From Clostridia bacterium (GTDB taxonomy: Bacteria; Bacillota; Clostridia; Oscillospirales; CAG-272): a stretch of 47,069 nucleotides of DNA. The notes beneath the pieces are model-generated. The model did no database searches, was not told the origin of the DNA, and saw only the letters and a program-made list of their open reading frames with translations. The translations under genes and the position numbers were made by a program. Positions 1 to 47,069 of the stretch are shown here, one piece after another. The stretch is from the NCBI GenBank assembly GCA_017415485.1, contig JAFQGP010000010.1, positions 1 through 47,069 on the forward strand. Reading direction: 5' to 3'. Position 1 is the stretch's first letter; every line of letters starts with the position of its first letter.

Positions 1-77
1 ATTGCGAACACAGATGCTTGACTATTATTGTGCAATTTGACATATTGTTTTTCCATATACAAGTTTGTCAGCAGTCT

Positions 78-202
78 GAAATTTGCCTTGGCAAATTTCT
101 ACCTTTGCATTCCGCTCAGCGGAATATTTAGCTCGCACAAAGCGCGTATTTAGCTTTTGCATAGCAAAAATTTAGCATTTCTCTAACAGAGAAATATTTA
201 GC
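78..202. repeat. Tandem palindrome array, 22-nt period, ATTTAGC linkers
   Basis: Short palindromes with differing sequences alternate with the constant linker atttagc, which starts at 126, 148, 170 and 196. The palindromes are 78-99 (10-bp arms, tt loop), 109-125, a weak one at 134-146, 155-169 (ttttgc/gcaaaa) and 177-195 (atttctct/agagaaat). Unit starts near 111, 133, 155 and 177 are 22 nt apart, about two DNA helix turns. The arms are conserved as pairs but not in sequence, so structure seems to be what is maintained. Function unknown. Confidence 0.7.
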
Positions 203-205
203 TTT

Positions 206-398
206 AGGGGACAGCTTTTTTCCTTAGGCTTCTCCTGGGTAGCGAAGCGGCGATGCGGTATTGAATGACAGTCCGGGGGACTGTCAGACCCGCGGCGTGA
301 CCGAGCCGCAGTGAGACAGCTCCCGCCGTCGGGTTCCCGGAAACGCGCTTGCGCGTTTTTGGGGTTCTGACGCAGCGGGTGATGAGGGGACACCAAGT
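206..398. other. Possible structured RNA or repeat core inside the 5' element
   Basis: This GC-rich core begins and ends with the direct heptamer ggggaca (207-213 and 386-392). It contains consecutive hairpins at 267-285 (8-bp perfect stem, ggg loop), 292-309 and 341-358 (8-bp stem, tt loop, followed by a T run). An open reading frame of 76 codons runs on the minus strand but has no ribosome site and is rich in R, P, S and H, so I do not call it a gene. A structured RNA or an element-specific fold is possible; direction and function cannot be told from one copy. Confidence 0.35.
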
Positions 399-526
399 GC
401 ATCTATGTTCGCATTTGCTAAAAAGTTATCAAGATAATCATAGCATAGCAATTCGTATATGCGTCATAAAAGTTCGCATCAGCTGTAATTATTTTGTTAA
501 ATTTTAATCTTTTTTGCTCAAAAGTG

Positions 527-555
527 TTGCACATTTCGCAATTATATTATATAAT
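527..555 (+). promoter_or_regulatory. Promoter of murD
   Basis: TTGCAC (527-532) and a perfect TATAAT (550-555) are separated by 17 bp. They lie 36 bp upstream of the murD start in an AT-rich tract. An AGGGG ribosome site follows just before the ATG at 592. Confidence 0.75.
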
Positions 556-591
556 ATAGATTGTATGATTTTAATTACTTAGGGGTAGCTT

Positions 592-2019
592 ATGTTACAC
601 ACTCTTCTTCGCGATAAATTTTCTGACAAGAATATAATACTTCTCGGTTTCGGTGTATCAAACATCCCCGTTGCGCGTGAATTTATACGCGCGGGAATGG
701 GCGCATCGGTCATAGTCCGCGATATGAAAACCTTCGACGATCTTGGCGAGCTGGCAAAAGAATTTGCCGCCGAGGGCGTAAAATTTGAATGCGGGATCGA
801 GCCGACGAAGGACTTCACCTGCGACACGAGCAGCGCGGTGATCTTCCGTTCACCCGGAATCAGACCCGATGCGGGTGATCTGACCAATGCAATCAAGTCG
901 GGAGCTATCCTGACATCCGAGGTTGAATTTTTCTGCGAGCATACCCCCGCGCGCATAATTGCGATCACGGGAAGCGACGGAAAAACGACCACCTCAACGC
1001 TCACAAGCCTTATCCTCAAAGAGGGCTACAAGGGCGGAAAGATATACCTCGGCGGAAACATCGGAACGCCGCTATTCCCTCTCCTTGACGAGATCGGAGA
1101 AAACGACATCTGCGTTCTCGAGCTTTCAAGCTTCCAGCTTATGACAATGGATTCCCGCGCATCCCACGCGGCGATCACTAATATCACCCCCAACCATCTG
1201 AACTGGCATATCGATATGAACGAATATGCCGAGGCAAAATACAAGGTCTGCGGCAAGAACACCTCTCGCCTTGTGCTCAACGCGACGGACAATTACTGCC
1301 GCAAGCTTGCGGGCAAAACCGGCGCACCCAAAATCTTCTTCTCCGCTTACCGCGATAATTACGAAGCTCTTTGCAACGGGATTGGCGCAAAAGGCATCTT
1401 CTTGCGCGACGGAAAGATCATTCTCTCGGACGGCAAAAACGAGAAAATTCTTCTCACCGCCTCGGATATCAAGATCCCCGGCGTGCACAATATAGAAAAC
1501 TATATGACCGCCATCGCGCTGACATACGGCATTGCCGAAAAAGATGCCGTCTTAAGTGTCGCCAAGAGCTTTGGCGGAGTTGAGCATCGACTCGAGCTTG
1601 TACGCGAGAAAAACGGCGTAAAATACTACAACAGCTCGATCGACTCGAGCCCCACAAGAACCATTGCGGCGCTTTCGACCTTCAAGAACAAGCCGACTCT
1701 CATCATCGGCGGACGTGGCAAGAAAACGCCCTACGACGGTCTTGCGCGCGAACTTTATCTCCGCGCGGGAGCAGTCATTCTGACGGGCGAAACGCTCGCC
1801 GAGGTCAGCGAAGCACTCGAATCGGTCGCATCCGAATATCCGGATTCCGAGCTGAAGATATTCAAGGAAGAGGATTTTTCCGCTTGCGTGAAGCTCGCAG
1901 AAGAGGTCACTCCCGCGGGCAGTGCAGTTGTCCTCTCCCCTGCCGCAACCTCGTTTGACAAATTCAAGAACTTTGCCGAGCGCGGCAAGGTCTTCAAGGA
2001 AATAGTTAAGAATTTATAA
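592..2019 (+). CDS. murD: UDP-N-acetylmuramoyl-L-alanine--D-glutamate ligase (MurD)
   Basis: Cytoplasmic Mur ligase that adds D-glutamate to UDP-MurNAc-L-Ala with ATP hydrolysis, the second peptide step of peptidoglycan precursor synthesis. At 475 residues it has the usual length. The N-terminal Rossmann-like domain begins with LLGFGVSN; the ATP-binding loop GSDGKTT is at about 127-133; LELSSFQL (about 176-183) and NITPNHLNWH (about 197-206) are central-domain Mur ligase motifs; the C-terminal domain includes NSSIDSSPTRT. It is the first gene of a long plus-strand run, 21 bp ahead of an M42 peptidase. The glutamate racemase that makes its D-glutamate substrate lies four genes downstream. No other mur or division genes are adjacent, so it is outside the usual dcw cluster. 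Confidence 0.95.
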   Translation: MLHTLLRDKFSDKNIILLGFGVSNIPVAREFIRAGMGASVIVRDMKTFDDLGELAKEFAAEGVKFECGIEPTKDFTCDTSSAVIFRSPGIRPDAGDLTNAIKSGAILTSEVEFFCEHTPARIIAITGSDGKTTTSTLTSLILKEGYKGGKIYLGGNIGTPLFPLLDEIGENDICVLELSSFQLMTMDSRASHAAITNITPNHLNWHIDMNEYAEAKYKVCGKNTSRLVLNATDNYCRKLAGKTGAPKIFFSAYRDNYEALCNGIGAKGIFLRDGKIILSDGKNEKILLTASDIKIPGVHNIENYMTAIALTYGIAEKDAVLSVAKSFGGVEHRLELVREKNGVKYYNSSIDSSPTRTIAALSTFKNKPTLIIGGRGKKTPYDGLARELYLRAGAVILTGETLAEVSEALESVASEYPDSELKIFKEEDFSACVKLAEEVTPAGSAVVLSPAATSFDKFKNFAERGKVFKEIVKNL

Positions 2020-2040
2020 ATCCGAAAGGAAGAAAAATAT

Positions 2041-3111
2041 ATGGAACACAAGATCGACCTGACAGAGCTTACTCTGTCGCTGGCATCTCTGATGTCGGTC
2101 ACGGGACACACGAGATACTCGAAGGATAAGCTCCTCGAGCTCGTTTCTCCCTACTTTGACGAAATACGCGAAACGCGCCTCGGCTGTTATCACCTCATCC
2201 GCCGTTGCGGAAAGGAAAATGCACAAAAGATCCTCGTTGACGCTCACTTTGACGAGATCGGTATGATCGTAACCGAGATCAAGGAGAAGGGCTTCCTTAC
2301 CGTCACATCGATCGGCGGTATGGACACCCGAATCCTTCAGGCAAGCGAGGTCATCATATACGGAGAGGGACGCGAGATCTACGGCGTTGTAGGCTCCACA
2401 CCTCCCCACCTCCAGAAGCCCGGCGAGTCGGGCAAGCTCAAGGACATCACAGAGCTTCTCATCGACACGGGCTACTCCAAGGAAGAGCTTGAGAAGTACG
2501 TTTCCATCGGTACTCCCATCGGCTTCCGTCCCGTTTACACCAAGCTCCGCAACAACAAGATCGCGGGCAAGGGCTTTGACGACAAGGCTTGTGCCGCTGC
2601 AGCTATCGCGGCTGTAGCCGAGATCCCCGCGGACGAGCTTTGGGGCGACGTTTACGTTCAGCTTTCGAACTTTGAGGAAGCAGGCGGATTCATGTCGGGA
2701 GCGCAGACCGGTGCTTATGAGGTCAATCCCATTTGCGCTATCGTTGCAGACGTTGACCTTGGAAGCACTCCCGACACCAAGAAGAGCGAGACCGTACCGC
2801 TCGACGGCGGCGTGTCGCTTTCGACGGGTCCCATCACCGACAAGCGACTCACTGCACTCCTGCGCAAGCTCGCGGACGAAAAAGAGATCAAGCATCAGAT
2901 GTCTGTCACCGCAGGCGGCACGGGAACCAACACAATGGTCGTCAACCTTGTCCGCAACGGAATCCCGACAGTTGACATCGGACTTCCCCTTCGCAGTATG
3001 CACACCTCGAACGAGGTCATCTCGATGAATGACGCCGCAGCAATGCGCGACATCATCGCACTCTTCGTCACAAGTCCCGAGATCGAAAAGGAGGTATGCC
3101 CCAATGAGTGA
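2041..3111 (+). CDS. M42 family metallopeptidase (glutamyl/deblocking aminopeptidase type), copy 1
   Basis: Cytosolic di-metal aminopeptidase of the M42 (TET/FrvX/YsdC) family, which typically forms dodecameric cages trimming short peptides. The 356 residues have the family length. Metal and catalytic motifs are visible in order: AHFDE near residue 63 (His and Asp ligands), GFDDKACA (bridging Asp), FEEAGG (catalytic Glu plus ligand), an Asp ligand in VADVDLG, and the C-terminal SMHTSNE (His ligand). AGGAAG sits before the ATG. Its end overlaps the next M42 gene by 8 bp. It is the most divergent of three consecutive copies in its last third (GGTGTNTM instead of GGNDAG). Substrate preference cannot be read from sequence. 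Confidence 0.9.
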   Translation: MEHKIDLTELTLSLASLMSVTGHTRYSKDKLLELVSPYFDEIRETRLGCYHLIRRCGKENAQKILVDAHFDEIGMIVTEIKEKGFLTVTSIGGMDTRILQASEVIIYGEGREIYGVVGSTPPHLQKPGESGKLKDITELLIDTGYSKEELEKYVSIGTPIGFRPVYTKLRNNKIAGKGFDDKACAAAAIAAVAEIPADELWGDVYVQLSNFEEAGGFMSGAQTGAYEVNPICAIVADVDLGSTPDTKKSETVPLDGGVSLSTGPITDKRLTALLRKLADEKEIKHQMSVTAGGTGTNTMVVNLVRNGIPTVDIGLPLRSMHTSNEVISMNDAAAMRDIIALFVTSPEIEKEVCPNE

Positions 3112-4177
3112 AACTAAAATTCTTGAAGGTCTTGAACTGCTAAAGCATCTCTCCCTCGTGTTCGGCCCCACGGGCTCGGAGGAAGAGGTTGCCGACGAAA
3201 TAATCAAGCAGCTTGAAAACACCGACGCGCAGATCATCCGCGACAGAATGAGCAACGTTTTCGCCGTTCTTCACGGCAAGAACCGCCCCGAAAAGACGGT
3301 TATGCTCTCGGCTCACATGGATGAGGTCGGATTTATCATTAAGGATATCGACGGCGAGGGCTACATCCGCTTCGGATGCCTCGGCGGCATTGACTCCCGC
3401 GTTCTCTGCGGCAGAAAAGTCACCTTCCGCGGCAAGGAAGGCGACGTCAGCGGCGTTATCGCTTCGAAGGCGATCCACCATCAGTCCGCCGAGGAGCGCA
3501 AGAATGCGACCAAGGCAAACGATATGTACGTTGACATCGGCGCGACCTCGAGAGAGGATGCCGAAAGCGTTCTTTTGCGCGGCGACAGCGGAACCTTTGA
3601 CAGCGAATTCGTCATCTTCGGTGAAAACGATGGCTATGCAAAGTGCAAGGCTCTTGATGACCGTCTTGGATGCGTTGTTATGATCGAAACTCTGCGCCGC
3701 ATCAAGGAAGAGGGCATCGAACTTCCCTTCGACCTCGTTTGCGCGTTCACCGTGCGCGAAGAGATCGGTATTTCGGGCGCAACCGCAGCGGCTCACCGCT
3801 TCAGACCCGATTACGCGATCGTTCTTGAAACCACCGCGATCGCGGACCTTCCCGACGTTCCCAAGAACTCGAGAGTCAGCGAGGTCGGTAACGGCGGAGT
3901 TGTTTCCCTTATGGACCGCTCCACCATCTACAACCGCGATTTTGTTGACGGCGCAATGAAGATCGCCGAGGAAAACGGAATCCCCGCGCAGATCAAGCGC
4001 TACGTTTCGGGCGGAAACGATGCAGGTCACATCCACAAGACCGCCGACGGCACACGCTGCCTTGCGATCTCGGCACCCACCCGCTATCTCCACTCGGCTT
4101 CCTGCGTAATTTCGATCAAGGACTTTGAATCGATCAAATCCCACGTTTACGCAATTCTCACATCCTATCAATTCTGA
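3104..4177 (+). CDS. M42 family metallopeptidase, copy 2
   Basis: Second tandem M42 aminopeptidase, 357 residues. The ATG at 3104 is preferred because AAAGGAGG stands 10 bp upstream and the gene overlaps copy 1 by 8 bp; a longer reading frame upstream only follows the end of copy 1 in another frame. Motifs: AHMDEVGF (metal His/Asp), ALDDRLGC (bridging Asp), VREEIGISG (catalytic Glu), VLETTAIAD, GGNDAGHIH and the final RYLHSASC (metal His). All active-site residues expected of the family are present. Followed by a 221-bp hairpin-rich gap before copy 3. Co-translated copies may assemble into mixed particles, which is an inference from known mixed TET assemblies. Confidence 0.9.
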   Translation: MSETKILEGLELLKHLSLVFGPTGSEEEVADEIIKQLENTDAQIIRDRMSNVFAVLHGKNRPEKTVMLSAHMDEVGFIIKDIDGEGYIRFGCLGGIDSRVLCGRKVTFRGKEGDVSGVIASKAIHHQSAEERKNATKANDMYVDIGATSREDAESVLLRGDSGTFDSEFVIFGENDGYAKCKALDDRLGCVVMIETLRRIKEEGIELPFDLVCAFTVREEIGISGATAAAHRFRPDYAIVLETTAIADLPDVPKNSRVSEVGNGGVVSLMDRSTIYNRDFVDGAMKIAEENGIPAQIKRYVSGGNDAGHIHKTADGTRCLAISAPTRYLHSASCVISIKDFESIKSHVYAILTSYQF

Positions 4178-4398
4178 TCAACCAATTGTAAAACTGCGTT
4201 TTACAATTGAGGAACGCGCGCTTATCGCCGCTTGACAAAATCAGAGATTTTGTCAGCTCCCCTCGGCGCGCGGACTCGCTTTGCTCGTCTAAAAGGTGTT
4301 TTTTCGTCGGCAAAGCCGCCGAAAAAACGAATTTCAATATAATTTGCTGACTTATTCAATCAGCTATACCAATTCTGATGATCTCGGAGGAAATATAA
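4178..4398. repeat. Intergenic hairpin cluster between M42 copies 2 and 3
   Basis: Three strong palindromes with 3-nt loops follow one another: 4183-4194 with 4198-4209 (12-bp arms), 4233-4242 with 4246-4255 (10-bp arms), and 4299-4311 with 4315-4327 (12 of 13 paired, T6 on the left and A6 on the right). The middle hairpin is enclosed by CGCGCGC/GCGCGCG. The last one could act as a terminator in either direction. The final bases carry the ribosome site (ctcggagg) of the next gene. No coding potential. Confidence 0.6.
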
Positions 4399-5406
4399 AT
4401 GTATTCTCTTATTAAGAAAGTTGTATGCTGCCCCGGCGTATCCGGCAATGAAAAACAGATCGCGGCTCTCCTTGAAAAGGAAGTATCTCCCTACGTTGAT
4501 GAGACCTATACCGACGCTCTCGGAAACCTTATCGCTATAAAGTACGGCAATCTCCCCGACGGCGAGCGCAAGAAGCTCCTTTACTGCGCTCATATGGACG
4601 AGATCGGCTTCATCGTTACCTATATTGAGGACAACGGCTTCATCCGCTTTGCTCCCATCGGTGGCATCAATTTCGTTGCCGCTGCATTCAGCCACGTTGT
4701 TTTCGCAAATGGTGAAAAGGGTATTCTTGTTCCCGAGGCTGGCACAAAGGCATCCGATCTCGCTGCAGACAAGTGCGTTGTTGACATCGGCGCGACCTCC
4801 GCAAAGGAAGCCTCCCGCAAGGTCAAGATCGGCGATTGCTTCTCGCTCGCTCACAATCTCTCGAAGCTCGGCACAAATCGCGCTGTCGGCCGTCCCATTG
4901 ACGACCGCATCGGCTGTGCTATTATGATCGAGACCGCAAAGAAGCTTGCTGAGAATTGCCCTCACGATATGTACTACGTCTTCTCGGTGCAGGAAGAAGT
5001 CGGATGCCGCGGCGCACGTCCCGCAGGCTTCTCGATCGCTCCCGACATCGCGCTTGCATTTGACGTTACCGGCACCGGCGATGCTCAGGGCTCGAAGCCT
5101 ATGGCAGTCAAGCTCGGAGGCGGAGCGGCTATCAAGATCAAGGACGGCTCCGTGATCTGCTCGGGCGAGGTCGTTTCCAAGCTTCAGAAGCTTGCAAAGG
5201 AACAGAAGATCACCGCGCAGAACGAGATCCTTCTTTACGGCGGAACCGATACAAGCGTGCTCCAGGCTGCAGGCGTTGGCGCTTACGCGGGATGCATTTC
5301 GATCCCCAGCCGTTATATCCACTCGGGCGTTGAAATGATCGACCTTCGCGACGTTGCCGCTTGCACCGATCTCGCAACAGCATTCGCACTCGATCCCACT
5401 CTCTGA
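4399..5406 (+). CDS. M42 family metallopeptidase, copy 3
   Basis: Third M42 aminopeptidase, 335 residues, with a GGAGG ribosome site 10 bp before the ATG. Family motifs are intact: CAHMDEIGF (metal His/Asp), PIDDRIGC (bridging Asp), VQEEVGCRG (catalytic Glu), AFDVTGTGD, GGTDTSVLQ and SRYIHSGVEM (metal His). It is closer to copy 2 than to copy 1 in motif wording. The stop overlaps the murI start by one base (TGATG), so translation is probably coupled. Linkage of a peptidase to a racemase may reflect turnover of peptides or wall peptides, but that is only context. Confidence 0.9.
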   Translation: MYSLIKKVVCCPGVSGNEKQIAALLEKEVSPYVDETYTDALGNLIAIKYGNLPDGERKKLLYCAHMDEIGFIVTYIEDNGFIRFAPIGGINFVAAAFSHVVFANGEKGILVPEAGTKASDLAADKCVVDIGATSAKEASRKVKIGDCFSLAHNLSKLGTNRAVGRPIDDRIGCAIMIETAKKLAENCPHDMYYVFSVQEEVGCRGARPAGFSIAPDIALAFDVTGTGDAQGSKPMAVKLGGGAAIKIKDGSVICSGEVVSKLQKLAKEQKITAQNEILLYGGTDTSVLQAAGVGAYAGCISIPSRYIHSGVEMIDLRDVAACTDLATAFALDPTL

Positions 5407-6167
5407 TGAACTCCTCTCCAATCGGAGTTTTCGATTCGGGCGTCGGCGGACTTTCGCTCCTTCGTGAGCTCCGCCGACTCCTCCCGAACGAGGACTTTAT
5501 ATATTACGGCGACCGCGCAAATGCCCCCTACGGTGCAAAAACTCACGGGGAGATCCTTGAGATCTCAAAGGGGATAGTTGACGTCCTTCTTTCGCGCGGT
5601 GCAAAGGCGATAGTTGTCGCCTGCAACACGGCAACGGCAGTTGCGATCGAGCCTCTTCGTGCGGCTTATCCCAATCTGCCCATAATCGGCATCGAACCCG
5701 CTGTTAAACCCGCAAGAGTTGCGGGTTGCAAAAGAGTACTGGTACTTGCCACGCCCGTTACGGTGAGCGAAAGCCGCTTTGCCGCTCTTCTGCGCGCCAA
5801 TTCACGCGATGGCTGCGAATTTATCGGCGTTCCTTGCCACGATCTTGCCTTTATGATCGAAAATGACAGCACATCGGAAGAGATCGAGGAATATCTCTCC
5901 TCGGTATTCGCGCCCTATCGCGCTGACGGCTTCGACGGCATCGTTCTCGGATGCACTCATTATCCTCTTGTGAAGGATGAGATCACACGTGCCGCGGGTG
6001 CGGACGTTCGCGTTTTTGACGGCTCGGACGGCACTGCACGGCACACAAAAGCTCTGCTTTCCGAGCTTTCACTCGACTCATGGGCACGAAAGATCGGCAC
6101 GGTCGAATTCATTTCGAGCGACGGAAGCGATCATCTTGAACGCTTCTACAATAAATTTTGCATATAA
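5406..6167 (+). CDS. murI: Glutamate racemase (MurI)
   Basis: Cofactor-independent racemase converting L- to D-glutamate for peptidoglycan. From the ATG at 5406 the protein has 253 residues, normal for MurI, and starts MNSSPIGVFDSGVGG. The substrate-binding FDSGVGG is at 9-15, the first catalytic Cys is at about 73 in VACNTATA and the second at about 183 in LGCTHYPL. The start is fixed by the family N-terminus and the TGATG overlap with the preceding stop. It supplies the D-glutamate used by MurD, whose gene opens this gene run. Confidence 0.95.
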   Translation: MNSSPIGVFDSGVGGLSLLRELRRLLPNEDFIYYGDRANAPYGAKTHGEILEISKGIVDVLLSRGAKAIVVACNTATAVAIEPLRAAYPNLPIIGIEPAVKPARVAGCKRVLVLATPVTVSESRFAALLRANSRDGCEFIGVPCHDLAFMIENDSTSEEIEEYLSSVFAPYRADGFDGIVLGCTHYPLVKDEITRAAGADVRVFDGSDGTARHTKALLSELSLDSWARKIGTVEFISSDGSDHLERFYNKFCI

Positions 6168-6179
6168 CAAAGGTACACT

Positions 6180-7430
6180 ATGACTTTTTCTGATAAAACA
6201 CTCGCCCTCGCCCGTGAGGCGGAGGCAGCGCTGTCGGATATTTTTGCCGAGATCGACCGCGTTTCCTATATCGGCACCTGCCGCGTGCTTGACGCCTTCC
6301 GCGAGGAGCGCGTCAGCGACGCTTGCTTCGGCTCTACCACGGGCTACGGCTACGATGACCGCGGGCGCGAGGTCCTCGACCGCGTCTGGAGCCGTGTTTT
6401 CGGCACCGAGGCGGCACTTGTCCGCCACAATTTCGTAAACGGCACCCACGCCCTCTCGACCGCGCTTTTCGGTCTTCTCCGTCCGAATGATACCCTTCTT
6501 TCGGTAGCGGGCAAGCCCTACGACACCCTTGACGGCGTTATCGGCATTTCGGGCAAGACGGGCGACGGCTCGCTTGCGGATTTCGGCGTAAACTACGCAC
6601 AGATCGAAATGACCGCAGAGGGAGGACTTGACGTTGAAGCCATTGTCGAGCGTGTAAAGACCGACAAAAGCGTAAAGGTCGTCTTCATTCAGCGTTCCAA
6701 GGGCTACCTCAACCGCCGCACTCTCTCGCCCGACGAGATAAGCGCAGTTTACGATGCAGTTCACGCGACCCGCGACGGCGTTTACGTTGTCGTTGACAAC
6801 TGCTACGGCGAATTCACCGCAGAATACGAGCCCCGCGCGGATATGCTTGTCGGTTCTCTTATCAAGAATCCCGGCGGCGGAATGGCGTTGACGGGCGGTT
6901 ATATCGCGGGCAGCGAGCGCGCAGTTGAGCTTGCCTCTTACCGCCTTACCACAGTCGGCACGGGCGGCGAGGTCGGCGCGACTCTCGGACAGAACAGGAC
7001 CATGTATCAGGGTCTGTTCTACGCTCCGCACACAACTGCGGCAGCGATCAAAACCGCACACCTCGCGGCTTACATTTTTGAAAAGATGGGTTACGACACC
7101 TATCCCTCCTGGAATGAAACCCGTTACGATATAATTCAGACCGTCATCACGCACGACCCCGACATTCTCTGCGCTTTCTGCCGCGGAATTCAGGCGGGCT
7201 CGCCCGTTGACTCCTTCGTAACGCCCGAGCCTTGGGATATGCCCGGCTATTCTGATCCCGTCATTATGGCGGCGGGCGCATTCATTCAGGGTTCTTCCGT
7301 CGAGCTTTCCGCCGACGGTCCCATCCGTCCACCCTACACCGTCTATTTCCAGGGCGGACTCACATACGAAAGCGGCAAGATCGGCATTCTCACAGCCGCA
7401 GATGCCGTCGCAAACTTCAAAAAGGAATGA
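6180..7430 (+). CDS. ynbB: YnbB-type PLP enzyme (methionine gamma-lyase / aluminium resistance family)
   Basis: Fold-type I PLP enzyme of the family annotated as aluminium resistance protein or methionine gamma-lyase-like (Pfam Met_gamma_lyase); the real reaction is not settled for most members. The 416 residues match the family. Visible motifs: FGSTTGYGYDDRGRE (50-64), FVNGTHALSTAL (85-96, cofactor phosphate region), VVVDNCYGEF (203-212, PLP-pairing Asp) and SLIKNPGGGMALTGGY (226-241) with the probable PLP lysine at 229. It starts 12 bp after murI and its stop overlaps the region before the next gene. A role in sulfur amino acid breakdown would fit the cysteine desulfurase two genes on, but that is inference. 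Confidence 0.88.
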   Translation: MTFSDKTLALAREAEAALSDIFAEIDRVSYIGTCRVLDAFREERVSDACFGSTTGYGYDDRGREVLDRVWSRVFGTEAALVRHNFVNGTHALSTALFGLLRPNDTLLSVAGKPYDTLDGVIGISGKTGDGSLADFGVNYAQIEMTAEGGLDVEAIVERVKTDKSVKVVFIQRSKGYLNRRTLSPDEISAVYDAVHATRDGVYVVVDNCYGEFTAEYEPRADMLVGSLIKNPGGGMALTGGYIAGSERAVELASYRLTTVGTGGEVGATLGQNRTMYQGLFYAPHTTAAAIKTAHLAAYIFEKMGYDTYPSWNETRYDIIQTVITHDPDILCAFCRGIQAGSPVDSFVTPEPWDMPGYSDPVIMAAGAFIQGSSVELSADGPIRPPYTVYFQGGLTYESGKIGILTAADAVANFKKE

Positions 7431-7435
7431 TAAAA

Positions 7436-7993
7436 ATGAAAAGATCCCTCTGTTTCCTCATCTGCATTCTCACTTGCCTCATGCTCGTCCTGTCGGGTTG
7501 CTCGGAAAGCGAAGCTCCCGACGGCTATCAGAACGTGGCAACCGACAATGAAGCATTCTGCTTCTACGTTCCCAAGTCCTGGGTAGACAACACACCGAGC
7601 GGAACCGCATCGGCTTACTATTCCTCGGATGACTACTCGAACGTGTCCTTCACCTGTATGGTGATCGATCCCGGCGAGATGGACGATCTTGCGGAATACA
7701 AGGCTATCTCGATCGAAGAACTCGGATCGGTTCTTCCCGATTTCAAGGTGATCGAGAATGAGACCGCAGACGATGCTCTTGCCGAAGAGGTTGCCCCCAT
7801 CACCATCGCGGGCAGAGAAACCATCACGTTTGAATACGAATGCACCCTCAGCGGTCAGACCTACAAATATATGCAGGCGGTCACTATGAAGGATGATTTC
7901 TTCTACATCTTCACATACACCTCGCTTGCGGAAAACTATGACTCCCACCTTGAGGAAGTCAATTCCATCATTTCCTACATTACCTTCAAATAA
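7436..7993 (+). CDS. Predicted lipoprotein of unknown function
   Basis: 185 residues. The N-terminus is a lipoprotein signal: KR, then a hydrophobic stretch, then the lipobox LSGC with Cys at about 21, so the protein should be anchored outside the membrane. I chose ATG 7436 because AAGGA lies 9 bp upstream; an in-frame ATG at 7427 overlaps the previous stop but has no room for a ribosome site. The mature part resembles small PsbP/DUF1795-like beta-sandwich proteins (FCFYVPKSW near the start, YKYMQAVTMKDDFFYIFTYTS near the end), but I do not assign a family with confidence. It ends 2 bp before the cysteine desulfurase. Confidence 0.75.
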   Translation: MKRSLCFLICILTCLMLVLSGCSESEAPDGYQNVATDNEAFCFYVPKSWVDNTPSGTASAYYSSDDYSNVSFTCMVIDPGEMDDLAEYKAISIEELGSVLPDFKVIENETADDALAEEVAPITIAGRETITFEYECTLSGQTYKYMQAVTMKDDFFYIFTYTSLAENYDSHLEEVNSIISYITFK

Positions 7994-7995
7994 TT

Positions 7996-9153
7996 ATGAT
8001 CTATCTTGACAACAGCGCAACGACCCGGCTTGCGCCCGAGGTGCGCGACGCTATGCTCGAGGTTTGGGAGAACGTCGGCAATCCGTCATCTCTCCACTCA
8101 GCGGGACTGGCGGCAAAGAAAAGATTGGAAGCGGCAAGAGCTTCTCTGCTTTCATCGGCAGGGCTCAAAAGCACCGAATGGCAGACCGTCTTTTGCGGCT
8201 CGGGAAGCGAGGCAAACAACCTTGCACTCCTCGGCTCGGCACACACGGGACGCCACCTCGACTCGCGAAGAGTTCTCATCACCGATTCGGAGCACGCTTC
8301 GATCTCCAATACCGCAGAGGTGCTTTCCTCACGCGGATTCGAGATAGTAAGCATCCCCACCAAGAGCGGTTCTCTCGACCTTGAAGCTATCGAAAAGGAA
8401 GCCAAAAAAGGCGTCTGCCTTGCCTCCTTTATGCTCGTCAACAACGAAACCGGCGCGATCTATGACATCGGACGTGCCGCAGAGACGATCAAGAAAGCTT
8501 GCCCCTCGGCACTCATTCATTGCGACGCGGTGCAAGCATTTATGCGAATTCCGCTCCCGAAGGCGCAGAACATCGACTTTTTCAGCGTAAGCGCGCATAA
8601 GATCCATGGTCCCGCAGGCACGGGAGTACTCTTTCTGCGTCGCGAGCTCATAAAGAAGCGCTACCTCTGCCCCGTCATTTTCGGCGGAGGGCAGGAGGAG
8701 GGTCTTCGCTCGGGCACCGAAAATCTCGCGGGAGCAGTCGGATTTGCAAAGGCGGCAGAAATTATGAAACCCGCTATGGACGCAAATTACAAGCACCTGC
8801 TCGCTCTTTCTACCTACGCGATCGAAAAGGTTGCAGAGGCGGGAGCCACCGTAAATCTCCCCGAAGTACGCGCACCGCATATTTTAAGCATCACTCTTCC
8901 CCGAATCAAGAGCCAGACGATGCTCAATCTGCTCTCGGCGGGCGGTGTGTGCGTTTCGAGCGGCTCAGCTTGCTCGTCAAATGCCAAAAACCGCCACGTA
9001 AGCTCTGCTCTCGTCGCCTTCGGACTTTCCGAATCGGATGCCGATTGCACAATCCGAATGAGCTTGTGCAAAGACAACACCCGCGAGGATATCGAAGCTT
9101 TTGCCGAACTCCTCGCATCGGGTATTCAAAGACTTGTAAAAATCAAAAGATAA
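7996..9153 (+). CDS. Cysteine desulfurase (NifS/IscS class)
   Basis: PLP enzyme removing sulfur from L-cysteine as a protein-bound persulfide for Fe-S clusters or thiolated products. The 385 residues show GNPSSLHSAG (28-37), GSGSEANNLAL (68-78), the PLP lysine at 202 in SAHKIHGP, and the persulfide-forming Cys at about 326 in SSGSACSS, typical of class I (IscS/NifS) enzymes. The ATG lies 2 bp after the lipoprotein stop and has no clear ribosome site, so it is probably translated by coupling. No scaffold (iscU/sufU), thiI or mnmA is nearby; the sulfur acceptor is unknown. It may be a secondary copy. Confidence 0.92.
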   Translation: MIYLDNSATTRLAPEVRDAMLEVWENVGNPSSLHSAGLAAKKRLEAARASLLSSAGLKSTEWQTVFCGSGSEANNLALLGSAHTGRHLDSRRVLITDSEHASISNTAEVLSSRGFEIVSIPTKSGSLDLEAIEKEAKKGVCLASFMLVNNETGAIYDIGRAAETIKKACPSALIHCDAVQAFMRIPLPKAQNIDFFSVSAHKIHGPAGTGVLFLRRELIKKRYLCPVIFGGGQEEGLRSGTENLAGAVGFAKAAEIMKPAMDANYKHLLALSTYAIEKVAEAGATVNLPEVRAPHILSITLPRIKSQTMLNLLSAGGVCVSSGSACSSNAKNRHVSSALVAFGLSESDADCTIRMSLCKDNTREDIEAFAELLASGIQRLVKIKR

Positions 9154-9166
9154 AGAGGTAAAAGAA

Positions 9167-10030
9167 ATGTCCTACGTTACCACCAAACAGATGCTTCTCG
9201 ACGCGCAGAAGGGCGGCTATGCCGTTGGCGCATTCAACTTCGAGAACATGGAGATGGCTCTTGCCATCATCGCGGCGGCAGAAGAGCTCCGCGCACCCGT
9301 CATCCTTCAGACGACTCCCTCGACGATCAAGTATGCATCCCCCTCCGTTTTTGCCGCTATCGCAAAGGCACTTGCAGAGAAAGCTACCGTTCCGGTTGCC
9401 GTTCACCTCGACCACGGCTCCTCCCTTGAGCTCTGTGAGGCCGCCGCTTCCGCAGGCTACACTTCCGTAATGTTCGACGGCTCGGGCGAAGACTTTGAAA
9501 ATAACGTTGAACTGACCGCAAAGGCTGTCGAGATTGCAAATAGATTCGATATTCCCACCGAGGCTGAGCTCGGCAAGGTCGGAGGCAAGGAAGATGACCA
9601 CGAGGCAGACGCCGACAACGGCACCGATCCCGAAAAGGCAGCAGAGTTTGTTCGTCGCACCGGCATTTCCTCCCTCGCAGTAGCTATCGGAACCGCACAT
9701 GGCTTCTATGTCGGAACCCCCGTTCTTGACGTTCCCAGACTCATTGCTATCCGCAAGAAGCTTGAAGAAAACGACTGTTCCATCCCGCTCGTTCTTCACG
9801 GCGCATCGGGTCTCTCGCCCGAGGCTGTAAAGAGCTGTATCGCAGAGGGCATCTGCAAGGTCAACTTTGCAACCGAGCTCCGCGTTGCTTACACCGCCGC
9901 AGTTCGCGAGAACCTTGCGTCCGACGAGAAGATCTATGACCCCAAGAAGTACGGCACCGCTGCACGCGCGGCAGTAGTTGAAGCCGTAAAGCAGCGCATT
10001 CTCGTTTGCGGTTGCAATAATAAAGCGTAA
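9167..10030 (+). CDS. Class II ketose-bisphosphate aldolase (FbaA/GatY-like)
   Basis: Zinc-dependent aldolase that splits fructose- or tagatose-1,6-bisphosphate into two triose phosphates. 287 residues, class IIA size. HLDHG at 80-84 gives the catalytic Asp82 and zinc ligand His83; further zinc ligands are His178 (GTAHGFY) and His211 (HGASGLS). AGAGGTAAAAG precedes the ATG. It lies 27 bp ahead of a GatD-like dehydrogenase, which hints at tagatose-bisphosphate (GatY/KbaY) specificity, but no PTS components, tagatose-6-phosphate kinase or regulator are present, so it may equally be the housekeeping fructose-bisphosphate aldolase. Confidence 0.88.
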   Translation: MSYVTTKQMLLDAQKGGYAVGAFNFENMEMALAIIAAAEELRAPVILQTTPSTIKYASPSVFAAIAKALAEKATVPVAVHLDHGSSLELCEAAASAGYTSVMFDGSGEDFENNVELTAKAVEIANRFDIPTEAELGKVGGKEDDHEADADNGTDPEKAAEFVRRTGISSLAVAIGTAHGFYVGTPVLDVPRLIAIRKKLEENDCSIPLVLHGASGLSPEAVKSCIAEGICKVNFATELRVAYTAAVRENLASDEKIYDPKKYGTAARAAVVEAVKQRILVCGCNNKA

Positions 10031-10057
10031 ATTATTCTGATTAAGGAGAACATAAAA

Positions 10058-11068
10058 ATGAGCAATGAAACAATGAAGGCCTGCGTGCTCCACGCAGTTG
10101 GCGACTTCAGATACGAGGATGTGCCTATGCCGAAGAGAGGCGAGGGCGAAGTTCTTCTCAAGATCCGTGCGGCAGGCGTTTGCGGCTCGGATATTCCCCG
10201 CGTATTTGAAAAGGGTACATATCACTTCCCCACCATTCCCGGGCACGAGTTTGCCGGCGAGATCGTTGAAGCTGATGATGAATCCCTCATCGGTCGCCGC
10301 GCCGCTGTATTCCCCCTCCTTCCCTGCCGCAAGTGCACGCCCTGCGAGCTTGGCGAATTTGCTAATTGTGAAAATTATGACTATTACGGCTCGCGCCGCG
10401 ACGGTGCTTTTGCAGAATATCTTGCCGTAGACATCCGCAACCTCATTCTTCTTCCCGATGATCTTTCCTATGCTTGTGCATCCCTCGTTGAACCGGGTGC
10501 AGTCGCACGTGCGGCAGTTCGCCGACTTGAGGTCAAGCTCGGCGACACAGTTGTCATCTGGGGCGCGGGACCCATCGGTCTTATCGCCGCCGCTTGGGCA
10601 AAGAAAGCGGGCGCAGGAGTTGTCCGCGTTGTTGACATCAGCGAGGAAAAGCTTGCATTCGCGAAGAAGTTCGGCTTTGAGGCTTACGATCCCGAGCGCG
10701 ACGGTCTTGCTGACTGTGCCATCGAAGGCACGGGCGCTCCCCAGGCTCTTTGCAACCTCATCAAGTCGATGAAGCCCCACAGCCGCGTTATCCTCATGGG
10801 TAACCCCGCGCGCGATATGACCATCACGCAGAGCGTATATTCCCAGATCCTCCGCCGCGAGATCACTCTGCGCGGAACCTGGAACTCCTCCTACAACAGC
10901 CAGATCAATGACTGGGAGGCTACCGCCAAGGCTATGGCTGACGGCGACCTTATCGACTACGAGGCTCTTATCACACACCGTTATCCCCTCGAGCGTTGCG
11001 TTGAAGCACTTGAAATGATGCGCGACAGAAAAGAATTTTATACCAAAGTCACAATCGTGATGGACTAA
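10058..11068 (+). CDS. Zinc-dependent alcohol dehydrogenase, galactitol-1-phosphate 5-dehydrogenase-like
   Basis: Medium-chain NAD(P)-dependent dehydrogenase, 336 residues. Catalytic zinc ligands Cys42 (CGSD), His63/Glu64 (GHEF) and Glu145 are present, as are the four structural zinc cysteines at 90, 93, 96 and 104. The nucleotide-binding loop GAGPIG is at 169-174. The stretch GSRRDGAFAEY (111-121) and the WNSS segment near residue 270 resemble GatD, which oxidises galactitol-1-phosphate to tagatose-6-phosphate. Together with the aldolase upstream this suggests handling of a phosphorylated hexitol. It could instead act on another polyol or sugar acid. Strong AAGGAG ribosome site 9 bp before the ATG. 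Confidence 0.8.
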   Translation: MSNETMKACVLHAVGDFRYEDVPMPKRGEGEVLLKIRAAGVCGSDIPRVFEKGTYHFPTIPGHEFAGEIVEADDESLIGRRAAVFPLLPCRKCTPCELGEFANCENYDYYGSRRDGAFAEYLAVDIRNLILLPDDLSYACASLVEPGAVARAAVRRLEVKLGDTVVIWGAGPIGLIAAAWAKKAGAGVVRVVDISEEKLAFAKKFGFEAYDPERDGLADCAIEGTGAPQALCNLIKSMKPHSRVILMGNPARDMTITQSVYSQILRREITLRGTWNSSYNSQINDWEATAKAMADGDLIDYEALITHRYPLERCVEALEMMRDRKEFYTKVTIVMD

Positions 11069-11082
11069 TTGGAGGCAAAAAA

Positions 11083-12960
11083 ATGAGTGAACTTACTGTA
11101 AAAACCAATGGTATGCGCCATATTGAACACACCGCTGACCTCTGCATCATCGGCGGCGGTCTTACCGGTCTTTGCGCGGCGATCGCTGCGGCTCGCGAGG
11201 GCACCAAGGTAGTTCTTATCCAGGACAGACCCGTGCTTGGCGGCAACGCATCGAGTGAGATCAGAATGTGGGTGCGCGGTGCTCACGGACTTGAAAACCG
11301 CGAGACCGGTATCATCTCCGAGCTTGAAGAAGAAAATATCTACATCAACCCCACCCTCATCCCCACCACCTTCGATAACGTAATGTGGGCAAAGGTCAAG
11401 GCTGAAAAGAACATCACCCTGCTTCTCAACACCACATGCTGTGACGCTGACCGCACCGAAAAGGACGGCGTATCTCACATCACCTCCGTCACCGCTTGGC
11501 AGATGACTACCTACACCTGGCACACCGTTAAGGCTACTTACTTCGCAGACTGCTCGGGCGACTCTATCCTTGCTCCCATTTCGGGCGCAAAATGGCGTGT
11601 AGGCCGCGAGGCTGCTTCGGAATACGGCGAGGCTATGGGCAAGGAAGTTGCGGACAAGAAGACAATGGGTATGTCCTGCCTCATCCAGGCGCGCGAGACC
11701 GATGAGCCCGTGCCCTTCACCGCTCCCGAGTGGGCATACAAATTCGAGACCGACGATGACTTCAACGTTATCAAGGACGCAAGCGGCAACTTTATCGACG
11801 CAAGCACCGGCGTTTCGGGCGTTAAGGTCCAGGACGTAAAGTACCTTGCACGTCCTCACAAGCTCGGCACAAGCGAGACCAACTTCTGGTGGCTCGAGCT
11901 CGGCGGCGAATACGACAGCATTCACGATGCCGAGGAAATGCGCGACGAGCTTCTCAAGATCGCATACGGCATCTGGGATCACGTCAAGAACTACGGCGAC
12001 CACAACGCAGAAAACTGGACTCTCGAGTGGGTCGGCTGCATTCCCGGCAAGAGAGAGAGCCGCCGCTATATCGGCGCACACGTTCTCACCGAGAATGACG
12101 TTGAGGCAGGCGGAAAGTTTGACGACATCGTTGCATTCGGCGGCTGGCCGATGGACGACCACAACCCCGCGGGCTTCCGTTCCTATATGACGGGCGCGCC
12201 CGCATCCAAGCTCTACCCCGCTCCCTCGCCCTACGGCATTCCCTACCGTGTACTTTACGGTCACGAGGTCGACAACCTCTTCTTTGCGGGCAGAAACATC
12301 AGCGCGACTCACGCCGCAATGAGCTCCACAAGAGTTATGGCGACCTGCGCCCTCATCGGTCAGGCAATGGGTACCGCCGCTTCTATCTGCGTAAACGAGG
12401 GCGTAACTCCCCACGGCGTTTACGAGACCAAGATGAAGACCCTCCAGGATAAGCTCCGCGACGCGGGCTGCTACCTCCCCGGAACCGTCCGTGAGATCCC
12501 CGAGCTTACAAAGCAGGCGAAAATCAACCTCCCCGAATCCGAGCTTGCACTCCTTCAGAACGGTATCGAGCGTCCCGATGAAAATATGAATGTCAACTAT
12601 GCAACGCTCAATATCGGCGATGCGCTTGAGTTTGACTTTGGCGAGGAAAAGGAACTGAGCGAGCTCCGTCTTTACTTCGACCCCGACTTCTCGCGCAAGT
12701 CGATCTCTCCCAACAAGAAGATGCGTGTCTTCGCGCAGAAGCTTATGACGGGCAAGGATTTCGTTCCCGTAAAGGTTGCGAACACCCTCGTCAAGTCCTT
12801 CCGCGTTCTTGCCGACGGCAAGGAGATCTTCGCTGAAACCGAGAACCACAACGCTCTGCGCAAGATCGCCCTCGGCGTAAAGGCGAAGAAGCTTACCGTT
12901 ATCTTTGACGAGACAAGAGGAATTGATAAGGTTCATCTGTTCTCGGCGGACGTTAAGTAA
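11083..12960 (+). CDS. FAD-dependent oxidoreductase (FAD_oxidored family) with C-terminal beta-sandwich-like region
   Basis: 625-residue flavoprotein. The dinucleotide-binding GGGLTG is at 24-29, followed by VLGGNASSEIRMWVRGAHG (51-69), typical of the FAD_oxidored (PF12831) family. A second conserved block near 400-430 (FFAGRNISATHAAMSSTRVM) is the C-terminal FAD-contact motif. From about residue 510 onward the protein has a region (GDALEFDFGEEKELSELRLYF) that looks like a discoidin-type carbohydrate-binding beta sandwich; this is a tentative fold call. No signal peptide, so it should be cytosolic. GGAGG is 7 bp upstream, 14 bp after the dehydrogenase stop. It ends the plus-strand run before an array of palindromes and a terminator. 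The substrate is unknown; related genes often sit in sugar or sugar-acid clusters. Confidence 0.85.
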   Translation: MSELTVKTNGMRHIEHTADLCIIGGGLTGLCAAIAAAREGTKVVLIQDRPVLGGNASSEIRMWVRGAHGLENRETGIISELEEENIYINPTLIPTTFDNVMWAKVKAEKNITLLLNTTCCDADRTEKDGVSHITSVTAWQMTTYTWHTVKATYFADCSGDSILAPISGAKWRVGREAASEYGEAMGKEVADKKTMGMSCLIQARETDEPVPFTAPEWAYKFETDDDFNVIKDASGNFIDASTGVSGVKVQDVKYLARPHKLGTSETNFWWLELGGEYDSIHDAEEMRDELLKIAYGIWDHVKNYGDHNAENWTLEWVGCIPGKRESRRYIGAHVLTENDVEAGGKFDDIVAFGGWPMDDHNPAGFRSYMTGAPASKLYPAPSPYGIPYRVLYGHEVDNLFFAGRNISATHAAMSSTRVMATCALIGQAMGTAASICVNEGVTPHGVYETKMKTLQDKLRDAGCYLPGTVREIPELTKQAKINLPESELALLQNGIERPDENMNVNYATLNIGDALEFDFGEEKELSELRLYFDPDFSRKSISPNKKMRVFAQKLMTGKDFVPVKVANTLVKSFRVLADGKEIFAETENHNALRKIALGVKAKKLTVIFDETRGIDKVHLFSADVK

Positions 12961-12965
12961 GTCGG

Positions 12966-13093
12966 CTTACGTCGAATGATAGTCACGCTTCGCGTGAATG
13001 ATGATCTGCCTTGGCGGAATGATGATCACGCTACGCGTGAATGATAGTCCGCCTGCGGCGGAATGAAGGTAGATTTTCGCTGAAGCGAAAATC
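12966..13093. repeat. Tandem palindrome array, 22-nt period, ATGATRR linkers
   Basis: Four 14-15-bp palindromes, tcacgcttcgcgtga (12983), tctgccttggcgga (13005), tcacgctacgcgtga (13026) and tccgcctgcggcgga (13048), are separated by atgatga or atgatag linkers. Starts are 22, 21 and 22 nt apart. A degenerate unit precedes them (12966-12979) and a larger palindrome (13072-13080 with 13085-13093, tgaa loop) follows. Two arm types (acgc and ccgcc) alternate and compensatory changes keep pairing. The architecture matches the array at 78-202, with a different linker. Confidence 0.75.
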
Positions 13094-13101
13094 AAAAAAA
13101 T

Positions 13102-13143
13102 AAATGAGCTAAGCCATCTAAACAATGACTTAGCTCATTTTTT
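13102..13143. terminator. Bidirectional terminator
   Basis: A perfect 12-bp stem (13102-13113 with 13129-13140) has A-rich sequence on the left and a T run on the right, and reads as a terminator in both directions. It lies between the convergent FAD oxidoreductase and DUF3267 genes. Confidence 0.85.
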
Positions 13144-13155
13144 GTAATTAAAAAA

Positions 13156-13923
13156 TCAAAAATCTATCCCCAATTTTTCTAACAAATCATTTTTCCAAAA
13201 CATTGCATCTTCCGTTTCCACGGGCGGTTCTATTCGTTTTGATTTGCCTTCAAAGTATTCGTAATGCTCGTGGAACACTTTTATCTCGCCCTTTTCATTA
13301 CGGACGTATATGTAATGTATCTGCGTAGGTTTGCTTGCATCTTTTGGCAAAAGCCTGACTTGTCTCAAGAATAGACTGTTTCTAGGGAATTTAAGTATGT
13401 AAATTGCAGCATTAATATCGTGAAACGACATCGTCAAATTATTCAAAGCTATATAAATGAGCCATACCGCATAATTGCGAAATATAACGGAAAGGACCAA
13501 GGGCAAAACCGACAGCAAAATCAAAGGAAACAAGATAGATAACGTTTTCTCGGTCTTATTCCATAACACAGGATTCGTACATATATACGCACTCGGATTG
13601 GTGATTCTATTCTCCTTATACGGTGGACGAAAATATATGCCTTCAGTTCCGTTTCCGAATATCGCTGCAAACAAAGCATGACAAAGTTCATGCACCGGCA
13701 GTAAAAGATAGGTAATAGTCAATATCAATATAGCGGAATTTAATTGTTTCAAAAAGAAAGCCACATATATAACATATATAATAAAAATAGCGCCTGTTAC
13801 ACATAACGAAATCTTATATCCACGCTCGTAATTATACTTGGTATTCACCCACTTTGCATTTTCGCAAGATAAGGCATCTCCAAGAAAATAATCGCTCTCA
13901 TGCTTTCCGAAATATATCTTCAT
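13156..13923 (-). CDS. DUF3267-type membrane zinc metalloprotease
   Basis: 255-residue membrane protein. A transmembrane pair at about 38-58 and 62-77 leads into HELCH at 78-82, a zinc-binding HExxH motif; a second hydrophobic pair lies at about 131-170, and SFHDINAA (about 178-185) may supply the third ligand. This layout fits the DUF3267 putative zincin family. It is the last gene of the glycogen operon, 6 bp after the small gene upstream, with AGGAAG before the ATG. Its base composition is clearly more AT-rich than the glg genes, suggesting it joined the operon later. Substrate unknown. Confidence 0.78.
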   Translation of the reverse strand: MKIYFGKHESDYFLGDALSCENAKWVNTKYNYERGYKISLCVTGAIFIIYVIYVAFFLKQLNSAILILTITYLLLPVHELCHALFAAIFGNGTEGIYFRPPYKENRITNPSAYICTNPVLWNKTEKTLSILFPLILLSVLPLVLSVIFRNYAVWLIYIALNNLTMSFHDINAAIYILKFPRNSLFLRQVRLLPKDASKPTQIHYIYVRNEKGEIKVFHEHYEYFEGKSKRIEPPVETEDAMFWKNDLLEKLGIDF

Positions 13924-13929
13924 AATATT

Positions 13930-14277
13930 TTACTTCCTATAATATACGTAATACGCAATTATAGTCCTCTCTTCCCCGCCGTGCTCGAGGTCGGGACCGA
14001 TAAGAACTACTCCGTCCTTGGAAAGCAGCTCGCTTGCTCGTAGCTCGTCGATCTTACAGCGGAAGAGGATGTCTGCGGATGCAAAAACAATGAATTCGTC
14101 CTCGCGGATGGCAAGGCTGCCCTTGCGTCCGATGACCTCGTCAACGTTATTGATGCGCTCGGTTACGTATTTGATGTACTGACCCGCGATCCTCTCTGCC
14201 ATCTCGCGGCGGAAGCGGACGCTGTTCGGGTCCTTCGGCTTTGTCCAATGTCCGATCACTTTACCCCAGAATCCCAT
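13930..14277 (-). CDS. Small conserved-looking protein of unknown function
   Basis: 115 residues, not recognised. No signal peptide or membrane segment. It begins MGFWGKVIGHWTKPKDPNSV, has an Arg/Glu-rich helix (about 22-40), then alternating strands (LAIREDEFIVFASADILFRC, about 55-74) and ends in IIAYYVYYRK. The strand pattern could be a small PH-like or similar beta domain, a guess from pattern only. Its ATG overlaps the GH13 stop by one base (TAATG), so it is translationally coupled to the glycogen operon. Codon use is like the glg genes, unlike the following DUF3267 gene. Confidence 0.7.
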   Translation of the reverse strand: MGFWGKVIGHWTKPKDPNSVRFRREMAERIAGQYIKYVTERINNVDEVIGRKGSLAIREDEFIVFASADILFRCKIDELRASELLSKDGVVLIGPDLEHGGEERTIIAYYVYYRK

Positions 14278-16238
14278 TATTTTACCTCTCCTTTCATCTT
14301 GACGATGATAAACTCACCCTTGCTGATAGAGGGATGTCCAACCACTCTCTTGCCCGTATAAAGGTTTGCACCGCCTGCGGCATAAACTTTTATGGGTTCG
14401 TCCGCCATATTGACGGCAACAAGAACATATCCTTTTTCTTCCTTTTTATATCTTATAAATTCAAAATATCCGCCCTCGGCACGAGTGATCTTAAACTCAC
14501 CGCCGGCGAATATTTTCTCACCTCGGCGAAGTGTGCCAAGCTTTTTGTAATGCTCGTTGATTTCCGTGTCGATCTTATGCCACGGGAAGGGATAGCGGCA
14601 AAATGGATCGCTCATGCCCTCCATACCCGCCTCGTCACCGTAATAAACGCACGGGAAGCCGAAGAGGGTGAACTGAAGCGCGGAGATCATACACAGAAGC
14701 TTTGTGCCTCTTGCGCGCTCCTCAGCGGTCAGATGAAGCTTTTCCTGAACCGCATTGTAAGCGTATGAATTCTCGCGCACTTTGACGGGGTTCCCAAGAA
14801 TCGTCAGCACGCGCTCGGTGTCGTGCGTGCCAATAAGATTCATAAGGCTCGCAGAAACGGGGCGGGGATATGAAGAATAAAGATCCGTCAGAGCCGCCGC
14901 GAGAGCGGAGGCGTCGCCAAATTCGGCATAGTCGAGAAGTGCCTTTCTTGTCGGATAATTCATAACGCTGTCGAGCTGTGCGCCTCTGAAATATGAGCGG
15001 CGCTTGCCGTAAGCGATCTTATCCGCCGCGTTTTCCCAAACCTCACCGATAAGCACGCTTTCGGGGTTGACCGAATGAATCCTCTCACGAAGTTCTTCAA
15101 GGAATCTGTCGGGGAGCTCGTCTGCAACGTCAAGACGCCAGCCGTCGATGCCCTCGCGCATATAGTGTTCAGCAACCCCATCCTTGCCCGTGAAAAACTC
15201 GCGGCAGGAGTCGAGGTGTGTATTGAGTCTCGGCAGGATTCTGATGCCCCACCAAGCCGTGTAATCGGGCGCGCCCTCCTTTTCGGGGGCGTGGAAATCA
15301 TACCATTCGTGATAGGGCGAACGTTCATCGCGTGCGGCGCAACCGTATCTGCCGTATTCGTCGAAATATCGGCTGTCGCTTCCCGTGTGGTTGAAAACAC
15401 CGTCGAGGATGATCTTCATTCCTCTTGCGTGCGCGGCTTTGACGAGTGCCTCGAAAGCCTCCTCGCCGCCGAATTCATCCGCGATCTTCAAGTAATCCGA
15501 GGTGTCGTATTTATGATTGCTGACGGCATCGAAGATCGGCGAGAGATAAAGTATATTCACGCCGAGGGATTCGAGATAATCAAGCTTTTCGATAATTCCC
15601 CAAAGATTGCCTCCAAAGAAGTGGTTGTTCTTGACCTCCGCACCGCGGTATTCGGCATACTGCGGAACGCCGTTTTCCCAATTGGGATCAAGAATGCTGC
15701 CGTCGCGGTAGCTTACCTTTCCCTCTCCTTTTGCAAATCTGTCAAGGAAGATATGGTACATAACCCCGCCGCCGAGCCACGAGGGCACGCGATATTCGGG
15801 GCGATAGACGGTCAGGCGGAATTCGTTCCAATTCTTCGCTACAAGTTCAAAATCGACGTTATCCTTCGCGCTCGCGACAAGCTCTTCCCTGCCTCTGCGG
15901 AAAATATATGTATAGTAAAAAAGCCCCGACTCCGATCCACCGCAAAGCGCGGCTGTATCGAGGCTCAGCTTATATTCATCGTTTACGTAATCGGTCGAGA
16001 TAAACTCGAAACCGAATCTTTGCACCGAATCGTCTTTTCCTTCATCGCTCGGGGCAAGAATATCTCTGCGAATGCAGAGCTCGGCGCTTGTGACACCGAG
16101 GCTTCTCGGTATACGCGCCGTTATTTCGATAACGCTCCCCCTCGGGAAAGCGCCGAGTGCGGAAACGTCCTCGCCCCCGCACCGTTTTTCGATGCGGGGA
16201 GCGGGAGCATTTGCGGTTTGCATAAATTTTGCAAGCAT
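14277..16238 (-). CDS. Glycoside hydrolase family 13 alpha-glycosidase (neopullulanase/maltogenic amylase-like)
   Basis: 653-residue GH13 enzyme acting on alpha-1,4-glucans or maltodextrins; no signal peptide, so cytosolic. An N-terminal beta domain (about 30-145) precedes the barrel, which starts at GVMYHIFLDRF (158-168). GH13 motifs: DGVFNH (279-284), GWRLDVADE with nucleophile Asp370, LIGEVW with acid/base Glu399, and GTHDTE with Asp473. Gene order after glgP in the same operon points to degradation of glycogen or of the limit dextrins left by phosphorylase. The start at 16238 is 3 bp after the glgP stop; an internal ATG five codons later has no ribosome site. Exact specificity (neopullulanase, cyclomaltodextrinase, amylase) is not resolved. 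Confidence 0.9.
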   Translation of the reverse strand: MLAKFMQTANAPAPRIEKRCGGEDVSALGAFPRGSVIEITARIPRSLGVTSAELCIRRDILAPSDEGKDDSVQRFGFEFISTDYVNDEYKLSLDTAALCGGSESGLFYYTYIFRRGREELVASAKDNVDFELVAKNWNEFRLTVYRPEYRVPSWLGGGVMYHIFLDRFAKGEGKVSYRDGSILDPNWENGVPQYAEYRGAEVKNNHFFGGNLWGIIEKLDYLESLGVNILYLSPIFDAVSNHKYDTSDYLKIADEFGGEEAFEALVKAAHARGMKIILDGVFNHTGSDSRYFDEYGRYGCAARDERSPYHEWYDFHAPEKEGAPDYTAWWGIRILPRLNTHLDSCREFFTGKDGVAEHYMREGIDGWRLDVADELPDRFLEELRERIHSVNPESVLIGEVWENAADKIAYGKRRSYFRGAQLDSVMNYPTRKALLDYAEFGDASALAAALTDLYSSYPRPVSASLMNLIGTHDTERVLTILGNPVKVRENSYAYNAVQEKLHLTAEERARGTKLLCMISALQFTLFGFPCVYYGDEAGMEGMSDPFCRYPFPWHKIDTEINEHYKKLGTLRRGEKIFAGGEFKITRAEGGYFEFIRYKKEEKGYVLVAVNMADEPIKVYAAGGANLYTGKRVVGHPSISKGEFIIVKMKGEVK

Positions 16239-16241
16239 ATT

Positions 16242-18671
16242 TTACTTCTTGACCACGGGATTGATATGCCAGATATTCTCTGCGTAATCTCTTACCGCGC
16301 GGTCTGCGGCGAAGAAGCCGCCCTTTGCTATATTGATGAGTGAACGGCGAGTCCAATCCTCGCGGTTCAGGTAGTCACGGTACATCTGCTCGTGCGACAG
16401 ACGGTAGGAATCAAAGTCTGCAAGGCACATATAGGGGTCTGCAACTCCGTGACCTGCAAGCAGGTAGGATGCGATATCAGCGAAGGATTCGCCCGCAAAG
16501 CCTGCGTTCAGGCGGTCAACGATGCGGCGGAGCTTATCGTTTCTTGCATAGAAGAGAGCCGAATTGTAGCCCGCGAGCCAAAGGTCGTCGACCTCGCTTG
16601 CTGTCAGACCGAAGATATAGATATTCTCATTGCCGACAGCGGCAGCCATTTCAACGTTCGCGCCATCGAGGGTACCAATGGTAAGCGCGCCGTTAAGCAT
16701 AAGCTTCATACAGCCCGTACCGCTCGCCTCTTTACCTGCAAGCGAGATCTGCTGGCTGATCTCGGCGGCGGGAATAAGGCATTCTGCCGCGCTTACGTTA
16801 TAGTCCTCAAGGAAGAGAACGCGGAGCTTCTGATTGACTCGGGGATCGCGCTCGATCTCCTCACCGAGCTTGCAGATGAGCTGGATGATTCGCTTTGCCA
16901 TCTGATAACCGGGAGCAGCCTTTGCACCGAAGATATAGGTTCTCGGATAGAAATCTGCATTGGGGTTATCGCAGATATCGAGATAGTTGCCGATGATGTT
17001 GAGCACGTTGAGAAGCTGACGCTTATATTCGTGCAGACGCTTGATCTGAACGTCGAATACGGAATGAGTATCGAGCGCCTTGCCTGTGCGATTCTCCACG
17101 AATTTCGAGAACGCGATCTTGTTTTCGTGCTTGATGCCGCGAAGTCTGTCAAGAACGGCTGTGTCGTTCTCGTACTTCATAAGGTTAGCAAGCTCAACGG
17201 GATTCTTGCGGTAGCCCGTGCCGATGGTCTCGTCAAGGAGAGATGCGAGTCCGGGAGAGGAATAGCACATCCAACGGCGATGCGCGATACCATTTGTTAC
17301 GTTGGTAAAGCGCTCGGGGTACATCTGATAGAAATCCTTGAAAATTGTATCAACAAGGATCTGCGAATGGAGCTTCGATACACCGTTGATATGATGCGAG
17401 CCTACAACCGCAAGATTTGCCATTCTGACAGATCCGTTGCAAAGGATGCTCATATTTGTGATCTTCTGCCAGTTACCGGGGAAACGATCCCAAGCGGCGC
17501 GGCAGAAACGCTCGTTGATCTCCTTGATGATCATGTGGATACGGGGCAGGCGGAAGCTGAAGAGGCTCTCGTTCCAAGTTTCAAGCGCCTCGGGCATTAC
17601 CGTGTGGTTGGTATAGGACATAGTGCGTGTGGTGATATCCCAAGCCTGCTCCCAGGAGAAGCAATAATCGTCGATGAGTATTCTCATAAGTTCGGGCACA
17701 CAGAGCGCGGGATGGGTATCGTTGATGTGGATGGCAACCTTATCGGCGAGATTATCGAGTCTGCCGTAAACTGCCATATGATCGCGGATAATGCTCTGAA
17801 TAGACGCCGAGCAGAGGAAATACTGCTGTGTCAGACGGAGGAGCTTGCCCTCGGTGTGGTTATCCGAAGGATAGAGAACCTTCGAAATGATCTCCGCGGA
17901 GCTCGACTCCTCGACCGCGCGTGTATACTGTCCCTGCGTGAAGAGTCCCATATTGAAGGTGCGAACGTCGCGAGCCTTCCAAAGACGCAGACGGTTGACA
18001 GCTTCGCTGTCGCCGCCCGAGATCATCATATCGTAAGGAACCGCTTCAACGTCCTCGGTGTTCTCATAAATGATCTCAAGCTTGTTCTCTCTCCATTCCT
18101 CACGGATCTTACCGCCAAGACGGACGGTGAAGACACGGTCGGTTCTCGGAACGAGCCAAACCTCGCCGCCGGGGAGCCAATCGTCGGGGAGCTCGATCTG
18201 AAGACCGTCGATGATCTTCTGCTTGAAAAGACCGTATTCATAGCAGATCGAGAAACCGCTTGCGGGGTAATCGAGCGAGGTCAACGAGTCCATAAAGCAC
18301 GCCGCGAGTCTGCCGAGACCACCGTTGCCGAGACCTGCATCGGGCTCACACTCATAGAGATCGTCAAGGGCGAAGCCCATATCGGTCAGAGCCTTTTTGT
18401 ATTCGTCCGAAAGACCGAGGTTGCAGAGATTTGTCTTGAGAGATCTGCCAAGCAGAAACTCCATGCACATATAATATACGCGCTTACCGCCCTGTTTGTT
18501 TGTTCTTGCCTTAAATTCGGAACGCTTTTCGGCAAGGATGTCCTTGACCGTCCACGCGACCGCTTTATACATCTGTTCCCTCGAAGCATCGGCGGCGGTG
18601 GTGCCGAAGAGTCGGGATAATTTTTGTTCGATATTTGCTTTGACTTCCTGTGTGCTGGGGTTAAAATTCAC
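16242..18671 (-). CDS. glgP: Glycogen/maltodextrin phosphorylase (GlgP, GT35)
   Basis: PLP-dependent phosphorylase releasing glucose-1-phosphate from alpha-1,4-glucan ends. The protein of about 809 residues has the family length. Signatures: GNGGLGRLAACFMDSLTSL near the N-terminus, the glucan region INDTHPALCVPELMR, and the C-terminal block GTGCMKLMLNGALTIGTLDG, whose Lys holds PLP. I place the start at GTG 18671 because GGAGG lies 8 bp upstream; an upstream in-frame GTG at 18707 overlaps the glgA stop and has no ribosome site. It is the fifth gene of the operon, combining synthesis and breakdown enzymes in one transcript. Confidence 0.93.
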   Translation of the reverse strand: MNFNPSTQEVKANIEQKLSRLFGTTAADASREQMYKAVAWTVKDILAEKRSEFKARTNKQGGKRVYYMCMEFLLGRSLKTNLCNLGLSDEYKKALTDMGFALDDLYECEPDAGLGNGGLGRLAACFMDSLTSLDYPASGFSICYEYGLFKQKIIDGLQIELPDDWLPGGEVWLVPRTDRVFTVRLGGKIREEWRENKLEIIYENTEDVEAVPYDMMISGGDSEAVNRLRLWKARDVRTFNMGLFTQGQYTRAVEESSSAEIISKVLYPSDNHTEGKLLRLTQQYFLCSASIQSIIRDHMAVYGRLDNLADKVAIHINDTHPALCVPELMRILIDDYCFSWEQAWDITTRTMSYTNHTVMPEALETWNESLFSFRLPRIHMIIKEINERFCRAAWDRFPGNWQKITNMSILCNGSVRMANLAVVGSHHINGVSKLHSQILVDTIFKDFYQMYPERFTNVTNGIAHRRWMCYSSPGLASLLDETIGTGYRKNPVELANLMKYENDTAVLDRLRGIKHENKIAFSKFVENRTGKALDTHSVFDVQIKRLHEYKRQLLNVLNIIGNYLDICDNPNADFYPRTYIFGAKAAPGYQMAKRIIQLICKLGEEIERDPRVNQKLRVLFLEDYNVSAAECLIPAAEISQQISLAGKEASGTGCMKLMLNGALTIGTLDGANVEMAAAVGNENIYIFGLTASEVDDLWLAGYNSALFYARNDKLRRIVDRLNAGFAGESFADIASYLLAGHGVADPYMCLADFDSYRLSHEQMYRDYLNREDWTRRSLINIAKGGFFAADRAVRDYAENIWHINPVVKK

Positions 18672-18703
18672 TTCTACTTCCTCCGGTAATGCTCTCCTAT
18701 ATA

Positions 18704-20143
18704 TCACAGCAGATCATTGTAAAGTGCAATATACTTATCTGCGGATGCCGCCCAGGAGAAATCTACTGTCATAATTTTTTCAACAAAAGCTTTGCGTTTT
18801 TCGCCATTCTTCCAAAGCGCAACGGCGGCAAGTGTGCGCTCGTAAAGCTCACTCGCGGTGTAACCCGCAAAGGTAAAGCCGTTTCCGTGCATTTCGCCTT
18901 CCTTATCCTCCCAATAGGGCAGGATGGAATCGGCAAGTCCTCCCGTTTCACGGACAACGGGAATTGCGCCGTAGCGCGAAGCGATCATCTGCGAAAGTCC
19001 GCAGGGCTCGCTCTTTGAGGGCATCATAAAGATGTCGGCAGCGGCATAAATACGCTTTGAGAGGTCGCGGTCATAGGTGATGAGAGCGCGAACCTTTTCG
19101 GGGTACTCTGCTTCAAGCTGCTTGAAAAACTCCTCGTACTTTGCCTCGCCCTTACCGAGAACAACAAGCTGTGCTCCGCTTTCGTCAAGGATACCGCGCA
19201 TAGCCTCGGCTACGATATCAAGTCCCTTGTGGGACGCAAGACGGGTGATGAGCGCGATGACGGGTGTTCCCTTCTCATCCGCAAGATTGAGGTCCGCGCG
19301 GAGTGCGGTGCGGCAAGCATCCTTACCGCCGCGGCGCTTGGGGCTGTAATGCTTTGCGATAACGGGATCGGTCCAGGGGTTATAGTAGGAGTAATCAATA
19401 CCGTTGAGAATACCCGAAACTTTTCCGGCATTCGCGCGGAGAATGTGGTAAAGTCCGTGCGAATACTCGGGGGACATAATTTCATCGGCATATCTCGGGC
19501 TGACGGTGGTTACAGCCTCGGCACACTCGATCGCGCCCTTCATCAGGTTGATGCAACCGTCATACTCAACAACGTCGCGGTCTTCATTCGAAAGCGCGAA
19601 AACGTCGCCGAGAATATAGAAATCATACTTGCCCTGATACTCGATATTGTGGATGGTGAATACGCGGCGGATGCCTGCGTATCTTTCATCCTGCGAATAC
19701 TTCTGACGAAGATAGATGACCGAGAGTGCAGCCTGCCAGTCGTGAGCGTGCAGAATATCGGGGAAAAATCCGATATGGGGCAGCATCTCGAGAACTGCGG
19801 TGCAGAAATATGCATATCTTTCGCCATCGTCGAACTGACCGTAAAGCCCCTCGCGGGCGAAATAATATTCATTGTCAATAAAGTAATAGGTTACTTTATC
19901 CTTCACGAGGCTGTAAACGCCGCAATACTGCTGACGCCACGCGAGATACGCGGAAAACTCAGCCTCTTTTTTCATTTCGGCGCGATATTTCTCGCCGACG
20001 GCGGAATAAAGGGGCATAACGACTCTGACGTCGATTCCCTTTGCGGCAAGAGCCGTGGGAAGCGAGCCGAGAACGTCGCCAAGTCCACCTGTAGCCGCAA
20101 AAGGCATAACCTCAGCGCCTACGAAAAGAATACTTTTTTTCAT
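18704..20143 (-). CDS. glgA: Glycogen synthase (GlgA, GT5)
   Basis: Transfers glucose from ADP-glucose to growing alpha-1,4-glucan. From ATG 20143 the product is 479 residues, normal for GlgA, starting MKKSILFVGAEVMPFAATGG. The ADP-glucose loop reads ATGGLGDV (17-24), with Ala-Thr in place of the Lys-Thr of enterobacterial GlgA. Further motifs: HAHDW, HNIEYQG, GILNGIDYSYYNP, and near the end MMPSKSEPCGLSQM with the conserved Glu. GGAG sits 6 bp before this ATG; a longer reading frame begins within the glgD stop region and would translate the intergenic hairpins, so it was not used. Separated from glgD by 130 bp. Confidence 0.93.
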   Translation of the reverse strand: MKKSILFVGAEVMPFAATGGLGDVLGSLPTALAAKGIDVRVVMPLYSAVGEKYRAEMKKEAEFSAYLAWRQQYCGVYSLVKDKVTYYFIDNEYYFAREGLYGQFDDGERYAYFCTAVLEMLPHIGFFPDILHAHDWQAALSVIYLRQKYSQDERYAGIRRVFTIHNIEYQGKYDFYILGDVFALSNEDRDVVEYDGCINLMKGAIECAEAVTTVSPRYADEIMSPEYSHGLYHILRANAGKVSGILNGIDYSYYNPWTDPVIAKHYSPKRRGGKDACRTALRADLNLADEKGTPVIALITRLASHKGLDIVAEAMRGILDESGAQLVVLGKGEAKYEEFFKQLEAEYPEKVRALITYDRDLSKRIYAAADIFMMPSKSEPCGLSQMIASRYGAIPVVRETGGLADSILPYWEDKEGEMHGNGFTFAGYTASELYERTLAAVALWKNGEKRKAFVEKIMTVDFSWAASADKYIALYNDLL

Positions 20144-20169
20144 TTTATTCTCCAAATTTTTAATATTGA

Positions 20170-20272
20170 GAATCGACGGCGCTTGCGCAAAAATGGGTTG
20201 GGTCCCATTTTTAGTCGATTCGTGGCGCGAATAACCAAAACTATTGGTTAATACTGTTGAAGTATTCGCGCC
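20170..20272 (-). promoter_or_regulatory. Two stacked hairpins between glgD and glgA
   Basis: Directly after the glgD stop, 20224-20233 pairs with 20263-20272 (10 bp) and encloses a second stem, 20232-20238 with 20244-20250. A second structure follows: 20170-20177 with 20214-20221 enclosing 20189-20197 with 20204-20212. Neither is followed by a T run on the minus strand, so simple termination is unlikely; mRNA processing or stability control between glgD and glgA is possible. This is the only sizeable gap in the glg operon. Confidence 0.55.
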
Positions 20273-20273
20273 G

Positions 20274-21407
20274 TTATACCATAACACCCTTGCCGATGTA
20301 GAAGGGCATCGACTCGTGTCCCGAAAGATTGCGTCCGTCGCGGATGACGGTGTTCTTATCGGTGATAACGCAGTTGAGGTTTACGTTCTCGCCAACGTAG
20401 GTGTCCTGAAGAAGGATCGAGTTGCGGACGACTGTTCCCTTTCCGACCTTAACGCCTCTGAATACCACGCAATTTTCAACCTCGCCCTCGATCACGCAGC
20501 CGTCTGCAACGATCGAATTCGAGACCTTTGCACCCTCGCTGTAAGAGGTGGGTGCCGAGTTACGAACCTTTGTAAACACGGGTCTTTCTGCGATCTCAAA
20601 GAGCTCTTCTCTTACCTCGGAATCAAGAAGCTTCATGGAAGTCTCGAAGTAGCCGGGGAGATTGTTTATGAGCGAATAGAAGCCGTCGAAGCGGTATGCG
20701 CGGAAATCAGCCTTGCCGACGTTCTTTGCGATGATATCGCGGAAGAAGCTTGTATAGCCGTGAGCAGCCGCGTCGTTGAGAACGGTGATAAGATAACGGC
20801 GGGTGATGACCATAATATTGGTGCTGACGTTGAACGCACCCTTGATATCCGAGCTGTATTCAGCCGCGTCGATGATCTTGTCGTTTTCGTCGAGGACGAG
20901 AACGGAATGGCGCTCTGCGTTATAGTTGCCACCCGAAACTCTCTTGGTGACAACGGTAATATCCGCGCCTGTCTCCTCGTGGCGCGCAAGGACCTTCGAG
21001 AGATCGATATTGCAGATAGTGTCGCAGTCGGAAAGCACGAGAACGTCCTCGGTGCATCTCGAAATGAAGTTGGTAACGCCGAGAAGCGCCTCAAGACGGG
21101 TGTTATAGAGCGAATTTGTCGCCTTTGCATCATACGCGGTGATGAAAGGAGGAAGGATCTTGATACCACCCGAGCGGCGAGCCAGATCCCAGTCCTTGCC
21201 CGTTCCGATATGGTCGAGGAGCGACTGATAGTTATAGTGAGTGATGATTCCGACCTTCGAAATCCCCGAATTTACCATATTGGAAAGAGGGAAATCGATC
21301 AGTCTGTATCTGCCGCCGAATGGCACGCTCGCCATTGTGCGCAGACGGGTAAGCTCGGGCAAACATTCATCGTGTATGTTCGAAAAAATAAGTCCTGCTG
21401 CTGTCAT
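20274..21407 (-). CDS. glgD: Glucose-1-phosphate adenylyltransferase subunit GlgD
   Basis: GlgD is the non-catalytic or modulating partner of GlgC in Bacillota ADP-glucose pyrophosphorylases. 377 residues: N-terminal nucleotidyltransferase domain (FGGRYRLIDFPLSNMVNSGI at about 30-49) and C-terminal left-handed beta-helix with repeated hexapeptides (VADGCVIEGEVENCVVFRGV). The nucleotide loop that reads GGQGSRL in GlgC is replaced by SNIHDECLPELTR, as expected for GlgD. AGGAGG precedes the ATG, 20 bp after glgC. Sits in the order glgB-glgC-glgD-glgA-glgP common in Clostridia. Confidence 0.93.
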   Translation of the reverse strand: MTAAGLIFSNIHDECLPELTRLRTMASVPFGGRYRLIDFPLSNMVNSGISKVGIITHYNYQSLLDHIGTGKDWDLARRSGGIKILPPFITAYDAKATNSLYNTRLEALLGVTNFISRCTEDVLVLSDCDTICNIDLSKVLARHEETGADITVVTKRVSGGNYNAERHSVLVLDENDKIIDAAEYSSDIKGAFNVSTNIMVITRRYLITVLNDAAAHGYTSFFRDIIAKNVGKADFRAYRFDGFYSLINNLPGYFETSMKLLDSEVREELFEIAERPVFTKVRNSAPTSYSEGAKVSNSIVADGCVIEGEVENCVVFRGVKVGKGTVVRNSILLQDTYVGENVNLNCVITDKNTVIRDGRNLSGHESMPFYIGKGVMV

Positions 21408-21427
21408 AATTAATTCCTCCTATTCAA

Positions 21428-22606
21428 TTATTCGGGATTGACCATAGCGCCGGGCTCGATCACCGAGCCGTTTTCTACGGTTATATCGGCGCCGATAACG
21501 GCGATCTCGCCGCCCTTGGGTCCGCCGATCTTGGCACCCTTGCCGATCTGAACGCGTGCATCGATGATGGAATATTCAACGGTTGCGCCCTCGCCGATGG
21601 TCACGTCTTCCATAATTACCGAGTCGATGACCGTCGCTCCCTCACAAACGGTTACGCCGGGGCCGAGAACCGAGCCGCGGACTGTGCCGTAGATCTTGCA
21701 GCCCTCGGTGATGCTCGAATTGTCAACAACGCCCTTTTCGCCGACATACTGAGGTGCACGAGCGAAATGACGAGCATAGATGCGCCACTTTTCATCGTTG
21801 AGCTTGAGCACAGGGTCGCCGCCGAGCATATCCATATTCGCTTCCCAAAGAGAAGAAATGGTTCCGACGTCCTTCCAATAGCCCTCGAAGGAATAGGCAT
21901 ACATCTTCTCGCCTGCGGCAAGCATACTCGGAATGATGTTCTTACCGAAGTCATTGCTCGAGTTCTCGTCCGCCTCGTCGGCGATAAGATACTCGGCGAG
22001 TTTCTTCTTGTTGAAGATATAGATACCCATCGAAGCGCGGGTGGAGTCGGGATTCTTCGGCTTTTCCGAGAACTTCCAGATCTTGCCGTCCTCGTATGCG
22101 CTCATAATGCCGAATCGGCTTGCTTCCTCAAGAGGCACGTCGATGCAGGCGATGGTGCAGTCCGCGCCGCGTCTCTTGTGGAACGCGAGCATTGCGGCAT
22201 AGTCCATCTTGTAGATATGGTCGCCCGAGAGAATGAGAACGTAATCGGGATCATACTGATCGATGAACTGCAGATTCTGGTAAATAGCATTTGCGGTGCC
22301 CTTATACCAGTCCGCCTTTTCCTTGCCCTGATAGGGAGGCAGGATCTTTACGCCTCCGTAGGTACGGTCAAGGTCCCAGGGCAGACCGTTGCCGATGTAA
22401 TCGTTGAGAAGAAGGGGTTGATACTGCGTAAGCACACCGACGGTATCAATACCCGAGTTTACGCAGTTTGAAAGGGTAAAATCGATGATGCGGTACTTTC
22501 CACCGAAGGAAACCGCGGGTTTTGCAAGGCGGGTGGTGAGCGCGTAAAGACGGCTACCCTGTCCGCCCGCAAGGAGCATGGCTACACATTCTTTTTTCTT
22601 GAACAT
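21428..22606 (-). CDS. glgC: Glucose-1-phosphate adenylyltransferase (GlgC)
   Basis: Makes ADP-glucose from glucose-1-phosphate and ATP, the committed step of glycogen synthesis. 392 residues. Motifs: AGGQGSRL (nucleotide loop, about 13-20), [39 protein letters not shown] (metal Asp) and a C-terminal beta-helix with [14 protein letters not shown]-type repeats. The start lies inside the end of glgB (25-bp overlap in another frame), with GGAGG 10 bp upstream. Allosteric properties with GlgD cannot be predicted. Confidence 0.95.
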
Positions 22607-24537
22607 TGCTTTTTGTTCCTCCCTTTGGGATTTATATTAGCGACTTCGCAAGTCGAATTGGGTACTTCGCGTTTGATCTCTTTTTCGAGTTTAAAAATAT
22701 GAGCTGCGTGGGGTGCGATCCTGATCGAAAGCGACTCTTCCCTGCCGTGCATCGGCATCTCTTCGCTTCTCAGAACGCCTTCGTGAACGACTCCACCGCC
22801 TCCGTATTCGAGTCTGTCGGAGGAAAATACCTCGCGCCATTCGCCGGGGACGGGTACTCCGATACGGTATTCGGGGAAATAAACGGGGCTGAAATTGATG
22901 ACTGCAAGCAGTCTTCCTTTTCCGTCCGATCGGCAAAGAACTATGATATTCTGATCTGCATTATCGGCATCGATCCACTCAAAGCCGTCCCAGCCGAGAT
23001 CACGCTTCCAAAGCTCGGGTGAAGCGAGATAAAGGTGATTGAGATCGGAGGTGAAACGCTGAAACTTTGCGTGCATCTCATAATCAAGCATAAACCATTC
23101 AAGGCTCTCCTCATAAGCCCACTCACGGAAGGGGGCATATTCGGTGCCCATAAAGAGCAGTTTTTTGCCCGGATGCATCATCATCCAGCAAAGGCCTCCG
23201 CGCGCGCCCGCGAACTTGTTCCAATAGTCGCCGGGGTGGCGGTCGAGATAGGATTTTTTGCCGTGAACGACCTCGTCGTGTGAGATCGGGAGCATATACT
23301 TCTCGCCGAAGGAATAAAGGAGCGAGAAGGTGAGCTTATCGTGGTGATACTTACGAAAGATGGGCTCTGTCTCGGCATAGGAAAGGTTGTCATTCATCCA
23401 ACCCATATTCCACTTGTAGGTGAAACCGAGAGCATTCTCTCCCTCGCCCGTGATATCGATCTGCGCCGCCGACTCCTCCGCTATCATCATAAGCGCGGGA
23501 TAAGCGCCAGCAAGATGCGCGTTCAGCTTCTTGAAAAACGCGATCGCTTCAAGACAGCGGTTATCGCCGTAGACGTTCGGGATCCACTCGTCAGGGCGTC
23601 TGTCATAATCAAGATAGAGCATAGAGGCAACCGCATCGACGCGCAAGCCGTCAACGTGGAAGACCTCTGCCCAATAGGTCGCATTGGAAACAAGGAAGGA
23701 TTGCACCTCGGGGCGACCGACGTCAAAGCGTCTTGTTCCCCAGCCTGCGTGCTCGATGCGATCGTATCCCTGATACTCATAAAGAGGTTGTCCGTCAAAT
23801 TCGTAAAGCCCGTGCGCATCCTTCGGGAAATGTGCGGGGACCCAGTCGAGAATTATACCAATGCCGGCTTGATGCGCGGCATCAACAAATGCACAGAATT
23901 CCCCCGGCGTGCCGTAGCGCGATGTGGGGGCATAATAGCCCGTTACCTGATATCCCCATGAGCCGTCAAAGGGATGCTCCGCTATCGGCATAAGCTCAAT
24001 GTGAGTATATCCCATCTGCTTTGCGTAGGGTATCAGCTCGTCCGCAAGCTCTGCATATGAACAGTAGGAATTATCATCGTGGCGCTTCCAAGAGCCGAGA
24101 TGGACCTCGTAGACGTTTATAGGCCTGTCATATTTTCTGGCATGAGGACGGAAGGACATCCAACCGCTGTCATTCCATTCATATGCAAAGGCGCTGTGAT
24201 CTATGACCGATGCGGTCTCGGGCGGGCATTCGGCATACGGAGCGTAAGGGTCCGCTTTCATCAGCTCCCTTCCGTCAGATGTGCGAATGCGGAATTTATA
24301 CCGCATACCGCGGGGAAATACATCGGTAAATACCTCCCATATACCGCCTTCGGTGATGCGTGACATCGGAATACCCGCACCCCAACAGTCAAAATCTCCG
24401 CAAAGGAAGACCTCGGCGGCGTTTGGAGCCCATACGCGGAATGACATCCGATCGCCCTCTGTATGCGGGCCGAAATATTCATAAGCCTTGTAATTCGTTC
24501 CCTGATGGAAAAAATAAGCCGCAAGCTCGCCCGCCAT
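22582..24537 (-). CDS. glgB: 1,4-alpha-glucan branching enzyme (GlgB, GH13)
   Basis: Creates alpha-1,6 branches in glycogen. 651 residues: N-terminal CBM48 domain (about 25-115, [17 protein letters not shown]), then the GH13 barrel with [10 protein letters not shown] (231-240), [15 protein letters not shown] with nucleophile Asp301, MIAEES with the acid/base Glu at about 354, and SHDEVVHGK with Asp421. It is the first gene of the glycogen operon, behind a consensus promoter. After KLEKEIK the last roughly 30 residues are low in family character and rich in K, N and R; this tail is encoded across a 15-bp palindrome (22641-22655) of the kind seen in the intergenic arrays, and overlaps glgC. Confidence 0.94.
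22641..22655. repeat. Single palindrome unit inside the 3' end of glgB
   Basis: cgacttcgcaagtcg has 6-bp arms and a 3-nt loop, the same shape as the units of the arrays at 78-202 and 12966-13093. It lies in the sequence that encodes the last residues of GlgB, which look like an added tail. Confidence 0.5.
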
Positions 24538-24595
24538 AATACTTCCCCTTCCGTTTTTTCGTCCATATTTTGTAATATTTATTATGTATAATAAT

Positions 24596-24625
24596 ATTAT
24601 ACTACATCATACACTGCAAAGTCAA
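24596..24625 (-). promoter_or_regulatory. Promoter of the glycogen operon
   Basis: On the minus strand TTGACT (24625-24620) and a perfect TATAAT (24601-24596) are 18 bp apart, about 60 bp upstream of the glgB ATG. No operator is evident in the AT-rich leader. Confidence 0.75.
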
Positions 24626-24680
24626 CCCTCTTGAATTTATTATATTATAAAAATCCACAAATTATTCCGAATTTTACACC

Positions 24681-24713
24681 AAAAAACGCCGTCCCGAATT
24701 TGGAACGGCGTTT
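24681..24713 (-). terminator. Terminator after the CBS gene
   Basis: Stem 24684-24695 with 24702-24713 (12 positions, one G-U), 6-nt loop, followed on the minus strand by a T run. It closes the ABC/CBS transcript and separates it from the glycogen promoter. Confidence 0.85.
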
Positions 24714-24722
24714 GATCTTTTT

Positions 24723-25121
24723 TTATTGTTTATTTTTGTAAAAAGCAAGAAGCTTTTGTCTTGTAACGATGCCGATGAAGGCACCGCTGTCGTCGGTGAC
24801 GGGGAGGAAGTTGCGCGACATAAGCTGATCAACGATCTCGCTTGCCTGTGCAGTGATCTTCAGCGGCGGATTACGGTCGGGCTTGAGTATATCGACAATA
24901 CGAAGCTCCTCACAGTCCTCTATGCTCGCGCCGCCGATGTCAACGATATGCCAAAGGAAATCGCCCTCGCTGAGCGTACCGACGTATCTTCCCTGCTTAT
25001 CTAGCACGGGGATAGCGGTGTAGCCGTGATAGCGCATCTTTTCAAGTCCTTGGCGGAAGGTATCGTCGGTCTCAAGAAATGCAGTCTGACTTTTGGGAGT
25101 CAGGAAGAAAGCCACGTTCAT
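24723..25121 (-). CDS. CBS-domain pair protein
   Basis: 132 residues made almost entirely of two CBS motifs (about 14-60 and 72-128), a module that senses adenine nucleotides or similar ligands. MRYHGYTAIPVLDKQGRYVGTLSEGD is interrupted here to its core: AIPVLD, then GRYVGTLSEGD; the second half has LPVTDDSGAFIGIVTRQKLL. No enzyme or channel domain is attached. Its ATG follows the DUF4340 stop by 1 bp, so it is translated with the ABC exporter genes and may report energy state to them; that is inference from position. Confidence 0.88.
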   Translation of the reverse strand: MNVAFFLTPKSQTAFLETDDTFRQGLEKMRYHGYTAIPVLDKQGRYVGTLSEGDFLWHIVDIGGASIEDCEELRIVDILKPDRNPPLKITAQASEIVDQLMSRNFLPVTDDSGAFIGIVTRQKLLAFYKNKQ

Positions 25122-25122
25122 A

Positions 25123-26583
25123 TCAAGCCACCTTCTTGCCGAGCGATGCGATCATATCGACTATCGCCTGCGCGTCCTTGAGAGTAACGAGCTGATCGGC
25201 TCTGCCGTTGAAATTTACAATACAATAATTCTGACTGTACCTTTCGATGATCATATCAAGCTTCGGCGCTGCCCCCGCGTTGAATGCGATCTCTACCGCA
25301 AACATTTCCGCGGGTTCGACCAAAGAGGAATCATCGGAGAAATACTCAACGTTCGACTTTGCGGTGAGGTTTTCAAGTGCTTTGACAAGCGCCGAGATTG
25401 CCTCAGCATCGTTGCTTGCAGACGAAGTGAACGAGGTATTGCCATCTGTGGTCTTGACGTTGACGGTAACGGTATCCGCACCCGAGGTAAACGTCATCGA
25501 ATCAACGAATTCATAGTTCGGCAGCCATACTTCGTCGGGCAGAAGTTGAGCGCGTGTTGATGAAAGAAGAGATATCCATTCATCGGACGAGCCGAGGAGA
25601 TAAACGAGTTTTGAATCTGCGGTGTGAGCATAGATCTTGCCGTCTTCGGTCTGCGAGCCGAGATAAATGACGTATTCCTGCTTCTGAAGCACGTCGGTCT
25701 CGCCCTCTGTGGCATTATAAGAAATAACGATCTTATGGGTATCCGAGAAACCGTAGTTGCCGTCGGAATAGTCGAGTCCGACGCATTCATCAAACGAAAG
25801 CCCCGTGACGAGCGAAGCAAGAGTATCCGCGACGTCACTGTCGACAGGATATCCGGGTGCAATAACCGACGAAGAAGAAATATTCTTATGATCTATGTTG
25901 TAGTACCATTCGTATCTGTCGGTGTATTCGCTTGCTTTGCCCGAAGGATGATAGCTGAAAATGGTGTAAAACTCATCGAGTTGGGGATAATATTCCACCC
26001 TGTTTATCTTTGCTTCTGTGATCGCAGGCGGGGTCTCCTCGAGAACGAAATCGTAGATCTCAAGCTCGAGCGAGTCCTTCACCGCGGCATCGACCATATA
26101 GACCGTGGTCGGCGCGGAGGCTTCGGAAATATAATAAAGATTGTTGAAGGAGTTGAGCTTTCCGAAGAAATATTCCTTTGAAGACGAATCCGAGAAGCTG
26201 AACTTCACCTTCATTGAGGGCTCGTCAAGTCCGTATTCGGCAAGCTCTTCTGCGGTGACGCCTTCGAGCTTATACTTGGATCTTGCGTCATTGAGCGCAG
26301 TAACGACGGTCGCAAAAGCCATATTGTCAAGCGGTACCTCGCCGTTCTCGTTCCAATCCCATTCGGTTGCCTTGTCGTTGAGGGCAAAGCTCAAGGAGCC
26401 TTCTCCGTGAGTCAGTTCAAGCCCGACAAGCAGGGTGTGGTCTATCGTTGCAACGGCAAAAGTTTCCTCGCCCGAGGTATCCTCGGGGGTGTCCTCGCTC
26501 CACATCGGGCTCGCCACAAGATAGACGATAACGAGCAGAACGAGAACGAGCAACATAATTATGATTGATTTTAACTTTTTCAT
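25123..26583 (-). CDS. DUF4340 domain protein (ABC exporter accessory)
   Basis: 486 residues with one N-terminal membrane anchor (about 6-27, IIIMLLVLVLLVIVYLVASP) and a large extracytoplasmic part containing DUF4340 features (SFSDSSSKEYFFGKLNSFNNLYYI, VYMVDAAVKDSLEL, later VYLLGSSDEWISLL). DUF4340 proteins are usually encoded beside GldG-like and GldA/GldF-like ABC genes, as here. Exact role unknown. It is 9 bp after the GldG-like gene, with a ribosome site of moderate strength. Confidence 0.82.
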   Translation of the reverse strand: MKKLKSIIIMLLVLVLLVIVYLVASPMWSEDTPEDTSGEETFAVATIDHTLLVGLELTHGEGSLSFALNDKATEWDWNENGEVPLDNMAFATVVTALNDARSKYKLEGVTAEELAEYGLDEPSMKVKFSFSDSSSKEYFFGKLNSFNNLYYISEASAPTTVYMVDAAVKDSLELEIYDFVLEETPPAITEAKINRVEYYPQLDEFYTIFSYHPSGKASEYTDRYEWYYNIDHKNISSSSVIAPGYPVDSDVADTLASLVTGLSFDECVGLDYSDGNYGFSDTHKIVISYNATEGETDVLQKQEYVIYLGSQTEDGKIYAHTADSKLVYLLGSSDEWISLLSSTRAQLLPDEVWLPNYEFVDSMTFTSGADTVTVNVKTTDGNTSFTSSASNDAEAISALVKALENLTAKSNVEYFSDDSSLVEPAEMFAVEIAFNAGAAPKLDMIIERYSQNYCIVNFNGRADQLVTLKDAQAIVDMIASLGKKVA

Positions 26584-26592
26584 TTTTTCTGA

Positions 26593-28053
26593 TTATCTGC
26601 GGCGGCGCCAGAGCCAATATGCGACTCCTCCGCCAAGGACCGCGCCGGGAATGATGAAGATGAGAATGCTTCCCCAGATGTTCGCGTCGATCGCGGTGGT
26701 GGTGATGGTGGGCTCGGAAAGCTCAATGCCGGGGATCTCAGGCAGCGACGAGGTATAATTACCCGTCAGCCATGCGCTTGCGGTATAGAAAGCATAGAAG
26801 TTTCCGCCGTTGGTGCGGCTTATGAGATTCTCATTGAGAAGCTCGCCCGAAGCGATCCAAAGCAGCTTGCCCCCCTCGCTCTTTTCGGCAACGACAGCAA
26901 GATTCTTTGTGGAAGCCTCGCCCTTCGCGCCCGAAACTACGGAATACGCTTTGTCCGAGGTGGTAAAGAGAGGAGTTACGGTCACGCCCTTTGTCTCTGC
27001 AGAGAGGATCGCGTGGGTGTTTGCAACGAGCACGGGATAGCCCTGCTGAGCTATGAAGGAAACCGATTCGTGAGCGGAGGAAACTGTGGGATAGATATAT
27101 CCGGGGACATCGGGGTAGTGGGCATTCGCATCGCCCTCGTTGACGGTTCCAGCCTCAGCGGAAAGTCCGAATTCCGATGCGAGAGAGCCAAGATTCTTGA
27201 AGGAATCCGCGCCTGCGGAGGTGATGAGAAGCAGATTTCCGCCGTTTGCAAGATAGTTCGAAACGGTTGCAGCCTCGACCGAAGTGAGATCCGACGTGGG
27301 ATTATTGACTACAAGGCAGGTGCAATCCTCGGGGATCGGCTCACCGAGAGCGACGTTGATAACGTCATATTTCATACCGTAAGCCTCAAGATTCTTCGAC
27401 ACGATCTCGGGGAATTCAGCCTCGCCGTGACCGCTCAGAAGATACATCGAGGGGATAGACTCGGCGGTGACGTACTCAACTCCGAGAGTGAGAACGCTGT
27501 CAAAATACTGAACGGGTGTGAAGGTATAGCCATAATAGGACTCGTACATCGCGCCGTAGCTTGCGTACTCGTCATAAGGCATCGAATAATTGAGCTCGGC
27601 GTTGTAGAAAAGGATGAAATCATAGTAATCAATGACCTTGAATCTCTTTTCGCTTTCGATGATAAGGCTGTTTTCGTTCAGCGACTCAGTCTGATACTGC
27701 TCGAGGAAAGAGGGATCGCGCGCGGGATCGACTCTCTTGACAGTGAAATTAGGATTCATCGAGGTGTATCTTTCAACAAAGGTCTCAAGGTCGGTATCCT
27801 CATATCCGTCGGTGCAGATATAGTAAACAGTTACCTTTTCCTTGATGCCCGAAATGAAGCTCTGGCTTGTGCCCGAGATATCGAATTTGCCCGTGCCGCT
27901 TGTGTCGATCATGGTCAGCTTCGAGGGAAGCGAGCCGACGATCATATTGACGATAATGAGCACGGCAAGAAGGATAAGCGACATTATAACCGCATAGGTG
28001 CCGCTCTTTCCGCGTCTGTCAAAGAGGGGCTTTTTATTTGTATTCTTATTCAT
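26593..28053 (-). CDS. GldG-like ABC exporter auxiliary protein
   Basis: 486 residues with membrane segments at both ends: about 20-42 (VIMSLILLAVLIIVNMIVG) and about 458-480 (ILIFIIPGAVLGGGVAYWLW), followed by RRRR inside. The extracytoplasmic core has the ABC_transp_aux (PF09822) pattern, including MYLLSGHGEAEFPEIVSKNL (about 204-223) and a Rossmann-like VVNNPTSDLTSVEA. In Bacteroidota GldG belongs to the gliding system, but in Clostridia these genes accompany an export ABC complex of unknown cargo. Fifteen bp after the permease gene. Confidence 0.85.
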   Translation of the reverse strand: MNKNTNKKPLFDRRGKSGTYAVIMSLILLAVLIIVNMIVGSLPSKLTMIDTSGTGKFDISGTSQSFISGIKEKVTVYYICTDGYEDTDLETFVERYTSMNPNFTVKRVDPARDPSFLEQYQTESLNENSLIIESEKRFKVIDYYDFILFYNAELNYSMPYDEYASYGAMYESYYGYTFTPVQYFDSVLTLGVEYVTAESIPSMYLLSGHGEAEFPEIVSKNLEAYGMKYDVINVALGEPIPEDCTCLVVNNPTSDLTSVEAATVSNYLANGGNLLLITSAGADSFKNLGSLASEFGLSAEAGTVNEGDANAHYPDVPGYIYPTVSSAHESVSFIAQQGYPVLVANTHAILSAETKGVTVTPLFTTSDKAYSVVSGAKGEASTKNLAVVAEKSEGGKLLWIASGELLNENLISRTNGGNFYAFYTASAWLTGNYTSSLPEIPGIELSEPTITTTAIDANIWGSILIFIIPGAVLGGGVAYWLWRRRR

Positions 28054-28068
28054 AACAGCACCTCCGTA

Positions 28069-28932
28069 TCAGCTCCAACGGCGCTTGTCGAAGGACTGCA
28101 CCGTCAGGAAAATGAAGAAAATTGCAAAGGAAATATAATACACGATCGCTCCGACGTCAAAAATGCCGCCGAGGAAGCTATAGAATCTGTCAAAGAGAGC
28201 AAGGTATTCAAGCGTCTTCGGAAAGAGCGATGCAAATGCCTCGGAATTGATGATGTAAGCAACCGCAAGCGGGATCACGGTCACGCATCCGACGATCGAG
28301 GTGATAACGTAGTTTCTCGTGAGAAGATATACTATCGCGGTCAAAATAACGGCAAGTACCGCAAAACCGATCAGGGAAGCGATCGCCGAAGCGGGGATCA
28401 TACCGACGAGCGAGCCGAGAAGGTAGAGTCCGAGTGAGGAAGCGATACCGAGAATAGCCGCGATGAGCTGGTTCTCCGTCAGCGAGGAAACGAACGTGCA
28501 GACTGCGATGAGCGCCGCGCCGAGAAGGAAGAATCCGAGAAGCGCGCCGTAAGCGGATGCGAAATTGACTTCACCAAACATACCGAGAATGACGGGAGTT
28601 GCGCCCATACCAAGGCACGCCACGCCCCAAACGGCAAGCATTGCGAAATATTTACCGAGAACGACCTCGGTCGAGCTTACGGGAAGCGAATAAAGGAGCA
28701 TATCTGTCTTTGCGCGTCTGTCCTCCGACATCGAGCGCATTGTGAGAATGGGAACGATGAGCATCAGCACGGTGACAAGATTGCTCAGCGCATATTCATA
28801 CGCCGCATACTGACCGATAAGGTTGAGTGCTGTCGCAAAGATTCCCGAAAAGAGCCAAAGCACGCCGATAAAGACATAGCCCGACATATTGATAAAATAG
28901 GATCTGAATTCACGTTTGAAAATAGCAATCAT
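28069..28932 (-). CDS. ABC-2 type permease (GldF/NosY-like)
   Basis: 287 residues with six predicted membrane segments, starting MIAIFKREFRSYFINMSGYVF, a typical ABC-2 exporter N-terminus (amphipathic helix then first segment). RSMSEDRRAKTDMLLYSLPVS (about 66-86) is the cytoplasmic coupling stretch of this family. Its ATG overlaps the ATPase stop by one base (TAATG). It pairs with the ATPase upstream and the GldG-like and DUF4340 proteins downstream. Confidence 0.9.
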   Translation of the reverse strand: MIAIFKREFRSYFINMSGYVFIGVLWLFSGIFATALNLIGQYAAYEYALSNLVTVLMLIVPILTMRSMSEDRRAKTDMLLYSLPVSSTEVVLGKYFAMLAVWGVACLGMGATPVILGMFGEVNFASAYGALLGFFLLGAALIAVCTFVSSLTENQLIAAILGIASSLGLYLLGSLVGMIPASAIASLIGFAVLAVILTAIVYLLTRNYVITSIVGCVTVIPLAVAYIINSEAFASLFPKTLEYLALFDRFYSFLGGIFDVGAIVYYISFAIFFIFLTVQSFDKRRWS

Positions 28933-29993
28933 TATTCGTCATCCTCCTCGTCATCGGAAGCGCTGAAGAGAGGCTTGTAGTCGTCCTCTTCCTTTGCCTT
29001 CGGCTTTTCTTCGCCGATCTCCTCTTCTTCCTCTTCGGGCTCGGCAATATATGCGTTGCGCTCGTCGGAGCCGTAAGCAAGTCCAAGGAAGATGTCCTCA
29101 AGGGTAGTCTCGTTCGTGTGCATATCAAGAAGGGGCATTTTTGCAGACGCAAAGGCATTGAAGACAGCCTCGCGGATATCCGCGCCCTCTTCTGCGATAA
29201 CCAACGCGCTGACAACGCCGCCGTTTTCGGAATACTCGGCGGATGCAACACCGGGAACTGAAGAGATCAGCTTCTCAGCTCTTGCCTTGTCGCCCTTGAT
29301 CTTGAGGGTGAGGGCATTATTGCGGCTTGCGCTTGCCTCGAGATTTTCAAGAGTATCGTTTGCAACGATGTTTCCGTGCGAGATAATGATAACGTGGTCG
29401 CAGACCGCGCTGATCTCGGCAAGGATGTGGCTCGAGATTATAACAGTCTTTAGTCTGCCGAGCTTGCGGATGAGATTTCTGATCTCAATGATCTGCGCGG
29501 GGTCAAGACCTACCGTGGGCTCGTCGAGGATGATAACGTCGGGCTCGCCGATCATCGCCTGTGCGATACCGACGCGCTGGCGGTAACCCTTCGAGAGATT
29601 GCGGATAAGGCGGTTTCGCACGTCGTAGATCTGCGTAAGCTGCATAACTTCCTTGACGTGGCGAAGGCTCTTTTCAAACGGCACGCCCTTTGCCTCGGCA
29701 ACGAACATCAGGTATTCGCGGGGAGTCATCTCGCCGTAAACGGGAGGCTGCTCGGGGAGATAGCCGATGTGGCGCTTTGCCTCGAGTGGCTCATCGAAAA
29801 TATCGTGACCGTCAACTTTGACCTCGCCCGAGGTGGCAGCAAGACAGCCCGTGAGTATGTTCATAGTGGTCGATTTGCCCGCACCGTTGGGGCCAAGCAG
29901 ACCGTATATCTTTCCGGGCTTGATATCGAAAGATATATTGTTAACAGCAAGGTGATTGCCGTACTTTTTAGTTAGATTTCTGACCTTGATCAA
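28932..29993 (-). CDS. ABC transporter ATP-binding protein with acidic C-terminal tail
   Basis: 353 residues. Walker A GPNGAGKST (34-42), signature LSKGY (133-137), Walker B VIILDE (153-158), then a switch His in SSHILAE. The start is TTG 29993 with AAGGAGG 9 bp upstream; no in-frame ATG fits. A TATAAT on the minus strand (30019-30014) lies only about 20 bp upstream with a poor -35, so the promoter is uncertain. After the core domain (about 310) a tail of roughly 40 residues is strongly acidic (runs of E and D) with interspersed K; it has no counterpart in GldA. First gene of the five-gene export operon. Confidence 0.92.
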   Translation of the reverse strand: MIKVRNLTKKYGNHLAVNNISFDIKPGKIYGLLGPNGAGKSTTMNILTGCLAATSGEVKVDGHDIFDEPLEAKRHIGYLPEQPPVYGEMTPREYLMFVAEAKGVPFEKSLRHVKEVMQLTQIYDVRNRLIRNLSKGYRQRVGIAQAMIGEPDVIILDEPTVGLDPAQIIEIRNLIRKLGRLKTVIISSHILAEISAVCDHVIIISHGNIVANDTLENLEASASRNNALTLKIKGDKARAEKLISSVPGVASAEYSENGGVVSALVIAEEGADIREAVFNAFASAKMPLLDMHTNETTLEDIFLGLAYGSDERNAYIAEPEEEEEEIGEEKPKAKEEDDYKPLFSASDDEEDDE

Positions 29994-30081
29994 AATTCGT
30001 AACCTCCTTGTAAATTATACCAATATATAGAATACCATTAATCTGTGTCGTGAGGATGATGTATTTTTGAAAATATTATGA

Positions 30082-31446
30082 TTAACCCTCATTGCTTTTC
30101 AAAAATTTATCCGCAGAAAATTCTTTTACAAAGCGTTTCAACAAAAAGGCGCAAAAATACGGGAAAGTAAATATCTTTTCTCCGTAGCCTATGTTATTTC
30201 TTGAAAATTTGAATCCGTACTTAACATCTGCATATTTGTCGGAATCTATCAGCGTGCGCAATGATTTTGTCCTTCCGCTTTTTGCTTTTACTTCAATTGG
30301 GATCAAAGAATCTTTGCTTCTGATAAAAAAATCTTCTTCAAGCGTTGAATCTTCGCGTTTAAAGTAATACAGGTTATATCCCTGTTTGGTCAATGCTTCA
30401 CCCACAATATTCTCAAAAAGTGCACCCTTGTAGACACCTAAATTTTTGTTTGCACGAAGGTCTTCTCCCGCTTCTTCATCAAGCAAAGAAACAAGCAATC
30501 CCGTGTCGGAGAAATAGAGTTTAAATTTATCGGGATCGCAATTGCCGTTGAGAGGCAATTCAGGGAAATCAAGACAATAGCATTCATTAACGATACCCGC
30601 ATCAGAAAGCCATTCGGCACACCCCCTGTAATCGCGGAAACGTGCGCCGGAAGCTACACGTGAAAGCTGAAACTTTTTGTTTTCTTTTGCGAGTTGGGGA
30701 GCAATGCTGTTAAAAACGTTAATGATACGTGCTTGATCCAGTCCTTCTGCATATTTGCGAATATCTTCTTTGTAATCCGAAATAAGCTGCTTCTGCGTAT
30801 CCAAAGATCCCTCGAAAGTGCCCTTTGATATATAATCTCTTACAACTGCGGGCATACCGCCGAGTATTGAATAATCAAGGAACAGAGAATGATATATGTC
30901 CATCTCCAACTCATTGAAAGGTCGCATCTCTTTCATATGATCAAGCATATCAAGAACCGTTTCTTCGCCGTATCCCTTCGCCCACAGAAACTCTTCAAAA
31001 TCCATGGAATACATAGTATAATCTGTTTTGTATCCGACGCTGTTGCTTTCGATCCTTCTGTAATTGACTCCCAGCATAGAACCCGAACAGATCACATCAA
31101 AACGACCGTCGATCTTGAAAAATTTCAACGCAGTTGTAATTTCGGGGAATTCGGTGATCTCATCAAAAAACATCAATGTCTTTCCCGGAATAAACCGTTT
31201 ACTCGGATCGATTCTTGAAATATTCTTTATAATGCTGTCAACATCGTAACCGTCAACTATGATTTTTTTATACTTCTCATCCCTGACAAAATTTATCTCT
31301 ACAACGCTTTCATAGTTCTGTTGCGCAAAATGCAAAACCGACTCCGTTTTTCCGATCTGTCGGCACCCCTTTACAATCAAGGGTTTTCTATCGAGATCCG
31401 ATTTCCATCCGGACAGATAATCATCTATCTTTCTCTTTAAATACAT
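30082..31446 (-). CDS. AAA ATPase with DUF4143 domain
   Basis: 454 residues of the widespread ATPase + DUF4143 family: Walker A GCRQIGKT (27-34), Walker B LMFFDE (91-96), sensor-like CSGSMLG (about 115-121), a helical middle, and a C-terminal nuclease-like DUF4143 end with EDFFIRSKDSLIPIEVKAKSG (a D...E-x-K pattern resembling PD-(D/E)XK folds). The function of the family is not established; members are often accessory and mobile. Codon use is more AT-rich than the flanking genes, suggesting transfer. It is monocistronic with its own consensus promoter (TTGACA-17-TATAAT), GGAGG ribosome site and three phased upstream repeats. Confidence 0.88.
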   Translation of the reverse strand: MYLKRKIDDYLSGWKSDLDRKPLIVKGCRQIGKTESVLHFAQQNYESVVEINFVRDEKYKKIIVDGYDVDSIIKNISRIDPSKRFIPGKTLMFFDEITEFPEITTALKFFKIDGRFDVICSGSMLGVNYRRIESNSVGYKTDYTMYSMDFEEFLWAKGYGEETVLDMLDHMKEMRPFNELEMDIYHSLFLDYSILGGMPAVVRDYISKGTFEGSLDTQKQLISDYKEDIRKYAEGLDQARIINVFNSIAPQLAKENKKFQLSRVASGARFRDYRGCAEWLSDAGIVNECYCLDFPELPLNGNCDPDKFKLYFSDTGLLVSLLDEEAGEDLRANKNLGVYKGALFENIVGEALTKQGYNLYYFKREDSTLEEDFFIRSKDSLIPIEVKAKSGRTKSLRTLIDSDKYADVKYGFKFSRNNIGYGEKIFTFPYFCAFLLKRFVKEFSADKFLKSNEG

Positions 31447-31480
31447 TGCTACCTCCGCTACTAACTATCAATATGCTTTT

Positions 31481-31509
31481 ATTATACATCTTTCAGAGCG
31501 AATTGTCAA
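31481..31509 (-). promoter_or_regulatory. Consensus promoter of the AAA/DUF4143 gene
   Basis: On the minus strand a perfect TTGACA (31509-31504), 17-bp spacer and perfect TATAAT (31486-31481). Such a strong promoter in front of a low-abundance type of protein suggests that repression or activation at the adjacent repeats controls it. Confidence 0.85.
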
Positions 31510-31518
31510 CTCCCTCTT

Positions 31519-31597
31519 CACATTTTTTGAGCGTATTTATTTGAATTTTGCACATTTTTTGAGCGAATATTCTCACTATTTGCACATTTTTTGAGTG
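31519..31597 (-). repeat. Three direct repeats spaced exactly 32 bp, upstream of the AAA promoter
   Basis: cacattttttgagcg occurs at 31519-31533 and 31551-31565, and cacattttttgagtg at 31583-31597. Starts are 32 bp apart both times, about three helix turns, so all copies face the same side of DNA. The 17-bp spacers differ. The nearest copy ends 10 bp upstream of the -35 box. The last copy continues into aaatgtgc, forming a partial inverted repeat. The pattern fits a binding array for a regulator; which one is unknown. Confidence 0.75.
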
Positions 31598-31635
31598 AAA
31601 TGTGCTTGTGAATCAATTTTTCTTCCCAACATAAC

Positions 31636-31666
31636 AAAACACCGTGCGTATTTTCACCGCACGGTG
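31636..31666 (-). terminator. Terminator of the HTH/DUF2807 gene
   Basis: Stem 31640-31648 with 31658-31666 (caccgtgcg/cgcacggtg, 9 bp) followed on the minus strand by TTTTGTTAT. It lies 50-80 bp beyond the stop of the gene at 31717. Confidence 0.75.
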
Positions 31667-31716
31667 CTTGTATATATAATTCAATTTTCCTTACTTTTTA
31701 CCTATTACCTCAACTA

Positions 31717-32937
31717 TTACCCTCTCGCGAGGACTTTGAGTGTCGTATTCTTGCCAAGCGTTTCATACGACGCGCGTTTGATCCTTCCGATAACTATATC
31801 GCCGTTGCCCGCTACCGTAATATGCGCCTCGCCGACTGTGAGCTTCGGGGCATCGAATTCGCCCGAGCCGTTCACTTTGAGCTTCAGCGTATCGACTTCG
31901 CCGCCGCATTCAACGTCGCCCGAACCGGCGATGCCGACGTTCATCTCGTCACCCTTTACCTCACTTGCACGAACACTTCCGCTGCCCGCAATATTTATCA
32001 GAGGAGCACAAAGCAGATCCGCTTGAATGTCGCCCGAACCGCTGATTGAAATATTGGACCCGAATGCCACCTCTCCTACTTTGACGGAGCCGCTGCCCAT
32101 TATCCTGCAATCCATTCGGTTGCAGTCGGATGCAGTGACGTTGCCGCTTCCCGAAATCGAAATTTCGAGAATACCGCAGCCCGGCTCTATTTTGCAATTT
32201 GCCGATCCGCCGACAGAAATCTTAAACACACTTCCCCTCTCTGCGGGAAGATAAACGGTAAGCGAATTTCTCGAACGGCTGCCGCTTTCGGAATCGGACT
32301 TCTTGAACGAAATTTCAAGCGTATCGCCTACTACCGCCGCGTTCAATCTTGAAACAAATCTCGGATTGCCGCTCGCCTCGAGCCTGCCCTTTCCGTTCTC
32401 GGAATGCTTTATGCAAAACTCGCAAAACATCGAAAGCCTTGCGGTAACCGATGAAAAGTCGGCCAGGTCAAGAGCAATCTCGGTCTTGCCGCCAACATAA
32501 ACCTCGTCGGCTTCCTCGGCTTCGTAAAATCTTATCTCACCCGTGCCGAGATTAACAGCGCTACCGTGCTCACAATCGGCACGGCTTCCGTCGGTGAAAT
32601 AGACGATCGGCTTGTCCTTATCTATCCGCTCGGGGGATTTGGAGGAATAACAGGCGCGGCCTCCGTGTGAAAATATGTAATTCAGCCCGTCCTTTTTCGG
32701 CGGGAAGGGCATCGCTTTGCCCTGATCGCTCTCTACTCCGAAAAGGCTCTCGATCGGTATACCTAGCACCTCCGCGATCTCGGGAAAAAGCGTGACATCG
32801 GGGTAGCCGAGTCCGTTCTCCCATTTTGAAACCGCCTGCGGAGTGATGCCGAGCTTGCCTGCGAACGCTTCCTGAGTCATTCCTGCGCGGCGGCGCGCCT
32901 CAAGGACTATCGTTCCGAAATTCTCTATTCCTGCCAT
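31717..32937 (-). CDS. XRE-family HTH regulator fused to a DUF2807/DUF4097-like beta-repeat domain
   Basis: 406 residues from ATG 32937, where GGAGG stands 7 bp upstream; an earlier in-frame ATG would run through the promoter. Residues about 8-62 form a Cro/C1-type helix-turn-helix (GMTQEAFAGKLGITPQAVSK, then WENGLGYPD). A linker with several Cys follows. From about 230 the protein has repeated turns of the type SGSGxV/I (GSGSVKVGEV, SGSGDIQADL, AGSGSVRASEV, AGSGDVECG, NGSGEFDAP, AGNGDIVIG), a right-handed beta-helix of the 'head GIN' or DUF4097 kind usually found on secreted proteins. No signal or membrane segment is present. The ligand is unknown. Confidence 0.82.
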   Translation of the reverse strand: MAGIENFGTIVLEARRRAGMTQEAFAGKLGITPQAVSKWENGLGYPDVTLFPEIAEVLGIPIESLFGVESDQGKAMPFPPKKDGLNYIFSHGGRACYSSKSPERIDKDKPIVYFTDGSRADCEHGSAVNLGTGEIRFYEAEEADEVYVGGKTEIALDLADFSSVTARLSMFCEFCIKHSENGKGRLEASGNPRFVSRLNAAVVGDTLEISFKKSDSESGSRSRNSLTVYLPAERGSVFKISVGGSANCKIEPGCGILEISISGSGNVTASDCNRMDCRIMGSGSVKVGEVAFGSNISISGSGDIQADLLCAPLINIAGSGSVRASEVKGDEMNVGIAGSGDVECGGEVDTLKLKVNGSGEFDAPKLTVGEAHITVAGNGDIVIGRIKRASYETLGKNTTLKVLARG

Positions 32938-32968
32938 TTTTGACCTCCGTGGATAATTTGTTAGCATA

Positions 32969-32997
32969 ATTATATAACAAAATGTGCCAAAAGTCAA
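32969..32997 (-). promoter_or_regulatory. Promoter of the HTH/DUF2807 gene
   Basis: On the minus strand TTGACT (32997-32992), 17 bp, TATAAT (32974-32969), about 32 bp upstream of the ATG. The leader is short. No obvious palindromic operator. Confidence 0.8.
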
Positions 32998-33101
32998 TCA
33001 TCGCGCAGTTTAGAAGATCGGTATTTTTCCGTCTGTGACGATCATTTTTCCTCGTTTTACACAACCGTCGGTTAAGCATTGGCATCTTAACAATTATCAT
33101 C

Positions 33102-33130
33102 TTGATTTTTGCCAAGAAGTATGATATAAT
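33102..33130 (+). promoter_or_regulatory. Promoter of deoC-mscL
   Basis: TTGATT (33102-33107), 17 bp, TATAAT (33125-33130), with GGAGG before the deoC ATG at 33161. Divergent from the HTH gene promoter. Confidence 0.8.
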
Positions 33131-33160
33131 GTATGCAATAATTATCCGGAGGTCATAAAA

Positions 33161-33826
33161 ATGACGAAACAGGAACTTCTTAAATACGCCGACCACACTC
33201 TTCTCGCGCCCACGGCGACCGAGGAGCAGATCAAGGTCATCTGCGACGATGCCATCAAGTATGAGACCGCATCCGTCTGCATTCCCGCATCATACATTGC
33301 TTTCGCCCGCGACTACACCGAGGGCAAGCTCAACCTTTGCACCGTTATCGGCTTCCCTCTCGGCTACAGCACCACGGCGGTCAAATGCGCCGAGGCACGT
33401 GACGCCATCGCAAACGGAGCAAACGAGATCGATATGGTTGCAAACATCTGCAACATCAAAAACGGCAAGTTCGACTTGGTTGAAAAGGACATCCGCGAGG
33501 TCAAAAAGGCTTGCGGTGACAAGATCCTGAAGGTAATCATCGAGACCTGCCTCCTCACCGATGAGGAAAAGATCAAGATGTGCAAGATCGTCGGCGCGGC
33601 AGGCGCGGACTACATCAAGACCTCCACCGGCTTCTCCACGGGCGGAGCAACACGCGAAGATATCGCTCTCTTTGCCGCAAATGTACCCGAGGGCCTCAAG
33701 ATCAAGGCTGCGGGCGGAATCCGCTCCTTTGAGGATGCCGAAGCATTCGTAAATCTCGGTGCAAGCCGTCTCGGCACAAGTGCGCTCGTCAAGCTTATGA
33801 AGGCTGAAGAAGTCAAGGGATACTGA
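33161..33826 (+). CDS. deoC: Deoxyribose-phosphate aldolase (DeoC)
   Basis: Class I aldolase cleaving 2-deoxyribose-5-phosphate to glyceraldehyde-3-phosphate and acetaldehyde in nucleoside salvage. 221 residues, family length. The Schiff-base Lys is 153 in [12 protein letters not shown]; Lys182 in KAAGGIRS and Asp91 in NEIDMV are the other catalytic residues. It begins [17 protein letters not shown], typical of the family. No deoR, deoB or phosphorylase is adjacent. The stop overlaps mscL by one base (TGATG), an unusual partner. Confidence 0.95.
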
Positions 33827-34452
33827 TGAACAACTACATAGGCGAATTCAAAAAATTCATCAACCGCGGCAACGTGGTCGATATGTCGGTCGGTGTCATT
33901 GTCGGTAGTGCCTTTACCGCCATCGTCACCGCTATGAGCAACAATATCTTAAAGCCGATAGTCAACTTCTTTCTGGCCACGCTCTTTGACGCCGATTCGC
34001 TCCATGAGATATATACCTATCTTAAACCCGTGTACGCCGATGTGCTTGATGAAGCGGGAAATGTCATCGGTCAGGAGATCGACCTTGCGCAGTCCATCTA
34101 CATCGACTGGGGCGCATTCATCAACGCGGTCATCAACTTCTTTCTGATCGCGCTCGTTCTCTTCACCATTGTCAAATTCATAAACAAGGTGAGAGTCGAG
34201 CAAAAGGAATTTGCCGAAAAAATGGCAGAGAAAACACTTGACCGCAAGGAAAGAAAAGAGCTCAAAGCACACGGCATCAAGATCCGCGATAAGGCGGCAG
34301 TTGAGGCATATTTTGCAGAAAAGAAACGCCTTGCGGCTGAAGCCGCAGCCAAGGCGAAGGCAGAGGAAGAAGAAAAGGCACGCATCGAGCGTGAAAAGAA
34401 TCCCACGGCAGAGGATCTGCTTAAAAAGATACTCGAAGTTATCAGCAAATAA
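33826..34452 (+). CDS. mscL: Large-conductance mechanosensitive channel (MscL) with long C-terminal helix
   Basis: Emergency release channel opening under membrane tension. The N-terminus NNYIGEFKKFINRGNVVDMSVGVIVGSAF holds the amphipathic N helix and first membrane helix (core motif: RGNVVDMSVGVIVGSAF), and the second helix lies at about 104-124 (AFINAVINFFLIALVLFTIV). At 208 residues it is clearly longer than the 130-150 usual in other bacteria: the extracellular loop (about 50-100) and the cytoplasmic tail (about 130-208) are both extended, the tail being an A/E/K/R-rich coiled coil. Translationally coupled to deoC. Confidence 0.92.
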   Translation: MNNYIGEFKKFINRGNVVDMSVGVIVGSAFTAIVTAMSNNILKPIVNFFLATLFDADSLHEIYTYLKPVYADVLDEAGNVIGQEIDLAQSIYIDWGAFINAVINFFLIALVLFTIVKFINKVRVEQKEFAEKMAEKTLDRKERKELKAHGIKIRDKAAVEAYFAEKKRLAAEAAAKAKAEEEEKARIEREKNPTAEDLLKKILEVISK

Positions 34453-34457
34453 TCATT

Positions 34458-34485
34458 TCGGATGTCCTTTTCGGGCATCCGATTT
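34458..34485 (+). terminator. Terminator after mscL
   Basis: 10-bp stem 34458-34467 with 34473-34482 (one G-U pair), 5-nt loop, followed by a short T-rich stretch. Confidence 0.7.
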
Positions 34486-34572
34486 CTATGCGCTTTTTGA
34501 ACAAAACGATTATTTTTTCATCCTTTTCATTTTGTGAAATCCGCCCATTTTACAAAAAGTTTACCAAAACCG

Positions 34573-34601
34573 TTGACAAAAGCCGAGTTTTCGTGTATAA
34601 T
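34573..34601 (+). promoter_or_regulatory. Consensus promoter of the feo operon
   Basis: TTGACA (34573-34578), 17 bp, TATAAT (34596-34601): a perfect consensus match. The leader to feoA is about 80 nt and contains a palindrome (34639-34654). Confidence 0.88.
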
Positions 34602-34638
34602 TATGCGTGTGAATAGGTATGATTTGGTTTAACCATCG

Positions 34639-34654
34639 GTTAGCCGTTGCTAAT
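34639..34654. promoter_or_regulatory. Palindrome GTTAGC-N4-GCTAAT upstream of feoA, possible metalloregulator operator
   Basis: gttagccgttgctaat lies about 40 bp downstream of the -10 box. ggtttaacc at 34626-34634 is a second small palindrome next to it. The GGTTAGCC/GCTAA character resembles DtxR/IdeR/MntR-type boxes, and a near copy precedes feoB. A role in metal-dependent repression is inferred. Confidence 0.5.
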
Positions 34655-34689
34655 TCACAAATCTTCTAAACGAATTTACGGTGGAACAA

Positions 34690-34902
34690 ATGACGCTCTG
34701 GGAAGCTATCGAAGGCAAGGAATATATTATCAAAGAGATCAACACGGACGACGAAGAGCTCAACGCTTTTCTCTTCTCCCTCGGTTGCTACAGTGGTGAA
34801 GCGATCACAGTGGTATCCCGCAGAAAAAAAGGCTGCACCGTTTCCATCAAGGACGCAAGATACAGCATAGATCATCAGTTGGCAGAAGCTATTCTGATCT
34901 GA
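34690..34902 (+). CDS. feoA: FeoA domain protein
   Basis: Small SH3-like partner of the ferrous iron transporter FeoB. From ATG 34690 it has 70 residues. Core: TLWEAIEGKEYIIKEI, then LFSLGCYSGEAITVVSR and VSIKDARYSIDHQLAEAI, the latter being the common FeoA ending. A GTG three codons earlier is possible, but GGTGGA just upstream of the ATG looks like the ribosome site. The usual first conserved segment is slightly divergent (acidic TDDEEL). It is separated from feoB by 105 bp holding a palindrome. Confidence 0.88.
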   Translation: MTLWEAIEGKEYIIKEINTDDEELNAFLFSLGCYSGEAITVVSRRKKGCTVSIKDARYSIDHQLAEAILI

Positions 34903-34942
34903 CAAAAATCGGGAATGGCTATCTGCCCATTCTCACGGCTTG

Positions 34943-34962
34943 CAGTTAGCCGCCGCTAACTG
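34943..34962. promoter_or_regulatory. Palindrome upstream of feoB, copy of the feoA site
   Basis: cagttagccgccgctaactg is a perfect palindrome with 8-bp arms and a cgcc loop. Its core gttagccgccgctaac differs from the feoA site in only three positions. It sits about 45 bp before the feoB ATG; the AAGGAGG ribosome site of feoB follows at about 34993. It may be a metalloregulator operator or an RNA hairpin; two copies in one operon favour a protein-binding site. Confidence 0.5.
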
Positions 34963-35007
34963 TGTTGAATAAGTAAAATATTTATTTACATAAGGAGGTA
35001 ATTCTTT

Positions 35008-37029
35008 ATGAGAATTGCTTTGACCGGAAACCCCAACTCGGGAAAAACAACGATGTTTAATGCCCTTACAGGCAGAAACGAAAAGGTAGGTAACTGGGCA
35101 GGCGTTACCGTTGACAAAAAGGAACACGCTATCAAGAAGTCATACTATTCGGGCGAGGAGCAGCTCATTGCCGTCGACCTTCCCGGAGCTTACTCGATGT
35201 CTCCCTTCACAAGCGAGGAAAGCATTACCAGCACATACGTAAAGAACGAGAATCCCGACGCGATCATCAATATCGTTGACGCAACAAACCTCAGCCGAAG
35301 TCTCTTCTTTACCACCCAGCTCCTCGAACTCGGCATTCCCGTTGTCGTTGCCCTCAACAAGAGCGACATCAATAAAAAGAAGAAGACCGACATCGACACA
35401 GACAAGCTTTCGGCAAAGCTCGGATGTCCGGTTGTAAACACCACCGCTACTTCCGCTGACGGTCTGAAAGCAGTCATTGAAGCCGTTGCCTCAAAGGTTG
35501 GTAAGCCTCAGCCGGCTCCTTATGTTCAGAAGGATATCGATCTCACCGACAAAAAGGCAGTTGAATCAGAAGACCGCAAGCGCTTCGACTTTGTAAACAA
35601 GATCGTCAAAGACGTTGAAAAGAGAAAGATACTTACCAAGGACAAAAACATCGGCGACAAGATCGACTCGATCCTCACCAACAAGTGGCTCGGCATTCCG
35701 ATCTTTGCTGTCGTAATGTTCCTCGTATTCCAGATCTCCCAGGCTTGGGTCGGTCCCCTTATCGCGGAAGGCTACTTCAATGAAGAAACAGGCGAGCAGG
35801 TCTTTCCCGGCCTTGTCACACTCATTGAAATGTTCGGCGAGTGGGTGGGCGGACTTATGGAAGGCGCATCGCCCATCCTTATTGCCCTTGTGGTTGACGG
35901 CATCATTGGCGGAGTAGGTGCTGTTGTCGGCTTCCTTCCCCTTGTAATGGTAATGTACTTCCTCATTGCTCTGCTCGAGGACTGCGGATACATGGCTCGC
36001 GTATCTGTCGTTCTTGACCCTATTTTCAAGAAAGTAGGTCTTTCGGGCAAGTCTGTTATTCCCTTCGTAATCGGTATCGGATGCGCTATTCCCGGCGTTA
36101 TGGCTTGCCGTACAATCCGTAACGAGCGCGAGCGCCGTGCTACCGCAATGCTCGCTCCCTTTATGCCCTGCGGCGCGAAGATCCCCGTGATCTCTCTCTT
36201 TGCCGGCGCATTCTTCGATAATGCGGGCTGGGTAAGCTGGCTTATGTACCTTTCGGGTATCGTTATCATCTTCCTTGCCGCTCTTATAATCAACGGCATC
36301 ACAGGATATAAGGCAAAGAAGTCCTATTTCATCATTGAGCTTCCCGAATATAAAGCCCCCTCCCTTCTCCGCGCTCTCGGCTCCATGCTTGACCGCGGAT
36401 GGGCATACATAGTTAAGGCAGCAACCATCATTCTTCTTTGTAACACAGCAGTTCAGATCATGCAGTCCTTCACATGGTCCTTCACCGAGGCTGAAAGCGC
36501 AGATGCATCGATCCTCGCTTCCATTGCAGGTCCCTTCGCATACCTCATCGTTCCCGTTGTCGGAGTTCTTTCCTGGCAGCTCGCTGCTGCGGCAGTTACC
36601 GGATTTATCGCCAAGGAAAACGTCGTCGGTACCCTTGCAGTTTGCTTTGTGGGGCTTGAGAACCTCATCAATGTTGACGAGCTCGCTCTTATGGAAGGTG
36701 CAGGTGCGGAGGCTGCGGGAATCATTGCCATCACCAAAGCGGCAGCTCTCGCTTACTTGATGTTCAACCTCTTCACCCCTCCCTGCTTTGCCGCAATCGG
36801 TGCAATGAACTCCGAAATGAAGAGCGCAAAGTGGCTCTGGGGCGGCATCGGACTCCAGCTCTGCGTGGGCTTCACCGTCGGCTACCTCGTCAACACGATA
36901 GGCACTCTCATCACCGCACCCGCTTCCCTTAATATCGGCGGTGCGATCGGAGGAGCTGTCGCAATTGCGATCATGGCTGTCATCATCGGTTCTCTCATCG
37001 CAAGATCCAATAAAAAACTAAAGGCATAA
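35008..37029 (+). CDS. feoB: Ferrous iron transporter B (FeoB)
   Basis: Inner-membrane Fe(II) transporter with an N-terminal GTPase. 673 residues. G1 GNPNSGKTT (7-15), G3 DLPG (57-60) and G4 NKSD (117-120) are intact; the membrane part starts at about 235, with two Gate-type halves that include GVGAVVGFLPLVMVMYF and the metal-path Cys motifs CAIPGVMACRTIRN and APFMPCGAKIPV. AAGGAGG precedes the ATG. It is followed after 6 bp by a FeoB-associated Cys-rich protein. It is shorter than E. coli FeoB in the linker region, as in many Clostridia. Confidence 0.96.
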   Translation: MRIALTGNPNSGKTTMFNALTGRNEKVGNWAGVTVDKKEHAIKKSYYSGEEQLIAVDLPGAYSMSPFTSEESITSTYVKNENPDAIINIVDATNLSRSLFFTTQLLELGIPVVVALNKSDINKKKKTDIDTDKLSAKLGCPVVNTTATSADGLKAVIEAVASKVGKPQPAPYVQKDIDLTDKKAVESEDRKRFDFVNKIVKDVEKRKILTKDKNIGDKIDSILTNKWLGIPIFAVVMFLVFQISQAWVGPLIAEGYFNEETGEQVFPGLVTLIEMFGEWVGGLMEGASPILIALVVDGIIGGVGAVVGFLPLVMVMYFLIALLEDCGYMARVSVVLDPIFKKVGLSGKSVIPFVIGIGCAIPGVMACRTIRNERERRATAMLAPFMPCGAKIPVISLFAGAFFDNAGWVSWLMYLSGIVIIFLAALIINGITGYKAKKSYFIIELPEYKAPSLLRALGSMLDRGWAYIVKAATIILLCNTAVQIMQSFTWSFTEAESADASILASIAGPFAYLIVPVVGVLSWQLAAAAVTGFIAKENVVGTLAVCFVGLENLINVDELALMEGAGAEAAGIIAITKAAALAYLMFNLFTPPCFAAIGAMNSEMKSAKWLWGGIGLQLCVGFTVGYLVNTIGTLITAPASLNIGGAIGGAVAIAIMAVIIGSLIARSNKKLKA

Positions 37030-37035
37030 TATGAT

Positions 37036-37227
37036 ATGGAAACTGTAACAAACATCATCGTCATTCTGATCGTAGCCGCCGTCATCGGCGCGATATGCTT
37101 CTACCTTTACAGGCAGAAGAAACGCGGCGTGACTTGCATCGGCTGTCCCTATGCCGAACAATGTGCAAAAAGACATAACGGCGGATGCGGCGGATGTAAT
37201 ACGGTTGAAAATGACAACGAAATATAA
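37036..37227 (+). CDS. FeoB-associated Cys-rich membrane protein
   Basis: 63 residues: a membrane helix (about 5-25, NIIVILIVAAVIGAICFYL), a short basic stretch, then a Cys-rich tail, CIGCPYAEQC followed by GGCGGCN. This is the small FeoB-linked family of Bacillota; it may take over the role of FeoC or hand over iron, which is not established. 6 bp after feoB, last gene of the operon. Confidence 0.88.
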   Translation: METVTNIIVILIVAAVIGAICFYLYRQKKRGVTCIGCPYAEQCAKRHNGGCGGCNTVENDNEI

Positions 37228-37235
37228 TAACAATT

Positions 37236-37266
37236 CCCCGTGCGGCATTGCCGCACGGGGTCTTTT
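37236..37266. terminator. Bidirectional terminator between feo operon and rtcB
   Basis: An 11-bp GC-rich perfect stem (37236-37246 with 37250-37260), att loop, followed by TCTTTTT on the plus strand. Its last bases adjoin the rtcB stop on the other strand. Confidence 0.85.
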
Positions 37267-38430
37267 TCAGCAAGATTTGAAATTATAAATCGGTTTGATT
37301 ATCTCCTCGACGGAAACGCTGTCACCGAGAAATTCAAGGATCCTTTCGGGCGCTTTATACGCCATGGGGCATTCGTCAAGTGAACCAATCTGCGCCGTTG
37401 TTGTATAGATGCCCGACATTTCCTTTTGGAACTCCTCAACGGTAAAGGCATATTTCGCCTCGGTGCGGTTGCAGGCTCTGCCCGCGCCGTGAGGTGCGGA
37501 AAAATTCCACTCGGGGTTGCCGAGTCCCACGCCGAGAACAGCTCCGTCGCGCATATTGAGCGGAATTATCACGCGCTCGCCCATACGAGCCGAGATCGCG
37601 CCCTTTCGCAGTATCATACGTTCCGTATCGATATAATTGTGGATGCAGGAAAAGCGATCCTTCACTGTCAAACCCATCGCATCGAATATCAGTTTTGCAA
37701 TAGTTCTTCTGTTGAGATCCGCAAATGCCGTCACTATGCTCAGATCGTGCAGATACTGCCGAAAAAGCTCGCCTTCAAGGATAGCCTCCTCGCGTTTCAC
37801 TTTCGGTTGCTCCCGCTTCGGTGAGCGGAATCCTTCTTCTCTGCTCTCATAATAGCTTCGCTTGGTCTGCTTGCGCGCCTTTTTGCATTGATAGCGATAG
37901 GCTTGATCCATATAATAAAGTGCAACGTCGCTTCCGAGCTGCCTTGAGCCCGAATGGATAACGAGCATCAGTCCACCGTCCGAAAGACGGTCAAGCTCAA
38001 TAAAATGGTTACCACCGCCGAGGGTACCAAGACTGCGAATTGCTCGCGCTTTATCAACGTGTTCCTTGCAATAGAGCTCACCGAGATCAAATTCAGCTTG
38101 CGGCGCATCATGGATCTTCGCGCCGCTGGGAATCAGGGAATGCACAGCTTCGTCGAGTTTGACGAGGTCAATGTCACTCTCTCCGAGCAATACCGCCTCC
38201 ATACCGCATCCGATGTCAACGCCCACAAGCGTGGGACTTACCCTGCCCGAGAGCGTCATTGTTGTGCCGACCGCCACGTTTCTTCCCGAATGAGTGTCGG
38301 GCATAATGCGGATCTTGCTGTCGGCATAAGCCTCCTCGCGCAAGAGCGAGGAAATTTGTGTTTTGGTTTGTTTATCGATCTTATCCGCAAATATGAGTGC
38401 GGAATTTCTCTTTCCTTTCAGTTCGATCAT
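37267..38430 (-). CDS. rtcB: RtcB family RNA-splicing ligase
   Basis: GTP- and Mn-dependent ligase joining RNA 2',3'-cyclic phosphate (or 3'-phosphate) and 5'-OH ends, used in RNA repair. 387 residues. Metal and active-site motifs: MPDTHSGRNVAVG, GVDIGCGM (Cys ligand), LGGGNHFIE, VIHSGSRQLG, and the guanylated His in APHGAGRA (about 318-325). No rtcA, archease or rtcR regulator is adjacent. It has its own promoter, about 95 bp of leader, and a shared terminator with the feo operon. Confidence 0.93.
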   Translation of the reverse strand: MIELKGKRNSALIFADKIDKQTKTQISSLLREEAYADSKIRIMPDTHSGRNVAVGTTMTLSGRVSPTLVGVDIGCGMEAVLLGESDIDLVKLDEAVHSLIPSGAKIHDAPQAEFDLGELYCKEHVDKARAIRSLGTLGGGNHFIELDRLSDGGLMLVIHSGSRQLGSDVALYYMDQAYRYQCKKARKQTKRSYYESREEGFRSPKREQPKVKREEAILEGELFRQYLHDLSIVTAFADLNRRTIAKLIFDAMGLTVKDRFSCIHNYIDTERMILRKGAISARMGERVIIPLNMRDGAVLGVGLGNPEWNFSAPHGAGRACNRTEAKYAFTVEEFQKEMSGIYTTTAQIGSLDECPMAYKAPERILEFLGDSVSVEEIIKPIYNFKSC

Positions 38431-38525
38431 TATATCTCCTATTTAATTGTGATTTGGTCAGTTTTTCGGTAAAAATAAATATCGCAGACATAATGATCAA
38501 CTCCTTTTGCAGTTTTATTAATTGT

Positions 38526-38554
38526 AGTATAGCATAAAACAAAGAACTTGTCAA
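38526..38554 (-). promoter_or_regulatory. Promoter of rtcB
   Basis: On the minus strand TTGACA (38554-38549), 17 bp, TATACT (38531-38526). The region to the rtcB ATG is about 95 bp, AT-rich, with no convincing riboswitch. Confidence 0.75.
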
Positions 38555-38571
38555 TAGATTTCAATCCAATC

Positions 38572-38600
38572 TTGACAACTTCTCCGAAATATGATAATAT
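38572..38600 (+). promoter_or_regulatory. Promoter of the secreted repeat protein
   Basis: TTGACA (38572-38577), 17 bp, TAATAT (38595-38600), with AAAGAGG before the ATG at 38633. Confidence 0.75.
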
Positions 38601-38632
38601 AGTATTACAATAAAAACGAAAGAGGTGCGCTA

Positions 38633-40321
38633 ATGAAAAAGATGTTTATCTGCCTTTTGAGCATAATTATGCTTATCTCGACGCTTCCTTTTGTGACTGC
38701 GGCGGCTTCGGGCACTCCGATATCGACCGCGGATGAATTTATGGCTATGTCGCCGACGGGGGAATATTATCTCGCGGCGGATATTACTTTGAAATCGACC
38801 TATCGAAAGACATTTGAAGGCAGACTTGACGGAAACGGCAAGACCTTGACCATCTCCGCGCCAATATTCGAGGATTTCTCGGGCAAGGTCGAAGATCTCA
38901 CCATCGAAGGCAAAGTCATTGCCACGGATGAAGACGCTTCCGCATTCGCGCTGACCTCGTCGAAGGGATTTGAAGCGATAAACTGCACAAACAACGCAAA
39001 AGTCACGGTTATGGGCTACGCGAAATACGTATCGGGCTTCGTAGGCACCTGCGAGGGCGCTGCCGTAAAGTTCACAAACTGCGTCAACAACGGCGCGATA
39101 TACCTTGATTCGACCGCAGACGAAAAACAATGTGTGGGCGGATTCGGTTCGATCATCGACACGGTCATAATGAACGGCTGTACCAACAACGGTAATGTAT
39201 ATTTGAAAGGCAGCAGAGGAATTGCAGGAGGTTTTGTCGCAAGAGTTGCGATGAATGCGGGTGACAACTGCCTTGAAATTTACAACTCGACCAACAACGG
39301 AAATATCACGGTTGAGGACACGTATATTGCCGCGGATGGCACGCAAAGCACCGGAGCTGCCGATGCGGGCGGAATTGTCGGTAACGTCGGTGTAAAAGGA
39401 AACAGCGGAGTTTACAAGATATGGGGTTGCACCAACAACGGCGACATCGACGGTCAATACCGCACAGGTGGACTTGTCGGGTATTGTTATGCAAGCCAAT
39501 CAAGCGCATTCATTGATATGCAGTTTTGCATCAATACTGGAAACGTCACTTACGGGCGAACAAAAAAATCCGACGAAAATAAAGATAAAAAGTATTACGA
39601 TTACGCTTCATCATTTGTTGCCTACACCAACTCTGCCTTCACAACGATCAAATATTGTATTGATACAGGAAACATTACAAAACGCGAAGGTGCAATAACC
39701 GCTTTTGATTTCAATATTTTTGTCGGAAGCTCTTCTGCTGACACAAGTATGTACGATGTCAACGCCGTCTATATGATTCACAAAGATCAATATAAGTATT
39801 TTTCTTACACCGATCACAACTTGGCTGCATCTTATGCCAATACATACTTATTTGAGCCCTATGAGGGCGTCATCCACACCTCTCCCGAGGATATAACCTC
39901 CGGCAAGGTGGCACACGAAATCAACCTCGCGGCGAAAAATGACCCGTTCTACTCTTCTGCTTTTGATGAAGGCTTTGCTTTTTATCAAAAGATTGGTGAG
40001 GACGCACTTCCCTCGGTTGACCAAAATCGCGGTTTGGTAGTCCTTTCGGGTGACACTTATGTAAACGGCGAGAGCGTAACCGAAAAGACCCAACCGGAAG
40101 CTACAAAATGCTGTCAAGGCGATGTCATCCTCGTAACTACCCAAATCCCCGAAACCACTCCCCCACCCTCGGTGACAACTTCACCCGAAACCGAGCCACC
40201 CGTGCAAAGCGGTTGCGGAGGGTTCTCGTGCTATGCGATTCTTATTGTCATAGTATGTACCTCGTGCCTTTGGAAAAAGTGGACAGTGGTTAGTGGACAG
40301 TGGACAGAAAGATGCGAATGA
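38633..40321 (+). CDS. Secreted/surface repeat protein (right-handed beta-helix type)
   Basis: 562 residues. A signal peptide (about 1-25, MLISTLPFVTAAA) leads into repeats of the type C-x-N-N-G-x-I/V: NCTNNAKVTV, NCVNNGAIYL, GCTNNGNVYL, NSTNNGNITV, GCTNNGDIDG, FCINTGNVTY, YCIDTGNITK. Each is preceded by a glycine-rich turn (GGFVG, GGIVG, GGLVG), resembling GLUG or pectate-lyase-type helices; no catalytic site is visible. A Pro/Thr-rich stretch (TTPPPSVTTSPETEPP) and a hydrophobic segment (about 530-548) follow, so it is probably anchored at the surface. The last dozen residues (TVVSGQWTERC) are encoded by an inverted repeat arm, so the natural C-terminus was probably changed by it. Confidence 0.75.
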   Translation: MKKMFICLLSIIMLISTLPFVTAAASGTPISTADEFMAMSPTGEYYLAADITLKSTYRKTFEGRLDGNGKTLTISAPIFEDFSGKVEDLTIEGKVIATDEDASAFALTSSKGFEAINCTNNAKVTVMGYAKYVSGFVGTCEGAAVKFTNCVNNGAIYLDSTADEKQCVGGFGSIIDTVIMNGCTNNGNVYLKGSRGIAGGFVARVAMNAGDNCLEIYNSTNNGNITVEDTYIAADGTQSTGAADAGGIVGNVGVKGNSGVYKIWGCTNNGDIDGQYRTGGLVGYCYASQSSAFIDMQFCINTGNVTYGRTKKSDENKDKKYYDYASSFVAYTNSAFTTIKYCIDTGNITKREGAITAFDFNIFVGSSSADTSMYDVNAVYMIHKDQYKYFSYTDHNLAASYANTYLFEPYEGVIHTSPEDITSGKVAHEINLAAKNDPFYSSAFDEGFAFYQKIGEDALPSVDQNRGLVVLSGDTYVNGESVTEKTQPEATKCCQGDVILVTTQIPETTPPPSVTTSPETEPPVQSGCGGFSCYAILIVIVCTSCLWKKWTVVSGQWTERCE

Positions 40322-40516
40322 TATTTTATTTGTATTTGCAATCCATTGCGCCGACTAATAATTTAATATACAAAAAACTCGGATATTTAGAAGTTTCGCT
40401 TCAAAATATCCGAGTTTTTCTTATTGTGGTTTTGTACTGTACGGAGTTTTCTCAATGCCGCATAAAATTATTTGTGCCCGCATCTTTCTGTCCACTGTCC
40501 ACTGACCACTGTTCAC
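40279..40516. repeat. 238-bp inverted-repeat element between convergent genes
   Basis: 40279-40316 and 40479-40516 are reverse complements in 36 of 38 positions. Each arm contains tandem tggacagtgg-type units. The 40-160 bp between are AT-rich and hold a perfect 16-bp terminator stem. The left arm encodes the last residues of the secreted protein; the right arm holds the stop codon of the DUF3737 gene. No coding content. It is consistent with a MITE-like or BIME-like element serving as common 3' end. Confidence 0.75.
40373..40419. terminator. Bidirectional terminator in the inverted-repeat element
   Basis: A perfect 16-bp stem, 40373-40388 with 40404-40419, loop 15 nt that itself folds. A5 at the left and T5 at the right make it work for both convergent genes. 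Confidence 0.85.
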
Positions 40517-41364
40517 TCGTTTACGACGATCTCGCAATCGCAATCCTTCACGCTTCCCTCGCGGACAATCTCACCGATGGAATCTGCGATGATCTTGCCC
40601 GAAAGCGGGTTCTTGACCGATACGATATTGCCCTTGACGGTTGCATCTACCTCGGAATACTCGAAGGAGAGTTCGCAACCCTCCGTGGTGCAATTAATCA
40701 GCTTCAGTCCCTTGCAATAGCAAAGCGGCTGGGTGCCGACGATGTGGCAGTTGATGAATGTGACGTTTTCCGAATACCATGCAAGATATTCTCCTTTGAC
40801 GACGCTGTCACGGACGGTAACGTTCTTCGCGTGCCAAAAAGCATCCTTGGTGTTGAGAGTCGAATTCGAGATCTCGACGTTTTCGGTGTACTGGAAGGAA
40901 TATTTTCCGTTGAGAGTGAAATTGTCAAGCTTGATATCGCGGCTCTCGAAAAGGAAATACTCGCTTGTGACCTCGGAGTGCTCTATATGTACGCCGCGGC
41001 ATCTCCAGCCGAATTCGGTGGATATTGCGGTGCAGTTTTTGAAGCTCATATTCTCGCATTCGCGCAGAGCCTTGACGTCAAGGATCTCGCAATCCTCGAA
41101 CTTTCCGTTCTTACAATACCAAAGCGGCGCGCGAACGCCACGGTCGAGCTTGCATTCGCGCAGAGAGAAATCGGTACAATGCCACATCGGATAGCGCAGG
41201 CGGAAGTTGCAACGCAGAACATCGATGCCGATGCATTCCTTGAGTGCGGATTCGCCGTCCTCGGCTCCTTCAAAATTGCAGGCAACAACATCGGCGTTGC
41301 GGAGGCCGTAAAGCGCGCGCTCCTCGCCTGTGGTTATGTTTTCGTAAAGTTTTCTTTCGGTCAT
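40513..41364 (-). CDS. DUF3737 family protein
   Basis: 283 residues from ATG 41364, 2 bp after the amidohydrolase stop. Made of repeated short strands with the rhythm of a right-handed beta-helix (ADVVACNFEG, LRCNFRLRY, FEDCEILD, MSFKNCTAIS, VEISNSTLN, VTFINCHIVG, LKLINCTTEG), matching the DUF3737 (pectate-lyase-like) family. No signal peptide. Catalytic activity is unproven. The stop codon falls in the right arm of a repeat element. Last of a four-gene minus-strand operon. Confidence 0.85.
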   Translation of the reverse strand: MTERKLYENITTGEERALYGLRNADVVACNFEGAEDGESALKECIGIDVLRCNFRLRYPMWHCTDFSLRECKLDRGVRAPLWYCKNGKFEDCEILDVKALRECENMSFKNCTAISTEFGWRCRGVHIEHSEVTSEYFLFESRDIKLDNFTLNGKYSFQYTENVEISNSTLNTKDAFWHAKNVTVRDSVVKGEYLAWYSENVTFINCHIVGTQPLCYCKGLKLINCTTEGCELSFEYSEVDATVKGNIVSVKNPLSGKIIADSIGEIVREGSVKDCDCEIVVNE

Positions 41365-41366
41365 TT

Positions 41367-42179
41367 TCAGATACCAAGCAATCCTGCGGCATTCTTGCCG
41401 CATATTTTTTTCAAATCCTCGGGGTCGATACTCAAAGATCTCAAAAATTTCAGCGTTTTTGCGGGGTCTTCCCATGGCGCATCACTACCGAAAAGGACCT
41501 TGTCCGCGCCGTGCGCGTTGATGATATCGCGCGCCGCAGCTTTATCTATAAAGTCTGCGATAAACGCGGTGTCGAAATATATCGGCGTGCCGACGAGTTT
41601 TTCCGCGACCTCTTCCCACATCATCCAGCCGCCGAGATGCGCGGCGACGAGCTTCAGATCGGGGACACGGTCGATCAGACGAAGAAGCATATCGGGCTCG
41701 GTCTTGACGGGCGGCAGATAGCCGATGTCGCGCCCCGCGTGGAGAACGACCGTCATACCGTATTGCGCTGCGCGGCGGCAAACAGCAGTCATTTCATCCG
41801 AATCGGCGTAAATATTCTGAAATTCGGGATGAAGCTTGATGCCCTTGAACCCTTCTGCGGCGAGTTTATCAACCCACGAAAGCGCATCGGGATCCGCAGG
41901 ATGGAGCGAGCCGAAGGAATAGAGTCCGCAATTTGCATCGTTCGTTTCCTTTGCTACGCGATTTATCGTCTCGCTCTGCTTCGGATTCGTAACGATGGGG
42001 AGCACGACCGCGAGATCGACTCCCGCACGGCGCTCGACCTCAAGAAGTCCGCTTGCCGTGCCGTCGGTGTAGTTCTTCATCGGATAGTCGCTGATGCGCG
42101 CCGTGTTTGCAATAAGCACCTCAAGCGTGCGCGCGGCGATCTTTTCGGGGAATGCGTGGGTGTGGAGATCGATTATCAT
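41367..42179 (-). CDS. Amidohydrolase family protein (PF04909 type)
   Basis: 270-residue TIM-barrel metal-dependent hydrolase or decarboxylase. Metal motif HTH at 6-8, then GIKLHPEF, VVLHAGRD and AAHLGGW (His ligands), and FGSDAPW (catalytic Asp) near residue 236. The start overlaps the PFL stop by one base (TGATG). Reactions in this family include decarboxylation and ring hydrolysis; substrate unknown. Confidence 0.87.
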   Translation of the reverse strand: MIIDLHTHAFPEKIAARTLEVLIANTARISDYPMKNYTDGTASGLLEVERRAGVDLAVVLPIVTNPKQSETINRVAKETNDANCGLYSFGSLHPADPDALSWVDKLAAEGFKGIKLHPEFQNIYADSDEMTAVCRRAAQYGMTVVLHAGRDIGYLPPVKTEPDMLLRLIDRVPDLKLVAAHLGGWMMWEEVAEKLVGTPIYFDTAFIADFIDKAAARDIINAHGADKVLFGSDAPWEDPAKTLKFLRSLSIDPEDLKKICGKNAAGLLGI

Positions 42180-43537
42180 CAGTTTTTAAGGCTGTGGATC
42201 GGCGCGGGAATACGTCCGCCGCGCGCAATGAATTTTGCGGGAGAATAGGTGTTGACGGGCATAATGGGCGCGCTGCCGAGCAGACCGCCGAATACGACCT
42301 CGTCGCCGACCTTCTTGCCGACTGCGGGGATAACTCTGACAGCCGTGGTCTTGGTGTTTGCAACACCGATGGAAATTTCATCGGCAATAATTCCGCAGAT
42401 GGTTGCCGCGGGGGTATCGCCGGGAATTGCGATCATATCGAGTCCGACCGAGCAAACCGCCGTCATAGCCTCAAGCTTTTCAAGCGTGAGCGCACCGATT
42501 CGTGCGGCATGGATCATACCCGCATCCTCGGAAACGGGAATGAAAGCGCCCGAAAGTCCGCCGACGTGCGAGGACGCCATAACTCCGCCCTTCTTGACCG
42601 CGTCGTTGAGAAGCGCAAGAGCCGCGGTAGTGCCGGGGCATCCACAGGTCTCAAGACCCATATTTTCGAGAATATGAGCAACCGAGTCTCCGATAGCAGG
42701 TGTGGGTGCAAGCGAAAGGTCTACGATTCCGAAGGGAACGCCGAGTCGCTTTGCCGCTTCAAACGCAACGAGCTGACCTACGCGCGTGATCTTGAATGCC
42801 GTCTTCTTGACTGTCTCCGCGATCGCGGTAAGGTCACAGTCACCAACGCGGCTGATCGCGGAAGCAACCGCACCGGGTCCCGAAACGCCGACGCTGACAA
42901 CGCATTCGGGCTCGGAAACTCCGTGGAACGCGCCCGCCATAAAGGGGTTGTCCTCGGGTACGTTTGCAAAGACAACGAACTTCGCACAGCCGATAGAATC
43001 GCGGTCAGCGGTCAGAGCGGCTGTTTTGACGATAATATCGCCCATTTTCCGGATTGCATCCATATTGATGCCCGCCTTGGTCGATGCGACGTTGATCGAC
43101 GAGCAAACGCGCTCTGTCTCGGCAAGAGCATAGGGGATCGACTCGATAAGCTGCTCGTCTCCGACGGTGCATCCCTTCTGAACAAGAGCGCCGTAGCCGC
43201 CGATGAAGTTGATACCAAGCGTATCTGCGGCGCGGTCGAGGGTCTTTGCGAGCTTTATGTAGTCCTCGGACGAAAATCTGCCGCCGAGGATGGAAATAGG
43301 CGTTACTGCAACGCGGCGGTTGACGATCGGGATACCATACTGCTTCTCGATGTCGTCGCCGACCGAAACAAGGCGAGCCGCCTTGGTCGTTATCTTATCA
43401 TATACGCGGTCGCAAACGGCATTTATATCGTCGCCCGCGCAGTCGATCAGCGATATACCCATTGTGATGGTTCGTATATCGAGATTCTCCTCGCGTATCA
43501 TATTTATTGTTTCAAGAATATCGTTTATATTAAGCAT
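42179..43537 (-). CDS. PFL family protein (UPF0210, DUF711)
   Basis: 452 residues of the UPF0210/PFL family, found next to the UPF0237 ACT protein in many bacteria, as here. Typical blocks: [30 protein letters not shown], cut to the core [14 protein letters not shown], then [12 protein letters not shown]-like [25 protein letters not shown] and [10 protein letters not shown]-like [16 protein letters not shown]. The biochemical function is unknown. 12 bp after the ACT gene. Structural studies suggest a pyruvate formate-lyase-like fold without known activity. Confidence 0.9.
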
Positions 43538-43549
43538 AGCTCACTCCGA

Positions 43550-43819
43550 TCAGATGCGGTGCATCGAATTGAAAATATCCTCGTGCATCGTAGCGATGCG
43601 AAGACCGTTTGCATCACCGAGCGCGCTCATTTTATCAACGAAATCACCGAAAGCGCAGGAGAGCCCGTCAATGTCGACAAGAACGATCATAGCGAAATAC
43701 TCGCGCAGAACGCTCTGCGAAATATCAATAATGTTCGCCCCCATCGAGGAGCACTCGGTTGCAACCTTTGCAACGATTCCTACATTGTCCTTACCCGTAA
43801 CGGTAATTACTGCTTTCAT
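43550..43819 (-). CDS. ACT domain protein (UPF0237)
   Basis: 89 residues: one ACT domain in the UPF0237 layout (KAVITVTGKDNVGIVAKVAT, then ANIIDISQSVLREYFAMIV). From ATG 43819 with GGAGG 7 bp upstream. Paired with PFL (UPF0210) downstream, a conserved pair of unknown function. It may sense an amino acid or similar small ligand. Confidence 0.92.
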   Translation of the reverse strand: MKAVITVTGKDNVGIVAKVATECSSMGANIIDISQSVLREYFAMIVLVDIDGLSCAFGDFVDKMSALGDANGLRIATMHEDIFNSMHRI

Positions 43820-43853
43820 GATATACCTCCGAAAAAAAGAATAGCTATTATAT

Positions 43854-43882
43854 ATTATAATATTTTTATCGAGATTTGTCAA
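43854..43882 (-). promoter_or_regulatory. Consensus promoter of the ACT-PFL operon
   Basis: On the minus strand TTGACA (43882-43877), 17 bp, TATAAT (43859-43854): perfect. About 34 bp upstream of the ATG. Confidence 0.88.
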
Positions 43883-43951
43883 GAGTTTGGTGCAAACTCG
43901 CGCTTCTGTTCGCGGGTATCAAAAAAATTTTGAAAACTTTTGCAAAACCTA

Positions 43952-44005
43952 TTGACAAATCCACTCTAATGTGTTAGACTATACGTGTACTCTAACGCGT
44001 TAGAG
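43952..44005 (+). promoter_or_regulatory. blaI-type promoter with two operators
   Basis: TTGACA (43952-43957) and TAGACT (43975-43980) are 17 bp apart. Two palindromes, tctaatgtgttaga (43965-43978) and tctaacgcgttaga (43991-44004), overlap the spacer/-10 and the start region; their centres are 26 bp apart. This is the layout of BlaI/MecI operators, so the pair probably represses itself. Confidence 0.8.
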
Positions 44006-44019
44006 AATGGAGGTTCAAA

Positions 44020-44391
44020 ATGGAAACACCGAAAGTTTTTGAAAGCGAATACCGCTTTTGTCTTATTTTATGGGAGCACGAACCCATAAAAAGCAGCGAG
44101 CTTGTCAACCTGTGCCGCGATCAGCTCGGATGGAAACCTACGACCACCTATACCGTCATCAAGCGTTTATCCGAAAGAGGCGTTCTCAAGAATGAGAACA
44201 CCATCGTTTCTTCCCTTGTGACAAAAGACGAGGTACAGGCGGCAGAGATCAATGAGATGGTCGAGAAGACCTTTGAGGGCTCTCTTCCCGCATTTGTTGC
44301 AGCCTTTACAAAGCATCAGAAGTTGTCCGAGGAGGAGATCGACGCGGTTCAGGCGATGATAGACCGCTATCGGAAAGGAGAAACCGAATGA
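44020..44391 (+). CDS. BlaI/MecI/CopY family repressor
   Basis: 123-residue winged-helix repressor; the N-terminal domain (about 5-75) reads FESEYRFCLILWEHEPIKSSELV, cut here to ILWEHEPIKSSELV, then TTTYTVIKRLSERGVL; the C-terminal part is a dimerisation helix pair. Normally cleaved after the M56 sensor is activated. GGAGG precedes the ATG. The stop overlaps the M56 start (ATGA). No beta-lactamase is in the window. Confidence 0.93.
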   Translation: METPKVFESEYRFCLILWEHEPIKSSELVNLCRDQLGWKPTTTYTVIKRLSERGVLKNENTIVSSLVTKDEVQAAEINEMVEKTFEGSLPAFVAAFTKHQKLSEEEIDAVQAMIDRYRKGETE

Positions 44392-46919
44392 AAGAATTCT
44401 TTCTGAACATTGTAAATATGAGCATTTCCGCAAGCTTCATTCTTCTTGCGGTATTGCTTCTGCGTCTGATCTTACGCAAAGCGCCGAAATGGATCACCCT
44501 GCTTCTTTGGGGCATCGTGGCGATTCGCCTGATCTGTCCGTTCACCGTAGAAAGCAAGCTTAGTCTGATTCCCGAAACCGAATGGGTCAAGCCGCCCGAG
44601 GTACAAGTCTACGACCCCATTGTTCCCGATGTTATCGTTCAGACTCCCGTGCTCGGCGAGAACGTCACCGTGGAGGATACGCAGAAAGAATCGAACATAA
44701 CGATCAAAAAGGGCGTTGACTTTTATTTGATCCTCTCCTGCATCTGGCTTGCGGGGATCGCCGCGCTTTCGGCATATACGGTCATAAGCTATCTGCGATT
44801 GAGCAAAAAGGTCGGAACAGCCGTGCTTTATCATGATAACGTTTACCAAAGCGAAAACGTCACTTCTCCCTTCGTTCTCGGATTTTTGAGGCCGAAGATA
44901 TACCTTCCGTTCAATATAAACACGAAAGATATCGAACACGTTGTGGCGCACGAAAGAGCCCACATCCGCCGCAAGGATCACTTTTGGAAGCCGCTTGGAT
45001 TTCTTTTGCTGACCATCCATTGGTTCAATCCCCTTTTGTGGCTCGGCTACATCCTGCTTTGCCGCGACATTGAGCTTGCCTGCGACGAAAAGGTCGTCAA
45101 AGACCTTGATCGCGACGCCCGAGCAGATTATTCCGAAGCGCTTCTCTCCTGCAGCGTCAACCGCCGTATGATCTCTGCTTGCCCTCTCGCATTCGGCGAG
45201 GTCGGCATCAAGGATCGCGTGAAGTCGGTGCTGAATTATAAGAAGCCCACGTTTTGGATCATAATAATAGCGATTCTGGCGTGTGTTTCTGTTGCTGTTT
45301 GTTTTCTGACCGATCCGATCGGCACAGATACTTCGGTCAATGATGGTCTGAAAGCATTCATCGACGCTCAGGTGTTGGAGCATTTCCGCACCGAAAAATC
45401 CGAAGGCAGAGCTTGCTGTTTTGATTGGATACCTCTCGGCAAAACAGAACACGGCTCCGAAACCACGGTCTATATGTGGGTAATGTATCAGGAATACAGT
45501 TATATCGGTACGGAATTGAAGATGGAAACAGCCGCGCATATTCCGTCCGCAATTACCGTTAAAGAGGCTGACGGTCAATATGAGTTGGTCGAATATTGGG
45601 AGCCCGAGGACGGTGCAAACTATCCCACGAGCTTGAAGCGTAAATTCCCAAGAAATATATTGAATTCGGAAGCTTTCACCACACGGCTGTATTCGGAGGA
45701 ACAAACGGAAAAATGCCTGCAGCAAGCACGCATTTATTTCGGTTTGGATCATCTGTCCGGCACTCAAAGCGAACGCGGGTTGATATGCAGCTTCCTTCCT
45801 CCCAACAGTACCTCCGGCAAGATGCATTACGTTTATATCCAAGATTTCGGATGCAACGTAGCAGACGTGCGAATTGATTTCAAAGAAGTCCGCTTTGAAG
45901 AAGGTAAAATCGTGTTCGCTATCTATTGGGAAAACAACGGCACGAAAGACGTAGATATCGGTCCCGATTTTGAGGTATATAAATATAACGGCACTTCGCT
46001 TGAAGAGTTGGAGCATAAAAACGTTTGGCTGTATTACAGACACTCCGTGCCCGGTAAAGGTACGACTGTCGCAGGCGATCTTGATGGAATAACGATCGCG
46101 AATGACTTCTCGGTGCCTTATAGCGTTTCCGCGCATTACGACATTTTCTCTCCCGGCAGATACCGTTTTGAAGCTCACGGTGCCTGGGTGGATTTTCAGA
46201 TCATTGATGATTACAGCAAGATCGCTCCCGAATATGACAGTGAGATCTTCGACGTGGACGGCGACGGAGACCCCGAAATGTGCAGTATGCACAGCGGCTA
46301 CTTGGGCAATTATCAGAACTTTGTCTTCATAATCAAGGATCTGAAAACCGGCAAGACCGAATGCGAGACCGTTATTTACACACAGGTACAAGACCTCTCA
46401 TTCGCAAGGTGGATAGACAACACGGTGCGCGTCAAAGGAAGAACGCCGGACAAAAACCCGATGGATCATTGGTTTGAGATCTCGATCGTTGACGGAAACG
46501 TGTGTCTCACAGAAAAAGGACTCCCGATAGAAGAGGTCGGGAAAGTAGCTATGATCTATGACAACCCTGTTTACTCTTATGTTATGCCCCCCGAATCGGT
46601 GCCGAAGATAGAGTTCGAAAACGGCATTATTTACACGGTATCCGAAGGAAAAAGGGAGCGCTACGGAACTGTGAAAGCAGTTGACATAACCAACGATAAT
46701 TTTGATTCGTTTACCATAATAAGCGAACAATTCACATCCCCGAGGTTTCTGAGGGAGAATAACGAGATCGCCTACGAGGTCACCCCCGATTCCGAGGTCG
46801 GTATTGGTCTTTACTACATTATGGAACAAAAAAGCGGCGAGACGCTGATCGTTTACGGGCATTATGAGGACAGCAAAAAGGTTGGTGTAATAAGGTTTAT
46901 TTACAGTGTAAAGGAGTAA
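44388..46919 (+). CDS. M56 family metallopeptidase sensor (BlaR1/MecR1-like) with a large non-PBP ectodomain
   Basis: 843-residue membrane protein. Helices at about 10-28, 34-50, 112-132 and 289-308 surround a gluzincin domain with HERAH at 188-192 and the third ligand in ELACDEKVV (about 229-237). The outside part (310-843) is not a penicillin-binding domain: it has an Ig-like segment (FEEGKIVFAIYWENNGTKDV, about 505-525) and an EF-hand-like VDGDGDPEM (about 622-630), so the signal is not obviously a beta-lactam. It should cleave or trigger the BlaI-type repressor encoded ahead of it. It has no neighbouring target gene downstream before the window end. Confidence 0.9.
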   Translation: MKEFFLNIVNMSISASFILLAVLLLRLILRKAPKWITLLLWGIVAIRLICPFTVESKLSLIPETEWVKPPEVQVYDPIVPDVIVQTPVLGENVTVEDTQKESNITIKKGVDFYLILSCIWLAGIAALSAYTVISYLRLSKKVGTAVLYHDNVYQSENVTSPFVLGFLRPKIYLPFNINTKDIEHVVAHERAHIRRKDHFWKPLGFLLLTIHWFNPLLWLGYILLCRDIELACDEKVVKDLDRDARADYSEALLSCSVNRRMISACPLAFGEVGIKDRVKSVLNYKKPTFWIIIIAILACVSVAVCFLTDPIGTDTSVNDGLKAFIDAQVLEHFRTEKSEGRACCFDWIPLGKTEHGSETTVYMWVMYQEYSYIGTELKMETAAHIPSAITVKEADGQYELVEYWEPEDGANYPTSLKRKFPRNILNSEAFTTRLYSEEQTEKCLQQARIYFGLDHLSGTQSERGLICSFLPPNSTSGKMHYVYIQDFGCNVADVRIDFKEVRFEEGKIVFAIYWENNGTKDVDIGPDFEVYKYNGTSLEELEHKNVWLYYRHSVPGKGTTVAGDLDGITIANDFSVPYSVSAHYDIFSPGRYRFEAHGAWVDFQIIDDYSKIAPEYDSEIFDVDGDGDPEMCSMHSGYLGNYQNFVFIIKDLKTGKTECETVIYTQVQDLSFARWIDNTVRVKGRTPDKNPMDHWFEISIVDGNVCLTEKGLPIEEVGKVAMIYDNPVYSYVMPPESVPKIEFENGIIYTVSEGKRERYGTVKAVDITNDNFDSFTIISEQFTSPRFLRENNEIAYEVTPDSEVGIGLYYIMEQKSGETLIVYGHYEDSKKVGVIRFIYSVKE

Positions 46920-46938
46920 TTATCTCATCTCAATAAAG

Positions 46939-46973
46939 CACAAAATCACCGCGCGATGTGCGGTGATTTTGTG
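46939..46973 (+). terminator. Hairpin after the M56 gene
   Basis: A perfect 14-bp stem (46939-46952 with 46960-46973) with a 7-nt loop, directly followed by the repeat at 46975. The right flank lacks a T run, so it is a strong hairpin but an atypical terminator. Confidence 0.6.
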
Positions 46974-46974
46974 T

Positions 46975-47052
46975 CAGACTGCTGACAAACTTGTTTATGG
47001 AAAAACAATATGTCAAATTGCACAATAATGGTCAAGCAACTGTGTTCGCAAT
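46975..47052. repeat. Second copy of the window-end repeat, inverted
   Basis: 78 bp that match the reverse complement of 1-78 at 75 positions. It begins right after the M56 hairpin and runs to the window edge, continuing as ttctaataggggtgcag. The differing positions are a/t at about 46992, a/g near 47030 and t/a near 47038. The element presumably extends past the window. Confidence 0.9.
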
Positions 47053-47069
47053 TTCTAATAGGGGTGCAG

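Follow-up and report, generated by a model that had tools for sequence, protein, structure and literature searches.

Several described repeat systems come close to the array reported here. Cyanobacterial STRRs are built of a 7-nt unit, lie between genes and form many arrays per genome, as in the present case. The SDR of Nostoc, treated by Elhai in 2008, are reportedly very small hairpins with compensatory changes that occur within tandem heptamers and minitransposons, and are said to form families of 21-27 nt whose sequence is conserved. Streptococcus BOX elements are modular and combine a variable number of internal units with a fixed end module, as here, but their internal units measure ~45 nt and are conserved in sequence, unlike those described below. 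Heptanucleotide repeats in bacteria are an old observation (PMC4679880), and SDRs are cited in PMC3116915. Gut-1 RNA, which Rfam classes as an sRNA gene, was published in 2010 as a candidate noncoding RNA, found in gut metagenomes only and most likely unaffiliated with mRNAs (PMC2864571); no further paper mentioning its accession was found in the literature searched. Gut-1 is the only part of the array family described here that was catalogued before.

The array behind the FAD-dependent oxidoreductase gene

The array is placed between the stop codon of an FAD-dependent oxidoreductase gene and a terminator. Five GC-rich hairpins of 14-15 nt, joined by ATGATRR linkers, span positions 12962-13062 of the window (the whole stretch of 47,069 nt that was analysed), and the 3' end, formed by ATGAAGGTA and an AT-rich hairpin, reaches 13093:

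78-202, - strand: sister array, linker GCTAAAT (read on the - strand), tail AAGGTA + GAAATTTGCCAAGGCAAATTTC; within a copy of a ~300-bp inverted-repeat element, end at 378-394
11083-12960, + strand: upstream gene, FAD-dependent oxidoreductase (PF12831; ORF list; Pfam E 4.4e-88)
12958-12960, + strand: TAA stop codon of this gene (ORF list)
12962-12975, + strand: hairpin 1, TCGGC-TTAC-GTCGA (sequence; same-position hairpin TCGGCTTCGCCGA in the G001 orthologue)
12976-12982, + strand: linker ATGATAG (sequence)
12983-12997, + strand: hairpin 2, TCACGC-TTC-GCGTGA (sequence, palindrome scan)
12998-13004, + strand: linker ATGATGA (sequence)
13005-13018, + strand: hairpin 3, TCTGCC-TT-GGCGGA, one G-U pair (sequence)
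13019-13025, + strand: linker ATGATGA (sequence)
13026-13040, + strand: hairpin 4, TCACGC-TAC-GCGTGA (sequence, palindrome scan)
13041-13047, + strand: linker ATGATAG (sequence)
13048-13062, + strand: hairpin 5, TCCGCC-TGC-GGCGGA (sequence, palindrome scan)
13063-13071, + strand: tail lead ATGAAGGTA with the AAGG tail signature (AAGG follows the last hairpin in 32/43 arrays)
13072-13093, + strand: AT-rich tail hairpin GATTTTCGC-TGAA-GCGAAAATC (palindrome scan; tail common to hairpin and plain heptamer arrays)
13103-13143, no strand assigned: terminator-like hairpin AATGAGCTAAG...CTTAGCTCATTTTTT between two convergent genes (sequence)
13156-13923, - strand: convergent ORF beyond the terminator-like hairpin (ORF list)

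The unit starts at 12983, 13005, 13026 and 13048 and the ATGATGA and ATGATAG linkers are exactly as given in the initial annotation (sequence, palindrome scan), but a further unit, TCGGC-TTAC-GTCGA, lies upstream at 12962-12975, and the steps become 21, 22, 21 and 22. The array does reach the proposed end at 13093, although the final part is a separate module, ATGAAGGTA (13063-13071) and the AT-rich hairpin at 13072-13093, and holds no further unit. The alternation of two arm types that had been described is a loose one only, the arms being TCGGC, TCACGC, TCTGCC (with one G-U pair), TCACGC and TCCGCC. TRF detects the array independently, with periods of 22 (score 88) and 43 (score 130). An Rfam scan of the window returned no family reaching threshold, and a search of the window for tRNA and tmRNA genes returned none. 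Matches to other Rfam families at permissive thresholds (sR5, SNORD101, CRISPR-DR20, MIR405) lie far under cut-off and were set aside as chance. A CRISPR assignment does not fit either, given repeats of 7 nt, palindromic 'spacers' and no Rfam CRISPR family at threshold.

The sister array at 78-202 had been thought to share no sequence with this one. That does not hold entirely: its - strand end, GCAAAGGTA + GAAATTTGCCAAGGCAAATTTC, is the counterpart of ATGAAGGTA + GATTTTCGC..GCGAAAATC. The accompanying suggestion that one process or pressure lies behind both arrays holds at the level of design (hairpin size, 7-nt linker, a tail of AAGGTA and an AT-rich hairpin, all shared by many further arrays in this and related genomes), but the mode of spread differs. 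Copies of the 78-202 type number ~15, are near-identical, keep the same order of hairpins and belong to a ~300-bp element bounded by terminal inverted repeats GGTGTCCCCTCATCACC, whereas in ATGATRR arrays every hairpin is different and the site is a 3'UTR. A MITE test saw no terminal inverted repeats around 12962-13093; they are present for other copies of the 78-202 array. At window positions 78-394, where the linkers read ATTTAGC, one terminal inverted repeat GGTGTCCCCTCATCACC lies at 378-394 (- strand), while the opposite end is either absent or would lie before the first position of the contig. The hairpin-array detector misses the array at 78-202 because of one imperfect hairpin there.

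The arms of these hairpins vary freely and with compensation. At arm pairs 2-4, 16-20 of 24 are Watson-Crick, against column-shuffle means of 7-12; units were defined here by their linkers only, which avoids circularity, and the set includes some non-array matches, which makes the comparison conservative. Neighbouring hairpins never have identical arms (0/108 observed, 8.6 +/- 2.7 expected). For GTTAARR arrays, 0/130 arm pairs are identical within arrays against 9.1% between arrays, while for ATGATRR alone the figures are 3/53 against 7%, which is not significant. Linker identity is 0.86 within and 0.63 between arrays (p 0.0005), a difference that is inflated, as the detector itself demands similar linkers. 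Uniform linkers beside non-repeating hairpins in one array are not what plain tandem duplication predicts. The loops are biased as well: on the sense strand the sequence TNC makes up 98 of the 122 triloops, nearly always closed by C-G, and tetraloops are mostly TTGC or TTAC, so that the opposite strand carries C(GNA)G and GNRA.

Dispersal, heptamer basis and gene context

With 12961-13100 as BLAST query, the array's own genome (2.69 Mb, 154 contigs) contains 22 further places at 69-91% identity, 23 with the array itself. In the best matches the arms differ yet stay complementary, the linker type is the same, and often two convergent arrays flank one terminator. A covariance model of the ATGATRR form finds 44 matches in this genome, the window array scoring 100 bits. 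Arrays were also sought de novo, as rows of at least three hairpins with similar linkers. In 382 kb of this genome 23 strong tandem-hairpin arrays came up, and dinucleotide shuffles gave 0. A few of these 23 fall outside the coexisting linker types ATGATRR, GTTAARR, GTGAAAT, GTGATAT and GCTAAAT. Other genera and families of the order have the same design with linkers such as ATGATG, GTGATAT, ATGAAGC and ATGATTT. Periods of ~22 nt do occur in related genomes, their absence from which had been named as grounds for doubting the pattern. The linker type, in contrast to what had been proposed for testing, is not genome-specific, with at least five types in the own genome, ATGATRR and GTTAARR recurring in genomes of the same genus and the Gut-1 linker spanning the order. 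The array pattern was matched in three MAGs, and the related records are MAGs from sheep, yak and cattle colon. All the genomes are fragmented MAGs, and the statistics draw on 763 kb of the own genome's 2.69 Mb, together with 341 kb from G012 and 200 kb from G001.

Arrays with and without hairpins share one basic unit. A search for the tail of AAGG and an AT-rich hairpin showed that, at the same kind of site, what precedes it is either a hairpin array or a plain 7-nt tandem repeat (GTTGCTA, AGTGAAA, AATGCAA, AGAGTGC). The AAGG tail comes after 21/37 hairpin arrays and 28/63 arrays made of heptamers only, the figure for random points being 18/8000, and AAGGTAG stands ahead of the tail hairpin in 11/32 tails. 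In 763 kb, 51 intergenic arrays have a period of 7, where periods 5, 6 and 8-12 yield 1-5, and most heptamers match A[AG]T[GT]NNN. From the common tail and site and the excess at period 7, it follows that the 22 nt of one period are made up of a 7-nt repeat and a 15-nt hairpin and that the heptamer is the basic unit. Conservation of stop codons in the linker (TGA-TRR) was considered as a constraint and lost weight, since AATGCAA and AGAGTGC arrays have no stop and ATGATGG occurs. In the window, convergent plain heptamer arrays (AGTGGAC/AGTGGTT) lie at 40276-40308 (+) and 40484-40520 (-) around a terminator at ~40373-40420, and several further convergent heptamer pairs (AGTGGACAGAAAGATGCG) were met in the sampled genome parts.

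Both kinds of array mostly follow genes in the sense orientation. Among non-MITE hairpin arrays, 27/37 are sense-oriented and lie no more than 60 nt from a stop codon, compared with 15.7% of random intergenic points (p 1e-14); for heptamer arrays the figure is 34/63 against the same 15.7% (p 3e-12), gene context and null both deriving from a simple hexamer-based gene caller. Convergent gene pairs often bear one array each, on either side of their common terminator, and the partners are of like repeat type in 17/21 pairs where 4.1 are expected, an approximate count in which heptamer types were set by simple patterns. Separately, in loci L098-L107 and L126, Gut-1-type or GCTAAAT arrays come immediately after tRNA genes with their terminators, and in many cases the array is repeated next to itself in inverted form. 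Two hairpins with 12-13-bp arms span a stop codon just before an array (L192:11598-11626 and L204:2732-2761); the 5' arm is formed by the gene's last codons and the 3' arm is their reverse complement. Only two other stop-spanning hairpins (8-9 bp) were seen among 579 genes.

Gut-1 belongs to the same design. The window array scores 20.7 bits against the Gut-1 model (RF01706) at 12974-13052, under the 50-bit Rfam gathering cut-off, and the Gut-1 consensus of three tandem short-loop hairpins with UGAAAU linkers resembles it in architecture, the window array having ATGATRR as linker instead. Genuine Gut-1 is present in the own genome (27 matches at E <= 1, best 75.6 bits) and exceeds the Rfam cut-off in 52/147 genomes of the order. 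The own-genome copies that were read have an AAGG/TTAAGG-type tail; one of these copies begins right behind a stop codon, and some Gut-1 copies lie just behind the terminators of tRNA genes. Gut-1, in the copies read here, is the GTGAAAT linker variant of the same repeat design.

Orthologous sites differ between close relatives. After the FAD-oxidoreductase orthologue of G001 (92% amino acid identity) the first three hairpins, TCGGC, TCACGC and TCTGCC, are kept with GTGATAA linkers; the orthologue in G005 (91%) has five hairpins with mostly ATGATRR-like linkers, and that in G012 (95% amino acid identity) is followed by four heptamers plus the tail, hairpins being absent. Relatives at 62-71% amino acid identity have no array after the orthologous gene. 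At another gene, the own genome and G012 have hairpins TCTCGCTTNCGCGAGA and TCGGCTTGCGCCGA in common, while all three linkers differ (ATGATRR against GTTAARR). Two heptamer-only orthologous sites have changed heptamer type wholesale, and a GTGAAAT array with tail, present between two genes in the own genome, is missing between the same genes in G001. These comparisons indicate that arrays are gained and lost quickly and that linkers change in concert: turnover is fast and linkers switch wholesale. Between species at 91-95% protein identity, orthologous genes can have a hairpin array, a heptamer-only array or none, which amounts to a natural experiment and allows one to ask how bacterial palindromic repeats originate and whether they act on RNA or on DNA.

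Other repeats were met in the same sequences. A further inverted-repeat family, AAGGAGC-AAAATCTCCCC..GGGGAGATTTTACTCCTTC, is dispersed over L194:7247, L202:2177, L220:10092 and other places, and a constant block (CTTAAGGCAGAGCCTTAAGTCG...) is often its partner. At window positions 31519-31599 a 32-nt tandem repeat (CACATTTTTTGAGCGAATATTCTCAATATTTG), possibly operator-like, is present in two and a half copies; it lies upstream of the gene at 30082-31446 on the - strand. In G012, a six-hairpin array at L262:17754-17877 has CAGCC and CAACGC arms in strict alternation and TATATCAT linkers.

Origin and role of the arrays

The reading we prefer is that the array is a slippage-made, RNA-protective 3'UTR repeat, which taken as a whole has about an even chance of being right. 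Location, structure and turnover of the arrays are shown by the comparisons above, whereas their origin, upkeep and function are inferred. The account of design and kinship is very probably correct: the array is a 3'UTR repeat that runs from stop codon to terminator, with a tandem 7-nt unit (here AATGATR), one 13-17-nt hairpin per junction and AAGG plus an AT-rich hairpin as its close. Growth by slippage or template switching is somewhat favoured; lengthening and shortening would take place at the DNA level between heptamers, which would explain why linkers are uniform within an array. For upkeep, each hairpin would have to fold on its own, with identical neighbours cross-folding or recombining away, and this could account for both the retained pairing and the absence of identical neighbours. 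From position alone we infer that the arrays are transcribed. A protective role at the RNA level is a tentative proposal, in which independent hairpins upstream of the terminator would act like REP-type stem-loops, slow 3'->5' decay and insulate the coding end. In Bacillus cereus, mRNA half-life correlates with a transcribed repeat, bcr3 (PMC3446304), and by analogy such a role is plausible in Gram-positives. Against the preferred reading, sites with plain heptamers suggest that a given gene can do without hairpins, and the quick gain and loss between species at 91-95% protein identity would suit neutral or selfish DNA no less than functional DNA. The arm-difference effect is clear for GTTAARR but not for ATGATRR alone.

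Possible but doubtful is an origin as very small selfish elements, with the 13-17-nt hairpin as a mobile unit that inserts at the junctions of heptamers and into other repeats, a mode of life already proposed for cyanobacterial SDR. The like tail behind heptamer arrays with and without hairpins fits this, as do the four heptamers of the G012 orthologue where relatives bear junction hairpins, the recurrence of a small arm set (TCGGC, TCGCGC, TTCGCC, TCTCGC, TTGCC...) under different linkers and the presence of a hairpin array inside an inverted-repeat element. A check for SDR-type mobility, however, comparing the hairpin-free heptamers of G012 with the hairpin arrays of relatives, saw no clean single insertion: none into otherwise identical heptamers was found, and in the sole comparison the heptamers had changed too. 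Side-by-side double insertions would also be expected, yet identical neighbours are absent. No enzyme was found, and we know of none that mobilises such hairpins. Mobility of another kind, in which a RAYT (Y1) transposase would spread palindromes of the REP/BIME type, is extremely improbable, despite small GC-rich intergenic palindromes that lie mostly by gene 3' ends as REPs do (PMC3733652) and an AAGGTAG before the tail hairpin, in 11/32 tails, that resembles the GTAG tag. Membership was rejected on tag, sequence and transposase. The unit hairpins have no GTAG/CGTC tag, and palindrome sequence is not conserved among copies. The own genome has a single, borderline Y1 protein (23.2 bits), which is not flanked by arrays, and no Y1 match was obtained in 10/12 other genus members, which are incomplete MAGs and all have linker-motif matches. 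REP/BIME had been named in advance as an example of a known repeat that might explain the array; neither a consistent GTAG tag nor a conserved palindrome nor a RAYT accompanies it. The Y1-like protein at G000:C128 was dismissed as array-linked, as the nearby linker match sits inside a coding gene.

The uniform linkers and diverse hairpins within an array could also mark a structured regulatory RNA or protein platform, in which single-stranded linkers, spaced by hairpins every ~22 nt, recruit a multivalent RNA-binding protein; in addition, linker TGA/TAA may stop read-through ribosomes in all frames. The mostly sense 3'UTR siting is in keeping with this, TGA or TAA is present in the main linkers of the hairpin arrays and the 22-nt period shifts frame, and heptamer repeats elsewhere have been proposed as S1, Csp or Csr binding sites (PMC4679880). 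We consider it quite unlikely, because many unrelated linkers in one genome, switching between orthologues, are hard to reconcile with one specific protein, and several heptamer-only arrays (AATGCAA, AGAGTGC) have no stop codon in the repeat. That the arrays are independent noncoding RNA genes, the class to which Gut-1 was originally assigned, is highly improbable: the Rfam sRNA-gene entry and the judgement of the 2010 paper, most likely a noncoding RNA unaffiliated with mRNAs (PMC2864571), are set against dozens of divergent copies per genome, many of them right behind stop codons or tRNA-gene terminators, and turnover between close relatives.

A DNA-level process that is so far uncharacterised is unlikely. 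In this scheme a single strand would fold back into an ultra-stable C(GNA)G mini-hairpin and then be copied, so that each heptamer junction would gain a fresh palindrome. C-G-closed GNA triloops count among the extraordinarily stable DNA mini-hairpins. Such mini-hairpins exist as a class, with a Tm of 76.5 C for a 2-bp stem (PMC10527192). The loop bias, which is the pattern of very stable DNA hairpins on the template strand, points to single-stranded DNA rather than mRNA and is the chief observation that speaks against a reading at the RNA level only, but folding with DNA parameters gave almost no strand difference in favour of the antisense-strand hairpin, so the loop argument rests on the literature. 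The first hairpins at L192:11598-11626 and L204:2732-2761, in which the 3' arm is the reverse complement of the last codons, are what snap-back copying would leave. If it proved true, the arrays would be among the smallest self-propagating sequence systems known, and Gut-1 would be explained.

Comparison with known repeat systems

REP, BIME and REPIN elements resemble the arrays as short palindromes near gene 3' ends, and differ from them in that the present arrays have fixed 7-nt linkers, sense orientation and no associated RAYT. Compared with the Nostoc SDR, the hairpins here measure 13-17 nt, have free arms and occur one per junction.

Heptanucleotide tandem repeats (STRR/LSSR) consist of tandem 7-nt units that are uniform within an array, as is the case here, but their units are directly adjacent, whereas hairpins of 14-15 nt intervene in this array. 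Bacterial LSSRs and the TAACTGA repeats of Beggiatoaceae (PMC4679880) likewise have a 7-nt unit, an intergenic location and many arrays per genome, and the other strand of TAACTGA (AGTTATC) fits the ARTKNNN pattern of the present heptamers. TAACTGA repeats, as published, are found mostly ahead of start codons and lack junction hairpins (PMC4679880), while the arrays described here follow stop codons and end in AAGG and a hairpin tail. To the published heptamer repeats the present arrays add the 3'UTR tail and, at each junction, a hairpin.

Gut-1 differs in its GTGAAAT linker, where this array has ATGATRR, and in having been described as a metagenomic noncoding RNA and not as a dispersed 3'UTR repeat. 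An order-wide class of 3'UTR hairpin-heptamer arrays in uncultured gut Clostridia would reclassify this RNA family of 2010.
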